Shown here: in pieces, positions 1-64,000 of the stretch | Numbering within the stretch: position 1 is the first letter of the stretch | Layout of the letters: each line of letters begins with the position of its first letter | NCBI GenBank assembly: GCA_023957155.1 | Contig: JAMLHK010000006.1 | Location: 62,001-126,000 of the forward strand | Reading direction: 5' to 3' | Length of the DNA stretch: 64,000 bases | Origin: Chitinophagaceae bacterium | GTDB lineage: Bacteria; Bacteroidota; Bacteroidia; Chitinophagales; Chitinophagaceae | Program-made: the position numbers and the translations under genes | Notes under the pieces: generated by a model | What the model was told of the DNA's origin: nothing | Seen by the model: only the letters and a program-made list of their open reading frames with translations | Databases searched by the model: none

Positions 1-617
1 GTCGCTCATTTTAGCCAGTTCCTCGTTATGTGTGACGATAAGAAATGTTTGTTTATGGGTATCCCGCAATTGAACAAACAGGTGATGTAATTCCCTTGCG
101 TTTTTGGAATCCAGGTTTCCTGTAGGCTCATCGGCAAACACGATGTCCGGGTTATTGATGAGTGCCCGCGCAACAGCCACGCGTTGCTGTTCACCGCCGG
201 AAAGGGCAGCGGGCTTATTTTCTATCCGGTCTTTCAATCCCAGCGTTTTCAGGAGCTCCCTGGCCCGGGCTTCCGTTTCTTTTTTCTTTTTACCCTCTAA
301 CCAGCCGGGAATACAAACATTTTCCAGGGCGCTGAATTCGGGCAACAGGTGATGGAACTGGAATACAAACCCCATGTGCCTGTTCCTGAAGTTTGCCAGC
401 TTTTTACCGCTGAGCAGATCTACCCGCTGGTTGTGCAGCATGATCTCCCCGCTATCTGCCTTATCCAGCGTCCCGATAATATGCAATAAGGTGCTTTTCC
501 CCGCACCTGATGAACCTACAATACTTACAATTTCACCTGCCTGTATGTCGAGGCTTACTCCTTTAAGTACCTGCAGGCTGCCGTAAGATTTGGTAATATT
601 TTTAACAGATAGCATGA
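1..617 (-). CDS. lolD: LolD-type lipoprotein-release ABC transporter ATPase, partial, with apparent 5' frameshift
   Basis: The ATPase subunit of LolCDE-type transporters energises extraction of lipoproteins from the inner membrane. Visible motifs are Walker A GSSGAGKS, a Q-loop (VFQFHHLLP), the LolD/MacB-type signature LSGGEQQR, Walker B (DIVFADEP) and a switch histidine in IVTHNEE. The 3' end lies beyond the left edge. The natural ATG at 617..615 gives MLSV followed by a run of seven A on the coding strand (599-605). The rest of the protein (NITKSYGSLQVLKG) is in a different frame. Five or eight A would restore MLSVKNITKSYG, whereas with seven A the coding frame has a TAA at 606..604 and no ATG before Walker A. 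This may be a sequencing error, a real mutation or transcriptional slippage. Family assignment is firm; the state of the 5' end is not. Confidence 0.85.
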
Positions 618-730
618 ATAACCAGGGTTTTAAAAAACTGAAAATTAATCATTAAGGCAACACTTAACAAGGGCGCCGGCAATAAAAACTGCTTATAACC
701 GTTCATTTTTTCGATTTCAGGTAAGCGAAT

Positions 731-760
731 TTGGAAATTACGTGCTAAACTTTACTTTTG
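731..760 (+). promoter_or_regulatory. Bacteroidota-type promoter for the DUF2795 gene
   Basis: A -33 TTG (731-733) is followed after exactly 19 nt by TACTTTTG (753-760), matching the Bacteroidota primary sigma consensus TTG-N19-TAnnTTTG. It lies about 90 bp before the ATG at 851, so a leader of roughly 85 nt is expected. Confidence 0.6.
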
Positions 761-850
761 CGGAAAAATTGCTGTCCCTTACCGGCTAAGGTAGAACGAA
801 AGGTGTTGGACAGCAAGACATAAATCTGATCATCGTAAAAACAACAATAC

Positions 851-1072
851 ATGTTCTGGACTCTTGAACTGGCATCCTATCTCGAAGACGCTCCGTGGCC
901 CGCTACAAAAGACGAACTGATTGATTACACTATACGAAGTGGTGCGCCGATAGAAGTAATTGAAAATCTCCAGGAACTGGAAGATGAAGGAGAGGTATAT
1001 GAAGGTATTGATGATATCTGGCCTGATTATCCTTCCCAGGAGGACTTCTTCTTTAATGAAGATGAATATTAA
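851..1072 (+). CDS. DUF2795 family protein, small acidic conserved
   Basis: A 73-residue acidic protein (MFWTLELASYLEDAPWPATK at the start, ending in FFFNEDEY) that I recognise as the DUF2795 family, highly conserved and of constant size in Bacteroidota. There is no signal peptide or membrane segment, so it is cytoplasmic. The molecular role is not established and none can be deduced from its neighbours. It is a single-gene unit with its own consensus promoter (731-760) and a strong terminator (1142-1168), which suggests stable independent expression. The ATG at 851 is the conserved family start. Confidence 0.85.
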   Translation: MFWTLELASYLEDAPWPATKDELIDYTIRSGAPIEVIENLQELEDEGEVYEGIDDIWPDYPSQEDFFFNEDEY

Positions 1073-1141
1073 GTTGGTTACTGTATCCTGTCGGGTACAT
1101 TAATTCACCACTATTTGTTGTGCTTATTGATATATTGATTT

Positions 1142-1168
1142 AGCCGTTCTTTTAAGAGCGGCTTTTTT
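1142..1168 (+). terminator. Rho-independent terminator after the DUF2795 gene
   Basis: GCCGTTCT pairs with AGAGCGGC (one G-U pair) around a TTTA loop and is followed by six T. It lies between convergent genes and may also help stop transcription from the right. Confidence 0.75.
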
Positions 1169-1227
1169 AATAGATTAAAGATTGCGGATGTTCAAAAGCA
1201 GGAGGAATACGATATAACAGGTTATGC

Positions 1228-2565
1228 TTACAACCCAAGCCGTACTGCAAGATCGGAACTGAAGATATGGTCTGGATCATATTTGGCCTTGACAGCTGCC
1301 CAGCTTTCGTATTGCGGATACATTGCCCGGAAGGTAGACTTATCCAGCATGGCATCTTTACCGAGGTATATCCTGCCTCCGGCTTCCAGAACAGCTTCAT
1401 CTAACCGTTTGGTAAATGTTTTCAGGTCGTGGGTCACCGGGAAATCAATGGCTAAGGTATAGCCCTTAAACGGGAAAGATAACATCCCATGCCCTTCTCC
1501 CATTTTCTTAAAAACATTCAGGAAAGGTGTACATCTGCTGGAGGCTATCATTTCCATGATTTTCCGGAGATGGGTTACTCCGTTCTCTTCCGGGATCACA
1601 AACTGGTACTGGATAAATCCCCTTTTACCATAGCCCCTGTTCCAGTTATTGATCATATCTAACGGGAAGAAAAATTTTTCGTAATGCACAAATGTTTTGG
1701 GTGAGTTTTGCACGTATCCGATAACCCTGTTAAGCAGCCGTACCGTTATATTGTTGAGTGTAAAATCGGGTAGGAAAAAAGGAACATTCAGCCCGGCGGC
1801 CCTATGAATTTTTAGCGGCTCTTTTTTTAAGGATTCGGGTAGCGCTTCGAGTGGGGCAGCGTCTCCTACCGTCAAAACACCCCGCCCAAGCTGTTTGCCT
1901 GTTGCCAGCGGATCAATCCAGGCTACGGAATAGTTATAGTGTTTGTATTGTTCAAGGGCGTCTAACATCTCATCCAGGTTGGCTGCTTTAACAGACTGCT
2001 GCCTGAAATAGGTAGTTTCAATTTTTCTTAGCCTGATCTTAGCTGTTAGTATAATTCCGAGGAGACCAAGCCCTCCAAAGTTGGCAATGAACAGGTCGGC
2101 GTGCTCATCCCGCGAAGCGGTTATGATATTTCCGTTAGCCAGTAAAATAGTAAAAGAGATAACGCAGTTGATAAAAGAGCCATCCACGTGATGTGCTTTG
2201 CCGTGGATATCATTAGCGATAGCGCCACCAATAGTAACGAATTTCGTTCCGGGGCAGATCATCGGCATCCAGCCCCTGGGAGCAAATGTGGTAATGATCT
2301 CATCTAAGCTTGCGCCGGCTTCACATTCCAATATCCCTTCATTTTCATCCCATGAAATAAAATAATGCATCCTGGTGCAGATGCATACGTTATGTCCGGA
2401 GAGGATTGCCTGGTCACCGTAGCTTCTTCCCAGTCCTCTTGCAATTACCGGCCCGGCTGATATTACACTACTCAGTTCCCTTGCATTTGCAGGTGTGGAG
2501 ACCTGTACATTGGCTTTTGGATAATTGCCCCAGCCGGCTAAAACTCCTTGGTGTGATGCTGCCAT
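1228..2565 (-). CDS. DprE1-like FAD-dependent oxidase (decaprenylphosphoryl-ribose 2-oxidase family)
   Basis: A 445-residue FAD_binding_4 / D-arabinono-lactone-oxidase-type flavoprotein. The pyrophosphate loop IARGLGRSYGD is at residues 41-51, and TIGGAIANDIHGKAHH at 111-126 closely matches the FAD-contact segment of mycobacterial DprE1. The C-terminal ends (YLGKDAMLD, then SSDLAVRLGL) also resemble DprE1. DprE1 oxidises the 2'-OH of polyprenyl-phosphoryl-ribose, and DprE2 then reduces the keto group to give the arabinose epimer. The usual partners are not adjacent: a DprE2-like SDR, a UbiA-type prenyltransferase and a HAD phosphatase lie 21 kb away (22951-25227). The glycerate kinase gene upstream looks unrelated. 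Family membership is firm; the polyprenyl-phospho-pentose substrate is inferred. Confidence 0.8.
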   Translation of the reverse strand: MAASHQGVLAGWGNYPKANVQVSTPANARELSSVISAGPVIARGLGRSYGDQAILSGHNVCICTRMHYFISWDENEGILECEAGASLDEIITTFAPRGWMPMICPGTKFVTIGGAIANDIHGKAHHVDGSFINCVISFTILLANGNIITASRDEHADLFIANFGGLGLLGIILTAKIRLRKIETTYFRQQSVKAANLDEMLDALEQYKHYNYSVAWIDPLATGKQLGRGVLTVGDAAPLEALPESLKKEPLKIHRAAGLNVPFFLPDFTLNNITVRLLNRVIGYVQNSPKTFVHYEKFFFPLDMINNWNRGYGKRGFIQYQFVIPEENGVTHLRKIMEMIASSRCTPFLNVFKKMGEGHGMLSFPFKGYTLAIDFPVTHDLKTFTKRLDEAVLEAGGRIYLGKDAMLDKSTFRAMYPQYESWAAVKAKYDPDHIFSSDLAVRLGL

Positions 2566-2624
2566 ATAGCAAAATTGGTATAAACTAACGTTTTTGTGAT
2601 TAAAATGTTTCTTATCGGTCCATT

Positions 2625-3938
2625 TTAATCGGACAGACCTATTATAATATCCATTACGTTGGTCTGGGTAGGACCTGTTATGATCAGTCCGCCGGTTTTT
2701 TCAAAAAAATGGTAGGCATCGTTGTTGTGAAGGTACACTCTGGGGTTTAAGGAAAGTTTGTCGGCCTGGTTAAATATATCCGCATCAATAACGGCGCCTG
2801 CTGCTGTTGTGGGGCCGTCTGTTCCATCTGTTCCTCCCGACAGTATGGTCACCCGGTGATTTTGTAACCACATCCTGTCCCGGATTTCACATAAGGCGGC
2901 TAAAGCAAGATGCTGATTTCTTCCTCCTTTACCTGTCCCCTTTACGGTTACTGTTGTTTCACCGCCCCATAGTAAGCATAGAGGCGAATCACCTTTTTCA
3001 TTTTTTAACCGGCTGATGAAAGTTGCCGCCTGTATTTCAGCATCACCGGTAAGCATAGGCGAAAGAATCGTAGTTGCATACCCCAGGGCCTGTGCTTTTT
3101 GGGCAGCGGCATCCAGCGCATTTTGGTTAGAAGCGACTAAGAAGTTGCATACGTTTAAAAAGGCCGGATCGCCCGGCTTGGGAGTTTCCGGGATGCTGCC
3201 CCGCATGCCGTTAAGCAACCGGTTTTTAATGCAGGCCGGGATGCTGTCAGCAAGCGCATACTTTTCAATTACATGCCAGGCGTCCCCGAATGTAGTTTCA
3301 TCAGGCACGGTTAATCCGCTGGCAATGACCGACAGATCATCTCCCGGAACATCGCTCAGCAGCAGTGCTATAACCCGGGCACGGGTATATTGCATCAGCT
3401 GACCACCTTTTATATCAGAAAGATGCTTTCTGACGGTATTCATCTCATCAATAGAAGCACCACAACTGAGGAGCAATTGCACGGTTTGCTGGATATCCGG
3501 CAGGTTGCAGCCCCGCGGTACATCAGTAATCAGGGCAGAAGCTCCTCCGCTGATCAGCAGGATGATAGTATCTGTAGGTTTTGCTTTTTTAAATAACCTT
3601 ATCAAAGCCTCGCCTCCCAGTAAACTGTTGTTGTCAGGAACAGGATGCCCTGCTTCTATGGTATGGCAATGAGTTAACGAAAGAGCATGATCGTATTTGG
3701 TAATGACAAGCCCTTCCGTGATATGGTTATTGAATATCTTTTCCGTTTCTAAGGCCATCGCCGAAGCTGCTTTACCAACCGCTGCAATATACAGGCCGCC
3801 TGTCTCTTTTACCGGGATATGTTGATCTCCGACCCGTATCCTGTTTTCTTCAAATTGAATATGATGTGGAATAAAATGCCCGGGCTTAACGGCTTCCACA
3901 CCCGCCAGGAATATGGCAATAGCGTCCTGTCTCAACAT
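2625..3938 (-). CDS. Glycerate 2-kinase, GckA/TtuD type (DUF4147-MOFRL)
   Basis: A 437-residue class II glycerate kinase. The N-terminal DUF4147 domain contains AVGKAASAMA (residues about 53-62) and the LLISGGASAL loop. The C-terminal MOFRL half contains LWGGETTVTVKGTGKGGRNQ and LSGGTDGTDGPT. The enzyme phosphorylates D-glycerate to 2-phosphoglycerate with ATP in the cytoplasm, feeding glycerate from glyoxylate, tartronate or serine breakdown into glycolysis. Length and motif order are normal. It lies 59 bp upstream of the DprE1-like gene on the same strand, so co-transcription is possible, but no shared pathway is evident. The ATG at 3938 is the first in frame. Confidence 0.88.
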   Translation of the reverse strand: MLRQDAIAIFLAGVEAVKPGHFIPHHIQFEENRIRVGDQHIPVKETGGLYIAAVGKAASAMALETEKIFNNHITEGLVITKYDHALSLTHCHTIEAGHPVPDNNSLLGGEALIRLFKKAKPTDTIILLISGGASALITDVPRGCNLPDIQQTVQLLLSCGASIDEMNTVRKHLSDIKGGQLMQYTRARVIALLLSDVPGDDLSVIASGLTVPDETTFGDAWHVIEKYALADSIPACIKNRLLNGMRGSIPETPKPGDPAFLNVCNFLVASNQNALDAAAQKAQALGYATTILSPMLTGDAEIQAATFISRLKNEKGDSPLCLLWGGETTVTVKGTGKGGRNQHLALAALCEIRDRMWLQNHRVTILSGGTDGTDGPTTAAGAVIDADIFNQADKLSLNPRVYLHNNDAYHFFEKTGGLIITGPTQTNVMDIIIGLSD

Positions 3939-4010
3939 GTCTGAAATTAGCTTTGTTTAAATATGAGGTAGTGTGCTTTCTCAATCAATTTTATATTACC
4001 TTCGATACCG

Positions 4011-4043
4011 ATTAGTTGTTTAGCTAACTAATTGATATATCAA
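4011..4043 (+). promoter_or_regulatory. Two adjacent palindromes, candidate operator for the FadN-like gene
   Basis: ATTAGTT (4011-4017) and AACTAAT (4026-4032) are perfect inverted half-sites with 8 nt between. They abut a perfect 12-bp palindrome TTGATATATCAA (4032-4043). A weak -7-like TACCTTCG lies at 3997-4004. This is consistent with control by a TetR/GntR-type fatty-acid regulator, but no regulator gene is adjacent. Confidence 0.4.
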
Positions 4044-4106
4044 ATTCAAGGTAAGGAAATAACGGTTGAATGAACCGGTTATTCAACTAAAATTAAATAT
4101 GATCTG

Positions 4107-6518
4107 ATGAAACGTATCATCAAAAAAGTAGCCGTATTAGGTTCTGGTGTAATGGGATCCCGCATCGCCTGCCATTTTGCAGGAACCGGGGTGCAGGTTT
4201 TGTTATTAGATATAGCACCAACGGAATTAAATGCTTCAGAAAAGGCAAAAGGATTAGCCCTGGATCACCCGGCAGTTAAAAACCGGATCGTTAATGATGC
4301 GCTGGCAGCAGCAGTGAAGTCAAATCCATCGCCGGTATATACTAAAGATGCCGTGAAGAAGATTACGACAGGTAACTTTACGGATAATATGAAAGATATT
4401 GCCGGTTGCGATTGGGTGATTGAAGTGGTGGTAGAGCGGTTAGATATTAAGCACCAGGTTCTTTCGGAAGTTGATAAATTCCGTAAGCCGGGAACATTGA
4501 TCACCTCTAATACTTCGGGTATTCCTATACACCTGATGGCGGAAGGAAGGAGTGAAGATTTTAAAAAACATTTTTGTGGAACGCATTTCTTCAACCCGCC
4601 GCGTTACCTGCGTTTATTAGAAATTATTCCTACCACATATACCGATAGGGAAGTCATTAACTTTTTGATGGAGTATGGCGATGTGTACCTCGGTAAAACT
4701 ACCGTATTATGTAAGGATACTCCTGCTTTTATAGCCAACCGGATTGGTGTATATAGCATAGCATTAATATTTAAGCTGGTTGAAAAATTAGGATTAAGCA
4801 TTGATGAAGTAGAGGCGCTCTCCGGGCCGGTGTTGGGAAGGCCGAAATCGGCTACTTTCCGAACGGCTGATGTAGTGGGCATTGACACGTTGGTAAAGGT
4901 TGCCCAGGGGGTATATGATAACTGCCCGGAGGATGAAGCGCGGGATACTTTTATTATTCCGTCATGGATATCAAAGCTGGTTGAAAATAAATGGTTGGGT
5001 GATAAGACGGGGCAGGGTTTTTTTAAAAAGATCAAATCTAAAAATGGCGGCTCGGAGATACTCGTGCTTAATCCTTCCTCTTTTGAATATGAGCCGCGTA
5101 AGAAATCTAAATTCGCATCGGTAGAAACGGCAAAGGGAATAGATGATCTCAGACTAAGGATCAAAGCCCTGTTGTCGGGACAGGATAAAGCGGGAGAATT
5201 TTTCCGGCAATTTCATTACGGGTTGTTTTCTTATATCTCTCATCGTATACCGGAAATATCTGATGAAGTATACCGGATTGATGATGCCATGAAAGCCGGT
5301 TTTGGCTGGGAGATCGGAGCCTTTGAAACCTGGGATGCATTGGGTGTGGAAAAAACATGCAAAGCAATGAAAGATGCCGGTTTTTCTGTAGCCCCATGGG
5401 TTGAGGATATGCTGGCAAAAGGGAACAGCTCCTTTTATAAAGTAGATAAAGGCGTTACATTATGCTATTCTCCTGCTGAAAGCAAATATGTGCCCACGGT
5501 TGCAGCCGGTATGGAAAGTGCTTTTCTGGTGATGAAGAATTTTGCCGGGCAGACGGTCTGGAAGAATAGCGCCGCCAATGTTTATCATTTAGGCGATGAT
5601 GTATTGGGGCTGGAATGGAATACCAAGATGGGAACAATCGGAGGAGAGGTGCTGGAAGGTATTCAAAAAGCTATTTCATTGGCGGAGGAGAAATATAAAG
5701 GTGTGGTAATTGCTAACAGCAATCAGAATTTTTCGGCCGGTGCTAATGTAGGTTTAATTTTCATGTATGCGGTAGAGCAGGATTATGATGAGTTGGATAT
5801 GGCTATTCGTGCATTTCAGAATACGATGATGCGTGCACGGTATTCCAGTGTGCCGGTAGTTATAGCGCCACATGGATTAACTCTTGGTGGTTCCTGTGAA
5901 CTAAGCCTGCATAGCGATAAAGTATTACCGGCAGCAGAAAGTTATATAGGGTTAGTGGAACTGGGTGTGGGATTAATACCGGGTGGCGGTGGCACCAAGG
6001 AGTTTGTATTACGTGCGGCAGATGAGATGCATGAAGATGAGCCGGACACCATTACATTGAAAAACCGGTTTTTAACCATAGCTACGGCTAAAGTTTCAAC
6101 CAGCGCTTTTGAAGCTTTTGATCTGGGCATTTTACGAAAGGGGCATGATGAAGTGATCCTTAACCAGGACCGGCGTATTGCTGCCGCTAAGAATAGTGTT
6201 ATTGAAATATTTGATAAGGGCTATGTAACGCCTGTTCAGCGAACGGATATCAGGGTGCCGGGACGTTCTATGCTTGGGGCTTTCTATGCCGGCGTTAATG
6301 GGATGTGGAGGGCAAATTACGCTACGGATCATGATGTGGTAGTGGCTAAAAAACTCGCTTATGTGATGTGTGGGGGTGATTTAAGCGAACCATCGCTGGT
6401 GAGTGAGCAATATCTGCTTGATCTGGAAAGAGAGGCATTTTTAAGTCTCTGCGGTGAAAAGAAAACATTAGAGCGGATACAAAGTGTTTTAAAAGGGGGT
6501 AAGCCGGTGCGGAATTAA
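4107..6518 (+). CDS. Bifunctional 3-hydroxyacyl-CoA dehydrogenase / enoyl-CoA hydratase (FadN type)
   Basis: An 803-residue fusion for two steps of beta-oxidation: hydration of enoyl-CoA and NAD-dependent oxidation of 3-hydroxyacyl-CoA. The N-terminal Rossmann fold starts VAVLGSGVMGSRIA (residues 9-22) and carries the family segment GTHFFNPPRYLRLLEI. HCDH C-terminal domains follow, then a crotonase domain in the last third with SAGANVG and GLVELGVGLIPGGGGTKE. Dehydrogenase-first order is that of FadN, opposite to E. coli FadB. The usual thiolase and acyl-CoA dehydrogenase partners are not in this window, so this is a solitary copy. Palindromes at 4011-4043 may serve regulation. The neighbouring sigma/anti-sigma pair is on the opposite strand. 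Confidence 0.88.
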   Translation: MKRIIKKVAVLGSGVMGSRIACHFAGTGVQVLLLDIAPTELNASEKAKGLALDHPAVKNRIVNDALAAAVKSNPSPVYTKDAVKKITTGNFTDNMKDIAGCDWVIEVVVERLDIKHQVLSEVDKFRKPGTLITSNTSGIPIHLMAEGRSEDFKKHFCGTHFFNPPRYLRLLEIIPTTYTDREVINFLMEYGDVYLGKTTVLCKDTPAFIANRIGVYSIALIFKLVEKLGLSIDEVEALSGPVLGRPKSATFRTADVVGIDTLVKVAQGVYDNCPEDEARDTFIIPSWISKLVENKWLGDKTGQGFFKKIKSKNGGSEILVLNPSSFEYEPRKKSKFASVETAKGIDDLRLRIKALLSGQDKAGEFFRQFHYGLFSYISHRIPEISDEVYRIDDAMKAGFGWEIGAFETWDALGVEKTCKAMKDAGFSVAPWVEDMLAKGNSSFYKVDKGVTLCYSPAESKYVPTVAAGMESAFLVMKNFAGQTVWKNSAANVYHLGDDVLGLEWNTKMGTIGGEVLEGIQKAISLAEEKYKGVVIANSNQNFSAGANVGLIFMYAVEQDYDELDMAIRAFQNTMMRARYSSVPVVIAPHGLTLGGSCELSLHSDKVLPAAESYIGLVELGVGLIPGGGGTKEFVLRAADEMHEDEPDTITLKNRFLTIATAKVSTSAFEAFDLGILRKGHDEVILNQDRRIAAAKNSVIEIFDKGYVTPVQRTDIRVPGRSMLGAFYAGVNGMWRANYATDHDVVVAKKLAYVMCGGDLSEPSLVSEQYLLDLEREAFLSLCGEKKTLERIQSVLKGGKPVRN

Positions 6519-6611
6519 TAATATAAAAACCTGCGGGCAGGCACGCCATGAAGGTAGACTATATAAATCCGGGGTGCCGGTAACGGATGGGGCAGATACA
6601 GCAGGTAAAGA

Positions 6612-6965
6612 TTATAAATGTTCCCGGAGAAGAATATAAAACATAAGTACCAGCAGCAAAATGATAATCGTTGTAACCACCGGGATCATCAGTTCAGGTG
6701 GTTTCTTTTTTAATAGCTTTTTTCTGCGTCCGTGCAGTTTTTTAATTAATCTTTTGTTGAGTTGGCTGATTACCACAGGGAGATCATGCTTCTCTGTTAC
6801 CTGCTCCAGTCCTTCCGCAGCATCGTTCTCAAAATCCGAGTCAATCAGCAGCCTTTCAACTTCATGTCTTTCTTCAGGTGACAGCTTGTTTTCAAGGTAG
6901 TCAAGGAGCTTCCTTTGATCTGCATCTTTTACCTGTGATAATATGTTCAGTAACTCATTATTCAT
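6612..6965 (-). CDS. Small membrane protein, probable anti-sigma-like partner of the ECF factor
   Basis: A 117-residue protein. The soluble N-terminal part (about 1-90) has LLDYLENKLSPEERHEVER, resembling the helical N-terminus of Bacteroidota anti-sigma-like proteins (compare QRYLDRQMSAQERYALEKA in the gene at 47898-49214). A very basic segment follows (KRLIKKLHGRRKKLLKKK), then one transmembrane helix at about 93-113. Immediate proximity downstream of an ECF sigma gene (18 bp gap) suggests it binds that sigma factor at the membrane. No zinc-binding HxxxCxxC motif is present. Function is inferred from layout and topology only. Confidence 0.6.
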   Translation of the reverse strand: MNNELLNILSQVKDADQRKLLDYLENKLSPEERHEVERLLIDSDFENDAAEGLEQVTEKHDLPVVISQLNKRLIKKLHGRRKKLLKKKPPELMIPVVTTIIILLLVLMFYILLREHL

Positions 6966-6983
6966 GTTTTACGGTTGCTGGTA

Positions 6984-7562
6984 TCAAACTTTATTATTCT
7001 TCATTTTCTTTTCTATGCTGAGCTTCAGGTTGCGTTTTCCGTTTTGAAGGTAGCTTTTTACCTGCATAGTGGTAAATCCGGTTATGGTTGCGATCTCATG
7101 ATATGATTTCTTTTTCAGGTAAAAAAGAATGATACATTGTTTTTGTTCTGCATTAAGCTCGTCTACCGCATCATGTAAAGCATCTAATGTGATATCTTTC
7201 TGCCATTGATAAAGGGTGCCGTTACTCTCTTCCGGTGGAGATATGATCATCCTTTCTGTAACCGGTAACGTGTTTTTTCCTTTATCCCGGAGTTGCATTA
7301 AACAATAGTTCTTTGCAATCATATATAACCAGCTTTTAAAGTAGGTTACCGGGTATTTTTGCAGTTCTGCTATTACCTTCAGGAAAATTTGTTGTACGGC
7401 ATCTTTTGCTTCTTCTTCATCTTTTAAATATTTCATACATACCCCGTATAATAACAGCGTATATCGTTGCATTAGCAGTCCCAGCCACTCATTATTGCCA
7501 TCTGTGTAATACTGTGCTAAAAGTCCGGCATCTGTGATATTGTTCAATTCTGGAGCTGACAC
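6984..7562 (-). CDS. ECF-type RNA polymerase sigma-70 factor
   Basis: A 192-residue ECF sigma factor. Region 2 includes YGVCMKYLKDEEEAKDAVQQ and SWLYMIAKNYCLMQLR; region 4 has the helix-turn-helix SYHEIATITGFTTMQVKSYL. It would direct RNA polymerase to a small regulon, held back by a membrane anti-sigma protein. The reading begins at a GTG (7562..7560); no ATG lies near the expected N-terminus. A paralogue with the same architecture is at 49292-49855. Targets are not identifiable here. The downstream small membrane gene is its likely partner. Confidence 0.88.
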   Translation of the reverse strand: MSAPELNNITDAGLLAQYYTDGNNEWLGLLMQRYTLLLYGVCMKYLKDEEEAKDAVQQIFLKVIAELQKYPVTYFKSWLYMIAKNYCLMQLRDKGKNTLPVTERMIISPPEESNGTLYQWQKDITLDALHDAVDELNAEQKQCIILFYLKKKSYHEIATITGFTTMQVKSYLQNGKRNLKLSIEKKMKNNKV

Positions 7563-7664
7563 AACTGAAAAATTGATTAAATACTTATCAAAGAGATGCG
7601 GATTAGGTTATATTCCATAAGCAGCATGAAAAATAAAAGTTCTTACCGGCTCCGGACAGGCAGG

Positions 7665-8207
7665 TTAGGAAGCAAAATTTTGCTTATAAGCCAGGATAGC
7701 CTCTTCTGTTATTTTGAGTGCGGTTGCTTTATCCTGAAACTCATTAACGCTAACAGTTTTGTTTTCCAGCTTTTTATACTCCTCGAAAAATTGTCGCAGC
7801 TCACTAAAGAAATGTTTGGGCATTTCCTCGATATTGTTGATGTAGTTTACGCCCGGGTCATTATTGGCAACCGCAATAATCTTATCATCCGCATCGCCAC
7901 CGTCAATCATTTGCATCACACCAATAACCTTAGCCTGAACAAGGCATAGCGGTTGGATGCTCACACTGGAAATAACCAGTATATCCAGGGGGTCTTTATC
8001 ATCGCCGTAAGTTTGCGGGATGAAGCCGTAATTTACCGGGTAATAGAAAGATGAATAAATAACCCGGTCTAATTTCAACAATCCGCTTGGTTTGTCAATC
8101 TCATACTTTTGCCTGGATCCCTGTGGTATCTCTATTACAGCGTTCACTATTCTTGGTGCATTTTCACCGGGTGTTATTCCATGCCAGGGATGAAGGACTG
8201 TTTGCAT
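7665..8207 (-). CDS. ppa: Inorganic pyrophosphatase, family I
   Basis: A 180-residue soluble pyrophosphatase hydrolysing PPi to two phosphates, which pulls biosynthetic reactions forward. Family I features include an ExPxGSRxKYE-type stretch ([15 protein letters not shown]), [20 protein letters not shown] with the metal-binding acidic residues, and [20 protein letters not shown]. Length is normal for the bacterial enzyme. ATG at 8207. It appears monocistronic, with short spacers on both sides. Confidence 0.92.
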
Positions 8208-8315
8208 AATATACTGTAGTTTTAGAAGGAAAGATAATAATAAAACCAGATAGAAAAGGGGATAATTTCCCGTGATGAAATGATGGAAAACCGGCGGAGC
8301 AATAATCTATGGGGG

Positions 8316-8732
8316 TTACTCTGTGTCGTTACTTCCCGTAAAAGTATACTTAAAATCAACCCACCACTCGTTATTTGTTTTTACCAGTTTAATTTCACTG
8401 TTTTGTTTCTTATAAGAATTGGAGTAATTTATTATTGCGGTAGAATCATTAAGTGATTGAAACTTATTAATAATGATGCTGGCTCCTTTATAGTTGATTT
8501 TTTCTTCCCGGGTTTCTGCAGCGTATTTCTTTTCAATGGTTTCAAATAGTCTTTCATTGTCAGGGTCTGGTAATATATATGCTTTAGCGTTTTGCATATC
8601 GCCATCGAGAGCAAAGCGGATAAATTCTCTTCCTGCCTCCAGTGGATCATCCGGCTTTTGAGCATCTTTATTTTCGGTACATCCGGTAAAAAGCAAATAG
8701 CAGGTAGTCAGAAGAAAAATGATGCTGCGCAT
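8316..8732 (-). CDS. Hypothetical lipoprotein, small NTF2-like (DUF4878-like) type
   Basis: A 138-residue putative lipoprotein. Signal peptide MRSIIFLLTTCYLLFTGC ends in a lipobox-like FTGC. The mature domain resembles small cone-fold DUF4878-type proteins: an N-terminal helix with AGREFIRFALDGDMQNAKAY, then beta strands ending WWVDFKYTF. I chose ATG 8732; a TTG eight codons upstream would put extra polar residues before the signal peptide. It sits 47 bp downstream of the secreted protein at 8780, so the two may share a transcript. No function known. Confidence 0.6.
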   Translation of the reverse strand: MRSIIFLLTTCYLLFTGCTENKDAQKPDDPLEAGREFIRFALDGDMQNAKAYILPDPDNERLFETIEKKYAAETREEKINYKGASIIINKFQSLNDSTAIINYSNSYKKQNSEIKLVKTNNEWWVDFKYTFTGSNDTE

Positions 8733-8779
8733 GAGAGTTATATATGTTGTTCGCAAATGTAAGCATTAAATCCGGCCGG

Positions 8780-9433
8780 TCAGAAACCGGTTGTTCCGTC
8801 CCGGACTTTAACTTTTTTCCTGCCTGAATTTTTTTTCTCCCATTCAGAAACGGTCTTAGGCTTTTCGGCTGCCTTCTTCGGTGCTGCTTCCGCGCTTGTG
8901 CTGCCGGCATTTTTTTCTTTTTGGCCGAAGAAGTAGTTCTCTTGTTTGATAATAAATCCTGTATTGGGATCATAAAATTTCCAGGTACCATGAGCTACCG
9001 AAGCCACTTCTAACTTGACGACTTTTGTTTCCCATTTGTCCGGAGTAACGGGATCGGGAACCTGTACCGTATCGTAAGGATTTTCCGGGTTGGTAGCTCT
9101 CCAGCTTTCTTCGCGGAGGAGGTCTCCCATCTTAGTGTAATACTGTTGCCTGCCATCTTTTTCACCCCATTTATAATTTTCAAGTGCTGTTAAATCCCCG
9201 GTAAGATTATATCTTCTCCAGGGTCCTTCTTTTTTATCATCCGAGAAGTAACCTTCCTCCTCGTAGCCCGGCTCTCCGCGTAGTGCATCAACGTGGATAA
9301 CCCATGGTCCCTGCTTTTTATTGTTTTGATCCACCCGGTTCAGGGTATCTCCTTTTACGGAGATGATAAAGCTTTTTAATTGCGCCTGACTTTGCAGGGA
9401 AACCAATAGTAGCAGGATGAGAAGGTATCGCAT
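8780..9433 (-). CDS. Secreted protein with MORN/YwqK-like repeats
   Basis: A 217-residue protein with a signal peptide (MRYLLILLLLVSLQSQAQ). It carries repeated short segments of the type KKQGPWVIH, KKEGPWRRY, GEKDGRQQYY and AHGTWKFY, typical of MORN-variant/YwqK-like proteins. The C-terminal tail is lysine-rich, low-complexity and ends KVKVRDGTTGF. Likely periplasmic. MORN-like repeats often contact membranes or peptidoglycan, but no catalytic residue is visible. The paired lipoprotein gene downstream suggests a common envelope function. Confidence 0.6.
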   Translation of the reverse strand: MRYLLILLLLVSLQSQAQLKSFIISVKGDTLNRVDQNNKKQGPWVIHVDALRGEPGYEEEGYFSDDKKEGPWRRYNLTGDLTALENYKWGEKDGRQQYYTKMGDLLREESWRATNPENPYDTVQVPDPVTPDKWETKVVKLEVASVAHGTWKFYDPNTGFIIKQENYFFGQKEKNAGSTSAEAAPKKAAEKPKTVSEWEKKNSGRKKVKVRDGTTGF

Positions 9434-9599
9434 ATCGCAATAATTTTAAGATGAGCGCTTATACTGCAAAGATATATTCAACAACAATGCCATGTTAAAC
9501 CAAAAAGTTAAGGAAAGGGAATATATATTTTAAGGAAAATTATCATAGGCTAAACTGTAATGGTATCCGATTTGCATTAACAATGGAAATCTATATTCC

Positions 9600-10127
9600 A
9601 TGAAGATGAACTACCGGTTTATTTTATATTTAATATGTACCTGTATGGCTTTTTCCTGTACAAAAGAAGTTGTTGAAAAAGACCGGGTTGAAGAAATCGG
9701 GCCGGAAGGGAAAAAACCTGACATTTCTTATAATGTAAATATTGATGTTATCCTTGGCCTTGTAAACGGGGCACGTGCCAAAGGGTGTACCTGCGGTACT
9801 ACCGTGATGCCTCCCGTGCCTGCGCTGACCTGGAATGAATTGCTTGCAAAAGCGGCATACGATCACAGCGTTGATATGAAAACAAATAATTATTTTTCAC
9901 ATACCAGTATAAGCCAAACAAAGCCGGGAGACCGGATGAAGGCCGTAGGATATAAGTGGTCTACCTATGGAGAAAATATTGCTATGGGGCAGACCACCGA
10001 ACAAATAGTAATGAATAGCTGGCTGAAAAGCGAAGGACATTGTAAAAATATTATGAATAAAAATTTTAAAGATATAGGGGTTGGGCGTTCAGGGAATTAC
10101 TGGACTCAGGTATTTGGTGCGAGATAG
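9600..10127 (+). CDS. CAP/SCP (YkwD-type) domain lipoprotein
   Basis: A 175-residue lipoprotein with a signal peptide ending CMAFSC (lipobox Cys near residue 20). The CAP domain follows, with HSVDMKTNNYFSHTS, the family signature GENIAMG and WLKSEGHCKNIMN before the C-terminal strand. CAP-domain proteins are secreted and have been linked to protease, lipid-binding or defence roles; which applies here is unknown. ATG 9600 and ATG 9606 are both possible. It is convergent with the symporter gene. Confidence 0.8.
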   Translation: MKMNYRFILYLICTCMAFSCTKEVVEKDRVEEIGPEGKKPDISYNVNIDVILGLVNGARAKGCTCGTTVMPPVPALTWNELLAKAAYDHSVDMKTNNYFSHTSISQTKPGDRMKAVGYKWSTYGENIAMGQTTEQIVMNSWLKSEGHCKNIMNKNFKDIGVGRSGNYWTQVFGAR

Positions 10128-10176
10128 CAGACAGGCGGTGCCCTGATTACCGGTAAAGTCTGTTTAATACATTTCT

Positions 10177-11379
10177 TTATTCATTGTATAGTGTCGTAAA
10201 CTCCTTTTCGCTTTTTGAGATTACTAATGTTGCCACACCATTTCCTATAATATTGGTAATAGCACGGGCTTCACTCATGAATTTGTCTACGGCTAATAAA
10301 AAAGCCAGTCCTTCCAGCGGAATTTTATGTAATGCGGTAAGCGTTGAAGCCAGAATAATGAATCCGCTGCCTGTAACTCCGGCTGCACCTTTGGATGTAA
10401 TCATCAGGATACCTACGATAGAAATCATTTCAATCCCCGACAGCTCCACGTTATACAATTGTGCCAGGAAAATAACGGCCATGGAAAGATAAATAGATGT
10501 ACCGTCCAGGTTGAATGAATAGCCTGTAGGGACAACAAGTCCTACCACCGGCTTGCTGCATCCCATTTTTTCGAGCTTAAGCATGAGTGAAGGCAGGGCT
10601 GTTTCGGATGACGATGTGCCAAGAACGATCAGCAGTTCTTCCTGTATAGTTCGGAGAAATTTCCAGATGCTGAGCTTATAAAAATGGAGGATAAGTCCTA
10701 ATACAATAAAAATAAATATTGCCATCGTGCCGTACATGGTTAACATTAATTTTCCGAGTGGGATGAGCGTTTTGATACCAAATTTTCCAACCGTGTAAGC
10801 CATACCGCCAAAAGCCCCCAGGGGGGCCAGGTACATAACATATTTTAGGGCCTTAAACACAATATTAGTGACTTTTATAAGCGGCCGTATTATTTTGTGC
10901 TGGTGCTTACTCATGCTCAGTAAAATACCGCACAGGATAGCTGCTATGAGAACCTGTAGGGTAAAGTTTTCCCTGAGAAAGTGGAGCCAGCTAAAATCGG
11001 CGTTACCCGGCTCATAGGCGGAAGCGTCTTGTATAGGAAGTCCCGTTTTGTCAATCTTACCGGGCTGCACGATATGAGCAAATACAATGCCGATGGCCAG
11101 AGCAATAGTAGTTACTATCTCAAAATAAACCAGGGCTTTTAACCCGATCTTTCCCACTTTTTTAAGGTTACCCATTCCCGTTATACCGAGCACGATCGTG
11201 AGGAAGATGATCGGACCGATAAACAGTTTTATCAATTGGATGAAGCCGGTGCCCATCCATTCTGCCCGGACAGCCGTTTCGGGAAAGTAATAGCCTAATA
11301 ATACAGCGATAATTATGGCAAGTAAAACCCAGAAAGTGAGATGAGAGAAAATTCGTTTAAGCACCCCGGTTAAATACAT
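10177..11379 (-). CDS. Dicarboxylate/amino acid:cation symporter (DAACS family)
   Basis: A 400-residue inner-membrane carrier of the GltP/DctA family. It shows hairpin-loop motif SSSETALPSLMLKLEKMG, the NMDGT-like element FNLDGTSIYLSMAVIFLAQ and NIIGNGVATLVISKSEKEF, spread over about eight transmembrane segments plus two re-entrant hairpins. It takes up C4-dicarboxylates, glutamate or aspartate with H+ or Na+; the exact substrate cannot be read from sequence. Length is slightly below the usual 410-440 residues. ATG 11379. Single-gene unit. Confidence 0.88.
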   Translation of the reverse strand: MYLTGVLKRIFSHLTFWVLLAIIIAVLLGYYFPETAVRAEWMGTGFIQLIKLFIGPIIFLTIVLGITGMGNLKKVGKIGLKALVYFEIVTTIALAIGIVFAHIVQPGKIDKTGLPIQDASAYEPGNADFSWLHFLRENFTLQVLIAAILCGILLSMSKHQHKIIRPLIKVTNIVFKALKYVMYLAPLGAFGGMAYTVGKFGIKTLIPLGKLMLTMYGTMAIFIFIVLGLILHFYKLSIWKFLRTIQEELLIVLGTSSSETALPSLMLKLEKMGCSKPVVGLVVPTGYSFNLDGTSIYLSMAVIFLAQLYNVELSGIEMISIVGILMITSKGAAGVTGSGFIILASTLTALHKIPLEGLAFLLAVDKFMSEARAITNIIGNGVATLVISKSEKEFTTLYNE

Positions 11380-11507
11380 GCCTGGAATTTTGAAGTCGCA
11401 AATAAAAGATTTAAATGTAATATAAAAATGAGTATGGCAGATACATCGCCTAATAATCTTTTAAAGACAGAACAGGTGAAAGAATTAATGCTTTTATTTG
11501 TAATGAA

Positions 11508-12896
11508 ATGGAAAAAATGACAATTGATATTGATAAGCTGGATCATGTTTTTTTTATAGGAGTGGCTGGAACAGGAATGAGTGCGCTGGCACAATATTTT
11601 GCCGGGTTGGGAAAACAAGTGTCCGGGTCTGACCGGTATTTTTCATCGGGCCTGCAGAATGATATTCAGGATAAGCTCGGGGCTGCCGGAATACGTTGTT
11701 ACAAGCAGGATGGAGAAGGTATAACGAGGGATATAGAACTTGTTGTAGTGTCAACAGCGGTAGAAGATACCGTATTAGAAGTGCAAAAAGCAAAACAACT
11801 GGGCATTCCTGTTATTAAGCGCTCCGAATTGCTTGCAACTGTTGTCCGGAACAGAAAAACGATTGCTATTGGCGGCACTTCGGGAAAAAGTACCACAAGT
11901 GCCATGCTTTTTGATATATTAAGTTATGCCGGGTTGAAGCCGGGTATTATTAGCGGTGCAGGGCTGGTGAGTCTTATCCGGGAGGGGAAAATTGGGAATG
12001 CCCAAACGGGAGAGGGGGAATGGCTGGTAATTGAAGCGGATGAGAGTGATGGCTCGATCGTACAATATGAGGCGGAAATTGGGGTATTACTGAACGTAGA
12101 TAAAGACCATCAGGAAATTGATACACTGATGGGCATATTTGGGGTTTTTAAAGAGAATACCAGGGGTATTTTTATCGTAAATCGGTCGCATCCGTTAGCT
12201 GCAAAGCTTTCCCGGGATATCCGCGCAGATTTTTCAACTGATGTATATTCCGGTGCAGGATTTATCGGTACAGATTTTCACCAGGAGGGGTTAGATATTA
12301 ATTTTTTAATTAATAATATTCCCTTTTCCCTGCATACGGTGGGGGCACATAATATGGAGAATGCATTAGCGTCATCAGCCGCTGCTTCTTTATTGGGTGT
12401 TGATTTATCGGTATCGGCTGCGGCATTAGCCAGGTATGAAGGAATTTACAGGCGCCACCAGGTCATTGGCAACAAACGGGGTGTTTGGTTGATAGATGAT
12501 TATGCACATAACCCCGCCAAATGTGCCGCGTCTATTTCTGCCTGTCAGCAAATTGCACCTAAAGTAATTGCCTGGTTTCAACCTCATGGTTATGGACCAA
12601 CACGGTTTTTACGGGATGATTTTGTAAAAGAGATCGCAGGTGTTTTGCGTCCGGGGGATGAGATATGGATGAGTGAGATTTTTTATGCGGGAGGTACTGC
12701 TGTAAAGGATATTTCGGCAGGAGACCTCATCAATGATATCAGGCTATTGGGGAAAAATGCTTTTTTTACCCCTCAGCGTGAAAATTTTATAGCCGAAGTC
12801 CGGCCTCATTTAACTGAGGATTGTGTGCTTTTACTTATGGGAGCAAGGGATCCTTCCCTGGAAAACTTTGCCCGCGAGATATGGAATGAATTATAA
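11508..12896 (+). CDS. Mur ligase family protein, MurC-like with altered P-loop
   Basis: A 462-residue three-domain Mur ligase. The N-terminal Rossmann-like domain begins FFIGVAGTGMSALAQYF, the ATP-binding loop is GGTSGKSTTSAM (residues 122-133), and EADESDGS and AHNPAKCAASISACQQI follow. Order and length are those of MurC/Mpl, which ligate an amino acid or peptide to UDP-MurNAc. MurC and Mpl normally have GTHGKTTT; here His is replaced by Ser and Thr by Ser. The gene is also outside any division/cell-wall cluster. It is therefore more likely a MurC paralogue or recycling ligase than the sole essential MurC. It is divergent from the symporter gene. Confidence 0.75.
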   Translation: MEKMTIDIDKLDHVFFIGVAGTGMSALAQYFAGLGKQVSGSDRYFSSGLQNDIQDKLGAAGIRCYKQDGEGITRDIELVVVSTAVEDTVLEVQKAKQLGIPVIKRSELLATVVRNRKTIAIGGTSGKSTTSAMLFDILSYAGLKPGIISGAGLVSLIREGKIGNAQTGEGEWLVIEADESDGSIVQYEAEIGVLLNVDKDHQEIDTLMGIFGVFKENTRGIFIVNRSHPLAAKLSRDIRADFSTDVYSGAGFIGTDFHQEGLDINFLINNIPFSLHTVGAHNMENALASSAAASLLGVDLSVSAAALARYEGIYRRHQVIGNKRGVWLIDDYAHNPAKCAASISACQQIAPKVIAWFQPHGYGPTRFLRDDFVKEIAGVLRPGDEIWMSEIFYAGGTAVKDISAGDLINDIRLLGKNAFFTPQRENFIAEVRPHLTEDCVLLLMGARDPSLENFAREIWNEL

Positions 12897-12918
12897 TATC
12901 TTTTTATATCTCTTTAAT

Positions 12919-13836
12919 TCAAATTGTAGTTTTCATTTTTACATTCCACCATATCCCCTTAAAAAAGGATTGCAGGTGCGAGAACTGCCTTTTCAATAGA
13001 AATTTAAAGGTAGCTGCCGGTATAGAAAAAAACAGGAAAAAGAACAGGAAAGCAAAAAAATGTAAGCGGCTGCTGTTTTTACGCATAAAAAATATGCGGT
13101 TTCTGGTATTATAATATACGTTAATGGCACTTTTTTCTGAAGGAAGGGCTGTTTTCTTATTATAAACAACAGCTTTGGGCTGGTATAATATTTTATAGCC
13201 GGTTTTCAAAATACGGGCACTTACATCGTGGTCGTCAAAGTAAATGAAAAAATTGGGAGGAAGCATGCCAGCCTGTTCGATAACATTTTTTTTCATCATC
13301 ATGGCTCCGCTATAGGCACCATGTGTATAGTATGGAGTATCATACTGCCCTTTATCTTGTTTTTTATGACCGATTATGGATTTTGTTCCGGTAAGTTTAT
13401 TCAGTGCATTATAACCTGCATATTGGATCTCATTTTTTTTGTGATAAGAACGGATTTTCGGACAGGTAACGCCCAGGATATTGTCGGTTAAGAAAGGAGA
13501 TAAAAGATCATCTAATGTATTATCAGCCAGTTCGGTATGATTATTAATTAATAATATAAAATCTCCCTTTGCCTGCCTGATTGCCCAGTTAACGCCATGC
13601 TCATGGCTATGCCGGTCAGCTTTTAGGATACGTGTGTTGGGGTAATTACCGGCAATAATGTGCATTGTCGGGTCAGAGGCAGAGCCCATATCACAAACGA
13701 GTACTTCATAATTTTTATAGAGAAGTTTTCTGGTAGATTCCAGAAACTGGCAAGTAGTTTCCGTTTCATTCCAGTTAAGGGTGATTATAGAGATTAAGGG
13801 TTTTGCTTTTACAAGGACGAATTTTTTTTCCTGCAT
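12919..13836 (-). CDS. Family 2 glycosyltransferase with C-terminal membrane segment
   Basis: A 305-residue GT2 enzyme. The GT-A fold starts PLISIITLNWNETETTCQFL; ILKADRHSHEHGVNWAIRQA and the metal-site region FILLINNHTEL follow. YFDDHDVSARILKTGYKILY, the family acceptor/DxD-like block, comes next, and a hydrophobic C-terminal helix (FFAFLFFFLFFSIP) anchors it to the inner membrane. It resembles rhamnosyltransferase-like enzymes of polysaccharide synthesis. It stands alone beside the secreted-esterase genes. Acceptor unknown. The canonical DxD is degenerate in its first position (NNH). Confidence 0.8.
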   Translation of the reverse strand: MQEKKFVLVKAKPLISIITLNWNETETTCQFLESTRKLLYKNYEVLVCDMGSASDPTMHIIAGNYPNTRILKADRHSHEHGVNWAIRQAKGDFILLINNHTELADNTLDDLLSPFLTDNILGVTCPKIRSYHKKNEIQYAGYNALNKLTGTKSIIGHKKQDKGQYDTPYYTHGAYSGAMMMKKNVIEQAGMLPPNFFIYFDDHDVSARILKTGYKILYQPKAVVYNKKTALPSEKSAINVYYNTRNRIFFMRKNSSRLHFFAFLFFFLFFSIPAATFKFLLKRQFSHLQSFFKGIWWNVKMKTTI

Positions 13837-14389
13837 GTTATTTCTCTTTGATTATTAAGCAATAATGGTAGTTGAGAAATAATGGACTTAAAGGCAGTCT
13901 TTCAAAATACAGCGTGGAATAGAGTAACTACTTACCCTGGACGCAGGGATATAGGAGGAATCTTATGTGTATTGAATACATAAGCGATACTAAAAATAGC
14001 AAATATTTTTCCTTTTCCTTAATGAGGCCGGGGAGTGCAGCTTTATGGATTAGCGGCTATTTTCAATTTTTATTTTAATAAATTGATAAGCAGGTAATTA
14101 GTAATATTATTTTATTCGGGGATGAAAGAAAAATTATCATTTGATAATAAGAATGGCATTGTCATATCTGTTTAAAAGTTTTCCACTTTTTATTTTTATT
14201 TAACTAATTGGTATAAAACTTGTATTCTTTCTGATTCTTTTTTTACTTTGTAAATCCAGTTACTATGTTTAAATTCTATCTAAGGTTTCACTACAGGAAA
14301 GCATCATCAGCCTACTATGAAAAGTAATTAATTCTTGTGAACAGGCATCATTAACCGTACATTTCTTAACCTTTTTTTCCTGAAAAATC
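13837..14389. other. Long A+T-rich intergenic region with small hairpins
   Basis: 553 bp between divergent genes without a credible open reading frame. It holds CCCTG-GACG-CAGGG (about 13935-13949) and a 23-nt interrupted palindrome CTTAT..ATAAG with GTATT-G-AATAC inside (13962-13984). Towards the right end is a candidate promoter (14220-14250). Confidence 0.5.
14220..14250 (+). promoter_or_regulatory. Candidate promoter of the first secreted esterase gene
   Basis: TTG (14220-14222), 21 nt, then TACTTTG (14244-14250). The same arrangement (TTG, 20 nt, TACTTTG) precedes the paralogous gene at 16839-16868. The hexamer region is one base shorter than consensus TAnnTTTG, so this is a tentative call. 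Confidence 0.35.
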
Positions 14390-16744
14390 ATGAACCAGAA
14401 CAAAAAGTTTTTTTCCTTCCCTAACGTGTTATTACATTTTTTTCTTTCCTGTTTGTTCCTAACTTTTTTTTCTACTCAGCGGGTAGATGCACAGTATCAG
14501 AAAACCCAGAAAGCCGTGACGCAAAAGATAGATGCGTACGTAAATGGGTATTATGAATCATTGCCTGAAGATTATGCTTCGAATCCCGCGAAGAAATATC
14601 CTTTGCTCATATTTATTCATGGAGTGGGCGAGTTGGGAAACGGTTCGTCCCAGTTAAGCCTTGTATTAAAAAACGGTCCTCCAAAACTGCTAAATGAAGG
14701 GAAATTTCCATCAAGTTTTACGGTAGGGGGAAAAAATTATTCTTTTATAGTAATATCTCCACAGCTTATCAGTAGTAATTATTCTGAATCTCCAACAATA
14801 ATCAATGATATTATCAATTATTGTAAACAAAAGTATCGCGTGGATGAGCAACGCGTATATCTTACGGGCTTAAGTATGGGTGGAACAATGACCTGGTATT
14901 ATGGTGGTAGTTCTGAAGCGAATGCAAAGAATATTGCAGCAAGTTTAGTTGTATGTGGGAATGTTTCTAATTCTGACACTAGGGTCAAGAATACAGCTAA
15001 TGCTAAGTTACCGATATGGGCTACTGTAAATACTGGTGATCCGTTAATGTCACCATCGGCTACATCTGCTGCCATTTCTGCAATAAATGCTTTTGTTCCT
15101 ACACCTCCCAAAGCTTTATTGTCTATTTTTAACGCTTCCGGACATGATGCGTGGACTAAAACTTATGATCCGAATTTTAAACAGGATGGTCTGAATGTAT
15201 ATGAGTGGATGTTATCTTATTCAAGAGGAGCAGCTACCTCATCACCTGATCCGCTTCCACCAACGGCTAATGCCGGTACAAATCAGTCAATTACACTACC
15301 AACAAACAGTGTTACTCTTGATGGCAGTAAATCTGCGGCCGCTTCAGGTAGTATTGTTAGTTATACCTGGACAAAAGTATCAGGCCCTGCCGCAACAATA
15401 ACAAGTTCTTCTTCAGCTAAAACAACGGTTACAGGGTTAGTAGCTGGTACATACCAGTTTAGTTTAACAGTAAAAGATAGCAATGGAAAATCAGCCAGTG
15501 CAACGGTTAGTGTTACTGTAAATGCTGAGGCTGTTCCTTTGAAGTCTCATGCTGGCTCGAATCAAACGATAACGCTACCGGTTAATAGTGTAACGGTGGA
15601 TGGAAGTACTAAATCTACATATCCGACAGGTAGCACGTTTTTATGGGTAAAGTTGTATGGTCCTGCAGGAGGCACCATTACCACTCCGACATCATTGAAG
15701 ACAACGATTACGGGGTTAAACAATGAAGGAGATTACCAGTTTCAGTTACAGATAAGGGATAAGAATGGCACTCTTTCTACTTCTTCAATGCATGTAATAG
15801 TGAATGCTGCTCCTGTGACAGAGCTTAAGTCTCATGCTGGTTCGAATCAAACGATAACGCTACCGGTTAATAGTGTAACAGTGGATGGAAGTACTAAATC
15901 TACATATCCGACAGGTAGCACGTTTTTATGGGTAAAGTTGTATGGTCCTGCAGGAGGCACCATTACCACTCCGGCATCATTGAAGACAACGATTACGGGG
16001 TTAAACAATGAAGGAGATTACCAGTTTCAGTTACAGATAAGGGATAAGAATGGCACCCTTTCTACTTCTTCAATGCATGTAATTGTAAAATCTGCGCCGG
16101 AATTAATTAATGTACCGCCTTTGTATGCTGATGCCGGTGGTAATCAAACTATTACGCTTCCTGTTACCCAGGTTAAGCTTGATGGGAGTGCAAAATCAAC
16201 TGCTCCGGAAGGAAGCGTTCATATTTGGAAACAGACGGGAGGTCCTGTAACAGCTAATATTCTGTATCCTTATAGCATAGGGACAAATGTAACAGGCTTG
16301 ACGGTAGCAGGTATCTATAAATTTCAATTGGTGTTGACGGATCCGCAAGGGAACGTAGCCACTTCAACCACAACGATAACGGTTACATCTGCCGTATCTG
16401 CAAGGACTACCGGAGATTCGGATGTAAATGTCGCAGTAGATCAACCTTTACTTTCAGGGAACTCTGATCTGATATCCACTTCAACAGCATTAGATGTAAA
16501 GATTTATCCAAATCCGGTTCAATCAGATATGAATGTGTGGATTGAATCTAAAGAAACCGGTAAAGTAAATGTTGTAGTTTATAATTATCAGGGGGTATCT
16601 CTATTCCAGAGAAATTTTGTGAAATATACATCAGGGCGGGAGCTTCAGTCATTTAATATATCAAAGTTACCTGCAGGGGTATACCTGTTGAAGGTAAGTA
16701 TTGAAGATAAATACCAACAAACAGTCAGAATAGTGAAGCAATAA
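14390..16744 (+). CDS. Secreted alpha/beta-hydrolase with four PKD-like repeats and type IX sorting domain
   Basis: A 784-residue exported protein. Residues 1-34 are a signal peptide. An esterase domain of the PHB-depolymerase/feruloyl-esterase type (about 40-280) shows IFIHGVGELG and nucleophile GLSMG (Ser162), with probable Asp217 (TGD) and His252 (GHD). Four PKD/Ig-like modules of about 95 residues follow (each with AG.NQTITLP..VTLDG and GTYQFSL-type strands). The last 85 residues (VKIYPNPVQSDMNVWI to VRIVKQ) form a type-A T9SS C-terminal domain, so the protein should be displayed on or released from the cell surface. Modules 2 and 3 are nearly identical in DNA. A paralogue with 17 modules follows directly. 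Substrate unknown; a plant or microbial polyester or acylated glycan is plausible. Confidence 0.82.
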   Translation: MNQNKKFFSFPNVLLHFFLSCLFLTFFSTQRVDAQYQKTQKAVTQKIDAYVNGYYESLPEDYASNPAKKYPLLIFIHGVGELGNGSSQLSLVLKNGPPKLLNEGKFPSSFTVGGKNYSFIVISPQLISSNYSESPTIINDIINYCKQKYRVDEQRVYLTGLSMGGTMTWYYGGSSEANAKNIAASLVVCGNVSNSDTRVKNTANAKLPIWATVNTGDPLMSPSATSAAISAINAFVPTPPKALLSIFNASGHDAWTKTYDPNFKQDGLNVYEWMLSYSRGAATSSPDPLPPTANAGTNQSITLPTNSVTLDGSKSAAASGSIVSYTWTKVSGPAATITSSSSAKTTVTGLVAGTYQFSLTVKDSNGKSASATVSVTVNAEAVPLKSHAGSNQTITLPVNSVTVDGSTKSTYPTGSTFLWVKLYGPAGGTITTPTSLKTTITGLNNEGDYQFQLQIRDKNGTLSTSSMHVIVNAAPVTELKSHAGSNQTITLPVNSVTVDGSTKSTYPTGSTFLWVKLYGPAGGTITTPASLKTTITGLNNEGDYQFQLQIRDKNGTLSTSSMHVIVKSAPELINVPPLYADAGGNQTITLPVTQVKLDGSAKSTAPEGSVHIWKQTGGPVTANILYPYSIGTNVTGLTVAGIYKFQLVLTDPQGNVATSTTTITVTSAVSARTTGDSDVNVAVDQPLLSGNSDLISTSTALDVKIYPNPVQSDMNVWIESKETGKVNVVVYNYQGVSLFQRNFVKYTSGRELQSFNISKLPAGVYLLKVSIEDKYQQTVRIVKQ
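15545..16114 (+). repeat. 285-bp tandem duplication within the PKD region
   Basis: Two consecutive 285-bp units (about 15545-15829 and 15830-16114) encode PKD modules 2 and 3. Over most of their length they differ by only a few bases, which points to a recent in-frame duplication. Confidence 0.8.
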
Positions 16745-16769
16745 TCAGATAAAAACAAATAACAAGTAA

Positions 16770-16801
16770 AGCGATGAGACTAATAGTTCATCGCTTTTTT
16801 T
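16770..16801 (+). terminator. Rho-independent terminator after the first esterase gene
   Basis: AGCGATGA pairs perfectly with TCATCGCT around a 10-nt loop and is followed by seven T. It separates the two paralogous esterase genes into independent transcripts. Confidence 0.85.
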
Positions 16802-16838
16802 GTCCAATCTAATTTATCATAGGCTAACCAAATAGGTC

Positions 16839-16868
16839 TTGTTCCCTATACGTTTGGCATTTACTTTG
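16839..16868 (+). promoter_or_regulatory. Candidate promoter of the second secreted esterase gene
   Basis: TTG (16839-16841), 20 nt, TACTTTG (16862-16868), about 94 bp before the ATG. It mirrors the element before the paralogue at 14390. Confidence 0.35.
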
Positions 16869-16961
16869 GAGTTTATAGATAGTTATCCTGATGAAAACTA
16901 ATTTGGATATTACTATTGCTATGATATAGTATATCTTTTTAATCCGTATATCCGTAAGACT

Positions 16962-19900
16962 ATGAAGCCAAAAAATAGCAAGAATTCTTGTTTATTTATC
17001 CTTTTTCTATGTTTTTACTTTTTGTATGCTAATACAGGGATTTCCCAGGTACAAAAACAGACTCCTGTTTACACTTCGCTTTCCACCCATGTTCGAGGTT
17101 ACTACGAATCATTGCCGGTAGATTATAATTCGAGTCCCGGGAAGAAATATCCATTACTCATTTTCATTCATGGGAAGGGAGAACTTGGTGATGGGTCGGC
17201 ATCTCAATTGCCGAGAGTATTAGTGAATGGCCCTGCAAAGCTGATTAATCAGGGGAAATTTCCAAATTCGTTCACGGTGCAAGGGGAGAAGTTCTCATTT
17301 ATTGTTATTTCGCCACAGTTTGTTTCAAATAATTATGATGTATCAGCAGATAATATTAGTGATGTTATTAATTTTTGTAAACAAAAATATAGGATTGACG
17401 AAGAGCGGATCTATGTAACGGGGCTGAGTATGGGGGGAGGTTTTGCCTGGAGGTTTATGGGTAAATATCCGGAACTTATAGCGGCGGGTTTGGCTGTTTG
17501 CGGAAGTGCAAGTAATGCTAAGCAAGATGTTGATAGAATTGTTTCTTCCAATTTACCTGTTTGGGCCACACATAATTCTGGAGATCCAACTGTGTCTGTA
17601 AATGTAACGAAGAAGTGGATAGATGCTTTAAATGCACATATACCTGCACCCGATCCTAAACCGATAATGACAATTTTTGAGTCTAATAGCCATGATGCCT
17701 GGTCTAAAACCTATGACCCTGGCTTTAAAGAAAATGGTTTAAATGTATATGAATGGATGTTGTCTTATAAAAGAGGCGGCACAGTATCTACACCACCTGT
17801 GGCTAATGCCGGGGCTAATCAAACTATAACCTTACCTGTGAATAGTGTAACATTAGACGGCACAAAGTCAACTGCCCCTACAGGCATGATCAGTAGCTAT
17901 GCGTGGACAAAAGTATCTGGACCATCGGGTGGAACCATCTCATCTGCGGGTAGCAGCAAGACTACCGTTACCAGTCTTTCAGAAGGAACATACCAGTTTC
18001 AGTTGAAAGTTACAGATAATAAGGGAGGAACTTCAACGGCTGTGGTAACAATCAAGGTTAACCCTGCTCCACTACTACCGGTAGCAAATGCAGGGGGCAT
18101 GCAGATTATTACGCTTCCTGTAAATAGTGTAACATTAGATGGAACGAAATCAACAGCTCCTTCCGGTAGTATTACAACTTATCAATGGAGTAAGCTTTCC
18201 GGACCCTCTTCAGGAATAATAGTAACTCCGGCGGTGTCTGTGACTTCGGTGACTGGACTTATTGAGGGAGTATATGTCTTTCAATTAAAGGTAACAGATA
18301 GCAATGGGGGAACCTCTGCAGCTACTGTTAGCATTACGGTTAATGCAGCACCTGCCCCTCCTATTGCCGATGCAGGTAATGATCAGACAATAGACCTACC
18401 TGTTAGCAGTATAACATTAGATGGAAGTAATTCTGTGGCATTGGCAGGAAGTATTGTGTCGTATAGATGGAATAAGCTATCAGGCCCGTCCGGAGAAAAA
18501 ATAGCTACCCCAACCTCTGTTTCTACAACTGTTAGCGGTCTTATAAAAGGAGTATATCAGTTTGAACTGAAGGTAACAGACAATAATGGAGTAAGTTCTA
18601 CGGCAACAGTTACTATTACGGTAAAGGCAGCGCCCCTGCCACCTGTGGCTGATGCCGGTAGCGCACAAACCATCACCTTGCCTAATAATAGTATAACTTT
18701 AAATGGTACCGCCTCTGCTGCACCTGGTGATATTATAAGTGCTTATGTATGGCGAAAGTTGTCTGGTCCTTCCGGGGGAACGATTACAGATCCATTAAGT
18801 GCTGTAACAACTGTTGCTGGTCTTATTGAGGGGATATATAAGTTTGAATTGGAAGTAACCAATAGTAAAAATCTGTCTTCCACTTCCGTTGTTACTATTA
18901 CGGTAAAGGCGGCGCCCCTGCCACCTGTAGCCAATGCCGGCAGTGCGCAAATAATCATCCTTCCTGATAATAGTGTAACTTTGAATGGTAGCGCTTCGAT
19001 TGCGCCATCGGGTACGATCAGTAGTTATGCATGGAGCAAGGTATCGGGTTCTTCGGAGGGAACGATCACCTCACCAGGCAGTGCCGTTACCACTATTACT
19101 GGTCTTATAGAAGGTACTTATATTTTTGAATTGGAGGTAACAGACAGTAATGGAGCGAGTTCCACGGCAACAGTTACTATTACGGTAAAGGCGGCGCCCC
19201 TGCCACCTGTAGCCAATGCCGGCAGTGCACAAACTATAACTTTACCGGACAATAATGTAACCTTAGATGGTAGTGAATCCACTGCACCATCGGGTACGAT
19301 CAGCAGTTATGCGTGGAGCAAGGTATCGGGTCCTTCGGAGGGAACGATCACCTCACCAGGCAGTGCCGTTACCACTATTACTGGTCTTATAGAAGGTACT
19401 TATATTTTTGAATTGAAGGTAACCGATAGTAATGGAGCGAGTTCCACGGCAACAGTTACCATTACGGTAAAGGCGGCACCTCTTCCACCTGTGGCCGATG
19501 CCGGTAGCGCACAGACTATAACTTTACCGGACAATAATGTAACCTTAGATGGTAGTGCATCCACTGCACCATCGGGTACGATCAGCAGTTATGCATGGGG
19601 CAAGGTATCGGGTCCTTCGGAGGGAACGATCACCTCACCAGGCAGTGCTGTTACCACTATTACTGGTCTTATAGAAGGTACTTATATTTTTGAATTGAAG
19701 GTGACAGACAGCAATGGAGGGATATCCACGGCAAGTGTTACCATTACCGTAAAAGCGGCACTTCTGCCGCCGGTAGCGGACGCTGGAATGGATAAGACCA
19801 TATCACTTCCAGATAACAGTGTGATTTTGGATGGCAGTGCTTCGACTGCGCCATCAGGTACGATCAACAGCTATGCATGGAGTAAAGTATCTGGCCCTGC

Positions 19901-22868
19901 CGCAGGCAATATAATAACTCCGGATAATGCAGTCACAACAATTGACGGTCTTTCTGAGGGTGTATATCAATTTGAATTGAAGGTAACTGATAATAATGGC
20001 TTATCAACTACAAGTATAGTAACCGTAACCGTAAGTACAACTCTTACGCCTCCGGTAGCCGATGCGGGTGCTGCACAGACTTTAACCCTTCCAGTTAATA
20101 CAGCGATATTAGATGGAAGTGCTTCTGTCGCATCATCAGGAACCATCAGTACTTACCAGTGGGCTAAAATTTCAGGTCCTGCTGATGAAAATATTACAAA
20201 CCCCGATAGTGATATTACATCTGTAACAAATCTTAAAGAAGGGGTATATAAGTTTCAGTTAACCGTAACAGACAATAATGGAGCGAGCTCGACTGCATCC
20301 GTTACCATTACGGTAAAGGCAGCGCCCTTACCACCGGTAGCTAATGGAGGCAGTGCGCAAACCATTACCTTGCCGGACAACAGCGTGACCTTAGACGGCA
20401 GTGCTTCAACTGCGCCGTCTGGCACAATCAGTAGCTATGCCTGGAGCAAAGTGTCAGGTCCTTCCGGAGGGGTAATCTCCTCCTTGGGCAGCGCTATTAC
20501 AACGGTTACGGATCTTGCGGAAGGTATATATGTGTTTGAATTGAACGTAACGGACAATAATGGAGCGAGCTCGACTGCATCCGTTACCATTACGGTAAAG
20601 GCAGCACTCCTGCCACCTGTAGCCGATGCCGGCAGCGCACAGACCATAACTTTGCCGAATAATAGTATAACCTTAGACGGCAGTGCATCCACTGCGCCAT
20701 CGGGTACCATTGATAGTTATTCATGGACTAAGTTGTCTGGTCCATCAGGAGCTGTGATTACATCATCAGGTAGTGCTGTTACTGCGATTACAGGTCTTAC
20801 TGAGGGAGTATATATCTTTGAATTGAACGTAACCGATAATAATGGCTCCGGTTCAACGGCAACTGTTACAGTTACGGTAAAAGCGGCACCCCTTCCTCCT
20901 GTAGCCGATGCCGGCAGCGCACAGACCATCACTTTGCCGGACAACAGCGTGACCTTAGACGGTAGTGCTTCAACTGCTCCATCGGGTACCATTGATAGTT
21001 ATTCATGGACTAAGCTGTCGGGTCCGTCAGGAGCTGTGATTACATCATCAGGTAGTGATGTTACTGTGGTTACAGGTCTTACAGAGGGAGTATATATTTT
21101 TGAATTGAACGTAACCGATAATAATGGATATAGTTCAACGGCAACCGTTACAGTTACGGTAAAAGCGGCACCCCTTCCTCCTGTAGCCGATGCCGGCAGC
21201 GCACAGACCATCACTTTGCCGAATAATAGTATAACCTTAGATGGAAGCGGGTCTTCTGCTTCTGCGGGTAACCATCTTGTTAGTTATCAGTGGAGTAAAA
21301 TTTCGGGGCCTTCTGAGGGTATTATTACAGACAATACAGGTATTGCTACAACTGTTACCGAGCTTGTTATAGGCGTTTATAAGTTTCAATTAGAGATAAC
21401 GGATGATAAGGGTGAGAAGGCAACGTCTATGGTTACCGTTACGGTAAATGCTGCACCGCCTCCACCTGTTGTTAACGCAGGAAATGATCAAACGATAATA
21501 TTACCTGTTAACAATGCAAGCCTGGACGGATCAAAATCCATAGCGCCTGGTGGTAGTATTGTAAATTATGAATGGGTTAAGGTTTCGGGCCCGTCCGGGG
21601 GAAATATAGTTAATCCATCGGAAGCAGTGTCTGGGGTAAATAATCTCGAAGAAGGAAGATATCAGTTTCGGCTTAAGATAACTGATAATAGAGGATCCGT
21701 TGCCATTGCTACGGTTTTTATAACAGTAGAACCCGCTCCGTTACCTCCTGTAGCTAATGCAGGAAATACGCAGACGATAACATTGCCTGATAATCATATA
21801 ACTTTGGATGGGTCACAATCTTCGGCTCGTTCGGGGCAGATAAAAACCTTTTCTTGGAGTAAAGTATCAGGTCCTTCTGCAGGAGTAATCAGTAATGCCA
21901 ATGGCTCAGTTACATCAGTAAGTCAATTGGACGCTGGTACATACGTGTTTCAGCTTAAAGTTACAGATACCAATGGCAACTCTGCTACAGCTAGTGTAAC
22001 AGTTATTGTAAATCCTGTTCCCTTTGTTCCACCAATAGCAAATGCTGGCGATGATATCTCTGTTCAGCTTCCTCTTAATCAGATTGCCCTGAATGGAAGC
22101 GGGTCGTATGCACGAAAAGGAAAGATTGAAAGTTATAAATGGGAGAAAATATCCGGGCCGGATGCTTTAATCATTTTAAATTCAAATTCAGCAACTCCTG
22201 TAATTCAAAATGTAAAACCGGGTATATATATATTCAGATTGTTAGTGGAAGACTCCAATGGCTTTACTGATTTGGATGAGGTCAAAATAACTGTAATGAA
22301 TGAGGAGGCGATATTACCTCCTCCTGTAGCCGATGCAGGTGAATCAAGAACAATAGCACTGACCAGTGAGGAGATTTTCTTAGATGGCGGGTCATCGTAT
22401 GCTCAGTTCGGAAATATTGAAAAATATAAGTGGGTAATGTTATCCGGTCCATCAGATGTAGAGATAGATAATGCTGAATCAGACCTGGCTATGGTATCCG
22501 GAATGGTTGTAGGTGAATATGTATTTGAGCTGACCGTTACCGATAATACGGGGAAAGCGGATAAGGCAACCGTAAAAATAACAGTGACTAATGCCAGTGG
22601 AAGGCCGGATATGTCTCCGGTAATAAAAGTATTCCCTAATCCTGTATCTGACGTTGCTTCGATTGAATTACAGGGACCGGCTAAAGGTAGGACAGGTATT
22701 AATATATTTGACGCCAATGGCCGGAGGGTATATAAAACAGAGTTTATTAAAGATGACCTATATGTAAATCATCGGCTGAATATGTCAGGATTGGTAAAAG
22801 GTGTTTATTTTATTGAGGTAGTAATAGACTATCAATACAGGTCGGTTATAAAAATAATAAAATTATAG
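16962..22868 (+). CDS. Giant secreted alpha/beta-hydrolase with 17 PKD-like repeats and type IX sorting domain
   Basis: A 1968-residue surface protein. After a signal peptide (to about residue 28) comes an esterase domain very similar to the upstream paralogue: IFIHGKGELG, nucleophile GLSMG (Ser156), probable Asp208 (SGD) and His244 (SHD). Seventeen PKD/Ig-like modules of about 94 residues follow (about residues 278-1876), most beginning PPVADAGSAQTITLP. A T9SS type-A C-terminal domain (IKVFPNPVSDVASIEL to IKIIKL) ends the protein. The module array likely forms a long rod that holds the enzyme away from the cell surface or binds carbohydrate. Internal DNA repeats with a 282-bp period run through the middle modules. 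Which ester it cleaves is unknown. Confidence 0.82.
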   Translation: MKPKNSKNSCLFILFLCFYFLYANTGISQVQKQTPVYTSLSTHVRGYYESLPVDYNSSPGKKYPLLIFIHGKGELGDGSASQLPRVLVNGPAKLINQGKFPNSFTVQGEKFSFIVISPQFVSNNYDVSADNISDVINFCKQKYRIDEERIYVTGLSMGGGFAWRFMGKYPELIAAGLAVCGSASNAKQDVDRIVSSNLPVWATHNSGDPTVSVNVTKKWIDALNAHIPAPDPKPIMTIFESNSHDAWSKTYDPGFKENGLNVYEWMLSYKRGGTVSTPPVANAGANQTITLPVNSVTLDGTKSTAPTGMISSYAWTKVSGPSGGTISSAGSSKTTVTSLSEGTYQFQLKVTDNKGGTSTAVVTIKVNPAPLLPVANAGGMQIITLPVNSVTLDGTKSTAPSGSITTYQWSKLSGPSSGIIVTPAVSVTSVTGLIEGVYVFQLKVTDSNGGTSAATVSITVNAAPAPPIADAGNDQTIDLPVSSITLDGSNSVALAGSIVSYRWNKLSGPSGEKIATPTSVSTTVSGLIKGVYQFELKVTDNNGVSSTATVTITVKAAPLPPVADAGSAQTITLPNNSITLNGTASAAPGDIISAYVWRKLSGPSGGTITDPLSAVTTVAGLIEGIYKFELEVTNSKNLSSTSVVTITVKAAPLPPVANAGSAQIIILPDNSVTLNGSASIAPSGTISSYAWSKVSGSSEGTITSPGSAVTTITGLIEGTYIFELEVTDSNGASSTATVTITVKAAPLPPVANAGSAQTITLPDNNVTLDGSESTAPSGTISSYAWSKVSGPSEGTITSPGSAVTTITGLIEGTYIFELKVTDSNGASSTATVTITVKAAPLPPVADAGSAQTITLPDNNVTLDGSASTAPSGTISSYAWGKVSGPSEGTITSPGSAVTTITGLIEGTYIFELKVTDSNGGISTASVTITVKAALLPPVADAGMDKTISLPDNSVILDGSASTAPSGTINSYAWSKVSGPAAGNIITPDNAVTTIDGLSEGVYQFELKVTDNNGLSTTSIVTVTVSTTLTPPVADAGAAQTLTLPVNTAILDGSASVASSGTISTYQWAKISGPADENITNPDSDITSVTNLKEGVYKFQLTVTDNNGASSTASVTITVKAAPLPPVANGGSAQTITLPDNSVTLDGSASTAPSGTISSYAWSKVSGPSGGVISSLGSAITTVTDLAEGIYVFELNVTDNNGASSTASVTITVKAALLPPVADAGSAQTITLPNNSITLDGSASTAPSGTIDSYSWTKLSGPSGAVITSSGSAVTAITGLTEGVYIFELNVTDNNGSGSTATVTVTVKAAPLPPVADAGSAQTITLPDNSVTLDGSASTAPSGTIDSYSWTKLSGPSGAVITSSGSDVTVVTGLTEGVYIFELNVTDNNGYSSTATVTVTVKAAPLPPVADAGSAQTITLPNNSITLDGSGSSASAGNHLVSYQWSKISGPSEGIITDNTGIATTVTELVIGVYKFQLEITDDKGEKATSMVTVTVNAAPPPPVVNAGNDQTIILPVNNASLDGSKSIAPGGSIVNYEWVKVSGPSGGNIVNPSEAVSGVNNLEEGRYQFRLKITDNRGSVAIATVFITVEPAPLPPVANAGNTQTITLPDNHITLDGSQSSARSGQIKTFSWSKVSGPSAGVISNANGSVTSVSQLDAGTYVFQLKVTDTNGNSATASVTVIVNPVPFVPPIANAGDDISVQLPLNQIALNGSGSYARKGKIESYKWEKISGPDALIILNSNSATPVIQNVKPGIYIFRLLVEDSNGFTDLDEVKITVMNEEAILPPPVADAGESRTIALTSEEIFLDGGSSYAQFGNIEKYKWVMLSGPSDVEIDNAESDLAMVSGMVVGEYVFELTVTDNTGKADKATVKITVTNASGRPDMSPVIKVFPNPVSDVASIELQGPAKGRTGINIFDANGRRVYKTEFIKDDLYVNHRLNMSGLVKGVYFIEVVIDYQYRSVIKIIKL
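17793..22590 (+). repeat. Coding tandem array of 17 PKD modules, 282-bp period
   Basis: Modules 5, 6 and 7 and modules 10 to 12 are nearly identical in DNA. For example, TCGGAGGGAACGATCACCTC recurs near 19053, 19335 and 19617, exactly 282 bp apart. The outer modules (1-3, 14-17) are more diverged, the usual picture of repeated internal duplication. Confidence 0.85.
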
Positions 22869-22950
22869 ATCCGGACTATTTTGGTAAACGATATACTTGA
22901 GGTGGTAGGTAGTGGATATCGGACGTTAAGAAGGTATTAAAGTTCGGGGA

Positions 22951-23547
22951 TTATTTTCTGAAAGGTTTATAAAAAGAAAGGGTGGCAAGTGCTAACATGG
23001 GCTTGTCACCTTTTGTGTCTCCATATGCTAGTACGGATTCGTATTCGTCAAGACGGAAAAGTGCATTAATTCTGTTTACTTTTTCAATGCCATTACAATT
23101 TTTACCCTTTATTTTTCCTGTGATTTTGCCGTTAATAATTTCAAGTTTTGTAGCAATGCATATTGCCTGGTTTTGTCTGCACCAGCCTTCTACCCAATTG
23201 TCTGCGGATGCAGTTACAACTACAATTGTAGTATTATTTTGTTTGTGCATATTAATTTCTCGCAATGCATCTGGTCTTATAAGAAGGGGTAGCTTATGCT
23301 CAATAAACCGGTTGCATTTTTTCTGGAAATCATCGAAAGTCATGTTTTTGAAAAAGCAGGAAAGCACTTTCTCTTTTGCAGCTGTCTTTGTTATAATGCG
23401 AAGCTTCATGGCGATCAACCATGGTGATAATTTAATCAATCCAAGATACATATTTCGACTACCTTTTTGAAACCTGATGACTTCAAATAAAGTATCTTTA
23501 TAGGTAATTGTACCGTCAAAATCAAAGAAAGCAATAGACTTTTTCAC
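22951..23547 (-). CDS. HAD-IB family phosphatase, possibly of polyprenyl-phospho-pentose synthesis
   Basis: A 198-residue HAD superfamily hydrolase of the SerB-like IB type. Motif I is FFDFDGTIT (Asp9, Asp11), motif II VVVTAS, and motif IV AYGDTKGDKPML. Start is GTG 23547, overlapping the TGA of the SDR gene by 4 bp (GTGA), so translation is coupled. In mycobacteria, decaprenyl-phosphoryl-5-phosphoribose must be dephosphorylated before DprE1 acts; a HAD protein coupled to a DprE2-like SDR and a UbiA enzyme would fit that step. The role is inferred from context; a general phosphomonoesterase is the alternative. Confidence 0.78.
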   Translation of the reverse strand: MKKSIAFFDFDGTITYKDTLFEVIRFQKGSRNMYLGLIKLSPWLIAMKLRIITKTAAKEKVLSCFFKNMTFDDFQKKCNRFIEHKLPLLIRPDALREINMHKQNNTTIVVVTASADNWVEGWCRQNQAICIATKLEIINGKITGKIKGKNCNGIEKVNRINALFRLDEYESVLAYGDTKGDKPMLALATLSFYKPFRK

Positions 23548-24275
23548 AACTTCATTCTTTTAAAAATGGGTTCGGGAATCAGTTTGATGGTACACATGAT
23601 CCATCTCCAGAACCATTTTACGTATATAATGTTTTTCTTTTTTTGAACAGCATTATATATTGACAGGGCAACATCATTTGGATGAGCAGTTAATAATTGG
23701 GGTAAGCGTAGATGTTCTGTCATTTTGGTATATACAAAACCGGGAAGTACCGTTACAACATGAACCCCGCTTTCATGAAGGGCATTTCTGAGCCCCGAGA
23801 GATAAGCGGTAAATCCGGCTTTGGCACTTCCGTAAATATAATTACTTTGCCTGCCTCTTTCCCCGGCTACGGAGCTGATACCAACAATACAACCTTTCTT
23901 GCTAAAGGCGTAATATTTGGAAGCGATGTTTAATATACTTACAGCTCCTGTATAGTTTGTGTGCATTGTTTTTAGCATCTCATTCAGGTCATCTGTTACT
24001 TTTGCATTATCATTCATATAGCCAAAAACGCATACTGTAATATCGGGTTTGGGGCTTAATGTATTGAAAAAGGTTTGGTGAGAAGTAAAATCAACAGCAT
24101 CAAACTGATGAATACTACAGCGAACATTATTGCGAATGGTGATATCTGTTTGCAGATATGATAATTTTGATGTGTCTCTGGCGGCTAACTGAATATCGAA
24201 TTGCTTTGCTGCAAAAAGCCTGGCAATTGCAATACCCATGTCCGATGTAGCTCCAAGAATAAGAATAGTTGACAT
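23544..24275 (-). CDS. Short-chain dehydrogenase/reductase, DprE2-like
   Basis: A 243-residue classical-fold SDR. Cofactor loop GATSDMGIAIA (residues 8-18), catalytic Ser134/135 and Tyr148-x-x-x-Lys152 (YGSAK). The later parts (HVVTVLPGFVYTKMTE and IIYVKWFWRWIMCTIKLIP) resemble DprE2, the NADH-dependent reductase that makes decaprenyl-phosphoryl-arabinose from the 2-keto intermediate. The basic, hydrophobic C-terminus could sit on the membrane. It lies 55 bp after the UbiA gene and overlaps the HAD gene by 4 bp, forming one operon. Enzyme class is certain; substrate is inferred. Confidence 0.8.
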   Translation of the reverse strand: MSTILILGATSDMGIAIARLFAAKQFDIQLAARDTSKLSYLQTDITIRNNVRCSIHQFDAVDFTSHQTFFNTLSPKPDITVCVFGYMNDNAKVTDDLNEMLKTMHTNYTGAVSILNIASKYYAFSKKGCIVGISSVAGERGRQSNYIYGSAKAGFTAYLSGLRNALHESGVHVVTVLPGFVYTKMTEHLRLPQLLTAHPNDVALSIYNAVQKKKNIIYVKWFWRWIMCTIKLIPEPIFKRMKL

Positions 24276-24330
24276 GTGTGTATAATTTTTACCGGGATCG
24301 TTTGTGTGCTACAAGTTAATATCAAATCTT

Positions 24331-25227
24331 CTAAAGACCCAAAATGTGGTAGAAACTGTTATGCTTCAGATAAATAAAAAAATAAAAACTAACCATCCAG
24401 AGTAGGATGCAAACCTGGATGAACCGGTCTTTATAGAGAATTTTAGTCGGGGATCCTGCACCGGAGTGGACATAAATGATTTGTAGGTATCTCATCATAC
24501 CGGCCATAACAAAAAGGCTGGTGAAGTACAGTCTGTTTGTTCCATGCTGTGTGATTACCCTGTCGGAAACCGTGTACATAAAATAGGAAACAATCATTAC
24601 CGCAGAAATTAAGGATAGCAGGGTATTTAAAAAATCCAGGGTGTATCCTTTTATTGCTTTTCGCATATTTACCCCTGATGAGATAGTGAGCAAAACATCA
24701 TCTCGTCTTTTTCCCGCCGCCATAAACAATGCGAGAAGAAAAACCATGATATTCATCCAGATAGTAACATGGACAGCTGCAATTGTCCCTCCTGATCGGA
24801 TTCTTATAGAAAAACCTATAGCTATTATAAATATATCGAGTATGGGTATGTTTTTTAACCCGAATGAATATGCAATATTTAGCAAAAAATATATACCCAG
24901 TAATAAAAAAAAGAGATGACTAATCTGATAAGCAATAAAAAAACCTGCAATAAATAGTAATAGTGCAATAGCTAAAGAAATGGTTATTCTTGCTTCGCCG
25001 GATGCAAGGGGGCGGTGACATTTTTGAGGATGCTTTTTGTCATTTTCAATATCAGCGTAATCATTAAGGATATATATACAACTTGCAATACAACAAAATG
25101 CTACAAATCCTTCGGAAACATTGATTAGTTTGGCGAAGTTGAAAATTTCACCAGAAAAAAAGAGAGGGATAAATAAAAACAGGTTTTTAGCCCAATCTTT
25201 AGGACGTAATAATTTGATATAAGTCAC
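24331..25227 (-). CDS. UbiA family prenyltransferase, polyprenyl-phosphate phosphoribosyltransferase-like
   Basis: A 298-residue membrane protein with about eight or nine helices. The first Asp-rich motif is NDYADIENDKKHP (Asn55, Asp56, Asp59, Asp63), followed by KCHRPLASG. The opening IKLLRPKDWAKNLFLFIPLF and this motif resemble Rv3806c, which joins PRPP-derived 5-phosphoribose to decaprenyl phosphate. UbiA enzymes for quinones or heme share the fold, but the LRPKDWAKN start favours the DPPR-synthase branch. Start is GTG 25227. First gene of a UbiA-SDR-HAD operon, divergent from a GT-C glycosyltransferase gene. The pentose pathway is an inference. Confidence 0.8.
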   Translation of the reverse strand: MTYIKLLRPKDWAKNLFLFIPLFFSGEIFNFAKLINVSEGFVAFCCIASCIYILNDYADIENDKKHPQKCHRPLASGEARITISLAIALLLFIAGFFIAYQISHLFFLLLGIYFLLNIAYSFGLKNIPILDIFIIAIGFSIRIRSGGTIAAVHVTIWMNIMVFLLALFMAAGKRRDDVLLTISSGVNMRKAIKGYTLDFLNTLLSLISAVMIVSYFMYTVSDRVITQHGTNRLYFTSLFVMAGMMRYLQIIYVHSGAGSPTKILYKDRFIQVCILLWMVSFYFFIYLKHNSFYHILGL

Positions 25228-25338
25228 AAAATAATATAAGATTATGAAGCAATAGATATAAGTTTGATATATAAATGTAAGGAATCCAATAATAAGCTAA
25301 TAATTACGTTATTCTTTTCTTTTTTTCAAAGGAATAGG

Positions 25339-25368
25339 TTGACATTAAAATCTCTTTTTTATATATTG
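25339..25368 (+). promoter_or_regulatory. Weak candidate promoter for the GT-C gene
   Basis: TTGACA at 25339-25344 is followed by an A+T-rich segment with TATATTG (25360-25366). The match to the Bacteroidota -7 consensus is poor, so this is only a pointer within the divergent promoter region 25228-25394. Confidence 0.2.
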
Positions 25369-25394
25369 ATTTTTTTAAATAATATATTGTCAAT

Positions 25395-27023
25395 ATGAAA
25401 ACGAATGCGCAGGAGAAATTATTGGAGGGATTGATTATAATAATATTTGCATTATTCCCATTATTTATAACTTTTCCTTATAGATCTTATATATATTTAT
25501 CCTGGGAGGGGGCATACAGGTTAAGTGAAGGGCAAATACCTTTTCGTGATTTCGGGTTGCCTCTTGGTGGTATGTATTGGGTTGTACCGGCAATTTTTTT
25601 TAAAATATTTGGCTCGCAAATCATTACCCTTGTAAAAGTACAGGCCTTTATCAATATCCTCTCTGGTTTTGCCGTACGTTCAATTTTGAAAAATCTGTCG
25701 GTCTTTCCTACCGTCAGAATTGCCGGGGTATTTTTATATTGTATCTCTTTTTCATTCCAGAATTTTTGGCCATGGTATAATCATACAGTTATAGTGTATG
25801 CGTTTATTGCTGTTGCATTTGTTCTAAAATTTATATTTAACCAAGAAGGCAAGAGGCGGTATATTTTCCTTATGCTGGGTTCTTTATTTACTTATTTTTC
25901 GTTTTTTACCAAGCAGGATGGTGGAGGATTAATTTTCCTTGTATGTTGCTCCCTTTTGTTATATTATTGTTGGCTTGAACGCAGGTGGTTGTTTTTAGTC
26001 CTTTATATAGGGGGTGTTTCTTTGTTTGTTGGGGTTACTGTTGTGGTGTTAAATAAATACAATTTTTCCTACTGGTTTAATTATGGACAACTTCCACATA
26101 ATGCCAGAATTTCTTTTAGTGATCTTGCAAATGACTTGTTGGGGGATTCAATCTGGTTGAAATTTTACCTCCTTTCCATTTTGTTTTTATTAGTGGCGAA
26201 GCTTAGGGACCGGACCTGGAAGGATCTTATAAAAGATAAAAATTATATGCTTTCTTTACTGCTTACACTGGGTATTTTATGTATGGCTGCAATACTACAG
26301 GTAACCAGTTATGTACCGAGAATAGGTAATATGTTCTTTCACACATTCGCGTTTGTGTTTATTTTACAGCAATTAATTTCACTTTTAAATATTAATATTA
26401 AAAAAGGTTTTCTGATTACTTTTTTGATTGGAGGAATAGCGTTATGGTGGAGCCAGCTACCCTGGAAATATGTAGAACGTCTATTTATTGAAAAGAAAAA
26501 CGAAGGCATTACGGCATTATCACCAAGTGGTGAAAATCTTGTTGGTATGCATAATTTCATTCTAAGGGAAAAAGATGAAGATGCGGTGCAGGGGAATTGG
26601 GTGTCTTCGGATTTATACAGCTTACGAAAAATAAAGGTACCTAAACCCACATTGGATGGAGTTAAACGACTGATAAATTCAGACATAGTAAAGAACGGGG
26701 AGAATCTTAAAGTACTAAATATGTCTGAGCTTACTTTTCTTGCCCAGGAGATACCGTATTCATTGGAAAAAGACCCGGCATTACCACTTTGGCATCACCT
26801 GGGGGTGGGCATGTTTAATGACCAGTTACGTATCTATGAAGAACGAATTCGTAACAATTATTATGACCTGGTATTGTTTGAATATGTAACGAGTTATAAT
26901 AATCTCTTCCCATTTGCAATACGGGATGCTTTGAAAGCATATTATCAACAGGTAGATACATTTGATGCACCAAGGAGTGGAAATCGGCCGGGCGATATTG
27001 AAGTTTATATAAAAAAGCAATAG
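25395..27023 (+). CDS. Polytopic membrane glycosyltransferase, GT-C / GT39-like
   Basis: A 542-residue protein with about ten hydrophobic segments in residues 10-370 and a soluble C-terminal region of about 170 residues. The first outer loop (SWEGAYRLSEGQIPFRDFG, Glu38 and Asp52) has the acidic, aromatic layout of GT-C enzymes, which take sugar from a polyprenyl-phosphate donor on the periplasmic face. It is divergent from the UbiA-SDR-HAD operon, so a lipid-linked pentose could be its donor. Recognisable homology beyond the fold is weak to me; acceptor unknown. Base composition is visibly A+T-rich, as in the adjoining operon. ATG 25395 follows a stop-rich leader. Confidence 0.65.
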   Translation: MKTNAQEKLLEGLIIIIFALFPLFITFPYRSYIYLSWEGAYRLSEGQIPFRDFGLPLGGMYWVVPAIFFKIFGSQIITLVKVQAFINILSGFAVRSILKNLSVFPTVRIAGVFLYCISFSFQNFWPWYNHTVIVYAFIAVAFVLKFIFNQEGKRRYIFLMLGSLFTYFSFFTKQDGGGLIFLVCCSLLLYYCWLERRWLFLVLYIGGVSLFVGVTVVVLNKYNFSYWFNYGQLPHNARISFSDLANDLLGDSIWLKFYLLSILFLLVAKLRDRTWKDLIKDKNYMLSLLLTLGILCMAAILQVTSYVPRIGNMFFHTFAFVFILQQLISLLNINIKKGFLITFLIGGIALWWSQLPWKYVERLFIEKKNEGITALSPSGENLVGMHNFILREKDEDAVQGNWVSSDLYSLRKIKVPKPTLDGVKRLINSDIVKNGENLKVLNMSELTFLAQEIPYSLEKDPALPLWHHLGVGMFNDQLRIYEERIRNNYYDLVLFEYVTSYNNLFPFAIRDALKAYYQQVDTFDAPRSGNRPGDIEVYIKKQ

Positions 27024-27113
27024 GGTACCGGTGGTTAATTATTGTATAACTATCTGATGATTTTGGCTTGTATCTTTCTTTCTGAAAAATCTAAACATTC
27101 TAATAAAAACACC

Positions 27114-27121
27114 TATTTTTG
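27114..27121 (+). promoter_or_regulatory. -7 element of the tRNA-Met promoter
   Basis: TATTTTTG matches TAnnTTTG. No TTG is found 19 nt upstream. A hairpin AAAGCC-GGCTTT (27129-27146) lies between this box and the tRNA, in the expected leader. Confidence 0.45.
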
Positions 27122-27154
27122 CACCCCCAAAGCCACCAGCGGCTTTAGATAGAT

Positions 27155-27228
27155 GGCGAGGTAGCTCAGCTGGTTAGAGCATCGGATTCATAACCCGAAG
27201 GTCGGCAGTTCAAGTCTGCTCCTCGCTA
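27155..27228 (+). tRNA. tRNA-Met (CAT)
   Basis: 74 nt fold as a cloverleaf. The acceptor stem is GGCGAGG/CCTCGCT, the D arm GCTC..GAGC, the anticodon loop TTCATAA with CAT at 27189-27191, and the T arm has TTCAAGT. CCA is not encoded. The G1-T72 wobble at the top of the acceptor and the absence of the GGG/CCC anticodon stem argue against initiator tRNA. An Ile2-type tRNA with modified C34 cannot be fully excluded. Confidence 0.93.
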
Positions 27229-27232
27229 CAAG

Positions 27233-27254
27233 GCTCCTCCCGGGAGCTTTTTTT
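27233..27254 (+). terminator. Terminator of tRNA-Met
   Basis: GCTCC-TCCCG-GGAGC followed by seven T, starting five bases after the tRNA end. Confidence 0.8.
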
Positions 27255-27419
27255 ATGAGATAGACATCCTCCCCCTCATTGAATAAGGACTCTATACAGG
27301 GCTTATATCGGATTAATCTATTCCCATAATTCTTTGTATCTCCCCTGATTTCCTATTGTCTATTCGTAATATATTAACTATAGATACGCCTGATTATTTT
27401 CTATTTGTTTCTTATCATA

Positions 27420-28277
27420 TTATCGTAAGACCGGTTTATACGTAATCCGGTTGGATAACGTACCGATTTCATCTATACTTACATTTACAATGTCTTTTTC
27501 AAGAAGGGTAAAGTCATTGTCAGGAACCAGGCAGGTTCCTGTCATTAAAAAACAACCGGGGATAAAATCCATTTCCCGGAATAAAAATTCCGCCAGCTCG
27601 GGCAGCGACCTCTTCATCATGCTGATTTTGATAGCTCCTTCAAATACGGACTGATCATTTCGAAAAATGTTCATACTAATGGTAGTACCCGGATCAATAG
27701 GTTTTTCAGTAATATACAGGCAGGGTCCCAATGCCGCACTCCTTTCATAAGTCTTTGCCTGGGGCAGATACAAAGGATTTTCGCCTTCAATGCTGCGTGA
27801 ACTCATGTCGTTTCCAATGGTGTAGGCCTGTATAATTCCTTCACTGTTAATATATAAAGTAAGCTCCGGTTCAGGTACATTCCATGTGGAATCTTTGCGG
27901 ATATATACATCCTCCGTATGTCCGGCAACACGGTGAGGCAGTGATTTAAAGAAAAGCTCAGGGCGTTCCGCTTCGTATACTTTATCATAAAAAGTAGCAC
28001 CGCCGGATTCTTTCGATTCTTCCATACGGGCATCGCGGCTACGCAAATAAGTTACTCCTGCAGCCCATACCTCCTGGGAACCTATGGGTGGTAAAAGCGG
28101 ACTATTTAAAAATGAAGCAACTTCCTGCTCAGATAGTTTAGGAAATGTAGTTAAAGAATGGATAAGGTGTTCGTAAAGATTATTCCTGTTGATTAAACGG
28201 TCAAGATCCGCACCCGATCTGTAATAATCTCCATTATGCTCCAATACAGTACCATGCTTAGTGTTATATAATTTCAT
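27420..28277 (-). CDS. Fumarylacetoacetate hydrolase family protein, 2-keto-3-deoxy-sugar-acid dehydratase-like
   Basis: A 285-residue FAH-fold enzyme. VWAAGVTYLRSRDARMEES and YEAERPELFFK resemble archaeal 2-dehydro-3-deoxy-D-arabinonate dehydratase, and WNVPEPELTLYIN gives the metal-binding acidic residues. GNDMSSRSIEGENPLYLPQAK matches the FAH core. Such enzymes remove water from 2-keto-3-deoxy-pentonates in oxidative (Weimberg-type) pentose breakdown. I took ATG 28277 because relatives begin near MKLYNTKHG; ATG 28340 is an alternative adding 21 residues. It follows the DUF6786 gene on the same strand, so both likely share a transcript. Substrate is inferred. Confidence 0.78.
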   Translation of the reverse strand: MKLYNTKHGTVLEHNGDYYRSGADLDRLINRNNLYEHLIHSLTTFPKLSEQEVASFLNSPLLPPIGSQEVWAAGVTYLRSRDARMEESKESGGATFYDKVYEAERPELFFKSLPHRVAGHTEDVYIRKDSTWNVPEPELTLYINSEGIIQAYTIGNDMSSRSIEGENPLYLPQAKTYERSAALGPCLYITEKPIDPGTTISMNIFRNDQSVFEGAIKISMMKRSLPELAEFLFREMDFIPGCFLMTGTCLVPDNDFTLLEKDIVNVSIDEIGTLSNRITYKPVLR

Positions 28278-28370
28278 ATCATCAATTTTAAGTTTGTAAG
28301 ATTGTTGCCTGGCAGGGATTCCTGTTACCTGCACAAACATATTATTGGATAGGTTTAATATTATCTTATA

Positions 28371-29597
28371 CTATGGCATCCGGGCATTATCTAAGTTAAT
28401 ACCAAGAAGGTCTTGAGCCAGTGTATTTAATACAGCATAATCTCCCTCAAAGTGACAAGTAATCTGCCGGTGAGTTTGCATTTCCCCTGGTTGCAAGGGC
28501 AGGGCGGCAGACGAAGACTCTAATTCGTAAAAAGGACCCAACTGAGTACCGTCTTCCAATGGTCCGTCATTGTATGCGTTTGCCACATCGCCTTTATAGG
28601 GTTGCGTTTGTTGTTCCCATTTGGAATTTACATAATCACCTGCTGAATCAATATCAAACAGTATCATAGTCAGCATATTTCTTTTAAAATCAAAACTGGC
28701 TGCAAGCGGTTTGGCAATCTCGGGCATTAAACCTAATTTACCCCGGTGTTTTCCATCGCATTTGAGTAACAGCACGCTATCCCGGATGGTGAGCCGGCTG
28801 GAGGGAATCTGCCCAAAGTAATTGTCCGTGATAAAGCTTTTAGCATTTTTATCCTTATGGAAAGGAATAATGACAACAGTTTCATCAGAAGGCGTGAACA
28901 TACCCAGCAGCCAGATAGATAGCAGCCCGGTTTCTTTTTTCCATGTGTTATCCCCTGTATTTTTTATCACATTTTCTGTTTCATAAGCTACCCATTTTAC
29001 GTTTCCGGGGATATTGGTGCTTAGGCGATTTTCGAGAGTACGGCTGTCTAACAGGCGAATATTCCTGTTGATGAAAATATTAAAAGAGGTTCCACTATAG
29101 TTAGTAACAGTAGCACTTTGTGAAAACTCTACACTTGAGCTGTCGGAATGAGTTACCTGGTAAGTAACCGTGTCAACTATGGGAGGAACCTGCCAGTTAC
29201 TGATATGAAACGGATCACCCTTTTTAAAATAGAAAGAATATTGCCCACCTTCGGGACCTATCCATAACCGCTCTTCTCCTCCTACGGGGTTAAACTGCTC
29301 CCTGAATTGGCCGGAAGCGATCAGGTCATAATTAATCCACCCGGCACTATTGCCAGAGTCGCCGTTAGTGCTGCTGGTCATAACCCGTCCCTGGTAATCG
29401 GCAGAAAGTAATACACGGGCGCCGGTTTCATTCCAGAGTTCAATAGTATTATCTAAATGCTTTTTTAAAAAAGAGGCATCATAGCCATAGCTGCCTTTAA
29501 TAAACTCAACCGCCTTTCCTGACTGTGTTTCTTTACATCCCATTATTGTGCAAATTAAAAAAGATACGACTGACAGAGAATAAAAATACCTGTTCAT
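28371..29597 (-). CDS. DUF6786 family lipoprotein
   Basis: A 408-residue exported lipoprotein: signal peptide MNRYFYSLSVVSFLICTIMG then Cys21. The mature part is beta-rich with LWIGPEGGQYSFYF near 110-125 and a C-terminal block NDGPLEDGTQLGPFYELESS followed by HRQITCHF, matching what I recall of DUF6786. The fold may be related to aldose-epimerase-like sugar-binding sandwiches, but catalysis is unproven. First gene of a two-gene minus-strand unit with the FAH enzyme, divergent from a sialate O-acetylesterase gene 110 bp away, which suggests shared control of a carbohydrate locus. Confidence 0.7.
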   Translation of the reverse strand: MNRYFYSLSVVSFLICTIMGCKETQSGKAVEFIKGSYGYDASFLKKHLDNTIELWNETGARVLLSADYQGRVMTSSTNGDSGNSAGWINYDLIASGQFREQFNPVGGEERLWIGPEGGQYSFYFKKGDPFHISNWQVPPIVDTVTYQVTHSDSSSVEFSQSATVTNYSGTSFNIFINRNIRLLDSRTLENRLSTNIPGNVKWVAYETENVIKNTGDNTWKKETGLLSIWLLGMFTPSDETVVIIPFHKDKNAKSFITDNYFGQIPSSRLTIRDSVLLLKCDGKHRGKLGLMPEIAKPLAASFDFKRNMLTMILFDIDSAGDYVNSKWEQQTQPYKGDVANAYNDGPLEDGTQLGPFYELESSSAALPLQPGEMQTHRQITCHFEGDYAVLNTLAQDLLGINLDNARMP

Positions 29598-29707
29598 ACT
29601 GTTACCGTTTAAAATACGGGGTGTTAAGATAGTAAAGATTGTAAGGACTGTTGATTTTGGGACAGATTTTATTTGTATTTTTATTTTTTCAGCCTTAAAT
29701 ATTAAGT

Positions 29708-31681
29708 ATGTTATTCAGAACAGCTATTTCTTTCTTCTGCCTGCTTTATGTTAGTGTCTCTATGGCGGATGTTCGCCTTCCAAAAATATTTAATTCACAC
29801 ATGGTACTCCAACGCCATAAGCCAATACCGGTTTGGGGTTGGGCGGATGCCGGTGAGAAAGTGACGGTTGAACTAAGAGGTAGCGGGATAGCTACTCAGA
29901 CCAAGGTAGTAAAGGCAGGAAAAGATGGAAAGTGGCTGCTCAGGTTGAATGCTGCTGAAGCCGGCGGGCCATACCAGCTCATTGTCCGGGGGAAAAAGAA
30001 TGTAATTACCCTGGAAGATGTCCTGGTTGGAGAAGTGTGGATCTGTTCCGGTCAGTCCAATATGCAATGGACTGTGGAATGGTCTGCTCGTGCAAAGGAA
30101 GAAATAGCCGAAGCCAATTACCCGCTGATACGCCAGTTTGAAGTACCACGGGAAATGAGTATGACGCCCAGGGAGGACATATCAGCAGGAAGCTGGAAAA
30201 CAGCCACACCTGAAAATGTGGGCCAGTTTACCGCTGTGGGTTATTTTTTTGGAAGAGAGCTGTATAAAAAGCTGGGGATACCTATTGGTTTAATTAACTC
30301 GTCATGGGGCGGTACTATTGTTGAAACCTGGATAAGTAAAGAAGCGATGAAAAGCTTTAATGAATTTTCGGATGTCGTGGATGCCATGCCGGGAACTATG
30401 GAAGCCCTCGGAGAAATGCGCAAAACGAAATTGATCAATACCATCAATGAGTTGCAGGGAGGCATACCTGCTAAGGAAGAAATTCACTCCTGGTCCCTGC
30501 CTTCTTTTGATGATAGCAATTGGAAAACCCTGGAGATACCCCGTAATTTTGATCGGAAAGGACTGGATTACCTGGACGGAGTAGTATGGTTTCGCCGTGA
30601 ATTTGTATTACCGGACTCATTAGCCGGATTACCTATGGTACTTTCATTGGGCACCATTGATGATGTAGATGTTACTTATGTTAACGGGATAAAAGTAGGA
30701 AGCACATCTCGTAAAACATCAACAGGAAGAACTTATATCATAGAGCCATCCCAGCTTAGGGCCGGTAAAAATATCATAACGGTTCGTGTTGAAGACTTTG
30801 GTGGCCGTGGAGGGTTTACCGGTAAGCCGGAAGATGTAAAAATCAGTAGGGATGCGTATGAACAATCGCTTGCCGGAGACTGGAAATTCCGGATCGCTTC
30901 TTATACGGATAATAATCAGTTTACCGGTCCTAATGATGCCGGTACATTATTATATAATGCCATGATTGCTCCGCTGGTTCCTTATGGTATGCAGGGCGCA
31001 ATCTGGTACCAGGGTGAATCTAATGCCGGACGTGCTTACCAGTACCGGAAATCTTTTCCACTGATGATTAGTGACTGGCGCAATCGCTGGAAGGAAGATT
31101 TCCCTTTTTTATTTGTGCAATTGGCCAGTTTTAATGCAAGTAATGGCAATAGTAATAAAGGAAGCAGCTGGGCAGAGTTGCGGGAGGCTCAGGCGTTAAC
31201 ACTGCAGGCTCTGCCGCGTACAGGCATGGCCGTTATACATGATATCGGCAACCCTAAAGATATCCATCCAACCAATAAGCAGGACGTAGGGAAAAGGCTG
31301 GCCCTGCAAGCCTTTGAGATAGCTTATGGACAAAACCTGCTTTCTAAGGGTCCTCAGTACCAGACAATGCAAAAGGAAGGCAATAAGATTATACTTAGCT
31401 TTAATCATGTCGGCAGCGGTTTAACGGCACCTGGAAAATACGGATACCTGGAGGGGTTTGAAGTGGCCGGCGCCGACCGGGTATTTCATTGGGCTAAAGC
31501 CGAGATCCGTGACGGGAAAGTGATTGTTTGGAGTGATGCGGTAAGTAATCCGGTTGCAGTACATTATGGATGGGCCGATGATAACATGGAAGCCAACCTT
31601 TTTAATAGGGAGGGACTACCTGCTGCTCCATTCCGTACGGACAACTGGAAAAGCATTACAGAAGAGGCGAAGTTTAAATAA
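29708..31681 (+). CDS. Sialate O-acetylesterase-type carbohydrate esterase with inserted jelly-roll
   Basis: A 657-residue exported esterase with a signal peptide (to about residue 20, SVSMA). An N-terminal beta domain (MVLQRHKPIPVWGWADAGE) precedes SGNH-type catalytic blocks GQSNMQW, SSWGGTIVETWIS, AIWYQGESNAG and DIHPTNKQDVGKRLA (probable catalytic Asp/His). Between blocks, residues of about 250-390 form a galactose-binding-like insertion (WFRREFVLPDSLAG, GGRGGFTG) as in GH2 sugar-binding domains. It removes acetyl groups from sialic acid or plant glycans in the periplasm or at the surface. First gene of a three-gene plus-strand unit. Confidence 0.85.
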   Translation: MLFRTAISFFCLLYVSVSMADVRLPKIFNSHMVLQRHKPIPVWGWADAGEKVTVELRGSGIATQTKVVKAGKDGKWLLRLNAAEAGGPYQLIVRGKKNVITLEDVLVGEVWICSGQSNMQWTVEWSARAKEEIAEANYPLIRQFEVPREMSMTPREDISAGSWKTATPENVGQFTAVGYFFGRELYKKLGIPIGLINSSWGGTIVETWISKEAMKSFNEFSDVVDAMPGTMEALGEMRKTKLINTINELQGGIPAKEEIHSWSLPSFDDSNWKTLEIPRNFDRKGLDYLDGVVWFRREFVLPDSLAGLPMVLSLGTIDDVDVTYVNGIKVGSTSRKTSTGRTYIIEPSQLRAGKNIITVRVEDFGGRGGFTGKPEDVKISRDAYEQSLAGDWKFRIASYTDNNQFTGPNDAGTLLYNAMIAPLVPYGMQGAIWYQGESNAGRAYQYRKSFPLMISDWRNRWKEDFPFLFVQLASFNASNGNSNKGSSWAELREAQALTLQALPRTGMAVIHDIGNPKDIHPTNKQDVGKRLALQAFEIAYGQNLLSKGPQYQTMQKEGNKIILSFNHVGSGLTAPGKYGYLEGFEVAGADRVFHWAKAEIRDGKVIVWSDAVSNPVAVHYGWADDNMEANLFNREGLPAAPFRTDNWKSITEEAKFK

Positions 31682-31768
31682 TCACACCCCATAGATAAGA
31701 TGAAATATTTCAACTGTTGAATTTGTTAGCGTACCGGCTTAAGCCTTGTTCAGTAAATTTGAACTATT

Positions 31769-33346
31769 ATGATCCTGTCATTTCAAAATTGCTTTTATAC
31801 AGTAAAGAAATGTATTACCAATAGTATTATCCGGGGAAAAAACAGGTATGGATATAATTTTAGATTTTTTGTATCTGTAAAGTATTCCTTTCTTTCTGTG
31901 TGCCTGCTATGCTTTTTAAACGCAGAGGCAACAGAGCTGTATATAGGAAAAGCAACAGCCGATATTACACCCAGGTTACCGGTAGCATTAATGGGGCAGT
32001 TTGGGTTGCGTATTGCGTATAAAGCAGAAACCCCATTAACAGCCAATGTTATAGTATTGGAAACGAGAACCGGCGGCCGTTCTCTGGAAACAACGATCAT
32101 GGTTTCCTGCGATCTTGTTGGCGTTCCCAATGATTATATGCAGATGGTCAGAGCTGAAGTACAAAAGCAATTGCCCGGACTAAATGTTAACCATATCATT
32201 TTTAATGCTACGCATACACATACTGCACCTGTGCTGGAAGACGATCCGGAAAAAGTTTCCTTTCAATACAAGATACCTAAAGAAGGCGTTTCCCAGGTAT
32301 CGGAATATCTTTCGTTATTTACCCTGCGGGTTACCGATGCTATTGTAAAAGCATGGAAAGGCCGTAGTGCCGGAAGTATAGCCTGGGGGCAAAATCGGGC
32401 GGCCATTGCATATAACCGGCGGGCGGTATACGCAGATGGCACGGCTGTTATGTATGGCAAAACAGACACTCCGGGGTTTATGAATCTTGAGGGTTATGAA
32501 GATCATGATGTGAATATGCTTTTCTTCTTAGATAGCAATAAGAGGCTGATTGCACTGGGCATTAATGTTGCGTGCCCGGCCCAGGAAGTTGAAGGACGCT
32601 CTGCGGTTAATGCCGATTACTGGCATGAAGTACGGAAGACCTTACAAAAAAAATATGGAACGGACCTGTGTGTGCTGGGCTGGATAGGTGCGGCAGGAGA
32701 TCAGTCACCACACCTGATGTATCGTAAGAAGGCAGAAGAAAGAATGAGGAAGCTAAGTAATATTAATCGAATGGAGGATATTGCCCAACGCATTGCCTGG
32801 GCGGTTGATAAAACGTATGAAGCCGTACAAAATGACACCCACACCGCTATTCAGTTAGTACATAAAGTGGAAAAGCTGTCCTTACCTATGCGTATTATTA
32901 CAGAAGAGGAATATCAAAACTCAATACAGGTTCGGGATGATGCGGCCCTGCAAATATCCCGCGATCCTAAACTGGCGGATCAGCTATACGTAAAAATGAC
33001 CTGGTATGATGATGTAGTGAAGCGCTATGAACGTCAGAAGGCTGATCCTCATCCGCTATATACAACAGACATCCATGTAGTGCGCATTGGAGATGTGGTA
33101 ATATGCACGAATCAGTTTGAACTGTTTACAGATTATGGTATCCGCATGCAGGCACGTAGTAAAGCGCTGCAGACATTTGTAATTCAACTCGCCGGGGCCG
33201 GAACGTATTTGCCTACAAGCAAAGCGGTAGCGGGCGGCGGCTACAGTGCAATTTGTCAGAGCAACGTTGTTGGGCCGGAAGGAGGACAGCAACTGGTGGA
33301 ACGTACTGTGGCATTGATTGATGAGCTGTGGACACAGACAAAGTAG
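31769..33346 (+). CDS. Neutral/alkaline ceramidase N-terminal domain protein, exported
   Basis: A 525-residue protein. After an unusually long N-terminal region (MILSFQNC..., hydrophobic stretch at about 38-54 ending NAEA) comes the ceramidase-type domain: IGKATADITPRLPVALMGQ, NATHTHTAP (the zinc-type HTHTAP motif), NVACPAQEVEG and GAAGDQSPHL. The C-terminal immunoglobulin-like domain of true neutral ceramidases is absent. Such shortened proteins are common in Bacteroidota and Planctomycetes glycan loci, and amide hydrolysis of ceramide is not proven for them. It lies 87 bp after the esterase gene and 44 bp before the cytochrome lipoprotein gene. Confidence 0.78.
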   Translation: MILSFQNCFYTVKKCITNSIIRGKNRYGYNFRFFVSVKYSFLSVCLLCFLNAEATELYIGKATADITPRLPVALMGQFGLRIAYKAETPLTANVIVLETRTGGRSLETTIMVSCDLVGVPNDYMQMVRAEVQKQLPGLNVNHIIFNATHTHTAPVLEDDPEKVSFQYKIPKEGVSQVSEYLSLFTLRVTDAIVKAWKGRSAGSIAWGQNRAAIAYNRRAVYADGTAVMYGKTDTPGFMNLEGYEDHDVNMLFFLDSNKRLIALGINVACPAQEVEGRSAVNADYWHEVRKTLQKKYGTDLCVLGWIGAAGDQSPHLMYRKKAEERMRKLSNINRMEDIAQRIAWAVDKTYEAVQNDTHTAIQLVHKVEKLSLPMRIITEEEYQNSIQVRDDAALQISRDPKLADQLYVKMTWYDDVVKRYERQKADPHPLYTTDIHVVRIGDVVICTNQFELFTDYGIRMQARSKALQTFVIQLAGAGTYLPTSKAVAGGGYSAICQSNVVGPEGGQQLVERTVALIDELWTQTK

Positions 33347-33390
33347 CCCGGAGAAATGCAACAAGCATAATATTTATACCCAATCGTTTA

Positions 33391-36300
33391 ATGATGAATA
33401 AAAAGAAATGGACCGGTAAACTACTTCCCGGCAGATGTACAGCCGTCCTGTCTACCTTGCTTTTTTGTTTCTCCTGTCAGGAGAAGTCTGCTGTTGAAAC
33501 CGGTTTACCGCAAGTGCCGGAAGGTTATACCGTTGAGGTAGCCGCAGGCGCTGATCTGTTAGACTATCCCATGTTTGCAACGCTTGATGAAACCGGGCGG
33601 CTTTTTGTTTTTGAATCTACCGGTAACGTATATCCTAAAACAGATTCTGCATTAACGAATCCCCGGTTTCGGATCAGGCTCCTGGAAGATACTGATGGTG
33701 ATGGTGTGTATGATAAGAGTACTGTTTTTGCTGATAAGGTGGGATTTCCACAGGGTGGCGTTTTCTACAAAGGGAGTTTATATGCATCTTCTGCACCCGA
33801 CCTGCTGAAATTTACCGATACGGATGGTGATGGTGTGGCTGACCAGCGTGAGGTGATACTGAGCGGGTGGACGCTTAATGTTAATGCTAACAGCCTCATT
33901 GGCCCTTTCATGGGGCCGGATGGCTGGTTATATATGACAAGTGCTATAGAAGGCTTTGATGTAACCACGAAAGAGGGAAAGCGGTTAAAAGGGGAAACCG
34001 CCCGTATCTGGCGAGTACGTACCGATGGTACGGGATTAGAGTGGATCGCCGCAGGCGGTATGAATAACCCGGTGGAGCTGACTTTTACCGTTGCGGGTGA
34101 GGTTATAGGTACAGAAACGTATTTTACCGATCCCAAGGCTGGTGAACGGGATGCCCTGGTTTACTGGACAGAAGGCGGTGTGTATCCAAAACCTAACACT
34201 AATATTGACCGGGATAAGCTGGTAAGAACCGGGGAGCTGATGCCGGTAATATCCAAATATTCCCGGGTTGCACCTTCTGGAATAACTACATACCGGAATA
34301 CGGTTTTGGGTGGGGATTTCAATAATAATCTTTTTAGTGCCCAGTTTAATACGCACCGGATTATCCGGCATAAGCTTTTCAGAGAAGGCGCTTCTTTCCG
34401 GGCTGAAGAAGAACCTTTTTTCTGGTCCGATGATGAAGATTTTCATCCCACAGATGTGCTGGAAGATGCGGATGGCAGCCTGCTCATAGTAGAGACCGGC
34501 GGATGGTTTATCAAAGGGTGTCCGCTGTCACAGGTATCTAAGCCTGAATTGAAAGGGACCATTTACCGGGTACGGCGTAAAGGTGTTAAAAAAGCAGGTG
34601 ACCCGTACGGTAATACGATACCATGGGCGGATCTTCAGCCGGAGGAAGCGGTCAACAGGCTGATATCAGGTAACGCTTTTGTTAGTGATCGCGCAGCACA
34701 ACGATTGGTAGATGCCGGTAACGTTTCCATAGAATCTATAAAAGCTATGCTTCAGCAAACGCCTTCTGCTGAGGTAAAATTAAAAGCGGTATTTACACTC
34801 TCCCGGATAGGCACACCCGAAGCCATGGCGCAGGTTAGGGCAATGTTAAGTGATGGAGATGTACAGGTAGCCGTAGCGGCTGCCCGTGCAGTAGGGCTGG
34901 CAAAGGATGGACTGGCTGTAGATCAGCTCATCACACTTCTGGCAGCTAATGACCTTGCGGTGCGCCGGCAGGCGGCTACGGCATTGGGACAGATCGGAGA
35001 TAAGAAAGCAGTTGAGGCATTGCTTGCTGCTGCAGGTCAAACTGATGATCGCTTTGTTCGGCATGCCGTTATTTATGCACTCGTTTTACTTAATGATCAG
35101 GAGCGGGTAGCATCAGGACTTTCTGATAAGGTTGTCGGCGTGCAGGAAGCGGCGCTTATTGCACTCGACCAGATGGCATCTCCTCTTTTGCAGGGAAAAC
35201 AGCTTATTTCTTTCTTTTCTGCAGATAATATATCGTTAAGACGTACAGCATTGTGGATAGCATCTCATCATCCGGAATGGTCATCGGATGTTGTTCGCTT
35301 TTTAGCAGACCGTTTGCAACAAGATTCGGTAAGTGAAGAAGATGAGCAGCTCTATAGTGATATACTGATTTCGTTCGGCAATGATACCCGCGTGCAGCAA
35401 TTTATAGCTGATGCGTTTAAAAAAGCAACAACCCGGCTCAAACTTTTCTTGCTGGGATCAATGGAATCGGGAAAGGTTAAAGAATTTCCACAAGCCTGGA
35501 TAGCACAGTTACAGCAACAATTGTTGTTACCGGAAGTTGATGCAGAAGTTAAATTAAGGGTAATGCGGCTGGTACGTTTACATGGGGTAGCCGGCTTATC
35601 TAAGTCATTGCACCGGGTAGCAGGCGATACAACCCTTAGTGATGAACTACGGGTAGAAGCAATTTCAACTTTGCTGAAATCAGAGCCTACATTTACAGAC
35701 CAGTATTTTGATTACCTCTATGGACTGTTGCTGAGCAACAAGGAAGCTGCCTTGCGTCAGGAGGCTGCAACTACGCTGACACAGGGTGAGCTTTCAGAAA
35801 AGCAACTGTTGCACCTGTCTACCGGTTTTCTCCCTACGGCCGATGCTTTCATCCTGCCCAGGGTCGTTCCTGTATTTAAAGGAGCACATGCTGCTGAAAC
35901 GGGAAAAGCGCTGGCTTCTGCATTAAGGCAATCAACCAGTCTTTCGGGTTTTACACCCGAATTTCTTGAAAAGATATTTGAACAATATCCCGGGGAAGTA
36001 AAGCCCTTTGTAGATGAGCTCATGGCAAAGCTTCGGGAAGTCAGGGCAGATCGGTTGAAAAGACTTGAAGTTCTGGAAAAAAATATTCCCAATGGCTCTC
36101 TTGATAAAGGACGTGCCTTGTTTTTTGGCAAAGCCACCTGCTTCACCTGTCATACAATCGGTACGGAAGGAGGGCATTTCGGCCCGGACCTTACTTCTAT
36201 CCAGCGGGACCGGTCGGCGCATGATCTGCTCGAGGCTATCGTATATCCCAGTGCGAGCTTTGTCCGGGAGTTTGAGAGTTATCACATTAAAACAAAAGAG

Positions 36301-36537
36301 GGAGAACATACGGGGATTATCAGAGAGAGGACACCGGATGTAATTATCCTGGCAACTTCTGCTCAGACAGCGGTGCGTATCCCCCGTTCTGATATTCAAT
36401 CCATGGAAATCGTAGATATGTCTATGATGCCACAGGGTTTTGACCAATTGCTGACTAACCAGGAGATGGCTGATCTTATGGCATTTATTTTAGGTCAGGA
36501 TCAGAATCCCAAAACCGACCAGCAATTATTGAGATGA
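33391..36537 (+). CDS. PVC-type heme-binding CxxCH lipoprotein (propeller, HEAT repeats, cytochrome c)
   Basis: A 1048-residue exported lipoprotein; signal peptide ends LLFCFSC. Domains in order: a PVC-type dehydrogenase-like beta-propeller (YPMFATLDETGRLFVFEST, DTDGDGVYDKS repeats), HEAT-like repeats in the middle (AVFTLSRIGTPEAMAQVRAM, RRQAATALGQIGDKKAVEAL), and a C-terminal cytochrome c with CFTCH (heme attachment) and GPDLTSI. A final region has EFESYHIKTKEGEHTG. These proteins are thought to oxidise sugars or alcohols and pass electrons to the periplasm, though few are characterised. ATG 33391 is preferred; the longer GTG reading overlaps the previous gene by 19 bp. Last gene of the esterase-ceramidase unit. 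Confidence 0.82.
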   Translation: MMNKKKWTGKLLPGRCTAVLSTLLFCFSCQEKSAVETGLPQVPEGYTVEVAAGADLLDYPMFATLDETGRLFVFESTGNVYPKTDSALTNPRFRIRLLEDTDGDGVYDKSTVFADKVGFPQGGVFYKGSLYASSAPDLLKFTDTDGDGVADQREVILSGWTLNVNANSLIGPFMGPDGWLYMTSAIEGFDVTTKEGKRLKGETARIWRVRTDGTGLEWIAAGGMNNPVELTFTVAGEVIGTETYFTDPKAGERDALVYWTEGGVYPKPNTNIDRDKLVRTGELMPVISKYSRVAPSGITTYRNTVLGGDFNNNLFSAQFNTHRIIRHKLFREGASFRAEEEPFFWSDDEDFHPTDVLEDADGSLLIVETGGWFIKGCPLSQVSKPELKGTIYRVRRKGVKKAGDPYGNTIPWADLQPEEAVNRLISGNAFVSDRAAQRLVDAGNVSIESIKAMLQQTPSAEVKLKAVFTLSRIGTPEAMAQVRAMLSDGDVQVAVAAARAVGLAKDGLAVDQLITLLAANDLAVRRQAATALGQIGDKKAVEALLAAAGQTDDRFVRHAVIYALVLLNDQERVASGLSDKVVGVQEAALIALDQMASPLLQGKQLISFFSADNISLRRTALWIASHHPEWSSDVVRFLADRLQQDSVSEEDEQLYSDILISFGNDTRVQQFIADAFKKATTRLKLFLLGSMESGKVKEFPQAWIAQLQQQLLLPEVDAEVKLRVMRLVRLHGVAGLSKSLHRVAGDTTLSDELRVEAISTLLKSEPTFTDQYFDYLYGLLLSNKEAALRQEAATTLTQGELSEKQLLHLSTGFLPTADAFILPRVVPVFKGAHAAETGKALASALRQSTSLSGFTPEFLEKIFEQYPGEVKPFVDELMAKLREVRADRLKRLEVLEKNIPNGSLDKGRALFFGKATCFTCHTIGTEGGHFGPDLTSIQRDRSAHDLLEAIVYPSASFVREFESYHIKTKEGEHTGIIRERTPDVIILATSAQTAVRIPRSDIQSMEIVDMSMMPQGFDQLLTNQEMADLMAFILGQDQNPKTDQQLLR

Positions 36538-36664
36538 ATTATCTGAAAAAATAGCTGGCTGAAAACCGGAAATAATCTGATTACCAAGTAATATGATGAA
36601 AATAATGTTTTGTTAATCAGAAGCTTTAATGCCGGAGTTGTTTTTATGCAGGCAATATTTACAA

Positions 36665-36672
36665 TATCTTTG
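36665..36672 (+). promoter_or_regulatory. -7 element before the 110-residue gene
   Basis: TATCTTTG matches TAnnTTTG. The ATG at 36689 is only 16 nt further, so the leader would be very short. No TTG is found at the standard distance. Confidence 0.35.
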
Positions 36673-36688
36673 ACAACAGGTATTGTAT

Positions 36689-37021
36689 ATGAAATCTTTT
36701 AATCTGTCTCTCCCCGGCAATAGTGTGGGTCATGTTATTAATAAACGCGTCGGTATAAGACGTCCCCGCAAATTTCTCTTCTTCAAATATAGAAACAAGG
36801 AAAGAATAATCGCGTATACGGTAATTGTAGAAAGCCCGTCAGAGAAAAACGAATTTCTGGTTTTCAAAACCAGGGAAAAAGGCGAATGGCTTAAAGGTGC
36901 ACGGAAAAACGGGGCATCCGTTTCTATAGAAAGCGAAAAAGTATTTTCGGGCAGAATAAAAGAAGCCATAGACGAATTTGAAAATAAACGGAGCGAAAAA
37001 GCATACCGGGAGTTGTTTTAA
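36689..37021 (+). CDS. Hypothetical basic protein, 110 residues
   Basis: Not recognised. The sequence begins MKSFNLSLPGNSVGH and is rich in Lys and Arg (RVGIRRPRKFLFFKYRNK). Alternating hydrophobic strands (IIAYTVIVESP, EFLVFKTREKGEWLK) suggest a small beta barrel or sandwich, followed by a helical tail (IKEAIDEFENKRSEKAYREL). No signal peptide or membrane helix. A TTG two codons upstream is possible, but ATG 36689 is preferred. It lies alone between the cytochrome lipoprotein and catalase genes; coding status rests on length and amino-acid pattern. Confidence 0.55.
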   Translation: MKSFNLSLPGNSVGHVINKRVGIRRPRKFLFFKYRNKERIIAYTVIVESPSEKNEFLVFKTREKGEWLKGARKNGASVSIESEKVFSGRIKEAIDEFENKRSEKAYRELF

Positions 37022-37104
37022 TACGTCTGCATATTTTCACCTTTCTCCATTTTTTCTGTATTGATCAGCCTGTTTTAAATCACAGTCAGTTTTTATTATG
37101 GCAT

Positions 37105-37151
37105 ATAGATAAAATCTATTGATCATAGAAAGATAATATAGATTCTATATT
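37105..37151 (+). promoter_or_regulatory. OxyR-like operator upstream of catalase
   Basis: ATAGATAAAATCTAT (37105-37119) fits one half of the OxyR consensus ATAGnTnnnAnCTAT exactly. A further ATAG lies at 37125 and a perfect 17-nt palindrome AATATAGATTCTATATT at 37135-37151. The second half does not keep the standard 7-nt spacing. The sites end about 60 bp before the catalase start. Confidence 0.5.
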
Positions 37152-37211
37152 ACTTACTGTACGGTTAAAGCAGTAATATTGTCATTCCGACTTCGTAATA
37201 AATTAAAAATT

Positions 37212-38687
37212 ATGGAAAATAAAAAGAAATTAACCACGACCACAGGAAACCCGGTTCCGGATAATCAAAACATTCAGACTGCGGGTGTCCGCGGTCCGGC
37301 TCTACTACAGGATTTTTGGTTCCTGGAAAAAATGGCTCATTTTGATCGTGAAGTGATACCCGAAAGACGTATGCACGCAAAAGGCTCAGGTGCCTATGGA
37401 ACGTTTACGGTAACTCATGACATTACCCGGTACACGAAGGCAGACCTTTTTAGTACTATTGGAAAGAAGACCGATATGTTTGTTCGGTTTTCTACCGTTG
37501 CTGGTGAGCGCGGCGCTGCAGATGCAGAGCGTGATATACGCGGGTTTGCTATGAAGTTTTACACTCAGCAGGGCAACTGGGACCTGGTAGGTAATAATAC
37601 GCCGGTATTCTTTTTCAGGGATCCGATGAAGTTTCCCGATTTGAATCATGCTGTTAAGAGAGATCCCAAAACCAATATGAGAAGTGCGGATAATAACTGG
37701 GATTTCTGGACCCTGCTGCCTGAGTCATTGCACCAGGTTACTATCGTTATGAGCGACAGGGGGATACCCAGGTCATACCGCCACATGCATGGGTTTGGCA
37801 GCCATACATTCAGTCTCATTAATGCGGAAAACACCCGGTATTGGGTAAAGTTTCATTTTATTACGCAACAGGGTATAGAAAATCTTACAGATGAAGAAGC
37901 GGCTGCATTGATCGGTAACGACCGGGAATCTCATCAGAAAGATTTATTTGAAGCTATTGAAAGAGGAGATTTTCCCAAATGGAAGATGTTCATCCAGATC
38001 ATGACGGAGGAACAGGCTGACAAGTCTCCGTTTCATCCTTTCGACTTAACAAAAATATGGCCCAAGGGTGAGTATCCATTGATACCTGTCGGGGAATTTG
38101 AACTGAACCGGAATCCGGAGAACTATTTTGCGGAGGTAGAGCAGGCGGCATTTAACCCGGCTAATATTGTACCGGGTATTGGATTTTCTCCCGACAGGAT
38201 GTTGCAGGGCCGGTTATTTTCATACGGCGATGCGCAGCGTTATCGCCTGGGCGTTAATCACTACCAGATACCGGTGAATGCTTCTAAATGCCCCTATCAC
38301 AGTTTTCACCGGGATGGTGCTATGCGGGTAGACGGCAACTTTGGTGCAACAAAGCACTATGAGCCGAATAGCTTTAATGAATGGCAGGAGCAGCCTGAAT
38401 ATAAAGAGCCTCCTCTGGCGCTTCATGGTGATGCGCACGCGTGGGATCATCGTGCAGACGATAATGATTATTATTCGCAACCCGGGAACCTGTTTCGTTT
38501 GATGACGGATGAGAAGAAGCGACTGCTGTTTAAAAATACAGCTGCACAGGTTGGCGGCGCCCAGAAATTCATCCAGATCCGTCACATCAGGAACTGCTAT
38601 AAAGCTGATCCTGCATACGGGGAAGGCGTTGCAAAAGCATTGGGGTTAACGATGGACGAAGTGAATAGTTTTAAATTAGAACGGTAA
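37212..38687 (+). CDS. katA: Catalase, clade 3 small-subunit heme type
   Basis: A 491-residue monofunctional heme catalase converting H2O2 to water and oxygen. Active-site block [13 protein letters not shown] holds the distal His, [20 protein letters not shown] and [10 protein letters not shown] follow, and the proximal heme ligand Tyr is in [14 protein letters not shown]. Length of about 490 and the late [20 protein letters not shown] are those of cytoplasmic KatA. ATG 37212 gives the normal start (MENKKKL). An OxyR-like operator lies upstream and a strong terminator downstream, so it is a single peroxide-inducible unit. Confidence 0.93.
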
Positions 38688-38719
38688 AGATTTTCATATC
38701 CCAACCGGATATAGTATGA

Positions 38720-38780
38720 GAAGTATCCCGGAAGACGGCTCTATACAAACAGAGCTGAAACCGGGATACTTCTTTTATTT
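38720..38780 (+). terminator. Long stem-loop terminator after catalase
   Basis: GAAGTATCCCGG (38720-38731) pairs perfectly with CCGGGATACTTC (38761-38772), with an inner GCTCT/AGAGC stem, and ends in TTTTATTT. Confidence 0.8.
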
Positions 38781-38814
38781 GAGCGCTACAAGTGAGCTGC
38801 TGAATAATGGGAGG

Positions 38815-39570
38815 CTAATTATACTTTTTCTTCAGCACCGATACCTGTTCCTGCAGGTTGCTTACTAATGATGCCAGTTGATTTACATCCCAGCGTTGCT
38901 GGCTGGCTACCTTGGTAATGATCATCTGTGCCTGCCATAATTCTAAAATATCTTCCGTATTGATCTGGTAAGGCTGATAAGAAGGATTGTCGCTCACGAG
39001 CGTGACCTTACTTTTATTGCGGTTGTTTTTTTCTATACGTTTATATACAATACCCTCGTTCCGGGAAATGACTATATATGCATTGTTGCTTTTAGCTTCT
39101 TCAAGATTATATATCTTTTCACCTACAATAACAGATCCGCTGGGAGTGGGCAGCATGCTGTCTCCTATAATTTCAAATGCACGGTAGCTGCCTCCCGTAA
39201 GCATCGGTAGGGTAAACGTGTTCAGCTCGTCTATGAATTCTGTATCTGCATAGCCTGCGAGGTAACCGGCGGCGGCTTTTACGGGAACAAAGTGAATCAG
39301 GTTATTTTCCGACATCAGTTTTTGCTGCCTTCGCTTAGCCAGGTAATTTCCCCTGGTTTCTCTCAAATCTTTCAGGAGCAAATCATCGAGGGTAAGCTTA
39401 AATATTTCCCCCAGTTTTTCGAGAACATCAATGCGCGGATCTGCACGCTCTTCTTCATAAGCACCAACCAGAGACCGCTTAATTCCTAATTTATTAGCAA
39501 ACTCTTCCTGTGTCCAGCCACGTAGTTTGCGAAGATATTTCAGGTTTTGCCCTGCAAGCGATTGTGACAT
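38815..39570 (-). CDS. XRE-family repressor with LexA-like S24 peptidase domain
   Basis: A 251-residue regulator. The N-terminal helix-turn-helix (about 9-63) contains LRGWTQEEFANKLGIKRSLVG. The C-terminal S24 domain contains GDSMLP (Ser138 nucleophile) and VYKRIE (Lys177). AAG near residue 100 could be the Ala-Gly self-cleavage site. A C-terminal coiled coil (SLVSNLQEQVSVLKKK) may help it oligomerise. CI/HdiR-like proteins of this type repress until RecA filaments trigger cleavage. Start ATG 39570; a TTG 21 bases upstream is less likely because it falls inside an operator. Two operators (39570-39611) cover its own promoter. No prophage genes are nearby. Confidence 0.85.
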   Translation of the reverse strand: MSQSLAGQNLKYLRKLRGWTQEEFANKLGIKRSLVGAYEEERADPRIDVLEKLGEIFKLTLDDLLLKDLRETRGNYLAKRRQQKLMSENNLIHFVPVKAAAGYLAGYADTEFIDELNTFTLPMLTGGSYRAFEIIGDSMLPTPSGSVIVGEKIYNLEEAKSNNAYIVISRNEGIVYKRIEKNNRNKSKVTLVSDNPSYQPYQINTEDILELWQAQMIITKVASQQRWDVNQLASLVSNLQEQVSVLKKKYN

Positions 39571-39586
39571 ACTAATTATTTTAGTA
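39570..39586. promoter_or_regulatory. Operator copy 1 of the S24 repressor
   Basis: TACTAATTATTTTAGTA, a perfect palindrome of six plus six bases around five, adjoining the repressor start codon. It nearly matches copy 2. Confidence 0.6.
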
Positions 39587-39594
39587 CACAATAA

Positions 39595-39611
39595 TACTAA
39601 TACTTTTAGTT
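39595..39611. promoter_or_regulatory. Operator copy 2 of the S24 repressor
   Basis: TACTAATACTTTTAGTT, 17 nt, differs from copy 1 at three positions and begins 25 bp from it. A pair of sites suggests cooperative binding and autorepression, and perhaps control of surE on the other strand. Confidence 0.6.
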
Positions 39612-39706
39612 ATAACAAAAAAATATTGTTGTTGCCGGTTTATTTTTTGCGATTTGGGCAGCAACCAAATAATCAGGACTTTTACAGATAAAATAAATCC
39701 TTTTTG

Positions 39707-40495
39707 ATGGCAGGAGCTAAATCTAAAAAAAATGCCCCCGTAATTTTGGTAACGAATGACGATGGAGTTATGGCACCGGGTATTTTGAACCTGGTGGAAG
39801 CGGTAAAGGGGCTGGGTAAAATAGTAGTAGTGGCGCCCGATAAGCCACAATCGGGCATGGGACATGCCATTACGATCGGTTCCCCGCTTCGTTTACAGCA
39901 GGTACATCTGTCAGACGGAATGGACGCCTGGAGTTGCACGGGAACACCTGTAGATTGTGTAAAGCTGGCTGTTGATAAGGTGCTGAAGCGCAAGCCGGAT
40001 TTATGTATCAGCGGTATAAATCATGGTGCCAATCACTCCATTAATGTTATTTATTCCGGAACCATGAGTGCGGCAATAGAAGCTTCAATTGAAAATATTC
40101 CGTCCATTGGTTTTTCACTGCTTGATTATAGTATGGAAGCTGATTTTACGATGTCCAGAAAATATGCGAGGATTATTGTAGAAACGATATTGAAGCGTAA
40201 ACCCGACAGGCATCTCTGTCTTAACGTAAACTTCCCGGCTGTTGATGACAGCCTGGTTAACGGTATAAAAATATGCCGGCAGGCTTATGCTAAGTTCAAA
40301 GAAGATTTTGATGAAAGAAAAGACCCTGCCGGCAGAAAGTATTACTGGCTTAGCGGCGAATTTGTAAATTATGATAAGGGGAAAGATACGGATGTATGGG
40401 CGCTGGCGAATAATTATGTGAGTGTGGTGCCGGTACAATTTGACCTGACTAATTACGTTTTAAAATCCAAACTTGAAAAAACTTTTAAACCGTGA
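39707..40495 (+). CDS. surE: 5'/3'-nucleotidase SurE
   Basis: A 262-residue metal-dependent nucleotidase that removes phosphate from nucleoside monophosphates and is linked to stationary-phase survival. Motifs are ILVTNDDGVMAPGI (metal-binding Asp-Asp), SGMGHAIT, and CISGINHGANHSINVIYSGT. ATG 39707 chosen; a TTG lies one codon before. First gene of surE, a small membrane protein and lpxB, an arrangement common in Bacteroidota. Its stop TGA overlaps the GTG start of the next gene. The S24 operators 100 bp upstream may also affect it. Confidence 0.92.
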   Translation: MAGAKSKKNAPVILVTNDDGVMAPGILNLVEAVKGLGKIVVVAPDKPQSGMGHAITIGSPLRLQQVHLSDGMDAWSCTGTPVDCVKLAVDKVLKRKPDLCISGINHGANHSINVIYSGTMSAAIEASIENIPSIGFSLLDYSMEADFTMSRKYARIIVETILKRKPDRHLCLNVNFPAVDDSLVNGIKICRQAYAKFKEDFDERKDPAGRKYYWLSGEFVNYDKGKDTDVWALANNYVSVVPVQFDLTNYVLKSKLEKTFKP

Positions 40496-40788
40496 TATTT
40501 AAAAAAGATAACCTGGTTTTCGGATTGATTATAGGATTGTTAGGACCTTTGCTGAGTCTTATTATTTATTACTTTATTAAATTTTACCCGCTGTATAGTA
40601 TGGGAGAAATGTTTGCTGCTTTTCAGCAAAACAAAAGGTTGGTTACGGCAGTTTCTATTCCCTGCCTCTTTTTAAATATCCTCATTTTTACTTTGTATAT
40701 TAATTCCCGTAAAGACCGTACGGCAAAAGGAGTTTTTGCTATGACCCTTTTGTATGCTCTTGCCGCCCTGTTGTTTAAATTTGTGTAA
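40492..40788 (+). CDS. Small membrane protein between surE and lpxB
   Basis: A 98-residue protein with three probable transmembrane helices (LVFGLIIGLLGPLLSLIIYYF, LVTAVSIPCLFLNILIF, VFAMTLLYALAALLFKF). Starts at GTG 40492 with a 4-bp overlap (GTGA) with the surE stop, so it is translationally coupled, and ends 18 bp before lpxB. No function known. Its position suggests involvement with lipid A or envelope assembly, which is only an inference. Confidence 0.75.
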   Translation: MIFKKDNLVFGLIIGLLGPLLSLIIYYFIKFYPLYSMGEMFAAFQQNKRLVTAVSIPCLFLNILIFTLYINSRKDRTAKGVFAMTLLYALAALLFKFV

Positions 40789-40806
40789 AAAGAGGGCTTA
40801 GGAAAA

Positions 40807-41910
40807 ATGAAATATTACATTATCGCAGGTGAAGCATCAGGAGATCTGCATGGCTCTAACCTGATAAAAGCATTAAAGGTACAGGATGCGCAAGCCGATA
40901 TCCGTTGCTGGGGAGGAGACATGATGGAGGCTGCCGGTGCTGACCTGGTGAAGCATTACCGCGAATTGGCCTTCATGGGTTTTTTAGAAGTAGTAAAAAA
41001 CCTCCGTACTATTCTTCGTAATCTTGCCTTCTGCAAAAAAGATATTACGGCCTTTGCTCCTGATGTAATTATTCTTGTTGATTATCCCGGGTTTAATCTT
41101 CGTATAGCTCAATGGGCGAAGGCAAAGGGATTTAAAGTGATCTACTATATATCCCCGCAGGTCTGGGCATGGAAGGAAAGCCGGGTGCATACGATCAAAA
41201 AATGTGTGGATAAGATGCTGGTTATTCTTCCTTTTGAAAAGGAATATTATCAAAAATGGAACTATGAAGTAGAATATGTGGGACATCCGTTGGTAGAGGT
41301 GATAGATGATTGGAAAAGGCAGCATCCTGGTACGGTAAAAACGAATATTATCGCCCTGTTACCCGGAAGCCGTAAACAGGAAATACTGAAGAAATTACCT
41401 GTCATGCTCGAGGTGAGCAGGTACTTTACCGGGTATGAATTTGTTGTTGCTATGGCGCCGGGGTTAGAAAAAGCCTTTTATGATATGCTGCTCAACGATT
41501 ATCCTGATGTAAAGGCTGTTACCGGAAAAACTTACCATCTTCTGATGCAGGCATCCGCAGCATTGGTTACCTCCGGCACGGCCACTTTGGAAACGGCGCT
41601 GTTTGGCGTACCCCAAGTGGTTTGTTATAAAGGCAGCATGGTGTCTTATGAAATAGCCAGGAGGGTGATAAAGATAAAATACATATCGCTGGTAAACCTT
41701 ATTATGGATAAGCCTGTAGTGAAAGAGTTAATACAGCATGAACTCACGGTAGATAATGTAAAAAAAGAATTGGAGGAACTTCTTACAGGTACAGAACGGA
41801 TAGCACGGTTGCAGGAAGACTATAATGCATTAAAAGAAATACTGAGCAGAGGAGGTAATGCCTCCGTCAATGCGGCAAGGGTTATCAGTAATTTTCTTCA
41901 GAACCGGTAG
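40807..41910 (+). CDS. lpxB: Lipid-A-disaccharide synthase
   Basis: A 367-residue GT19 enzyme that joins UDP-2,3-diacylglucosamine and lipid X into lipid A disaccharide phosphate at the inner membrane. Motifs: IIAGEASGDLHGSNLI at the N-terminus, MGFLEVVKN, IDYPGFN-type VDYPGFNLRIA, YYISPQVWAWKESRV, and LLPGSRKQEI with VTSGTATLETALFGVPQVV in the sugar-nucleotide half. Length and order are normal. Last gene of the surE operon; its presence confirms a Gram-negative outer membrane. Confidence 0.95.
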   Translation: MKYYIIAGEASGDLHGSNLIKALKVQDAQADIRCWGGDMMEAAGADLVKHYRELAFMGFLEVVKNLRTILRNLAFCKKDITAFAPDVIILVDYPGFNLRIAQWAKAKGFKVIYYISPQVWAWKESRVHTIKKCVDKMLVILPFEKEYYQKWNYEVEYVGHPLVEVIDDWKRQHPGTVKTNIIALLPGSRKQEILKKLPVMLEVSRYFTGYEFVVAMAPGLEKAFYDMLLNDYPDVKAVTGKTYHLLMQASAALVTSGTATLETALFGVPQVVCYKGSMVSYEIARRVIKIKYISLVNLIMDKPVVKELIQHELTVDNVKKELEELLTGTERIARLQEDYNALKEILSRGGNASVNAARVISNFLQNR

Positions 41911-41943
41911 TCCCGATATCCCCAAAATAAAATAATATAAGTT

Positions 41944-41973
41944 TTGCCAATTAGTGCGGCAAGCCTATTTTTG
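41944..41973 (+). promoter_or_regulatory. Consensus promoter of tRNA-Ser
   Basis: TTG (41944-41946), exactly 19 nt, TATTTTTG (41966-41973). The predicted start lies at or just before the tRNA 5' end. Confidence 0.75.
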
Positions 41974-41977
41974 CGCC

Positions 41978-42062
41978 GGAGAGATGGCAGAGCGGTCGAA
42001 TGCGGCGGTCTTGAAAACCGTTGACTGTCACAGGTCCGGGGGTTCGAATCCCTCTCTCTCCG
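41978..42062 (+). tRNA. tRNA-Ser (TGA)
   Basis: 85 nt with the long variable arm of serine tRNAs. Acceptor GGAGAGA/TCTCTCC, anticodon loop CTTGAAA with TGA, T loop GTTCGAATC, discriminator G. CCA is not encoded. The last 16 nt and the following base are copied 174 bp downstream (42221-42237). Confidence 0.93.
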
Positions 42063-42237
42063 CAAGCCAATGAGTGCCCCCGCAATGCGGGGCATTTTTG
42101 TTTGGGAACGGCGCCAGGCTTGCCTGGGCGATGCAGACAAACAAAAATGATAGAGAGCGAAGCGAACGGGTCACTCATTGGCTTAAGCCCGCCCGCCGCA
42201 GGCAAAGGGGATCATAAAATAATCCCTGTCTCTCCGC
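42047..42237 (+). repeat. Duplicated tRNA-Ser 3' end flanking a nested inverted-repeat element
   Basis: AATCCCTCTCTCTCCGC (42047-42063, tRNA 3' end) recurs as AATCCCTGTCTCTCCGC (42221-42237) with one mismatch. Between them lie a perfect 13-bp inverted repeat (42064-42076 with 42172-42184), a perfect 12-bp pair (CATTTTTGTTTG at 42093-42104 with 42138-42149) and an inner stem GCCAGGC/GCCTGGC-like (42112-42130). The layout looks like a minimal tRNA-associated insertion or a dispersed structured repeat. Confidence 0.6.
42078..42104 (+). terminator. Terminator of tRNA-Ser
   Basis: CCCCGC-AAT-GCGGGG hairpin followed by CATTTTTGTTT, 15 bp after the tRNA. Confidence 0.65.
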
Positions 42238-42444
42238 TTTCACCAGCCGGAGCTTTAGCAAAGGCTTTCTTTCTTTTTTTTAATATAGCATTCTTTCCTC
42301 GTTCGGCTGGTTTCAGCGGACGAAGTCCGCTCGGGCTGCTACAAAGTATGGCGGGCTTTTTTATACAATAACTTCACCTTGCCGGTCGGATTGGCTGACG
42401 GTAAAATGAACTTCCTGACCGGTATTGACCGCGAAGATTTTTAT
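42238..42444. other. Non-coding spacer with hairpins between the tRNA-Ser element and prfB
   Basis: No credible gene. It contains CCAGCCG (42243-42249) paired with CGGCTGG (42304-42310) and a perfect hairpin AGCGGAC-GAA-GTCCGCT (42315-42331). A longer reading on the plus strand crosses the tRNA and these palindromes and is not believed to be coding. Confidence 0.5.
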
Positions 42445-43549
42445 TTAAGACTGAGAATTACTTTCAGCTTCTTTTTCCATCATCAGATAGGCTTTAACAA
42501 AACCATCCAGCTCACCATCCATTACAGGTTGAACGTTGCCTACTTCGTAATCAGTACGATGATCTTTGATCATCTTATAAGGATGGAATACATACGAGCG
42601 TATCTGGCTGCCCCATTCAATTTTCTTCTTATTAGCGTTGGAAGCGTTTTTGAGCTCTTCCCGTCTACGTATTTCTTCTTCGTATAAACGACTTTTCAGC
42701 ATTTTTAACGCCTTTTCCCTGTTCTCTCCCTGGGTACGGCTCTGCTGGCATTCTACAATGATGCCGGAAGGAATATGCTTTAACCGGACTGCCGTTTCTA
42801 CCTTGTTTACATTTTGACCTCCCTTACCGCCACTACGGTAAAACTCCCATTCTAAATCTGACGGACTTATCGCAATGTCAATGGAATCATCTACCAGGGG
42901 ATATACAAATACAGAGGCGAAAGAAGTGTGCCGCCGGGCATTACTGTCAAAAGGTGAAATACGTACCAGCCGGTGAACGCCGCTTTCTGATTTAAGAAAT
43001 CCGTAGGCAAAGGGACCGTCAAACTGTAGTGTGGCAGATTTTATACCTGCTCCATCGCCTTCCTGCCAGTCCAGTTCACTTACGCTCCATTCCTGCTTTT
43101 CGCCGTACATGCGATACATACGGGCAAGCATTTCTGCCCAGTCCTGGCTTTCCGTACCACCCGCGCCGCTATTGATCTGTAAAACGGCAGGTAATTCGTC
43201 TTCGGGCTGGTTAAGAGTGCTTTTAAATTCAGCTTCTTCAATACGGTCCTGTGCATATTGATAAGCCGCTTTTACTTCTTCTTCCGTTCCTTCTCCTTCT
43301 TTCCAGAATTCAAACAATACGGCAAAATCTTCCACTGCCGTATGAACATCTTCATACAACTTCACCCAATATTCATTGAGCTTGATGTCCTTGAGAATTT
43401 GTGTAGCCCGGGCATTATCATCCCAGAAACCGGGAGAAAGAGTGAGCTGCTTATCATTTGCTATCTTGTCGTGCCTGTTGGCAACGTCAAAGAAACCTCC
43501 CCAATCCCAACAGCCGGGACCTCATATCTTTTATGTGCTCTTGTGTCAT
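42445..43549 (-). CDS. prfB: Peptide chain release factor 2, with programmed +1 frameshift
   Basis: RF2 ends translation at UGA and UAA. The zero-frame start is ATG 43549 ([20 protein letters not shown]), which reaches TGA at 43489..43487. The rest continues in the +1 frame from GAC 43488, giving a product of 367 residues. The site reads GGGGAGG, TTT, CTT-TGA-C, the classical autoregulatory element: a Shine-Dalgarno-like sequence before a CTT slippery codon and a poorly terminated UGA. The body contains the peptide anticodon SPF ([14 protein letters not shown]) and the catalytic GGQ ([18 protein letters not shown]). The interruption is regulatory, not a pseudogene. Confidence 0.96.
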
Positions 43550-43671
43550 ATCCTGCAAAAGTAAGGGTTATTTGAGATTTGGTCTATCCCGGTGAAATTA
43601 AAATTTGAGGTATGCTGCATACCCTGTTTCATGCTGACGGAAACTTGCAACTGAGCGTGGACGGTTAACCG

Positions 43672-45693
43672 TTAGTTTACGAAATTCCAGAAAATTCCCA
43701 CCTTAAACAACAAACCCGGGTAAGGATATAATGGCGCCGCCATATTATGATTGGTAAAAGAAAAGTGGTTGAGATCGAGGGTATTCAGGTTTTCCAATCG
43801 TACAAAGCCGCTAAAGCTCCTGATCCGGAAATTTACAAAGGCGGCAATATCAGGAAGATTAGCTATGCGGATGCTGTCCTGAGGAAAGAACTGTCCCGTG
43901 ATGGGAGAATAGTTGTCGGCTGTATATGCCGTGTAGTACCGGGAATCTAAGCCTAAGGCAATGTTCAGGTTTTTAAAGAACTCGCCCTGGAAAACGATGC
44001 GGTTTCGCATATAAAGCAGCGGGATATTAACCGGTGTATTGCCTGCTGTTTTTTGAAGGACCACATCGGCATACCAGTGCCAGTATTTGCTTAACCTGAA
44101 ATCTTTGCTGCCGTTAATTTGCAGCACATTAAACGGAGAAGCCTGCTGTTCCGCTTCATAAAAGTTTTTATAATAGGTATAGTTACCAATAAGATAGTAA
44201 TGACCACCCAGTTGTAACTGTAAAGCAGGTACGGTAATGGTGCCGAACAGGTGGGTAATATTTTCTTTGTTTGTGCCGCCTTCCGGTGCTTTTACCGGGA
44301 ATCCGCTGTTATTCCGGAGCAGGTAAGAGGGTGTTCGGTTTGCATTTTCAAAGCCTACCTGCAGTGATCCTAATTTTTTGCTGAGGAGCCTTTGCAGGCT
44401 TATATAAGCCCGGTAATCGCCCGCGTTAAAGCCTGCGGTATACAGGTGGGCGTAGGCTTCCATGTCCCATTTTTTATTACGGGTCCGGTTTCGGTACTCA
44501 CCATGAAGAAAAATATTATACAGGTTGTCCCGGGAAGAATCCGGTCTTTTCAGAGACAGGTTTTGTATGCTGGCGCCTACTTTCAAAAACTGCTGCTGAT
44601 TTTTGATGTCGGGAAACTGGTAGACCGAGATATCATTAACAAGCTCTTTCCAGATATTATTATAAAAAAGCGTATCCCCGTGATCAAATAGAATGTCATA
44701 ATTCTTTTTATAGAAAATACTATCCGGGGCAATATCCTGGAAAAGAAATTTGTGGGTGTTATACTGGATGGTATGCTCTGTTCTGAAACGGGGATAAAAA
44801 AAAGGGATTACCGTAGAGTCGGTCACCAGCGAGTCTTTTTTACCAAAATCATATTGTTGCCTGACCAGCAGTAATCGTTGATTGTATTTGTTACCGGTTT
44901 TTAATTGCGTATTAAAAGGATCCCGGCTGTAGGTAGCTCCGCTTGCCGTATTGATCGGCACATTGAAGCGATCTTTATAAGCTCCTGATTTATTTACCAG
45001 GAAACTGTCATTGGCGATACCGCCATTCTCGGCAGATTGAAGGGCATTGGTTAATCCTATAAAATACAGGCCATATCTTTTGTTGGGTGACTGGTAATAC
45101 GTATTGAACCTCAGGTTGGAATGGTTGGCATTCTGGCTTCTGAAAAGCCCGGGGGAATTGATCAGCCTGAACTGAAAAGCAAAATTCCAGTTGGGTTTGA
45201 TATTTTGTGTATGTAAGACATGGATGAACTGCTCTGCACCGCTACCGATCAGGTAATTTAATTCGGTAAAAGGTCGGGTGGTATTGTAGAACCGGGTTTG
45301 TTCAATATTAAACGCGTAGGCATCGAATGCATGAAAGCCCGGATCCCATCCTGGTGTTGTGGACGGACGAAACAGGAGAGAAGAGGTGGCAGTACCGTTA
45401 TTGCCTAACCACAGGTATTCCGGCTTTAAGGGAACCTTAATGAAAAAATCAATCAAAGAAGAATCGAAAGTATAGGAACGTACCGAGTCAATATATTTAA
45501 AACGTATGCTTACAGAATCCGTAAAAGGGTCACGGTGTTCAAATTTGATAGAATCACTCCCTCCCGACCCGGTTCTTGCTCCCCTGCCCATGTTACCCAG
45601 ATTACCCAACCGCCCCGGAAGCCGCTGTGATAAGACGGGTAAGGCAGAACAGGTTAATATGAGTAGCAGTAAGTATGTAAATATTTCCTTCAA
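43672..45693 (-). CDS. Putative outer-membrane porin, Porin_10 family
   Basis: A 673-residue exported protein: signal peptide ending LPVLSQ, a Gly/Arg-rich linker (LGNLGNMGRGARTGSGGS), then a long series of alternating amphipathic strands ending with an aromatic-rich C-terminal strand (GLLFKVGIFWNFVN), as expected for an outer-membrane beta barrel. I recognise the Bacteroidota putative-porin family (PF14121 type). Substrate unknown. No ATG is available before the signal peptide; TTG 45693 (or CTG three codons upstream) must serve as start. Between prfB and purine nucleoside phosphorylase. Confidence 0.8.
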   Translation of the reverse strand: MKEIFTYLLLLILTCSALPVLSQRLPGRLGNLGNMGRGARTGSGGSDSIKFEHRDPFTDSVSIRFKYIDSVRSYTFDSSLIDFFIKVPLKPEYLWLGNNGTATSSLLFRPSTTPGWDPGFHAFDAYAFNIEQTRFYNTTRPFTELNYLIGSGAEQFIHVLHTQNIKPNWNFAFQFRLINSPGLFRSQNANHSNLRFNTYYQSPNKRYGLYFIGLTNALQSAENGGIANDSFLVNKSGAYKDRFNVPINTASGATYSRDPFNTQLKTGNKYNQRLLLVRQQYDFGKKDSLVTDSTVIPFFYPRFRTEHTIQYNTHKFLFQDIAPDSIFYKKNYDILFDHGDTLFYNNIWKELVNDISVYQFPDIKNQQQFLKVGASIQNLSLKRPDSSRDNLYNIFLHGEYRNRTRNKKWDMEAYAHLYTAGFNAGDYRAYISLQRLLSKKLGSLQVGFENANRTPSYLLRNNSGFPVKAPEGGTNKENITHLFGTITVPALQLQLGGHYYLIGNYTYYKNFYEAEQQASPFNVLQINGSKDFRLSKYWHWYADVVLQKTAGNTPVNIPLLYMRNRIVFQGEFFKNLNIALGLDSRYYTAYTADNYSPITGQFFPQDSIRIANLPDIAAFVNFRIRSFSGFVRLENLNTLDLNHFSFTNHNMAAPLYPYPGLLFKVGIFWNFVN

Positions 45694-45766
45694 TGCTGTC
45701 AGCTTTATTCACTTTACGGCGAAAATACCTGAAATCGGTTCATATCTGTTTAAAAAAATGATTAAA

Positions 45767-46588
45767 TCAAATAGCTTTAACTAAGCCTTTGAATAAAGCA
45801 GTGATCTCAGGTGCCGCTTTACCGGCAGCCTGCAGTACCTCTTCATGGGTGATCAGGTTATTTTCTGCGCGAATGCCCAGATCGGTAATAACACTTATGC
45901 CAAATACCTGCATGCCGGCATGTATGGCCACGATCACTTCCTGTATCGTGCTCATCCCCACGGCATCTCCTCCCAGTATACGGATCATTTTGTATTCTGC
46001 CCGGGTCTCAAAACTGGGGCCCGTTACGCCAAAATATACACCTTCTTTTACCGGGATATTTAATTCACCGGCAATCGTTTTTCCTTTACCGATAAGTTCT
46101 TTTGAATAGGGTTCGCTCATATCGGGAAATCGTGTGCCAAAAGCATCTTCGTTCTTGCCGATCAAAGGATTTACGGTTGCCAGGCTGATATGGTCTGTAA
46201 TGATCATCAGGTCGCCTACATTAAATGATGGATTTACTCCGCCTGCTGCATTGCTGATGAGCAGGGTATGGACTCCAAGCAGCTTCATCACCCGGATGGG
46301 GAAAGCCACTTCACCCGCAGCATATCCTTCATAAAAGTGCAGCCGCCCGGCCATAACCACGATGTTTTTTGTACCTATCCGGCCAAAAATCAGTTTGCCG
46401 GAATGTCCCTTAACCGTGGAAACAGGAAAATGGGGGATGTGGGTATAAGGTATGGTTTTCTCCTCCTCGATCTCTGCTATAAAATTACTTAACCCGCTGC
46501 CCAGTACGATCCCGATTTCGGGAGATGTATTGCAGCAGCTTTTGATATAGGAAACGGCTTCCCTTATCTTTTCAGGTATTGTAGTCAT
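45767..46588 (-). CDS. Purine-nucleoside phosphorylase, trimeric class I
   Basis: A 273-residue enzyme splitting inosine or guanosine with phosphate into base and ribose-1-phosphate. Motifs: IVLGSGLSNFIAEIEE, phosphate-site VKGHSGKLIFG, ISNAAGGVNPSF, FGVTGPSFETRAEYKM, and the base-site GMSTIQEVIVA. Length fits the PunA/XapA type. ATG 46588. A probable SRP RNA gene lies upstream on the same strand, followed by this gene after about 60 bp. Confidence 0.92.
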   Translation of the reverse strand: MTTIPEKIREAVSYIKSCCNTSPEIGIVLGSGLSNFIAEIEEEKTIPYTHIPHFPVSTVKGHSGKLIFGRIGTKNIVVMAGRLHFYEGYAAGEVAFPIRVMKLLGVHTLLISNAAGGVNPSFNVGDLMIITDHISLATVNPLIGKNEDAFGTRFPDMSEPYSKELIGKGKTIAGELNIPVKEGVYFGVTGPSFETRAEYKMIRILGGDAVGMSTIQEVIVAIHAGMQVFGISVITDLGIRAENNLITHEEVLQAAGKAAPEITALFKGLVKAI

Positions 46589-46651
46589 CGGGGATGTTTT
46601 ACGGCGGCAAAGATAAGGAGGGAAGAAGGGAAAAGAACGTGCCGGTTAGCT

Positions 46652-46755
46652 GTTGCTCCGGGTACTTCAATCGTTAGGGTCTGCATCCGGTCCCCACCTG
46701 ATTAACCCATAATGAACTATGTTCTTTCAATAGCAGGGGTAGCGGTTATAGCAAC
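46652..46755 (-). ncRNA. ffs: Probable signal recognition particle RNA, small bacterial type
   Basis: On the minus strand a 104-nt segment begins GTTGCT and ends AGCAAC, which pair as an outer stem. In its 3' half is CAGGTGGGGACCGGATGCAG (46700..46681), resembling the SRP domain IV signature CAGG-loop-GGAAGCAG, flanked by GGGTTA and TAAC that can pair. A TATTTGC element just upstream, immediately after a terminator, would start transcription at about 46756. Size and placement fit 4.5S-like RNA, but the tetraloop is not canonical and no covariance search was run. Confidence 0.45.
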
Positions 46756-46760
46756 TGCAA

Positions 46761-46827
46761 ATAAAAAAACCATTAAGCGTAAGTAATAAGGATGTTTTTA
46801 CCCTATTGCCTTTTAATCTTAATGGTT
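46761..46827 (-). terminator. Terminator after the DUF2911 gene
   Basis: On the minus strand AACCATTAAG (46827..46818) pairs perfectly with CTTAATGGTT (46777..46768), with a roughly 40-nt loop, followed by a run of T (46769..46763). The long loop makes efficiency uncertain. Confidence 0.5.
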
Positions 46828-46866
46828 CCTGTTCTGCGATTGCGGGTATGGCAGCCGAATGTTAAA

Positions 46867-47700
46867 TTAATTCAGCGAGGCCAGTAATTTTTTATTTAAC
46901 GCTATATAGTCGTCACTTTTTGCAGCAGCAGCCAGGTCTCTGGAAGTATTAGCCGCTGCAACAGCTTCTTTCTTTTTGCCCAGTTTTACCAGGCACTGGG
47001 CCTTCTGATACCAGATCCAGAAAGCCTTAGGATCTTTTTCCGTTGCTTTATTGAACCAGCCAAGCGCTTTATTCAGGTCTTTACCGTTTTCTAAGTAAAA
47101 AGAGGCTGCAGCGAAATACGGAAAATCCTCCTTTCCTTCCAGATTGTTGATCTGTGCGTTTACCTTAGCGTTCACATCCGTTGTTATCGGAATAATAACC
47201 GCAGTTCTGTCCCAACCGATAACCAGATTCATTGAAGATGCCAGAACATGATCAAATGTGATTAAAAAAGATTCTAAGGGGAAGGGAATATCCGTAGGGC
47301 TGATTTTTATACGAACTACATCCTGGTCTTCCTTATAAGCGGCAGGGCTGGTTACGTTTAATTGTTTAGTTAAGATCACGGTCCATTCGTGTGCATTGGG
47401 GATGGTGAGCAATCCGTATTTTCCGGCAGGGACTTTTTTTCCTCCGAAAGTAACGTCATCGCCAAAAGTAATGGTAGTAGCTGCATTTGCACCTGTACGC
47501 CATACTTTTCCATAAGGTACGAGATCACCAAAGATCGTTCTGCCTTTTATCGCTGGTCTGGAATAGGACAGCTCAACGGAAGATAAGCCAAACTCCTGTT
47601 TTACCGTTTGCAATGGCGAAGCGGCCGGTGTCTTTAATTGTTGTGCTTCCGCAAAACAAATTATCGTAGAAAAAGCGGCAAATAAAAAAATCTTTTTCAT
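46867..47700 (-). CDS. DUF2911 domain exported protein with TPR-like tail
   Basis: A 277-residue protein. Signal peptide MKKIFLFAAFSTIICFAEAQ; a DUF2911 domain (about 25-180) with SPRQTV-like SPLQTVKQEFG, YSRPAIKGRTIFG, LVPYGKVWRTGANAATTI and KVPAGKYGLLTIPN; then a C-terminal helical TPR-like pair (GKDLNKALGWFNKATEKDPKAFWIWYQKAQ). Periplasmic, function unknown, very common in Bacteroidota. ATG 47700 chosen because the signal peptide begins there; a longer in-frame reading to 47865 would precede it with 55 unlikely residues. Confidence 0.85.
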   Translation of the reverse strand: MKKIFLFAAFSTIICFAEAQQLKTPAASPLQTVKQEFGLSSVELSYSRPAIKGRTIFGDLVPYGKVWRTGANAATTITFGDDVTFGGKKVPAGKYGLLTIPNAHEWTVILTKQLNVTSPAAYKEDQDVVRIKISPTDIPFPLESFLITFDHVLASSMNLVIGWDRTAVIIPITTDVNAKVNAQINNLEGKEDFPYFAAASFYLENGKDLNKALGWFNKATEKDPKAFWIWYQKAQCLVKLGKKKEAVAAANTSRDLAAAAKSDDYIALNKKLLASLN

Positions 47701-47897
47701 CAGTTGTCGTTTTTTGTTGATTAATAAGCGCAATAATAATTTTTGCACAAACCTCTGCCTGATCCGAAGCCGGTACATGAGGTTTATTGTGGCGAAGATA
47801 ATATTTACCACGATGTAATTCAAGACGAAAAGAAATTTGAAGCGGATTATATGCCGATTTAACAATCTGACCCGTTTGTCCGGCTCCGGGTTTATGT

Positions 47898-49214
47898 TTA
47901 GAACTGGATAGTGAGTGATACCTGTGCGGCATCAGCATCATCAGACAGCTTCCAGGACGGCCCCTCTTTTACGAGCCGGATGGCTTCTTTGTTACACTGC
48001 GGGCAGGTTGAGTGGGTGACCTTAAAATCAGAGAGGCGTCCGTACCGGTCAACCGAAAACGTCAGATCAACAAATCCCCGGTTATTAGATAACCCCCGGT
48101 CCGGGATACGAATATTGTTTGCCAGGTAAATATCATAGTTGCTCCACCCGTCTGCCGGTATGGCTTCAGCAGGTTCATCTTTACTATCGTCTTTTGCCCG
48201 TTTTTTTGCCCCGGTCATTGCATAGCCCGATATGGCTAAATCCGCATTTTCCCTGCCATCGGGTTGTAGTGTAATATGGTTAACGGGAACTGTGGCATAT
48301 AGTGTTGTTTGTTGAGGCCGGAAGCCCACAGACCTGATATCCGCTGACAGGGAGGTATCCCCGCTGATCAATTTAAAATTACCGTTTGCATCACTATACG
48401 TGTTATATGGGGTGTTATCAATACGGATATTTACAAAAGGCAGGGGTTGGTTATTGTTATCCGTTATTTTACCGGTTATTATTTTGGAAGATATATGATC
48501 TTTTGCATCAGACTGTACCGCGGAGACTGGTTTTTCACGGAGTTCCCGTGCTGCTCTTGATACCCTGTCGTTTTCTTCCGGTATAGCAGCTTTTCGTGTT
48601 TCTGCTGAGTTTATTTCATTTTCCTGGAAAGCAGACGGGGATATTTTTTCTTTCTTCACGTAGCTTTCGGCTCCGGGTGAAGCGGGTTTTGGAGAAAGGG
48701 GTAAAGCTGAAGGCAGCCTGCCGGGAGCCGGGTTTGTGTGGGTTGTGTTGCCTTCTTCCGTTATCTTGTTTTCCGGTATGCCGGTATTTGTCGTGTCGGC
48801 AGTTGCCGCTGCCGGATCAGCCGGGGTTTGTTTTTCCTGTAATGGTTCAATAGTAAGCTCATGCTTATCCTGCTTTGCTATTTTATTTTCAGCGGGTGTA
48901 AGCCAGTACCATGTAACCGCTGCGCCTGATATAATAAGAAATGCTGCTGCGGCGCTCCACGCTATTTTTATACTTCGCAAAAGCGTGCCTTTGCCTTTCG
49001 CCTTTTTCTGTATTCTTTTTTCAAGCTCCTCTATATCGGCTAAACGGGTGGATGAAGGATGTTGGAGATATCCTTCTATTGCTTCAGCAAGGAATGGATC
49101 TTCCAGCGCGGCTTTTTCTAATGCATACCTTTCCTGTGCCGACATCTGACGATCCAGGTAGCGTTGGATATCCGCAACGGAATAAGTTTTGTTATGTTTA
49201 TCTTTTTCGGGCAT
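47898..49214 (-). CDS. Anti-sigma-like membrane protein with carboxypeptidase-like and TonB C-terminal domains
   Basis: A 438-residue protein built from three parts. The N-terminal 80 residues (YSVADIQRYLDRQMSAQERYALEK) resemble anti-sigma N-termini; one membrane helix lies at about 86-106 (IAWSAAAAFLIISGAAVTWYW); a Pro/Ala/Thr-rich periplasmic linker follows. A carboxypeptidase-regulatory-like beta domain (ITGKITDNNNQPLPFVNIRI) comes next, then a TonB-type C-terminal domain (DLTFSVDRYGRLSDFKVTHS to VSLTIQF). It lies 77 bp after an ECF sigma gene, so it probably holds that sigma factor and senses a signal through its periplasmic domains. ATG 49214. No zinc motif seen. Confidence 0.72.
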   Translation of the reverse strand: MPEKDKHNKTYSVADIQRYLDRQMSAQERYALEKAALEDPFLAEAIEGYLQHPSSTRLADIEELEKRIQKKAKGKGTLLRSIKIAWSAAAAFLIISGAAVTWYWLTPAENKIAKQDKHELTIEPLQEKQTPADPAAATADTTNTGIPENKITEEGNTTHTNPAPGRLPSALPLSPKPASPGAESYVKKEKISPSAFQENEINSAETRKAAIPEENDRVSRAARELREKPVSAVQSDAKDHISSKIITGKITDNNNQPLPFVNIRIDNTPYNTYSDANGNFKLISGDTSLSADIRSVGFRPQQTTLYATVPVNHITLQPDGRENADLAISGYAMTGAKKRAKDDSKDEPAEAIPADGWSNYDIYLANNIRIPDRGLSNNRGFVDLTFSVDRYGRLSDFKVTHSTCPQCNKEAIRLVKEGPSWKLSDDADAAQVSLTIQF

Positions 49215-49291
49215 TGATTATTTGGTCAGTAATGAGTATATGCGATTTAATATTTCTTTCTGATATACCCGGCGCTGCATTTCTATATTCT

Positions 49292-49855
49292 TCATTCTTC
49301 CATACAATTTTTCAGATTTCTCCTTCCGTTTTGAATATAGCTTCTCACCTTATTCCATTCATACCCGGTAATTTCAGCAATTTCATCATAACATTTTTGT
49401 TGAAGATAAAAAAGCATTACGGTTTGTTTTTGTTCATCCGATAGATTTTCTATACATTTTTCCAGCTTAATGTATTGCTCTTCTTTTTCCAGTACGCCAT
49501 TAAGATGCACGGTTTCTTCCAAATGCATATAATCTGCGTTGAATTCAACGGTTTTGAGGTTTTTAGGGGTACGTAGCTGCATCAGGCAGTAATTACGGGT
49601 AAGCGTATGTAACCAGCTTTTGAAATTACTTACCTCATGCAGCTTCAATTTTTCTACCAGTTCTTCAAAAATACCAATCACGGCATCCTTACTGCGTTCG
49701 TTGTCCCTGAAATATTTAAGGCATACCCCGTACACGAGTTCCATATAGCGTTGGTACAGGTCTGCGAGCGCCTGCATATCTCCCGTTTGTTTATATAGCG
49801 CCAGCAGTTCGGGATCCGTATTGCCGGTGGTTGATATGTGTTTAATAAAGCTCAA
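49292..49855 (-). CDS. ECF-type RNA polymerase sigma-70 factor, second copy
   Basis: A 187-residue ECF factor similar to that at 6984-7562: YGVCLKYFRDNERSKDAVIG and SWLHTLTRNYCLMQLR in region 2, and CYDEIAEITGYEWNKVRSYI in region 4. No ATG is near the N-terminus; TTG 49855 fits best because an in-frame TGA lies close upstream. Followed by its probable anti-sigma gene, and divergent from a VWA-domain gene across a 147-bp promoter region. The regulon may include that divergent gene. Confidence 0.87.
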   Translation of the reverse strand: MSFIKHISTTGNTDPELLALYKQTGDMQALADLYQRYMELVYGVCLKYFRDNERSKDAVIGIFEELVEKLKLHEVSNFKSWLHTLTRNYCLMQLRTPKNLKTVEFNADYMHLEETVHLNGVLEKEEQYIKLEKCIENLSDEQKQTVMLFYLQQKCYDEIAEITGYEWNKVRSYIQNGRRNLKNCMEE

Positions 49856-50002
49856 ACAGCAAAAAAGTGTTATTCAAAGATAAAAGATAATAGAAAGTGA
49901 TATAACGGTTTATACCCCTTCTTTCCCTAAATATTTCCGGGGCTTATGTAATCCTGCGCAACAGGGCATCCATCCTACATCCTGAATCTTAAAACTATTT
50001 TT

Positions 50003-51958
50003 ATGAAACATGTAATTCTTTTCAGCGTGGTTATCCTTGTGGCTTTAATGGCGTTTTTACCTAAGGCTGATCTTATGGTAAAAGGTAATGTGACCGGCAG
50101 CTCGGGTGCTGCACTTCCCGGTGTATCGGTTACGGAAAAAGGTACCCCAAATATTACGCAAACGGATAGCAAAGGAAATTTTATGATTACCGTTTCCAAT
50201 GCCAATGCCATATTGGTGTTTTCATCGGTAGGATTTGTTGACCGGGAGGTGAAGGTAGCCGGTAAAGCTATGCTTAACGTAACCCTGTCTGAACTAACTG
50301 CAGAACAGGAGGAAGTAGTCGTTACCGGGACTGGTATAGCCCACAGCAAAAGTATAAGAGGAGCTATGACAGCCCCATCGGCAGGGGATATGACCGGCCG
50401 GGTGGCAGGCGTAGTGATAAGAGGTAGCGCTTCTCCGGCGAGGAAACACAGATTATATGAGCGCAGCCGCTTATCTGAAAACCGGGTGACTTTTATGAAT
50501 ACTGAAGATTATGACGGCATTGCAGAGAATCGTTTTCTTTCGGTAAAGGATAATCCTTTGTCTACTTTTTCCATAGATGTGGATGCTGCTTCCTATAGCA
50601 ATGTCAGGCGTTACCTGAACAGCGGACAGTTACCACCGGCAGGAGCCGTTCGTACGGAAGAGCTGATCAATTATTTTCATTATGATTATCCGCAGCCTGC
50701 AGGTAATACACCCTTTGCTGTTCATACCGAGATATCTGATGCTCCCTGGAACAAAGACCATCGCCTGTTATTGGTGAGCCTGCAGGGAAAGAAAATAGCT
50801 GCAGGAAATATCCCGGCTTCTAATCTGGTTTTTTTGATTGATGTATCCGGATCAATGGAAGATGAGAATAAGCTGCCTTTAGTAAAGCAATCCATGAAAT
50901 TACTGACCGACCAGTTGAGGGAGCAGGACCGGGTGGCGATAGTGGTTTATGCCGGTACTGCGGGATTGGTGCTGCCTTCTACAAGCGGGGAAAATACACA
51001 AACTATAAAAGATGCTATAGACGGCTTAACAGCCGGTGGTTCTACCGCCGGTGGCGAAGGGATAAGGCTTGCTTACAAAATAGCCGGGCAGCATTTTGTT
51101 CAGGGAGGTAATAACCGGGTTATTTTATGTACGGATGGCGACTTTAATGTAGGCGTTAGCAGTGATGCTGAAATGGAAAAGCTGATTGAGCAGGAAAGGA
51201 AAAGCGGCGTGTTCTTAACCGTATTGGGGTATGGCATGGGTAATTACAAAGACAATAAAATGCAGAAGCTGGCTAACAAGGGAAATGGAAATCACGCTTA
51301 TATTGATAACCTGGGAGAAGCCAAAAAAGTATTGGTGCATGAATTTGGAGGTACTTTATTTACCATCGCCCAGGATGTGAAATTGCAGGTGGAATTTAAT
51401 CCTGCTAAAGTGCAGGCTTACCGTTTAATCGGTTATGAAAACCGGATGTTGAATAAAGAAGATTTTAACAACGATAAAAAAGATGCCGGCGAGCTGGGTA
51501 GCGGGCATACCGTTACGGCGTTGTATGAGGTGATACCCGCAGGCGTAAAAAGCCGTTTTATTGAACAGGTGGATCCGCTGAAATACCAGCCTGAAAAGAA
51601 CAGGGCGGGTGATTATGGTTCGCCTGAGCTGATGACGATAAAGGTCCGGTTTAAAGAACCTAACGGGGAAAAGAGTAAGCTGGAAGTATACCCGGTTATT
51701 GATAAACATACCGCATTAGTCCATACCTCCGATAATTTTCGGTTTGCTGCCGCAGTGGCTGAATTTGGAATGTTACTCGTTCAATCTGAATTTATACAGC
51801 AGTCTTCATATAATAACGTGCTGGCCTTAGCCGGATCTGCGCTTGGTACCGACCCCGAAGGATATCGTAAAGGTTTCTTAGCGTTGGTGAGGAAGGCGGG
51901 AAGCCTGGCTAAGGCAGAAAAGCAAAGAGGAGAAGATGATATTGCCGGGCGGGAATAG
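50003..51958 (+). CDS. Exported VWA-domain protein with carboxypeptidase-like and plug-like N-terminus (YfbK type)
   Basis: A 651-residue protein. Signal peptide to about residue 20; a carboxypeptidase-regulatory-like domain (VKGNVTGSSGAALPGVSVTE, about 24-95); then EEVVVTGTGIA and MTGRVAGVVIRG (about 110-140), which look like the start of a SusC/TonB-receptor plug but without a barrel. The YfbK-type part follows: NPLSTFSIDVDAASYSNVRR, a VWA domain with metal site DVSGSM (residues 280-285), and a DUF3520-like C-terminus. Probably a periplasmic or surface binding protein of unknown partner. Divergent from the sigma/anti-sigma pair, which carries the same carboxypeptidase-like fold. Confidence 0.8.
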   Translation: MKHVILFSVVILVALMAFLPKADLMVKGNVTGSSGAALPGVSVTEKGTPNITQTDSKGNFMITVSNANAILVFSSVGFVDREVKVAGKAMLNVTLSELTAEQEEVVVTGTGIAHSKSIRGAMTAPSAGDMTGRVAGVVIRGSASPARKHRLYERSRLSENRVTFMNTEDYDGIAENRFLSVKDNPLSTFSIDVDAASYSNVRRYLNSGQLPPAGAVRTEELINYFHYDYPQPAGNTPFAVHTEISDAPWNKDHRLLLVSLQGKKIAAGNIPASNLVFLIDVSGSMEDENKLPLVKQSMKLLTDQLREQDRVAIVVYAGTAGLVLPSTSGENTQTIKDAIDGLTAGGSTAGGEGIRLAYKIAGQHFVQGGNNRVILCTDGDFNVGVSSDAEMEKLIEQERKSGVFLTVLGYGMGNYKDNKMQKLANKGNGNHAYIDNLGEAKKVLVHEFGGTLFTIAQDVKLQVEFNPAKVQAYRLIGYENRMLNKEDFNNDKKDAGELGSGHTVTALYEVIPAGVKSRFIEQVDPLKYQPEKNRAGDYGSPELMTIKVRFKEPNGEKSKLEVYPVIDKHTALVHTSDNFRFAAAVAEFGMLLVQSEFIQQSSYNNVLALAGSALGTDPEGYRKGFLALVRKAGSLAKAEKQRGEDDIAGRE

Positions 51959-51975
51959 AAAATAGTTAAGCGGAG

Positions 51976-52019
51976 AAGTATAGCATATACTATCGGGTCA
52001 GTGATATGCTATACTTTTT
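51976..52019 (+). terminator. Strong terminator after the VWA gene
   Basis: AGTATAGCATAT (51977-51988) pairs perfectly with ATATGCTATACT (52004-52015), one further A-T pair outside, followed by five T. Confidence 0.88.
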
Positions 52020-52090
52020 CTGTATAATATTAATGATGAAAAATATTCATAAGAATGCCGTTAAATTTGTTCCTGTTACACTAACTATGC

Positions 52091-53047
52091 ATGATGAAGA
52101 TAGACCGGTTTCTATTGGCCCTGTGTTTGGCAGTTGTGCTTGCATGGTTTTTCCCGTATATGGGATCTGCACAGAGTCGTATCCCGCTTGACGCTATCTG
52201 TAGTATCGGTATCGCGCTGATCTTTTTCTTTTATGGGGTAAAGCTTAGCCCGGAAAAAATTAAATCAGGATTAAAAAACTGGAAACTGCATATTGTTATC
52301 CAGGCGGCTACTTTTATTATCTGTCCTTTGCTGGTATTGATTTTCTACCCTTTTATACAAAATGAGCAGCAGGAAATGATGTGGCTTTCTGTTTTCTTCC
52401 TGGCCTCGTTACCATCTACCGTTTCTTCTTCGGTTGTTATGGTGTCGCTGGCTAAGGGTAACCTGCCGGCGGCTATTTTTAATGCCAGCATATCGGGGCT
52501 TATCGGTATTGTATTAACACCATTGTGGATGGGTTTGTTTTTGAAACAGCAAACGGAGATTGATTTCCTACAGGTATATTCCGGGTTAATGGTTGAAATT
52601 ATCCTACCTGTAATTGCAGGATTGGGCGTCCAGCGATTTCTCGGGAACTACGCTCAACGGTATAGTAAACAACTTACCATATTTGACAGGAGCGTAATTG
52701 TATTAATTATGTATAAAAGCTTTGCCAGGTCGTTTTCTGAAGGTATTTTCTCCGGTATTCAATGGAGCGACCTCGGATTAATGGGTGTCATTACGATAAT
52801 ATTGTTTTTTGGATTATATGCTATTATTTATTTACTAAGCAGGCTGCTTGCCTTCAATAGGGAAGACCGGATCACGGCTTTGTTTTGTGGTTCAAAAAAA
52901 TCTTTGGTGCATGGTACCGTATTCTCAAAAGTATTGTTTAGCAATGCATCTTTTGCAGGGTTCATGCTGTTACCGTTAATGCTGTTTCATGCTTTCCAGA
53001 TATTTGTTATAAGCTATATCGCCGGGCGGTTTGCACAAAAGCAGTGA
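52091..53047 (+). CDS. Bile acid:sodium symporter family (SBF-like) transporter
   Basis: A 318-residue membrane protein with about nine helices, of the YfeH/SBF-like branch of the BASS fold. It shows LDAICSIGIALIFFFYGVKLSPEKIKSGLKNWKLH, SLPSTVSSSVVMVSLAKGNL (the unwound-helix region) and ALFCGSKKSLVHGTVFSKVLF late. Bile acids are unlikely as substrate in this organism; organic anions or divalent ions are alternatives. The ATG pair at 52091/52094 gives the usual MxxDxF-like start. Single-gene unit after the strong terminator. Confidence 0.85.
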   Translation: MMKIDRFLLALCLAVVLAWFFPYMGSAQSRIPLDAICSIGIALIFFFYGVKLSPEKIKSGLKNWKLHIVIQAATFIICPLLVLIFYPFIQNEQQEMMWLSVFFLASLPSTVSSSVVMVSLAKGNLPAAIFNASISGLIGIVLTPLWMGLFLKQQTEIDFLQVYSGLMVEIILPVIAGLGVQRFLGNYAQRYSKQLTIFDRSVIVLIMYKSFARSFSEGIFSGIQWSDLGLMGVITIILFFGLYAIIYLLSRLLAFNREDRITALFCGSKKSLVHGTVFSKVLFSNASFAGFMLLPLMLFHAFQIFVISYIAGRFAQKQ

Positions 53048-53063
53048 TGTGTGGTGTGTGTGC

Positions 53064-53831
53064 TTATCCTTTACCGGTTACCCGGTACATCAGGCTGCCG
53101 ATGATTTCCCTTAAGTACATATCCCATATCTTAAGTGCATTAGCCGAAGGAATAAAATAACCGGTAAAGATCATGCCGTCAGGCGGCTGAACGGAGAAGG
53201 CAGCCGGGTAGGGGGTAACGGTTAGTCCTGCTTTAGTAAAAGCTCTTTTTGCCCGGGGGATGTGTATGGCAGAAGTAATGAGAAGATAGGGCGGGGGAAG
53301 CTGTAATGAGTCAATGATTGTTTTAGCAAAGGCGGCGTTTTCGGCTGTGTTCCGTGAATTCCGGTCCAAAGCGATAGCCTCCCCGGGAATATCCATAGCC
53401 ATAAGTTGTTCCCGGATAAAATCCCCTTCCCTGAAGCTGTCCCGGTTAAAAACCGTACCGTCCCCCGCTGCAATAATTATTTTTTGGATGTGCCCCGTTT
53501 TATATAGTAGCGCGGTTTGTATAAACCGGTCGCTTTGTTCGCTGAAATAGGTTTGCTGATCCGTCTTGTTCTTTCCGGCAAAGCCGCCCAGCACGATCCC
53601 GGCGCTGTAATTATCATTTGCTCCGAGCGTTACTTTTTCAGGCTGGTAGCTAAGGACAAGCTTATTAATAATAAACGGGTTGGTAAAGAACAGCAGCATG
53701 ATGACCCCGGCTGTATAATACTTTTTTTTCCTGCTGTCTGTTTTACTGAACCATCCGCATAAAAAAACAAGGATGATCCATAGTACGGGCTTTAGTAATT
53801 CAATGACTAATTTAGAGATAATGAACATCAT
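53064..53831 (-). CDS. YdcF/ElyC family protein (DUF218)
   Basis: A 255-residue protein: two N-terminal membrane segments (about 4-25 and 33-50), then a DUF218 domain with GIVLGGFAGKN, IIIAAGDGTVFN, DRNSRNTAENAAFAKT and LLITSAIHIPRAKRAFTKAGL. Related ElyC/SanA proteins act on envelope integrity and undecaprenyl-phosphate use in E. coli; the reaction is unknown. ATG pair at 53831/53828. Convergent with the BASS gene. Confidence 0.85.
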   Translation of the reverse strand: MMFIISKLVIELLKPVLWIILVFLCGWFSKTDSRKKKYYTAGVIMLLFFTNPFIINKLVLSYQPEKVTLGANDNYSAGIVLGGFAGKNKTDQQTYFSEQSDRFIQTALLYKTGHIQKIIIAAGDGTVFNRDSFREGDFIREQLMAMDIPGEAIALDRNSRNTAENAAFAKTIIDSLQLPPPYLLITSAIHIPRAKRAFTKAGLTVTPYPAAFSVQPPDGMIFTGYFIPSANALKIWDMYLREIIGSLMYRVTGKG

Positions 53832-53845
53832 ACTTTAGTTCGGTG

Positions 53846-54090
53846 CTTGGCGTTCAGGCGGGATTTTACTGCTAACCTAAATACGAAGCCGGCACTTCAA
53901 ATTTAGCAAAAACTTTCATACGAGGCACTAAAGGATATATTTCAAATTCTCGCTTCGTACGCGGTATTCCGGTCGGTGAGACACCGACCGGTAGTGGGTT
54001 CTACAGGTGGGTGCCTGCCTGACCGGTAGGCACCCACCCGCCTGCGAAAATTTGAAATACACCCGGCACTAAACCCCGCCTGGCGCTCAA
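53846..54090. repeat. Intergenic palindromic element with two perfect hairpins
   Basis: A 290-bp gene-free gap (53832-54121). It contains CCGGTCGGTG-AGA-CACCGACCGG (53969-53991, 10-bp stem) and GGTGGGTGCCT..AGGCACCCACC (54006-54016 with 54028-54038, 11-bp stem). Imperfect terminal inverted repeats with CAGGCGGGRTTT cores lie near 53855 and 54082. Variants of GGCACT and TTCAAATT recur several times on both sides. No open frame. It resembles a dispersed non-autonomous palindromic repeat (MITE-like) or paired terminators. Confidence 0.55.
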
Positions 54091-54121
54091 CTCCCGGTAG
54101 TGGTTTCGGATATTGCTCCTG

Positions 54122-55000
54122 TCAATCTTCCAGGTACCCAAACTTTCCTTTATTGAAATCGTCAAAGGCCTGCATTAATTCTTGTTTTGAGTTCATCACA
54201 AAAGGCCCGTGTGCCGCGATAGGTTCATTTATAGGTTCACCGCTCAGGATTAAAACGATGGCATCATTGGTCGCTTCTATCGTAAACACTTCACCATCGT
54301 TTGCCATTAATACAAAATGATCTGTAGGAGCTTCTTCTGTACTGTTTACTTTAATATCTCCTTCGATAACTAATAATGCAGTATTGTAATTATTGGGAAA
54401 ACTAAAGTTTGCAGTTGCTCCTTTTTTCAATTTGGCATTAAACAGGTGTAAGGGCGTAAACGTAGAAGCGCTCCCTTTAAGCCCTTCATATTCACCCGCA
54501 ATGATTTCGATTTCGCCACTATTGTTTTCCAGTTTGTAGCGGCTCATTGCTGCATTTTCAATGGATTGGTACTTGGGTGTGCTCATTTTGTCTTTTGCAG
54601 GCAGGTTTATCCAAAGCTGTACCATTTGAAAATCGCCACCCTTCTTACTCCATTCTTTTTCGTGAAATTCTTTATGCAAAACACCGCTTGCCGCCGTCAT
54701 CCATTGTACATCGCCTTCTCCGATAATTCCGCCACCTCCGCCACTGTCGTGATGTTCTACTTTTCCTTTATAAGCAATGGTTACCGTTTCAAAACCACGA
54801 TGCGGATGCACGCCAACGCCCTTAGGTATTTCACTTGGCTCAAAATAATATCTTGAATTATAATCCATCATAATAACCGGATCCATACGCTGCATATCCA
54901 ACCTGTATGCGCTGGGTATAAAATTGTGTACCCTGAAGCCATCGCCTACAAAATGAGGTTCTCTTGGGCTGACTACTAATTCTACTGTTTTTGTTGCCAT
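54122..55000 (-). CDS. Pirin family protein
   Basis: A 292-residue bicupin of the pirin/YhhW family. The metal-binding cupin motif is GVHPHRGFETVTIAYKGKVEHHDS (His, His, His, and a later Glu in the FHEKEW segment). The second half has the pirin_C block. Relatives have quercetin dioxygenase activity or act as redox-sensitive partners of regulators. It lies 66 bp downstream of a Crp/Fnr-type regulator gene on the same strand, a pairing suggesting control by it. ATG 55000. Confidence 0.9.
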   Translation of the reverse strand: MATKTVELVVSPREPHFVGDGFRVHNFIPSAYRLDMQRMDPVIMMDYNSRYYFEPSEIPKGVGVHPHRGFETVTIAYKGKVEHHDSGGGGGIIGEGDVQWMTAASGVLHKEFHEKEWSKKGGDFQMVQLWINLPAKDKMSTPKYQSIENAAMSRYKLENNSGEIEIIAGEYEGLKGSASTFTPLHLFNAKLKKGATANFSFPNNYNTALLVIEGDIKVNSTEEAPTDHFVLMANDGEVFTIEATNDAIVLILSGEPINEPIAAHGPFVMNSKQELMQAFDDFNKGKFGYLED

Positions 55001-55066
55001 TTGATTAGATTTTATGACACAAAATTAGCCCTGCTTTACAGTCCGTACATTGACCTATGGTAAGAA

Positions 55067-55660
55067 TTATTTTTTGTGATTTTTTCCTGCTAACTCCTTT
55101 CGTACCCTGCTTAAGCTTTCGGGTGTAATTCCCAAATAGGAAGCAATCAATATCTGTGGTACGCGGAGTGTCAGGTCGGGATAAATTTTAGTGAAATATA
55201 AATATCTTTCTTCTGCTGTGGCGCTTTGTAATTGTGTGATCCGTCTTTGTAAATGCCTGATGTGATTGTGAAGCAGCTTATTGTTAAATGCTAAAAATGC
55301 AGCATCTGTTTTTGCAAGTTCGAGTAACAGTGTTTCCGCAACCAAAAAAACGGTTGTGTATTCTAATGCCTGTATAAAATAAGTCGAAGGCTGATTAAAG
55401 TAAACACTTTCCCTGTCTGACATAAACCAATTTTCGGGAGCAAACTGAATGATATGTTCTTTGCCTTTGTCATCTATTGAAAATTGGCGCAGCAACCCGT
55501 TTTCAACAAAAAAAGAATATTCGCATTTTTCTCCCTGTCTTAATAAAAAATCTCCCTTTTTATATTGCCTGATTGCACAATGAGAAAGGAGCTGGTCAAT
55601 TATTGATTTGTCAGCACCAATATTGGAAGTGAGGTATGTTGTTAGTCTGAAATTGTTCAT
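55067..55660 (-). CDS. Crp/Fnr-family transcription regulator
   Basis: A 197-residue regulator. The N-terminal cyclic-nucleotide-binding-like barrel (about 20-130) contains YKKGDFLLRQGEKCEYSFFVENGLLR and a dimer helix; the C-terminal winged helix has RVPQILIASYLGITPESLSRVRKEL. Cysteines for an iron-sulfur cluster are not arranged as in Fnr, and the arginine-serine pair for cAMP is not clear, so the ligand is unknown. Upstream of pirin, which is probably its target. Confidence 0.85.
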   Translation of the reverse strand: MNNFRLTTYLTSNIGADKSIIDQLLSHCAIRQYKKGDFLLRQGEKCEYSFFVENGLLRQFSIDDKGKEHIIQFAPENWFMSDRESVYFNQPSTYFIQALEYTTVFLVAETLLLELAKTDAAFLAFNNKLLHNHIRHLQRRITQLQSATAEERYLYFTKIYPDLTLRVPQILIASYLGITPESLSRVRKELAGKNHKK

Positions 55661-55805
55661 TATGTAGCGTGTCTTTTACCATTACCACCAACAAGATACT
55701 ATACGACAGAATAAAGTCCAAAGGGACCTGAGGAGTTTGAAGGGGCGGGGTTTGTTGAGAGGAAATGTTATCCCTTATTTGCAGATACGGACTGCCGCTT
55801 CTATG

Positions 55806-56702
55806 TTACCGGCCAGACCGTTGGACTGCAGGAACTATTGTCTTGCTGCCCGGTGTGTACCGGTAAAACCCTTCCCCGCTTTTTACTCCCAGTTTTCCTG
55901 CGGCAACCATATTGATAAGTAAGGGACAGGGAGCATATTTAGGATTGCCAAATCCATCCTGTAATACCTGTAAAATACTCAGGCATACATCCAGCCCGAT
56001 GAAGTCTGCCAGTTGTAACGGTCCCATCGGGTGAGACATGCCGAGCTTCATTATGGTATCAATATCTTCAACACCTGCCACGCCTTCGTATAAACTATAT
56101 ATTGCTTCATTGATCATCGGCATCAGGATCCGGTTGGCAATAAAGCCGGGATAATCATTTACAATACAGGGCACTTTTTGCAAACGCCTGCTGACATCCA
56201 CCACTTCGTTGGTTATTTCCGGGGCTGTGGCGTATCCGTTAATTACTTCTACCAGCTTCATAACGGGCACCGGGTTCATGAAATGCATGCCGATTACTTT
56301 TTCGGGGCGTTGGGTGGCCGCAGCAATAGCGGTAATGGATATAGATGAAGTATTGCTGGCTAAAATAGATGCCGGAGGTGCAAGTTGATCTAACCGGGAG
56401 AAGAGGTTTAGCTTAACCGTTTTATTTTCTGTTGCAGCTTCTATGGCCAGGTCGGCATGACCTACTGCTGCTTCCAGTGATGTGGTGGTATGCAGGGCTG
56501 ATAACATCCTGTCTTTTGTTTCCCGGGTAATAATCCCTTTGTTGATCTGGCGATCCGCATTTCCGGAAATAGTATCAATAGCCTTTTTCAGTGCAGCTTC
56601 ATTAATATCTGTCAGGGTTACATTAAAATCATGTTGGGCAAATACGTGAGCGATCCCGTTGCCCATTGTACCTGCACCAATTACGGCAATGTTTTTTATC
56701 AT
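55806..56702 (-). CDS. 3-hydroxybutyryl-CoA dehydrogenase
   Basis: A 298-residue NAD(P)-dependent enzyme of the Hbd/PaaH type. Rossmann motif NIAVIGAGTMGNGIAHVFA at residues 3-21, catalytic segment GMHFMNPVPVMKLVEVI (His), NRILMPMINEAIYSLYEGVA and LGMSHPMGPLQLADFIGLD in the C-terminal domain. It oxidises or reduces short-chain 3-hydroxyacyl-CoA in butyrate, PHB or phenylacetate pathways. ATG 56702 chosen; a TTG two codons earlier is also in frame. No thiolase or crotonase is adjacent, so the pathway cannot be fixed. Confidence 0.9.
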   Translation of the reverse strand: MIKNIAVIGAGTMGNGIAHVFAQHDFNVTLTDINEAALKKAIDTISGNADRQINKGIITRETKDRMLSALHTTTSLEAAVGHADLAIEAATENKTVKLNLFSRLDQLAPPASILASNTSSISITAIAAATQRPEKVIGMHFMNPVPVMKLVEVINGYATAPEITNEVVDVSRRLQKVPCIVNDYPGFIANRILMPMINEAIYSLYEGVAGVEDIDTIMKLGMSHPMGPLQLADFIGLDVCLSILQVLQDGFGNPKYAPCPLLINMVAAGKLGVKSGEGFYRYTPGSKTIVPAVQRSGR

Positions 56703-56747
56703 AATCAAATATTATAGTGATAAAGCGGAACGGGAAAAATAAATGAG

Positions 56748-57389
56748 TTAGTTTTTCTTTTTAAAATCGCCTCTCTTCCAGGCCTTCACAAATTCATTCC
56801 AGGCAAAAGGATTAAATATATTCATAGGAGGCGCCTGTCCGCTGTAATAGTAACCCTGCGCGCTTTTATTCAGCATGTAGTTGGAGTTTTCTCTGCCATC
56901 ACGGGGTAAAGACCGGGCAAGGATCCTTCTTTTGGCTTCACTGGTATTTTGCCGGGCAATTTCTATACCGTCATCCGGCACCTCATTATTCACAAAATCA
57001 CGTTCAAATTGCTCCCGTGTGGGACGGGCTTTTATGATGGCAGTAGGAAGGTAAATGGTATCCTGGGCCAAAAGCTTAACCATGTTGAACTGGTTTCCTT
57101 CCAGGTTAGTTGGGATCTTGTCTGTTTCTGTCCGGTAGGTTACATGGCTGAACTGCACTTCGTCGCCTTTTAGTACCACAATTGAAAAAACACCCTGTTC
57201 ATTTGTAATGGTACCCCTGTTTTGCCCTTTTACCATCACGGTTACTCCGGGTATGCCCTTTAAGCTGTCGTGTGTCATTACAATACCATACAACTGTACA
57301 ACAGAATCTTTCAATGATTCAAATTGTGCTTTTGCGGCAAAAGGGGTCAGTAAAAGTGAAAAAAACAAATATGATATAAAATGTTTCAT
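56748..57389 (-). CDS. Exported carboxypeptidase-regulatory-like domain protein
   Basis: A 213-residue protein: signal peptide MKHFISYLFFSLLLTPFAAKAQ, then a carboxypeptidase-like beta sandwich (LYGIVMTHDSLKGIPGVTVMVKGQNRG, about 36-105) with the usual NEQGVFSIVV turn. A charged C-terminal part follows (PTREQFERDFVNNEVPDDG, QGYYYSGQAPPMNIFNPFAW). Function unknown; probably periplasmic and envelope-associated. ATG 57389 chosen because the signal peptide starts there. Confidence 0.75.
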   Translation of the reverse strand: MKHFISYLFFSLLLTPFAAKAQFESLKDSVVQLYGIVMTHDSLKGIPGVTVMVKGQNRGTITNEQGVFSIVVLKGDEVQFSHVTYRTETDKIPTNLEGNQFNMVKLLAQDTIYLPTAIIKARPTREQFERDFVNNEVPDDGIEIARQNTSEAKRRILARSLPRDGRENSNYMLNKSAQGYYYSGQAPPMNIFNPFAWNEFVKAWKRGDFKKKN

Positions 57390-57498
57390 CAATTGGTTTA
57401 ATGTGAAATGCAATAATACCCCAAAAACCCAATTTTGGCAATGAGTCCGGTAATTTAATTCGAATACAGTAAAAAACCAAAGTAAGCATTTATGGACT

Positions 57499-57506
57499 TA
57501 ACTTTG
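57499..57506 (+). promoter_or_regulatory. -7 element of the mrp promoter
   Basis: TAACTTTG matches TAnnTTTG, 34 bp before the ATG. No TTG at standard spacing. Confidence 0.5.
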
Positions 57507-57540
57507 CGTGGCAGTTTTTTTTTAACAAAAAGTTCGGTTC

Positions 57541-58635
57541 ATGAAAGAAAGTGATATACTTAAGGCGTTGGGAAATGTAATTGAGCCCGATTTAGGCAGG
57601 GATCTCGTAACCCTTAATATGGTAAAAGACATTGTAATAGAGGGAGATACTGTTTCTTTTACTGTTGTGCTGACTACCCCGGCATGCCCTTTAAAGGATA
57701 TGATTAAAAGCGCATGCATTAACGCGGTTCAGCTTATGGTCAATAAAAATGCGCGGGTAAATATAAAGTTTATTGCAAATACCAATAGTAACAGAAAAGA
57801 CAATAAGCATATTTTACCCGGAGTAAAGAATATTATAGCGGTGGTAAGCGGTAAAGGGGGTGTGGGTAAATCAACGGTTGCAGCTAACCTGGCTTTGGCA
57901 TTATCGGAAGGCGGCGCTGCCGTAGGGCTGATGGATGCCGATATCTATGGTCCCAGTATGCCCATTATGTTTGGTATACGTGGCGAAAGACCACAGATGA
58001 GGAAAGAGGGAGAAAAGGGGATTATTATTCCTATAGAAAAATTCGGTATTAAATTAATGAGTATCGGTTCGTTAGTTGATGAAAAACAGGCGATCGTATG
58101 GCGTGGTCCTATGGCAAGCAGCGCCATCCGCCAGTTTGTATCGGATGTGGACTGGGGAGAATTGGATTACCTGGTAATTGATATGCCTCCCGGTACCGGA
58201 GATATTCATTTAACCTTAGTGCAAACCACACCGGTAACCGGGGCCGTAGTGGTAACCACGCCACAGCCTGTGGCGTTGGCCGATGCAAAAAAAGCAATCG
58301 GTATGTTTAATCAGGCACAGATTAAAGTTCCGGTTATCGGGTTAGTGGAAAATATGAGCTGGTTTACGCCTGCCGAATTACCGGAAAATAAGTATTATAT
58401 CTTCGGGAAAGACGGAGGTAAAAAATTAGCGGAAGAATATGACGTGTTGTTTTTAGGCCAGATACCGCTGGTGCAGGGGATAAGGGAAGGAGGTGATATT
58501 GGTGTGCCGGTAATGGTGAGTGATGATGAGATCACGCGAAAGGCTTTTATGGAATTTGCCGGCAACGTAGCCAGGAGCGTGGCTATGCGCAATGCCAATA
58601 TAGAGGCTACCCGGGTGGTGGAAATTGTGGTGTAA
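57541..58635 (+). CDS. Mrp/ApbC-type ATPase, iron-sulfur carrier family, lacking the CxxC pair
   Basis: A 364-residue protein: DUF59/MIP18-like domain (about 1-80, with TTPACPLKDMI) then a deviant P-loop NTPase (VSGKGGVGKST at about 101-111, MDADIYGPSMP, VIDMPPGTGD, TPQPVALADA). ApbC relatives carry and transfer Fe-S clusters. In most bacteria a CxxC pair follows VENMS; here the segment reads VENMSWFTPAELPENKYYIF with no Cys, so cluster binding, if any, uses other residues. Own promoter -7 box at 57499. Length normal. Confidence 0.88.
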   Translation: MKESDILKALGNVIEPDLGRDLVTLNMVKDIVIEGDTVSFTVVLTTPACPLKDMIKSACINAVQLMVNKNARVNIKFIANTNSNRKDNKHILPGVKNIIAVVSGKGGVGKSTVAANLALALSEGGAAVGLMDADIYGPSMPIMFGIRGERPQMRKEGEKGIIIPIEKFGIKLMSIGSLVDEKQAIVWRGPMASSAIRQFVSDVDWGELDYLVIDMPPGTGDIHLTLVQTTPVTGAVVVTTPQPVALADAKKAIGMFNQAQIKVPVIGLVENMSWFTPAELPENKYYIFGKDGGKKLAEEYDVLFLGQIPLVQGIREGGDIGVPVMVSDDEITRKAFMEFAGNVARSVAMRNANIEATRVVEIVV

Positions 58636-58690
58636 TATATCACACGGATTCCTGCCGTACGGATTCTCCGGAATATAATGTTGGTATGGA

Positions 58691-59386
58691 TTATTTTACC
58701 ATACTAAAGGCAGCCAGGTATTTATCAATATAGTCCTGCATATTCTTTGACTTATACTGCATCACAAAGCGGGGGTGTTCCAGTGCTGTAATTTGTTTGA
58801 AGAATCTATGCTGCTCATTCAGCTTCCTCAGGAATTTTTCATTTTTCCCGCTTCCCAGGCAAAAGCAGGTATCGGTATGAATGCCGAAGCCGATTTGTTT
58901 TTTGATGCTATGTACAATAAAATCGTATGCTGCTTCTGCTAATGCCCTGTTATCATAAAAATTATAGTTCACTTCTTTGCCCAGGTTGTTTTTTATGGTA
59001 AAGCCCAAAGGGCAGATGGAATTGATGTAAAATTTTCCGTAAAAACTCTCCGTACCTCCGTATGCCTCAATCATTTGATAGATAAAAACAGAAGAGGGTT
59101 CATGTGCCGGGGAGCCGGGATAGGGAATGGCACATTTTTCCACAAGCCTTTTGGGATCGGTAAACGGAACGCCCGTTAAACCTGCTCCAAATCTCCCGGG
59201 ATTAATACCGAGAATGATATTGCGGTGATTGTTATCGTTATAATATTTTTTATAAAACGCCGAAGAAACCTTTACGCTGTCTTTGTTTTCCTTAAAGGGA
59301 TTCATGACACTAATGCCGGCGGGTAACGGTGCAGTGAAACGGAGTGAGGTATTAAATGCAATGACTTTATCCGCAAATGTTGGCAT
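58691..59386 (-). CDS. SMUG2-type uracil-DNA glycosylase
   Basis: A 231-residue member of the uracil-DNA glycosylase superfamily. Motif 1 is LGINPGRFGAGLTGVPFTDP, with YINSICPLGF (base-binding strand) and the C-terminal motif LEHPRFVMQY. These are features of the SMUG2 family described from Bacteroidota; it removes uracil and deaminated bases from DNA. Length and motif order are normal. Separate from neighbouring genes; 24 bp after the start of the divergent-looking but same-strand oxidoreductase gene's stop. ATG 59386. Confidence 0.82.
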   Translation of the reverse strand: MPTFADKVIAFNTSLRFTAPLPAGISVMNPFKENKDSVKVSSAFYKKYYNDNNHRNIILGINPGRFGAGLTGVPFTDPKRLVEKCAIPYPGSPAHEPSSVFIYQMIEAYGGTESFYGKFYINSICPLGFTIKNNLGKEVNYNFYDNRALAEAAYDFIVHSIKKQIGFGIHTDTCFCLGSGKNEKFLRKLNEQHRFFKQITALEHPRFVMQYKSKNMQDYIDKYLAAFSMVK

Positions 59387-59410
59387 GGTCTGTTCCTGGT
59401 TCCTTATATT

Positions 59411-60346
59411 TTAAGATAGGGTTACTACGATCTTTCCTCTTGTTCTTCCACTTTTTATTTGTGCATGGGCTTTTGGTATTTCGGCAAAAGGATAGATATG
59501 AGAGATATGCGATTGCAGGATACCTCGTTGTAACAGCCCGGCTATGGCTTCCATATCTTTTCCGCTGGATCTTACTTTAAAAGTATAGCCTTGCATTTCT
59601 TTGCCTGCTGCCTTTTGAGAAACCATTTCATTTAACCCGGAGGGAATACTGACAATAGTGGCGCCCTTTTTCATTACTTCCAGGGAACGGTCAATGGTAT
59701 CCCCTCCCAATGTATCCAGTACAAAATCAATATCCGATACCTGTTCATTCAAAGGGGCTGCGTTATAGTCAATATGTTTATCCGCTCCGAGACGTAATAC
59801 AAAATCCCTGTTTGCTGCAGAAGCTGTTCCTGCCACCCATGCACCCCTGTATTTTGCGATCTGAACAGCAAAATGCCCGACACCGCCTGCTGCTGCATGG
59901 ATCAGTACACGTTGTCCTTTTTGAACAGGAGTAAGCGCCTGCCAGGCTGTTAAAGCAGCGAGAGAAGCTGCCGCAGCTTCATTATGCGAAATATCAGCAG
60001 GCTTTATGGTAAGGTGGCCGGCAGGTGCAGGTACATACTCCGCGTATGCTTTACCGTGGCCGGGGAAGTTCACCATGCCGAATACTTCATCTCCCTTTTT
60101 AAGTGTGGTAACCTTATTGCCCGTTTCTGCAACCACTCCCGAAACATCCCAGCCCAGTATCAAAGGGACATCAGCTTTTAGTACGCCGTATAACCCTTTG
60201 CCGGCGCGGGTTTTTACATCAATAGGGTTAATGGCCACTGATTTCACCGCTATCAACACCTCATCTTCCGCAATTGCCGGAAGAGGCAGATCTTTCAGCG
60301 TCATGTTTTGAATTCCTCCCGGCTCTTGTAAAATCCATGCTTTCAC
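59411..60346 (-). CDS. NADP-dependent oxidoreductase, MDR quinone-oxidoreductase-like
   Basis: A 311-residue medium-chain dehydrogenase/reductase without zinc-site cysteines. GroES-like N-terminal domain (AINPIDVKTRAGKGLYG, GWDVSGVV), then a Rossmann domain with LIHAAAGGVGHFAVQIAKYRGA and, at the end, FAEIPKAHAQIKSGRTRGKIVV. It probably reduces quinones or enones with NADPH. Relatives begin MKAWILQ, so GTG 60346 is chosen; ATG 60397 adds 17 residues and is possible. No operon partner. Confidence 0.85.
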   Translation of the reverse strand: MKAWILQEPGGIQNMTLKDLPLPAIAEDEVLIAVKSVAINPIDVKTRAGKGLYGVLKADVPLILGWDVSGVVAETGNKVTTLKKGDEVFGMVNFPGHGKAYAEYVPAPAGHLTIKPADISHNEAAAASLAALTAWQALTPVQKGQRVLIHAAAGGVGHFAVQIAKYRGAWVAGTASAANRDFVLRLGADKHIDYNAAPLNEQVSDIDFVLDTLGGDTIDRSLEVMKKGATIVSIPSGLNEMVSQKAAGKEMQGYTFKVRSSGKDMEAIAGLLQRGILQSHISHIYPFAEIPKAHAQIKSGRTRGKIVVTLS

Positions 60347-60514
60347 TGTGTGTGTTTTAACAAGGTTAAAATTACACACAAAAGTATTTTCCTGCATTAG
60401 TTAGAAAGAAAGACGGGATATTTGTTTTTTTGAAATTATTTATAATAATTTAACTATTATTGAATATTTTATATAAAAAATGAAAAATATTTTTATGTAT
60501 ATCAAACAATTGTT

Positions 60515-60522
60515 TATTTTTG
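60515..60522 (+). promoter_or_regulatory. -7 element of the asnB promoter
   Basis: TATTTTTG matches TAnnTTTG, 38 bp before the ATG in a very A+T-rich leader. A -33 TTG is not seen at 19 nt. Confidence 0.45.
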
Positions 60523-60559
60523 GAGAAATTTTTCAACAAAAAGATTAAACAGTATACTT

Positions 60560-62236
60560 ATGTGCGGCATAGTTGGTGTATTTGATTGCAAAACGGATAC
60601 GGAATTGCTTCGTCCCCGGATACTTGGTATGTCTAAAAAGATCCGGCATCGCGGACCGGACTGGTCGGGAATATACAGCGATGGCAATATTGTTATAGCG
60701 CATGAGCGTTTGGCCATTGTAGATCCCCAGTCGGGCAGGCAGCCTTTATATACAAAAGATGAAACCCTGGTACTTGCGGTGAATGGAGAAATATATAATC
60801 ACCGGGATATCCGCAGATCGTTGCCCGAATATGAGTTTCTGACCCAGTCGGATTGTGAAGTGATCCTGGCCTTATACCAGCAAAAAGGGATTGATTTCCT
60901 GGAAGATCTGAACGGTATATTTGCTTTTGTCTTATACGACAAAACGGATGGTTCTTATTTTATTGCCCGTGATCATATCGGCATCATTCCATTTTATATG
61001 GGCTGGGACGAATGGGGTAATTTTTATGTGGCCTCAGAACTGAAAGCGCTGGAAGGGGTTTGTAATAACATTAAAGAGTTTCTGCCTGGTCATTATCTGC
61101 ATAGCAAAGACGGTGGTTATGAGCTGAAACGCTGGTACCGGCGCGACTGGGAGCAATACGAAAATGTAAAAGATAATGTTTCCGATATAACGGTTTTGCG
61201 TAAGGCGCTTGAAGATGCGGTACATCGCCAGTTGATGAGTGATGTGCCTTATGGTGTTTTACTCTCCGGTGGTCTTGATTCTTCTATTATTGCCGCAGTT
61301 ACCAAAAAATTTGCGGCTAAAAGAATAGAATCCGGCGATACACAGGCTGCCTGGTACCCGCAGTTACATTCCTTTGCCGTGGGGCTTAAAGGCTCGCCCG
61401 ACCTGATTGCTGCGCAAAAAGCGGCAGACCATATCGGTACGATACACCATGAGATCTATTTTACCATACAGGAGGGGTTAGATGCCATCAGGGATGTGAT
61501 CTATCATCTGGAGACCTATGATGTGACTACCATCCGTGCTTCCACTCCCATGTACCTGATGGCACGGATCATTAAGTCCATGGGTATAAAAATGGTGTTG
61601 TCGGGTGAAGGGTCGGACGAATTGTTCGGGGGATACCTGTATTTCCACAAGGCGCCCAACCCGGAAGCGTTCCACGAAGAAACGGTGCGAAAGTTAGGCA
61701 AGCTGCATTTATATGATTGCCTGCGTGCCAATAAATCACTGGCTGCCTGGGGAATCGAAGGTCGTGTACCTTTTTTAGACAAGGAATTTATGGATGTAGC
61801 CATGCGGTTGAACCCGGCGGATAAAATGGCCGGAGATGGACGGATCGAAAAGTGGATACTGCGTAAGGCTTTTGAAGATTACCTGCCCGAAAGCATTGCC
61901 TGGCGTCAGAAAGAACAATTTTCCGATGGGGTTGGTTATAGCTGGATTGATACGCTTAAAACCGTTGCCAGCCTGAAAGTTACCGATGAGCAGCTGGCAA
62001 ATGCCCGGTACCGGTTTCCGGTTAATCCGCCGATGTCGAAGGAAGAATATCATTACCGTTCTATATTCAGTGAACATTTTCCTTCCGATGCGGCAGCGGC
62101 CTGTGTGCCTTCGGTACCCTCGGTGGCCTGCAGCACACCGGAAGCGTTGGCCTGGGACAAATCTTTCCAGAATCTCAATGATCCTTCAGGACGTGCAGTG
62201 GCCCGTGTACACAATATGGCGTATGAAGAAAAGTAA
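60560..62236 (+). CDS. asnB: Asparagine synthase B (glutamine-hydrolysing)
   Basis: A 558-residue two-domain enzyme making asparagine from aspartate, glutamine and ATP. The Ntn glutaminase domain begins at Cys2 (MCGIVGVF) with RGPDWSGIY, HERLAIVDPQSGRQPL and NGEIYNH. The synthetase domain has the pyrophosphate loop LLSGGLDSSII and VLSGEGSDELFGGY. Length and layout match E. coli AsnB (554 residues). Single-gene unit with its own -7 box. Confidence 0.94.
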   Translation: MCGIVGVFDCKTDTELLRPRILGMSKKIRHRGPDWSGIYSDGNIVIAHERLAIVDPQSGRQPLYTKDETLVLAVNGEIYNHRDIRRSLPEYEFLTQSDCEVILALYQQKGIDFLEDLNGIFAFVLYDKTDGSYFIARDHIGIIPFYMGWDEWGNFYVASELKALEGVCNNIKEFLPGHYLHSKDGGYELKRWYRRDWEQYENVKDNVSDITVLRKALEDAVHRQLMSDVPYGVLLSGGLDSSIIAAVTKKFAAKRIESGDTQAAWYPQLHSFAVGLKGSPDLIAAQKAADHIGTIHHEIYFTIQEGLDAIRDVIYHLETYDVTTIRASTPMYLMARIIKSMGIKMVLSGEGSDELFGGYLYFHKAPNPEAFHEETVRKLGKLHLYDCLRANKSLAAWGIEGRVPFLDKEFMDVAMRLNPADKMAGDGRIEKWILRKAFEDYLPESIAWRQKEQFSDGVGYSWIDTLKTVASLKVTDEQLANARYRFPVNPPMSKEEYHYRSIFSEHFPSDAAAACVPSVPSVACSTPEALAWDKSFQNLNDPSGRAVARVHNMAYEEK

Positions 62237-62352
62237 ATCTATAGCCGGCACCCGGTGAGGGAAGATCAGTGCACCGGTAAAGTTTGAATGATAAACCCTG
62301 AAATCCGGATAAGAGTGCCAAAACAGAAGTTACAAGAAATATAAATTATAGC

Positions 62353-62556
62353 CTACTCAGGCAAAACAGGGCCGTAATGCAATTTCTTTCCTATCTGCTC
62401 CCTGTTGGGAAAAAGAATATCATGGGCGGTCTCGTATCCTTCATCCGCAACCTGGTTCAACATACTTTTCTCTTTACAGCGCCGGGCAGCATATAGAGCA
62501 AGCCCGGCAACCAAACCAACGGCTATAGCAACGAGTATTTTATCCGCTTTTTTCAT
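62353..62556 (-). CDS. Small YtxH-like single-pass membrane protein
   Basis: A 67-residue protein with one N-terminal membrane helix (ILVAIAVGLVAGLALYAA, about 7-24), a basic segment RRCKEK, and a soluble tail ending LHYGPVLPE. It resembles YtxH-type stress-associated membrane proteins in layout but is too short to assign. Coding status is supported by the clean helix and start; function unknown. Confidence 0.5.
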   Translation of the reverse strand: MKKADKILVAIAVGLVAGLALYAARRCKEKSMLNQVADEGYETAHDILFPNREQIGKKLHYGPVLPE

Positions 62557-62776
62557 CTTGTGATTTTTATAGATATAAAGGTAAATCAGTCGGGCGGATT
62601 GTATGTTAAATTATGGTAAAATAAAAAACAATATAGCTTATGAGTGAGGCCTTTAGAGATCATTGTCAAATACAATAACTTGCTGTACGAAGCGAAATAG
62701 TCCACCTGTGCACCGGTATGTACTGTTCTCTGACCTGTTCATTCCGGGAGTTCCGGGTGTTCAAAAAAAAACTAAT

Positions 62777-62788
62777 TTCGCCGGCGAA
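62777..62788. promoter_or_regulatory. 12-bp palindrome upstream of the dehydrogenase gene
   Basis: TTCGCCGGCGAA, perfect, 68 bp before the start at 62856. Possible operator; nothing else in the 62557-62855 gap is recognised. Confidence 0.3.
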
Positions 62789-62855
62789 GTGTTTGGTATA
62801 AAACATCTCACATTATACGATGCACCCCAAGGCGGGGTAATTTCATATTATTGAC

Positions 62856-64000
62856 ATGATGACAACTCTATTAGCACAGCTCTCCCAAACCCTGGAAGGA
62901 GATTTATATAGTGATAAAACGATCAGGACCTTATATGCAACCGATGCATCGGCATATCGCGAAATGCCTTTGGCTGTTGCTACACCCCGCACTACTGATG
63001 ATATAAAAAAGCTGGTTGCATTTGCCAGGGCGCAAAAAGTTTCTCTCATTCCCCGTACAGCAGGCACTTCGCTGGCAGGACAGGTAGTGGGGCAGGGTAT
63101 TGTGGTGGATGTGTCTAAATACTTTACAAAGATCATTGAGCTGAATAAGGAGGAAGGCTGGGTTCGCGTACAGCCGGGGGTGATACGCGATGAGCTGAAC
63201 ATGTTTTTAAAACCGCACGGCTTGCTTTTCGGGCCGGAAACCTCTACGGCCAATCGTGCTATGATCGGTGGTATGGTAGGGAATAATTCCTGCGGTTCCA
63301 ATTCACTGGTGTATCGCAGTACGCGCGAACATCTGCTGGAGATCAAAGCCCTGTTGAGCGATGGGTCGGAGGTGGAATTCAGATCGCTGGATGTTGAGGC
63401 TTTCCAGGCTAAATGTGATGCGCCGGGTCTGGAAGGAAAAATTTATAAAAATATACGAAGTCTGTTGAGCAATCCCGAAACACAGGATGAAATCAGGAGA
63501 GAGTTTCCCAAGAAAACGGTAGAGAGAAGAAATACCGGGTACGCGGTAGACATGTTACTGGAAACAGCTCCTTTTACCCCGGGTGCTGAAGATTTTAATT
63601 TCTGTAAACTGATTGCCGGGTCGGAAGGTACCCTGGCTTTTATTACAGAGATCAAGTTGAACGTGGTCCCTCTTCCGGGGGAATCGGGTTTGCTATGCGT
63701 ACATTTTAATACAATAGACGAATCGCTGAGGGCCAACCTGATCGGATTAAAATATCGTCCTTCAGCGAGCGAACTGATAGATCATTATATCCTGGAATGT
63801 ACCAAGGATAATATTGAGCAGCGAAAGAACCGCTTTTTTGTGCAGGGGGATCCGGGAGCTATCCTGGTAATAGAAATTGCAAGAGACAGCAGGGAGGAGA
63901 TCATTGCCGTAGCCCATCAGATTGAGTCCGAAATGAAGGCTGCAGGGTTAGGCTATTATTTTCCTTTATTATTCGGAGATGATACCAAAAAGATATGGAC
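62856..64000 (+). CDS. FAD-linked dehydrogenase, GlcD/DLD type, partial
   Basis: At least 381 residues, open at the right window edge. FAD-binding PCMH domain: IPRTAGTSLAGQVVGQGIVVD (about residues 67-87), RVQPGVIRDELN, and GPETSTANRAMIGGMVGNNSCG, followed by the start of the FAD-oxidase C-terminal domain (LIAGSEGTLAFITEI). Such enzymes oxidise D-lactate, glycolate or 2-hydroxyglutarate; in Bacteroidota they are often about 980 residues long with a C-terminal iron-sulfur CCG region, which would lie outside this window. ATG 62856 and the next ATG 62859 are both possible. Confidence 0.82.
   Translation, partial: MMTTLLAQLSQTLEGDLYSDKTIRTLYATDASAYREMPLAVATPRTTDDIKKLVAFARAQKVSLIPRTAGTSLAGQVVGQGIVVDVSKYFTKIIELNKEEGWVRVQPGVIRDELNMFLKPHGLLFGPETSTANRAMIGGMVGNNSCGSNSLVYRSTREHLLEIKALLSDGSEVEFRSLDVEAFQAKCDAPGLEGKIYKNIRSLLSNPETQDEIRREFPKKTVERRNTGYAVDMLLETAPFTPGAEDFNFCKLIAGSEGTLAFITEIKLNVVPLPGESGLLCVHFNTIDESLRANLIGLKYRPSASELIDHYILECTKDNIEQRKNRFFVQGDPGAILVIEIARDSREEIIAVAHQIESEMKAAGLGYYFPLLFGDDTKKIW

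Follow-up and report, generated by a model that had tools for sequence, protein, structure and literature searches.

The mycobacterial decaprenyl-phospho-arabinose pathway comprises Rv3806c, Rv3807c, DprE1, DprE2 and the Emb/Aft transferases, with the DprE1-type oxidase and SDR reductase acting as a C2 epimerase pair; the phosphatase Rv3807c is of the PAP2 type and unrelated to HAD enzymes. A three-component pentofuranose modification has been described for the O1/O2 O antigen of Citrobacter youngae, comprising a PPPRS with a HAD PRP domain, in which the HAD phosphatase removes the phosphate, a flippase and the transferase GT136 (Kelly et al. 2024, PMC11127046). The same work names DprE1/E2 homologs for arabinofuranose systems. 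For Pseudomonas paraeruginosa Pa5196/PA7, PMC12369383 and PMC11127046 describe D-arabinofuranose glycosylation of pilin (PSPA7_6245-6251, TfpW). Outside mycobacteria and their kin, PMC11127046 was the only title among those listed from the open-licence literature that pointed to such a pathway, and we found no paper on it in Chitinophagaceae or other Bacteroidota in that literature, which lacks most subscription journals. PMC9235831 reports decaprenyl-phosphate phosphoribosyltransferase as not found in the Flavobacteria examined there; UbiA relatives are common in our phylum sample (107 of 247 genomes, not matched to those of that study).

Here we analyzed a 64,000-nucleotide stretch of a Chitinophagaceae genome (the window), which most likely carries a Bacteroidota version of a pathway already described in mycobacteria, Pseudomonas and Citrobacter. 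The gene set and order claimed in the original prediction agree with the coordinates that we checked: a minus-strand run of UbiA (24331–25227), SDR (23544–24275) and HAD (22951–23547) genes, the last two overlapping by 4 bp, a divergent GT-C gene on the plus strand (25395–27023), and a DprE1-like oxidase gene roughly 20 kb away (1228–2565, minus strand). The 167 bp between the UbiA and GT-C starts (25228–25394) are presumed to be a promoter region because the divergent arrangement is kept across loci, in 71 of the 80 GT-C loci compared (the best 80 of 200), where a median of 107 bp separates the called starts.

The proposed chemistry runs in the same order as in the mycobacterial pathway, with the likeness seen by sequence for UbiA and the DprE1-like oxidase, by HMM for the SDR and by fold for the GT-C protein. 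In contrast to that pathway, the window locus has a HAD protein rather than an Rv3807c-type phosphatase, and mostly one copy of the window's GT-C family is found per genome, not a set. The Citrobacter youngae system is similar in its UbiA-type PPPRS, HAD phosphatase, GT-C transferase and optional epimerase step; in the window, however, HAD and UbiA are separate genes and no flippase gene is seen at the locus. Pseudomonas paraeruginosa is likewise a Gram-negative with a UbiA protein, and its D-arabinofuranose pathway supplies a transferase whose acceptor is a secreted protein, in that case type IV pilin.

The UbiA-family protein, which contains NDYADIENDKKHP, is predicted to be a polyprenyl-phosphate 5-phosphoribosyltransferase of the PPPRS/DPPR-synthase type. 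It exceeds the curated cut-off of the NCBIfam model NF008978 for decaprenyl-phosphate phosphoribosyltransferase (212.5 vs 207 bits), falls narrowly under that of NF008977 (231.8 vs 234) and far under that of NF008976 (166.3 vs 474). Its only PDB matches up to E 0.1 are to decaprenyl-phosphate phosphoribosyltransferase, 8j8j (E 3.2e-36) and 8j8k. In a sample tree of 31 rows, with a deep fork at 88/87, long reference rows and an odd make-up of Rv3806c, Rv3806c lies inside starred groups of Bacteroidota UbiA rows (98/90 and 97/100) and E. coli UbiA, MenA and CyoE lie outside. By sequence, the window UbiA groups with Rv3806c, apart from these three. We note that an EboC-type UbiA, as treated in PMC9235831, was considered and rejected, since the EboC model requires 250 bits and the window protein reaches 22.

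The SDR misses the cut-off of NF053786 (DprE2; E 6e-59, 199.7 vs 250 bits) and is therefore named DprE2-like, an assignment that also draws on its YxxxK motif (present as YGSAK) and its neighborhood. It exceeds the cut-off of an unnamed SDR model, NF005489 (327.7 vs 267). The HAD protein exceeds that of the HAD-IB model TIGR01490 (113.4 vs 98.3) and carries the DFDGT motif; its neighborhood is conserved and, in locus L055, a HAD domain is fused to UbiA. From the HAD-IB model and its partnership with the PPPRS, we propose that it is a phosphoribose phosphatase that would remove the 5′-phosphate. In other Bacteroidota (L053), a divergent-PAP2 protein (PF02681) lies between UbiA and a DprE1-like gene.

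Similarly, the FAD oxidase matches NF053785 (DprE1) over nearly its full length, under the cut-off (E 4.5e-135, 451 vs 500 bits), and is consequently named DprE1-like rather than filed as DprE1; it matches the PDB DprE1 structure 4aut with E 7e-89. For the active-site comparison we assumed a DprE1 residue numbering running from Y60 to K418 and including Asn385 and Cys387. Nine of the 11 positions checked are as in M. smegmatis DprE1. The equivalents of Y60, H132, W230, Y314, Q334, Q336, K367, Y415 and K418 are invariant across the rows compared, of which 16 are of type A, 11 of type B and 14 of neither. The window oxidase belongs to an unlinked “type A” clade; the oxidase tree is a sample of 42 rows. 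Unlike in mycobacterial DprE1, the equivalents of Cys387 and Asn385 are Ala and Thr in the window oxidase; the latter is Thr in all oxidase rows, and the former is Ala in all except one (Thr).

No Pfam or NCBIfam model matches the GT-C protein up to E 0.01, nor does any PDB sequence up to E 10. An AlphaFold2 model built from the window protein and 59 of its 80 relatives (pLDDT 86.5, pTM 0.89) matches ArnT, Pmt and OST structures, with Emb/Aft structures lower, and on this model the protein has a GT-C fold. Given these structure matches and its co-occurrence with the other genes, we propose that it is a membrane pentofuranosyltransferase of a family without a name in Pfam or NCBIfam, which may prove to be a new one. 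A single-sequence query recovers it in 5 of 247 phylum genomes; elsewhere, the majority of genomes with the oxidase must therefore rely on a different transferase.

We find that the gene arrangement recurs in tens of genomes and is more than chance. Within flanks of up to 10 kb in the best 80 of 200 GT-C relatives, i.e., those closest to the window, the partners are UbiA (77/80), SDR (75/80), HAD (72/80) and the DprE1-like oxidase (53/80). The three loci without UbiA come from two genomes, both of which carry UbiA elsewhere. All five genes are present in a Chitinophaga pinensis record (L155). Genome G099 reveals a UbiA-DprE1-SDR-HAD operon, with similar loci in others; a HAD gene was not found within the 20 kb examined for G007.

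Among the 247 phylum genomes, matches were counted as strong up to E 2.3e-21 for UbiA (89 of 107 genomes with matches) and up to 1.2e-40 for the oxidase (52 of 88). Of the 52 genomes that match the oxidase strongly, 51 also match UbiA strongly, G157 being the exception; the two genes lie within 5 kb of one another in 40 of these, further apart on the same contig in 7 and on another contig in 4. UbiA alone is not predictive of the oxidase, since 38 of the 89 genomes with strong UbiA are without a strong oxidase match. In the family sample (n = 195; matches below 1e-30, which drops 3 of 63 UbiA genomes and 19 of 70 oxidase genomes), none of 51 genomes with a DprE1-like oxidase is without UbiA, and all 47 with the GT-C gene have both; four have the oxidase and no GT-C match. 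Nine family genomes carry UbiA (52–62% identity in four, 34–44% in five) and no oxidase, with GT-C in 0/9. At the loci of eight of them (G400 left out), HAD is present in 8/8 and SDR, oxidase and GT-C in 0/8, the pattern to be expected were the SDR and oxidase an optional epimerase unit. The Fisher values obtained (5e-38, 5e-8 and 3e-27) overstate the evidence because related genomes are not independent.

In sum, judging by sequence family, fold, operon conservation and co-occurrence, the most likely role of the conserved gene set is to make a lipid-carried arabinose-type sugar and to transfer it onto a surface molecule. We estimate a probability of about 0.82 that the locus both produces a lipid-linked pentofuranose and consumes it, in the enzymatic steps that we infer as follows. 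UbiA would convert PRPP to polyprenyl-P-ribofuranose-5-P, from which HAD would take off the 5′-phosphate. The DprE1-like oxidase and DprE2-like SDR would then oxidize and re-reduce C2, yielding polyprenyl-P-D-arabinofuranose, where the arabino configuration is a prediction. A putative flippase would expose the lipid-linked sugar to the periplasm, and the GT-C protein would there transfer the pentofuranose to a putative acceptor, a surface glycan or secreted protein. The mechanism in the original prediction is largely right, and neither of the two outcomes that it named as refuting was observed: UbiA groups with Rv3806c, and DprE1-like oxidases accompany relatives of the locus, usually at short distance. 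The pathway also has a precedent with biochemistry (PMC11127046). The novelty of a HAD enzyme in place of PAP2 is not supported, as this kind of pathway, with a HAD phosphatase for that step, was already described in Citrobacter in 2024 (PMC11127046). Lipid-linked pentofuranose chemistry, familiar above all from the cell wall of mycobacteria, would thereby reach Chitinophagaceae, whose surfaces are predicted to bear D-arabinofuranose. Because UbiA+HAD, UbiA+HAD+epimerase and oxidase-replaced forms all occur naturally, the role of each gene is open to comparison.

An alternative that takes UbiA for a quinone, heme or aromatic prenyltransferase in a coincidental neighborhood would fit its superfamily membership and its NDxxDxxxD motif, which E. 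coli UbiA shares and which is thus not diagnostic. The HMM, PDB and tree results are contrary, and on them we reject a quinone or heme identity; the HAD, SDR, DprE1-like and GT-C partners are conserved, which leaves this alternative extremely improbable. The distance of the oxidase raises another question, namely whether it serves some other pathway while the locus relies on a different oxidase or does without. In fact, it lies beside a glycerate kinase gene, a pairing conserved in 9 of the 26 type A loci inspected (L157–L182, 1.5 kb flanks), but this neighbor is absent in the other 17. Type A was searched for in the genomes behind 36 loci (all 27 without an oxidase and 9 of the 53 with one; L083 left out, two loci sharing one genome). 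It is present in 23 of 25 genomes whose GT-C locus is without oxidase, one of the 25 having neither oxidase type, and in 3 of 9 whose GT-C operon has one; this complementary distribution backs the distant gene as the missing partner. Both types occur together in three family genomes. Furthermore, UbiA is present in 15/15 family genomes with type A (on the same contig in 4, 23 kb to 5 Mb apart, and on another contig in 11), the window oxidase is the only oxidase match in its own genome, and a clade member in G271 (L182; 56% identity) adjoins a DprE2-like SDR. We therefore consider service in another pathway quite unlikely and retain the oxidase as part of the locus’s pathway.

The identity of the sugar can be questioned as well: the donor may stay a lipid-linked ribofuranose, or become another pentofuranose such as xylofuranose, with the SDR and distant oxidase doing something else. 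Kelly et al. give an SDR-type epimerase for xylofuranose (PMC11127046), both DprE1 and DprE2 cut-offs are missed, and the eight UbiA+HAD loci without SDR or oxidase make a ribofuranose version likely within this same family. At the window, however, such a donor is unlikely, as the SDR and DprE1-like genes occur jointly and alongside GT-C and belong to types that form a known C2 epimerase pair, and the oxidase keeps most DprE1 active-site positions. For the arabinofuranose pathway that we favor, GtrA was considered as the flippase. The only protein over the GtrA cut-off in the genome lies outside the locus, and 185 of the 195 family genomes contain a relative of it; being near-universal, it does not track the pathway and is without support in this role.

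Next to the locus, on the plus strand, lie a giant secreted protein (16962–22868) with an Abhydrolase_2 domain, 17 K319L-like PKD stretches and a Por_Secre_tail T9SS sorting domain, and a smaller relative (14390–16744); both are associated, with uncertain roles. In the best 80 of 200 GT-C loci, PKD matches occur in 41 and esterase matches in 26, so that this protein is not a fixed component. In the five phylum genomes with GT-C, 11 of 12 esterase matches (frames > 700 aa, among the matches listed) are on the pathway contig, no more than ~30 kb from a pathway gene; G000 C21 is the exception. PKD and esterase matches also occur at two UbiA+HAD loci without GT-C (L198, L199), an argument against linking them to GT-C alone. 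A rather unlikely extension would be that GT-C founds a new glycosyltransferase family whose targets for D-arabinofuranose are the giant T9SS-exported esterase-PKD proteins of the surface or their anchoring glycan. If true, Chitinophagaceae and close relatives would possess a system for arabinosylating proteins or the surface, alongside a sister version using ribofuranose within the same family. Among the 70 of these 80 loci with a next gene called, an esterase/PKD protein directly follows HAD in 21. A cluster 10 gene, desaturase-like by eye, follows it in 16 others, including the Chitinophaga loci L104 and L135.

Gene calls on the window bear out the positions given in the original prediction for all five genes of the putative lipid-linked pentofuranose pathway: the HAD phosphatase (22951-23547, minus strand), the SDR (23544-24275, minus), the UbiA protein (24331-25227, minus), the GT-C transferase (25395-27023, plus) and the distant DprE1-like oxidase (1228-2565, minus). 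The HAD and SDR genes share 4 bp, the gap from SDR to UbiA is 55 bp, and 167 bp lie between the starts of UbiA and GT-C on opposite strands. Family profile searches place UbiA above one cut-off for decaprenyl-phosphate phosphoribosyltransferase and the HAD protein above the HAD-IB cut-off; they assign the oxidase as DprE1-like and the SDR as DprE2-like, both under equivalog cut-offs, and return no family match for GT-C.

Searched against PDB sequences to E 0.1, UbiA matches nothing but two entries, both decaprenyl-phosphate phosphoribosyltransferases: 8j8j (E 3.2e-36) and 8j8k. In a 31-row tree with long branches and deep fork support of 88/87, Bacteroidota rows enclose the mycobacterial DPPR synthase Rv3806c, with E. 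coli UbiA, MenA and CyoE outside. The aspartate motif alone is insufficient to show this grouping, because E. coli UbiA carries one as well (NDYADRKFD).

A family scan with GT-C found 200 relatives. Within the fetched flanks (up to 10 kb) of the best 80, we find UbiA at 77, SDR at 75, HAD at 72 and a DprE1-like gene at 53; UbiA and GT-C are divergent in 71/80. The nearest named relative among these 80 is from Agriterribacter humi (76%), which makes Chitinophagaceae the probable origin of the window. The three loci lacking UbiA belong to two genomes, both with UbiA elsewhere; two of these GT-C copies (L088 and L093) lie in one genome, G255. Across 247 Bacteroidota genomes, a strong oxidase match is accompanied by UbiA in 51 of 52 (40 within 5 kb), and 38 further genomes have UbiA without such a match. 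In related genomes the genes sit in operons, ordered UbiA-DprE1-SDR-HAD in G099 and in G146, the latter with GT-C nearby, and UbiA-GT-C-DprE1-SDR in G007, where no HAD gene was seen in the 20 kb examined. Elsewhere in the phylum, L055 (10472-12320) carries a HAD-UbiA fusion with an adjoining GtrA gene, and L053 (9356-10626) a divergent-PAP2 phosphatase between UbiA and oxidase. Since different phosphatases thus occupy one position, their exchange supports a dephosphorylation step.

The window oxidase, some 20 kb from the other genes, most likely belongs to this pathway, standing in for an absent operonic copy. A DprE1-like gene occurs in 51/195 family genomes, none without UbiA: 15 carry the window type (type A, at least 64% identity), 39 a mostly operonic type B, three of these genomes having both. 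UbiA is found no more than 5 kb from the type B gene in 38/39 genomes but this close to type A in 0/15; type A is 23 kb to 5 Mb away on one contig in four and on separate contigs in 11. In a 42-row tree, 16 type A rows form a supported group (100/99), outside which fall 11 sampled type B rows and other Bacteroidota rows. The assignment rests on distribution: where the GT-C locus lacks an oxidase, type A is found elsewhere in 23 of 25 searched genomes (22 copies at 66-85% identity, one at 56%; the other two genomes have a type B on another contig and neither type, respectively), and it is rarer in genomes that have an operonic oxidase (3 of 9 searched). Of 11 DprE1 active-site positions checked, nine are conserved in both types, and every row of either has alanine at the equivalent of DprE1 Cys387. 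At L182 in G271, the 56% type A oxidase is divergent from a DprE2-like SDR, and that genome's GT-C locus (L147) and UbiA both lie away from it. A glycerate kinase (2625-3938) adjoins the window oxidase and is kept in 9/26 type A loci examined.

Nine family genomes have UbiA without an oxidase match; GT-C occurs in none of them, versus 47/51 with the oxidase. The eight loci fetched (14-19.5 kb each) all keep HAD but have no match at E 1e-5 to SDR, oxidase or GT-C, which fits a scheme in which UbiA and HAD yield lipid-linked ribofuranose and SDR and oxidase add epimerisation. By eye, two of these (L199, 4517-6325; L201, 10329-12102) share two genes beside UbiA: one methyltransferase-like, of 218 aa, and one for a multi-helix protein of roughly 385 aa, the latter a candidate transferase for lipid-linked ribofuranose.

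The GT-C structure model, built from 60 sequences (pLDDT 86.5, pTM 0.89), matches ArnT, Pmt and oligosaccharyltransferases; its matches to AftB and EmbB are weaker. Residues conserved in all or almost all sequences include W37, E38, G39, A40, Y41, R42 and D52 in the first loop, the site of GT-C catalytic acids. A single match in 44/47 genomes (two in G397, pieces in G341 and G451) suggests that one or a few residues are added, not a long arabinan. As a single-sequence query recovers GT-C in just 5/247 phylum-sample genomes, the genomes elsewhere that carry an oxidase presumably rely on different transferases.

This kind of pathway is already known from Citrobacter, where PPPRS, HAD phosphatase and GT-C activities are established (Kelly et al. 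2024, PMC11127046), and from the comparable P. paraeruginosa system (PMC12369383). According to PMC11127046, candidate arabinofuranose systems include DprE1/E2 homologs; its main text contains none of the name stems Bacteroid, Chitinophag, Flavobacter or Sphingobacter. What appears to be new is the Chitinophagaceae module, together with a GT-C family that still lacks a name and the substitution of the operonic oxidase.

Two sets of neighbors may hint at the acceptor. One consists of secreted proteins that combine an alpha/beta-hydrolase (esterase) domain, PKD repeats and a T9SS tail; the window has one at 14390-16744 and a giant one at 16962-22868. Such proteins border the locus in some members of the family, long proteins of this kind are found close to the pathway in each of the other four phylum-sample genomes carrying GT-C, and esterase-PKD proteins also lie near two UbiA-HAD loci without it. 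The other set comprises Wzx-like and Wzy-like genes, which lie near the locus in G186, with relatives of the former in G007, G049 and G146 and of the latter in G049 and G146.
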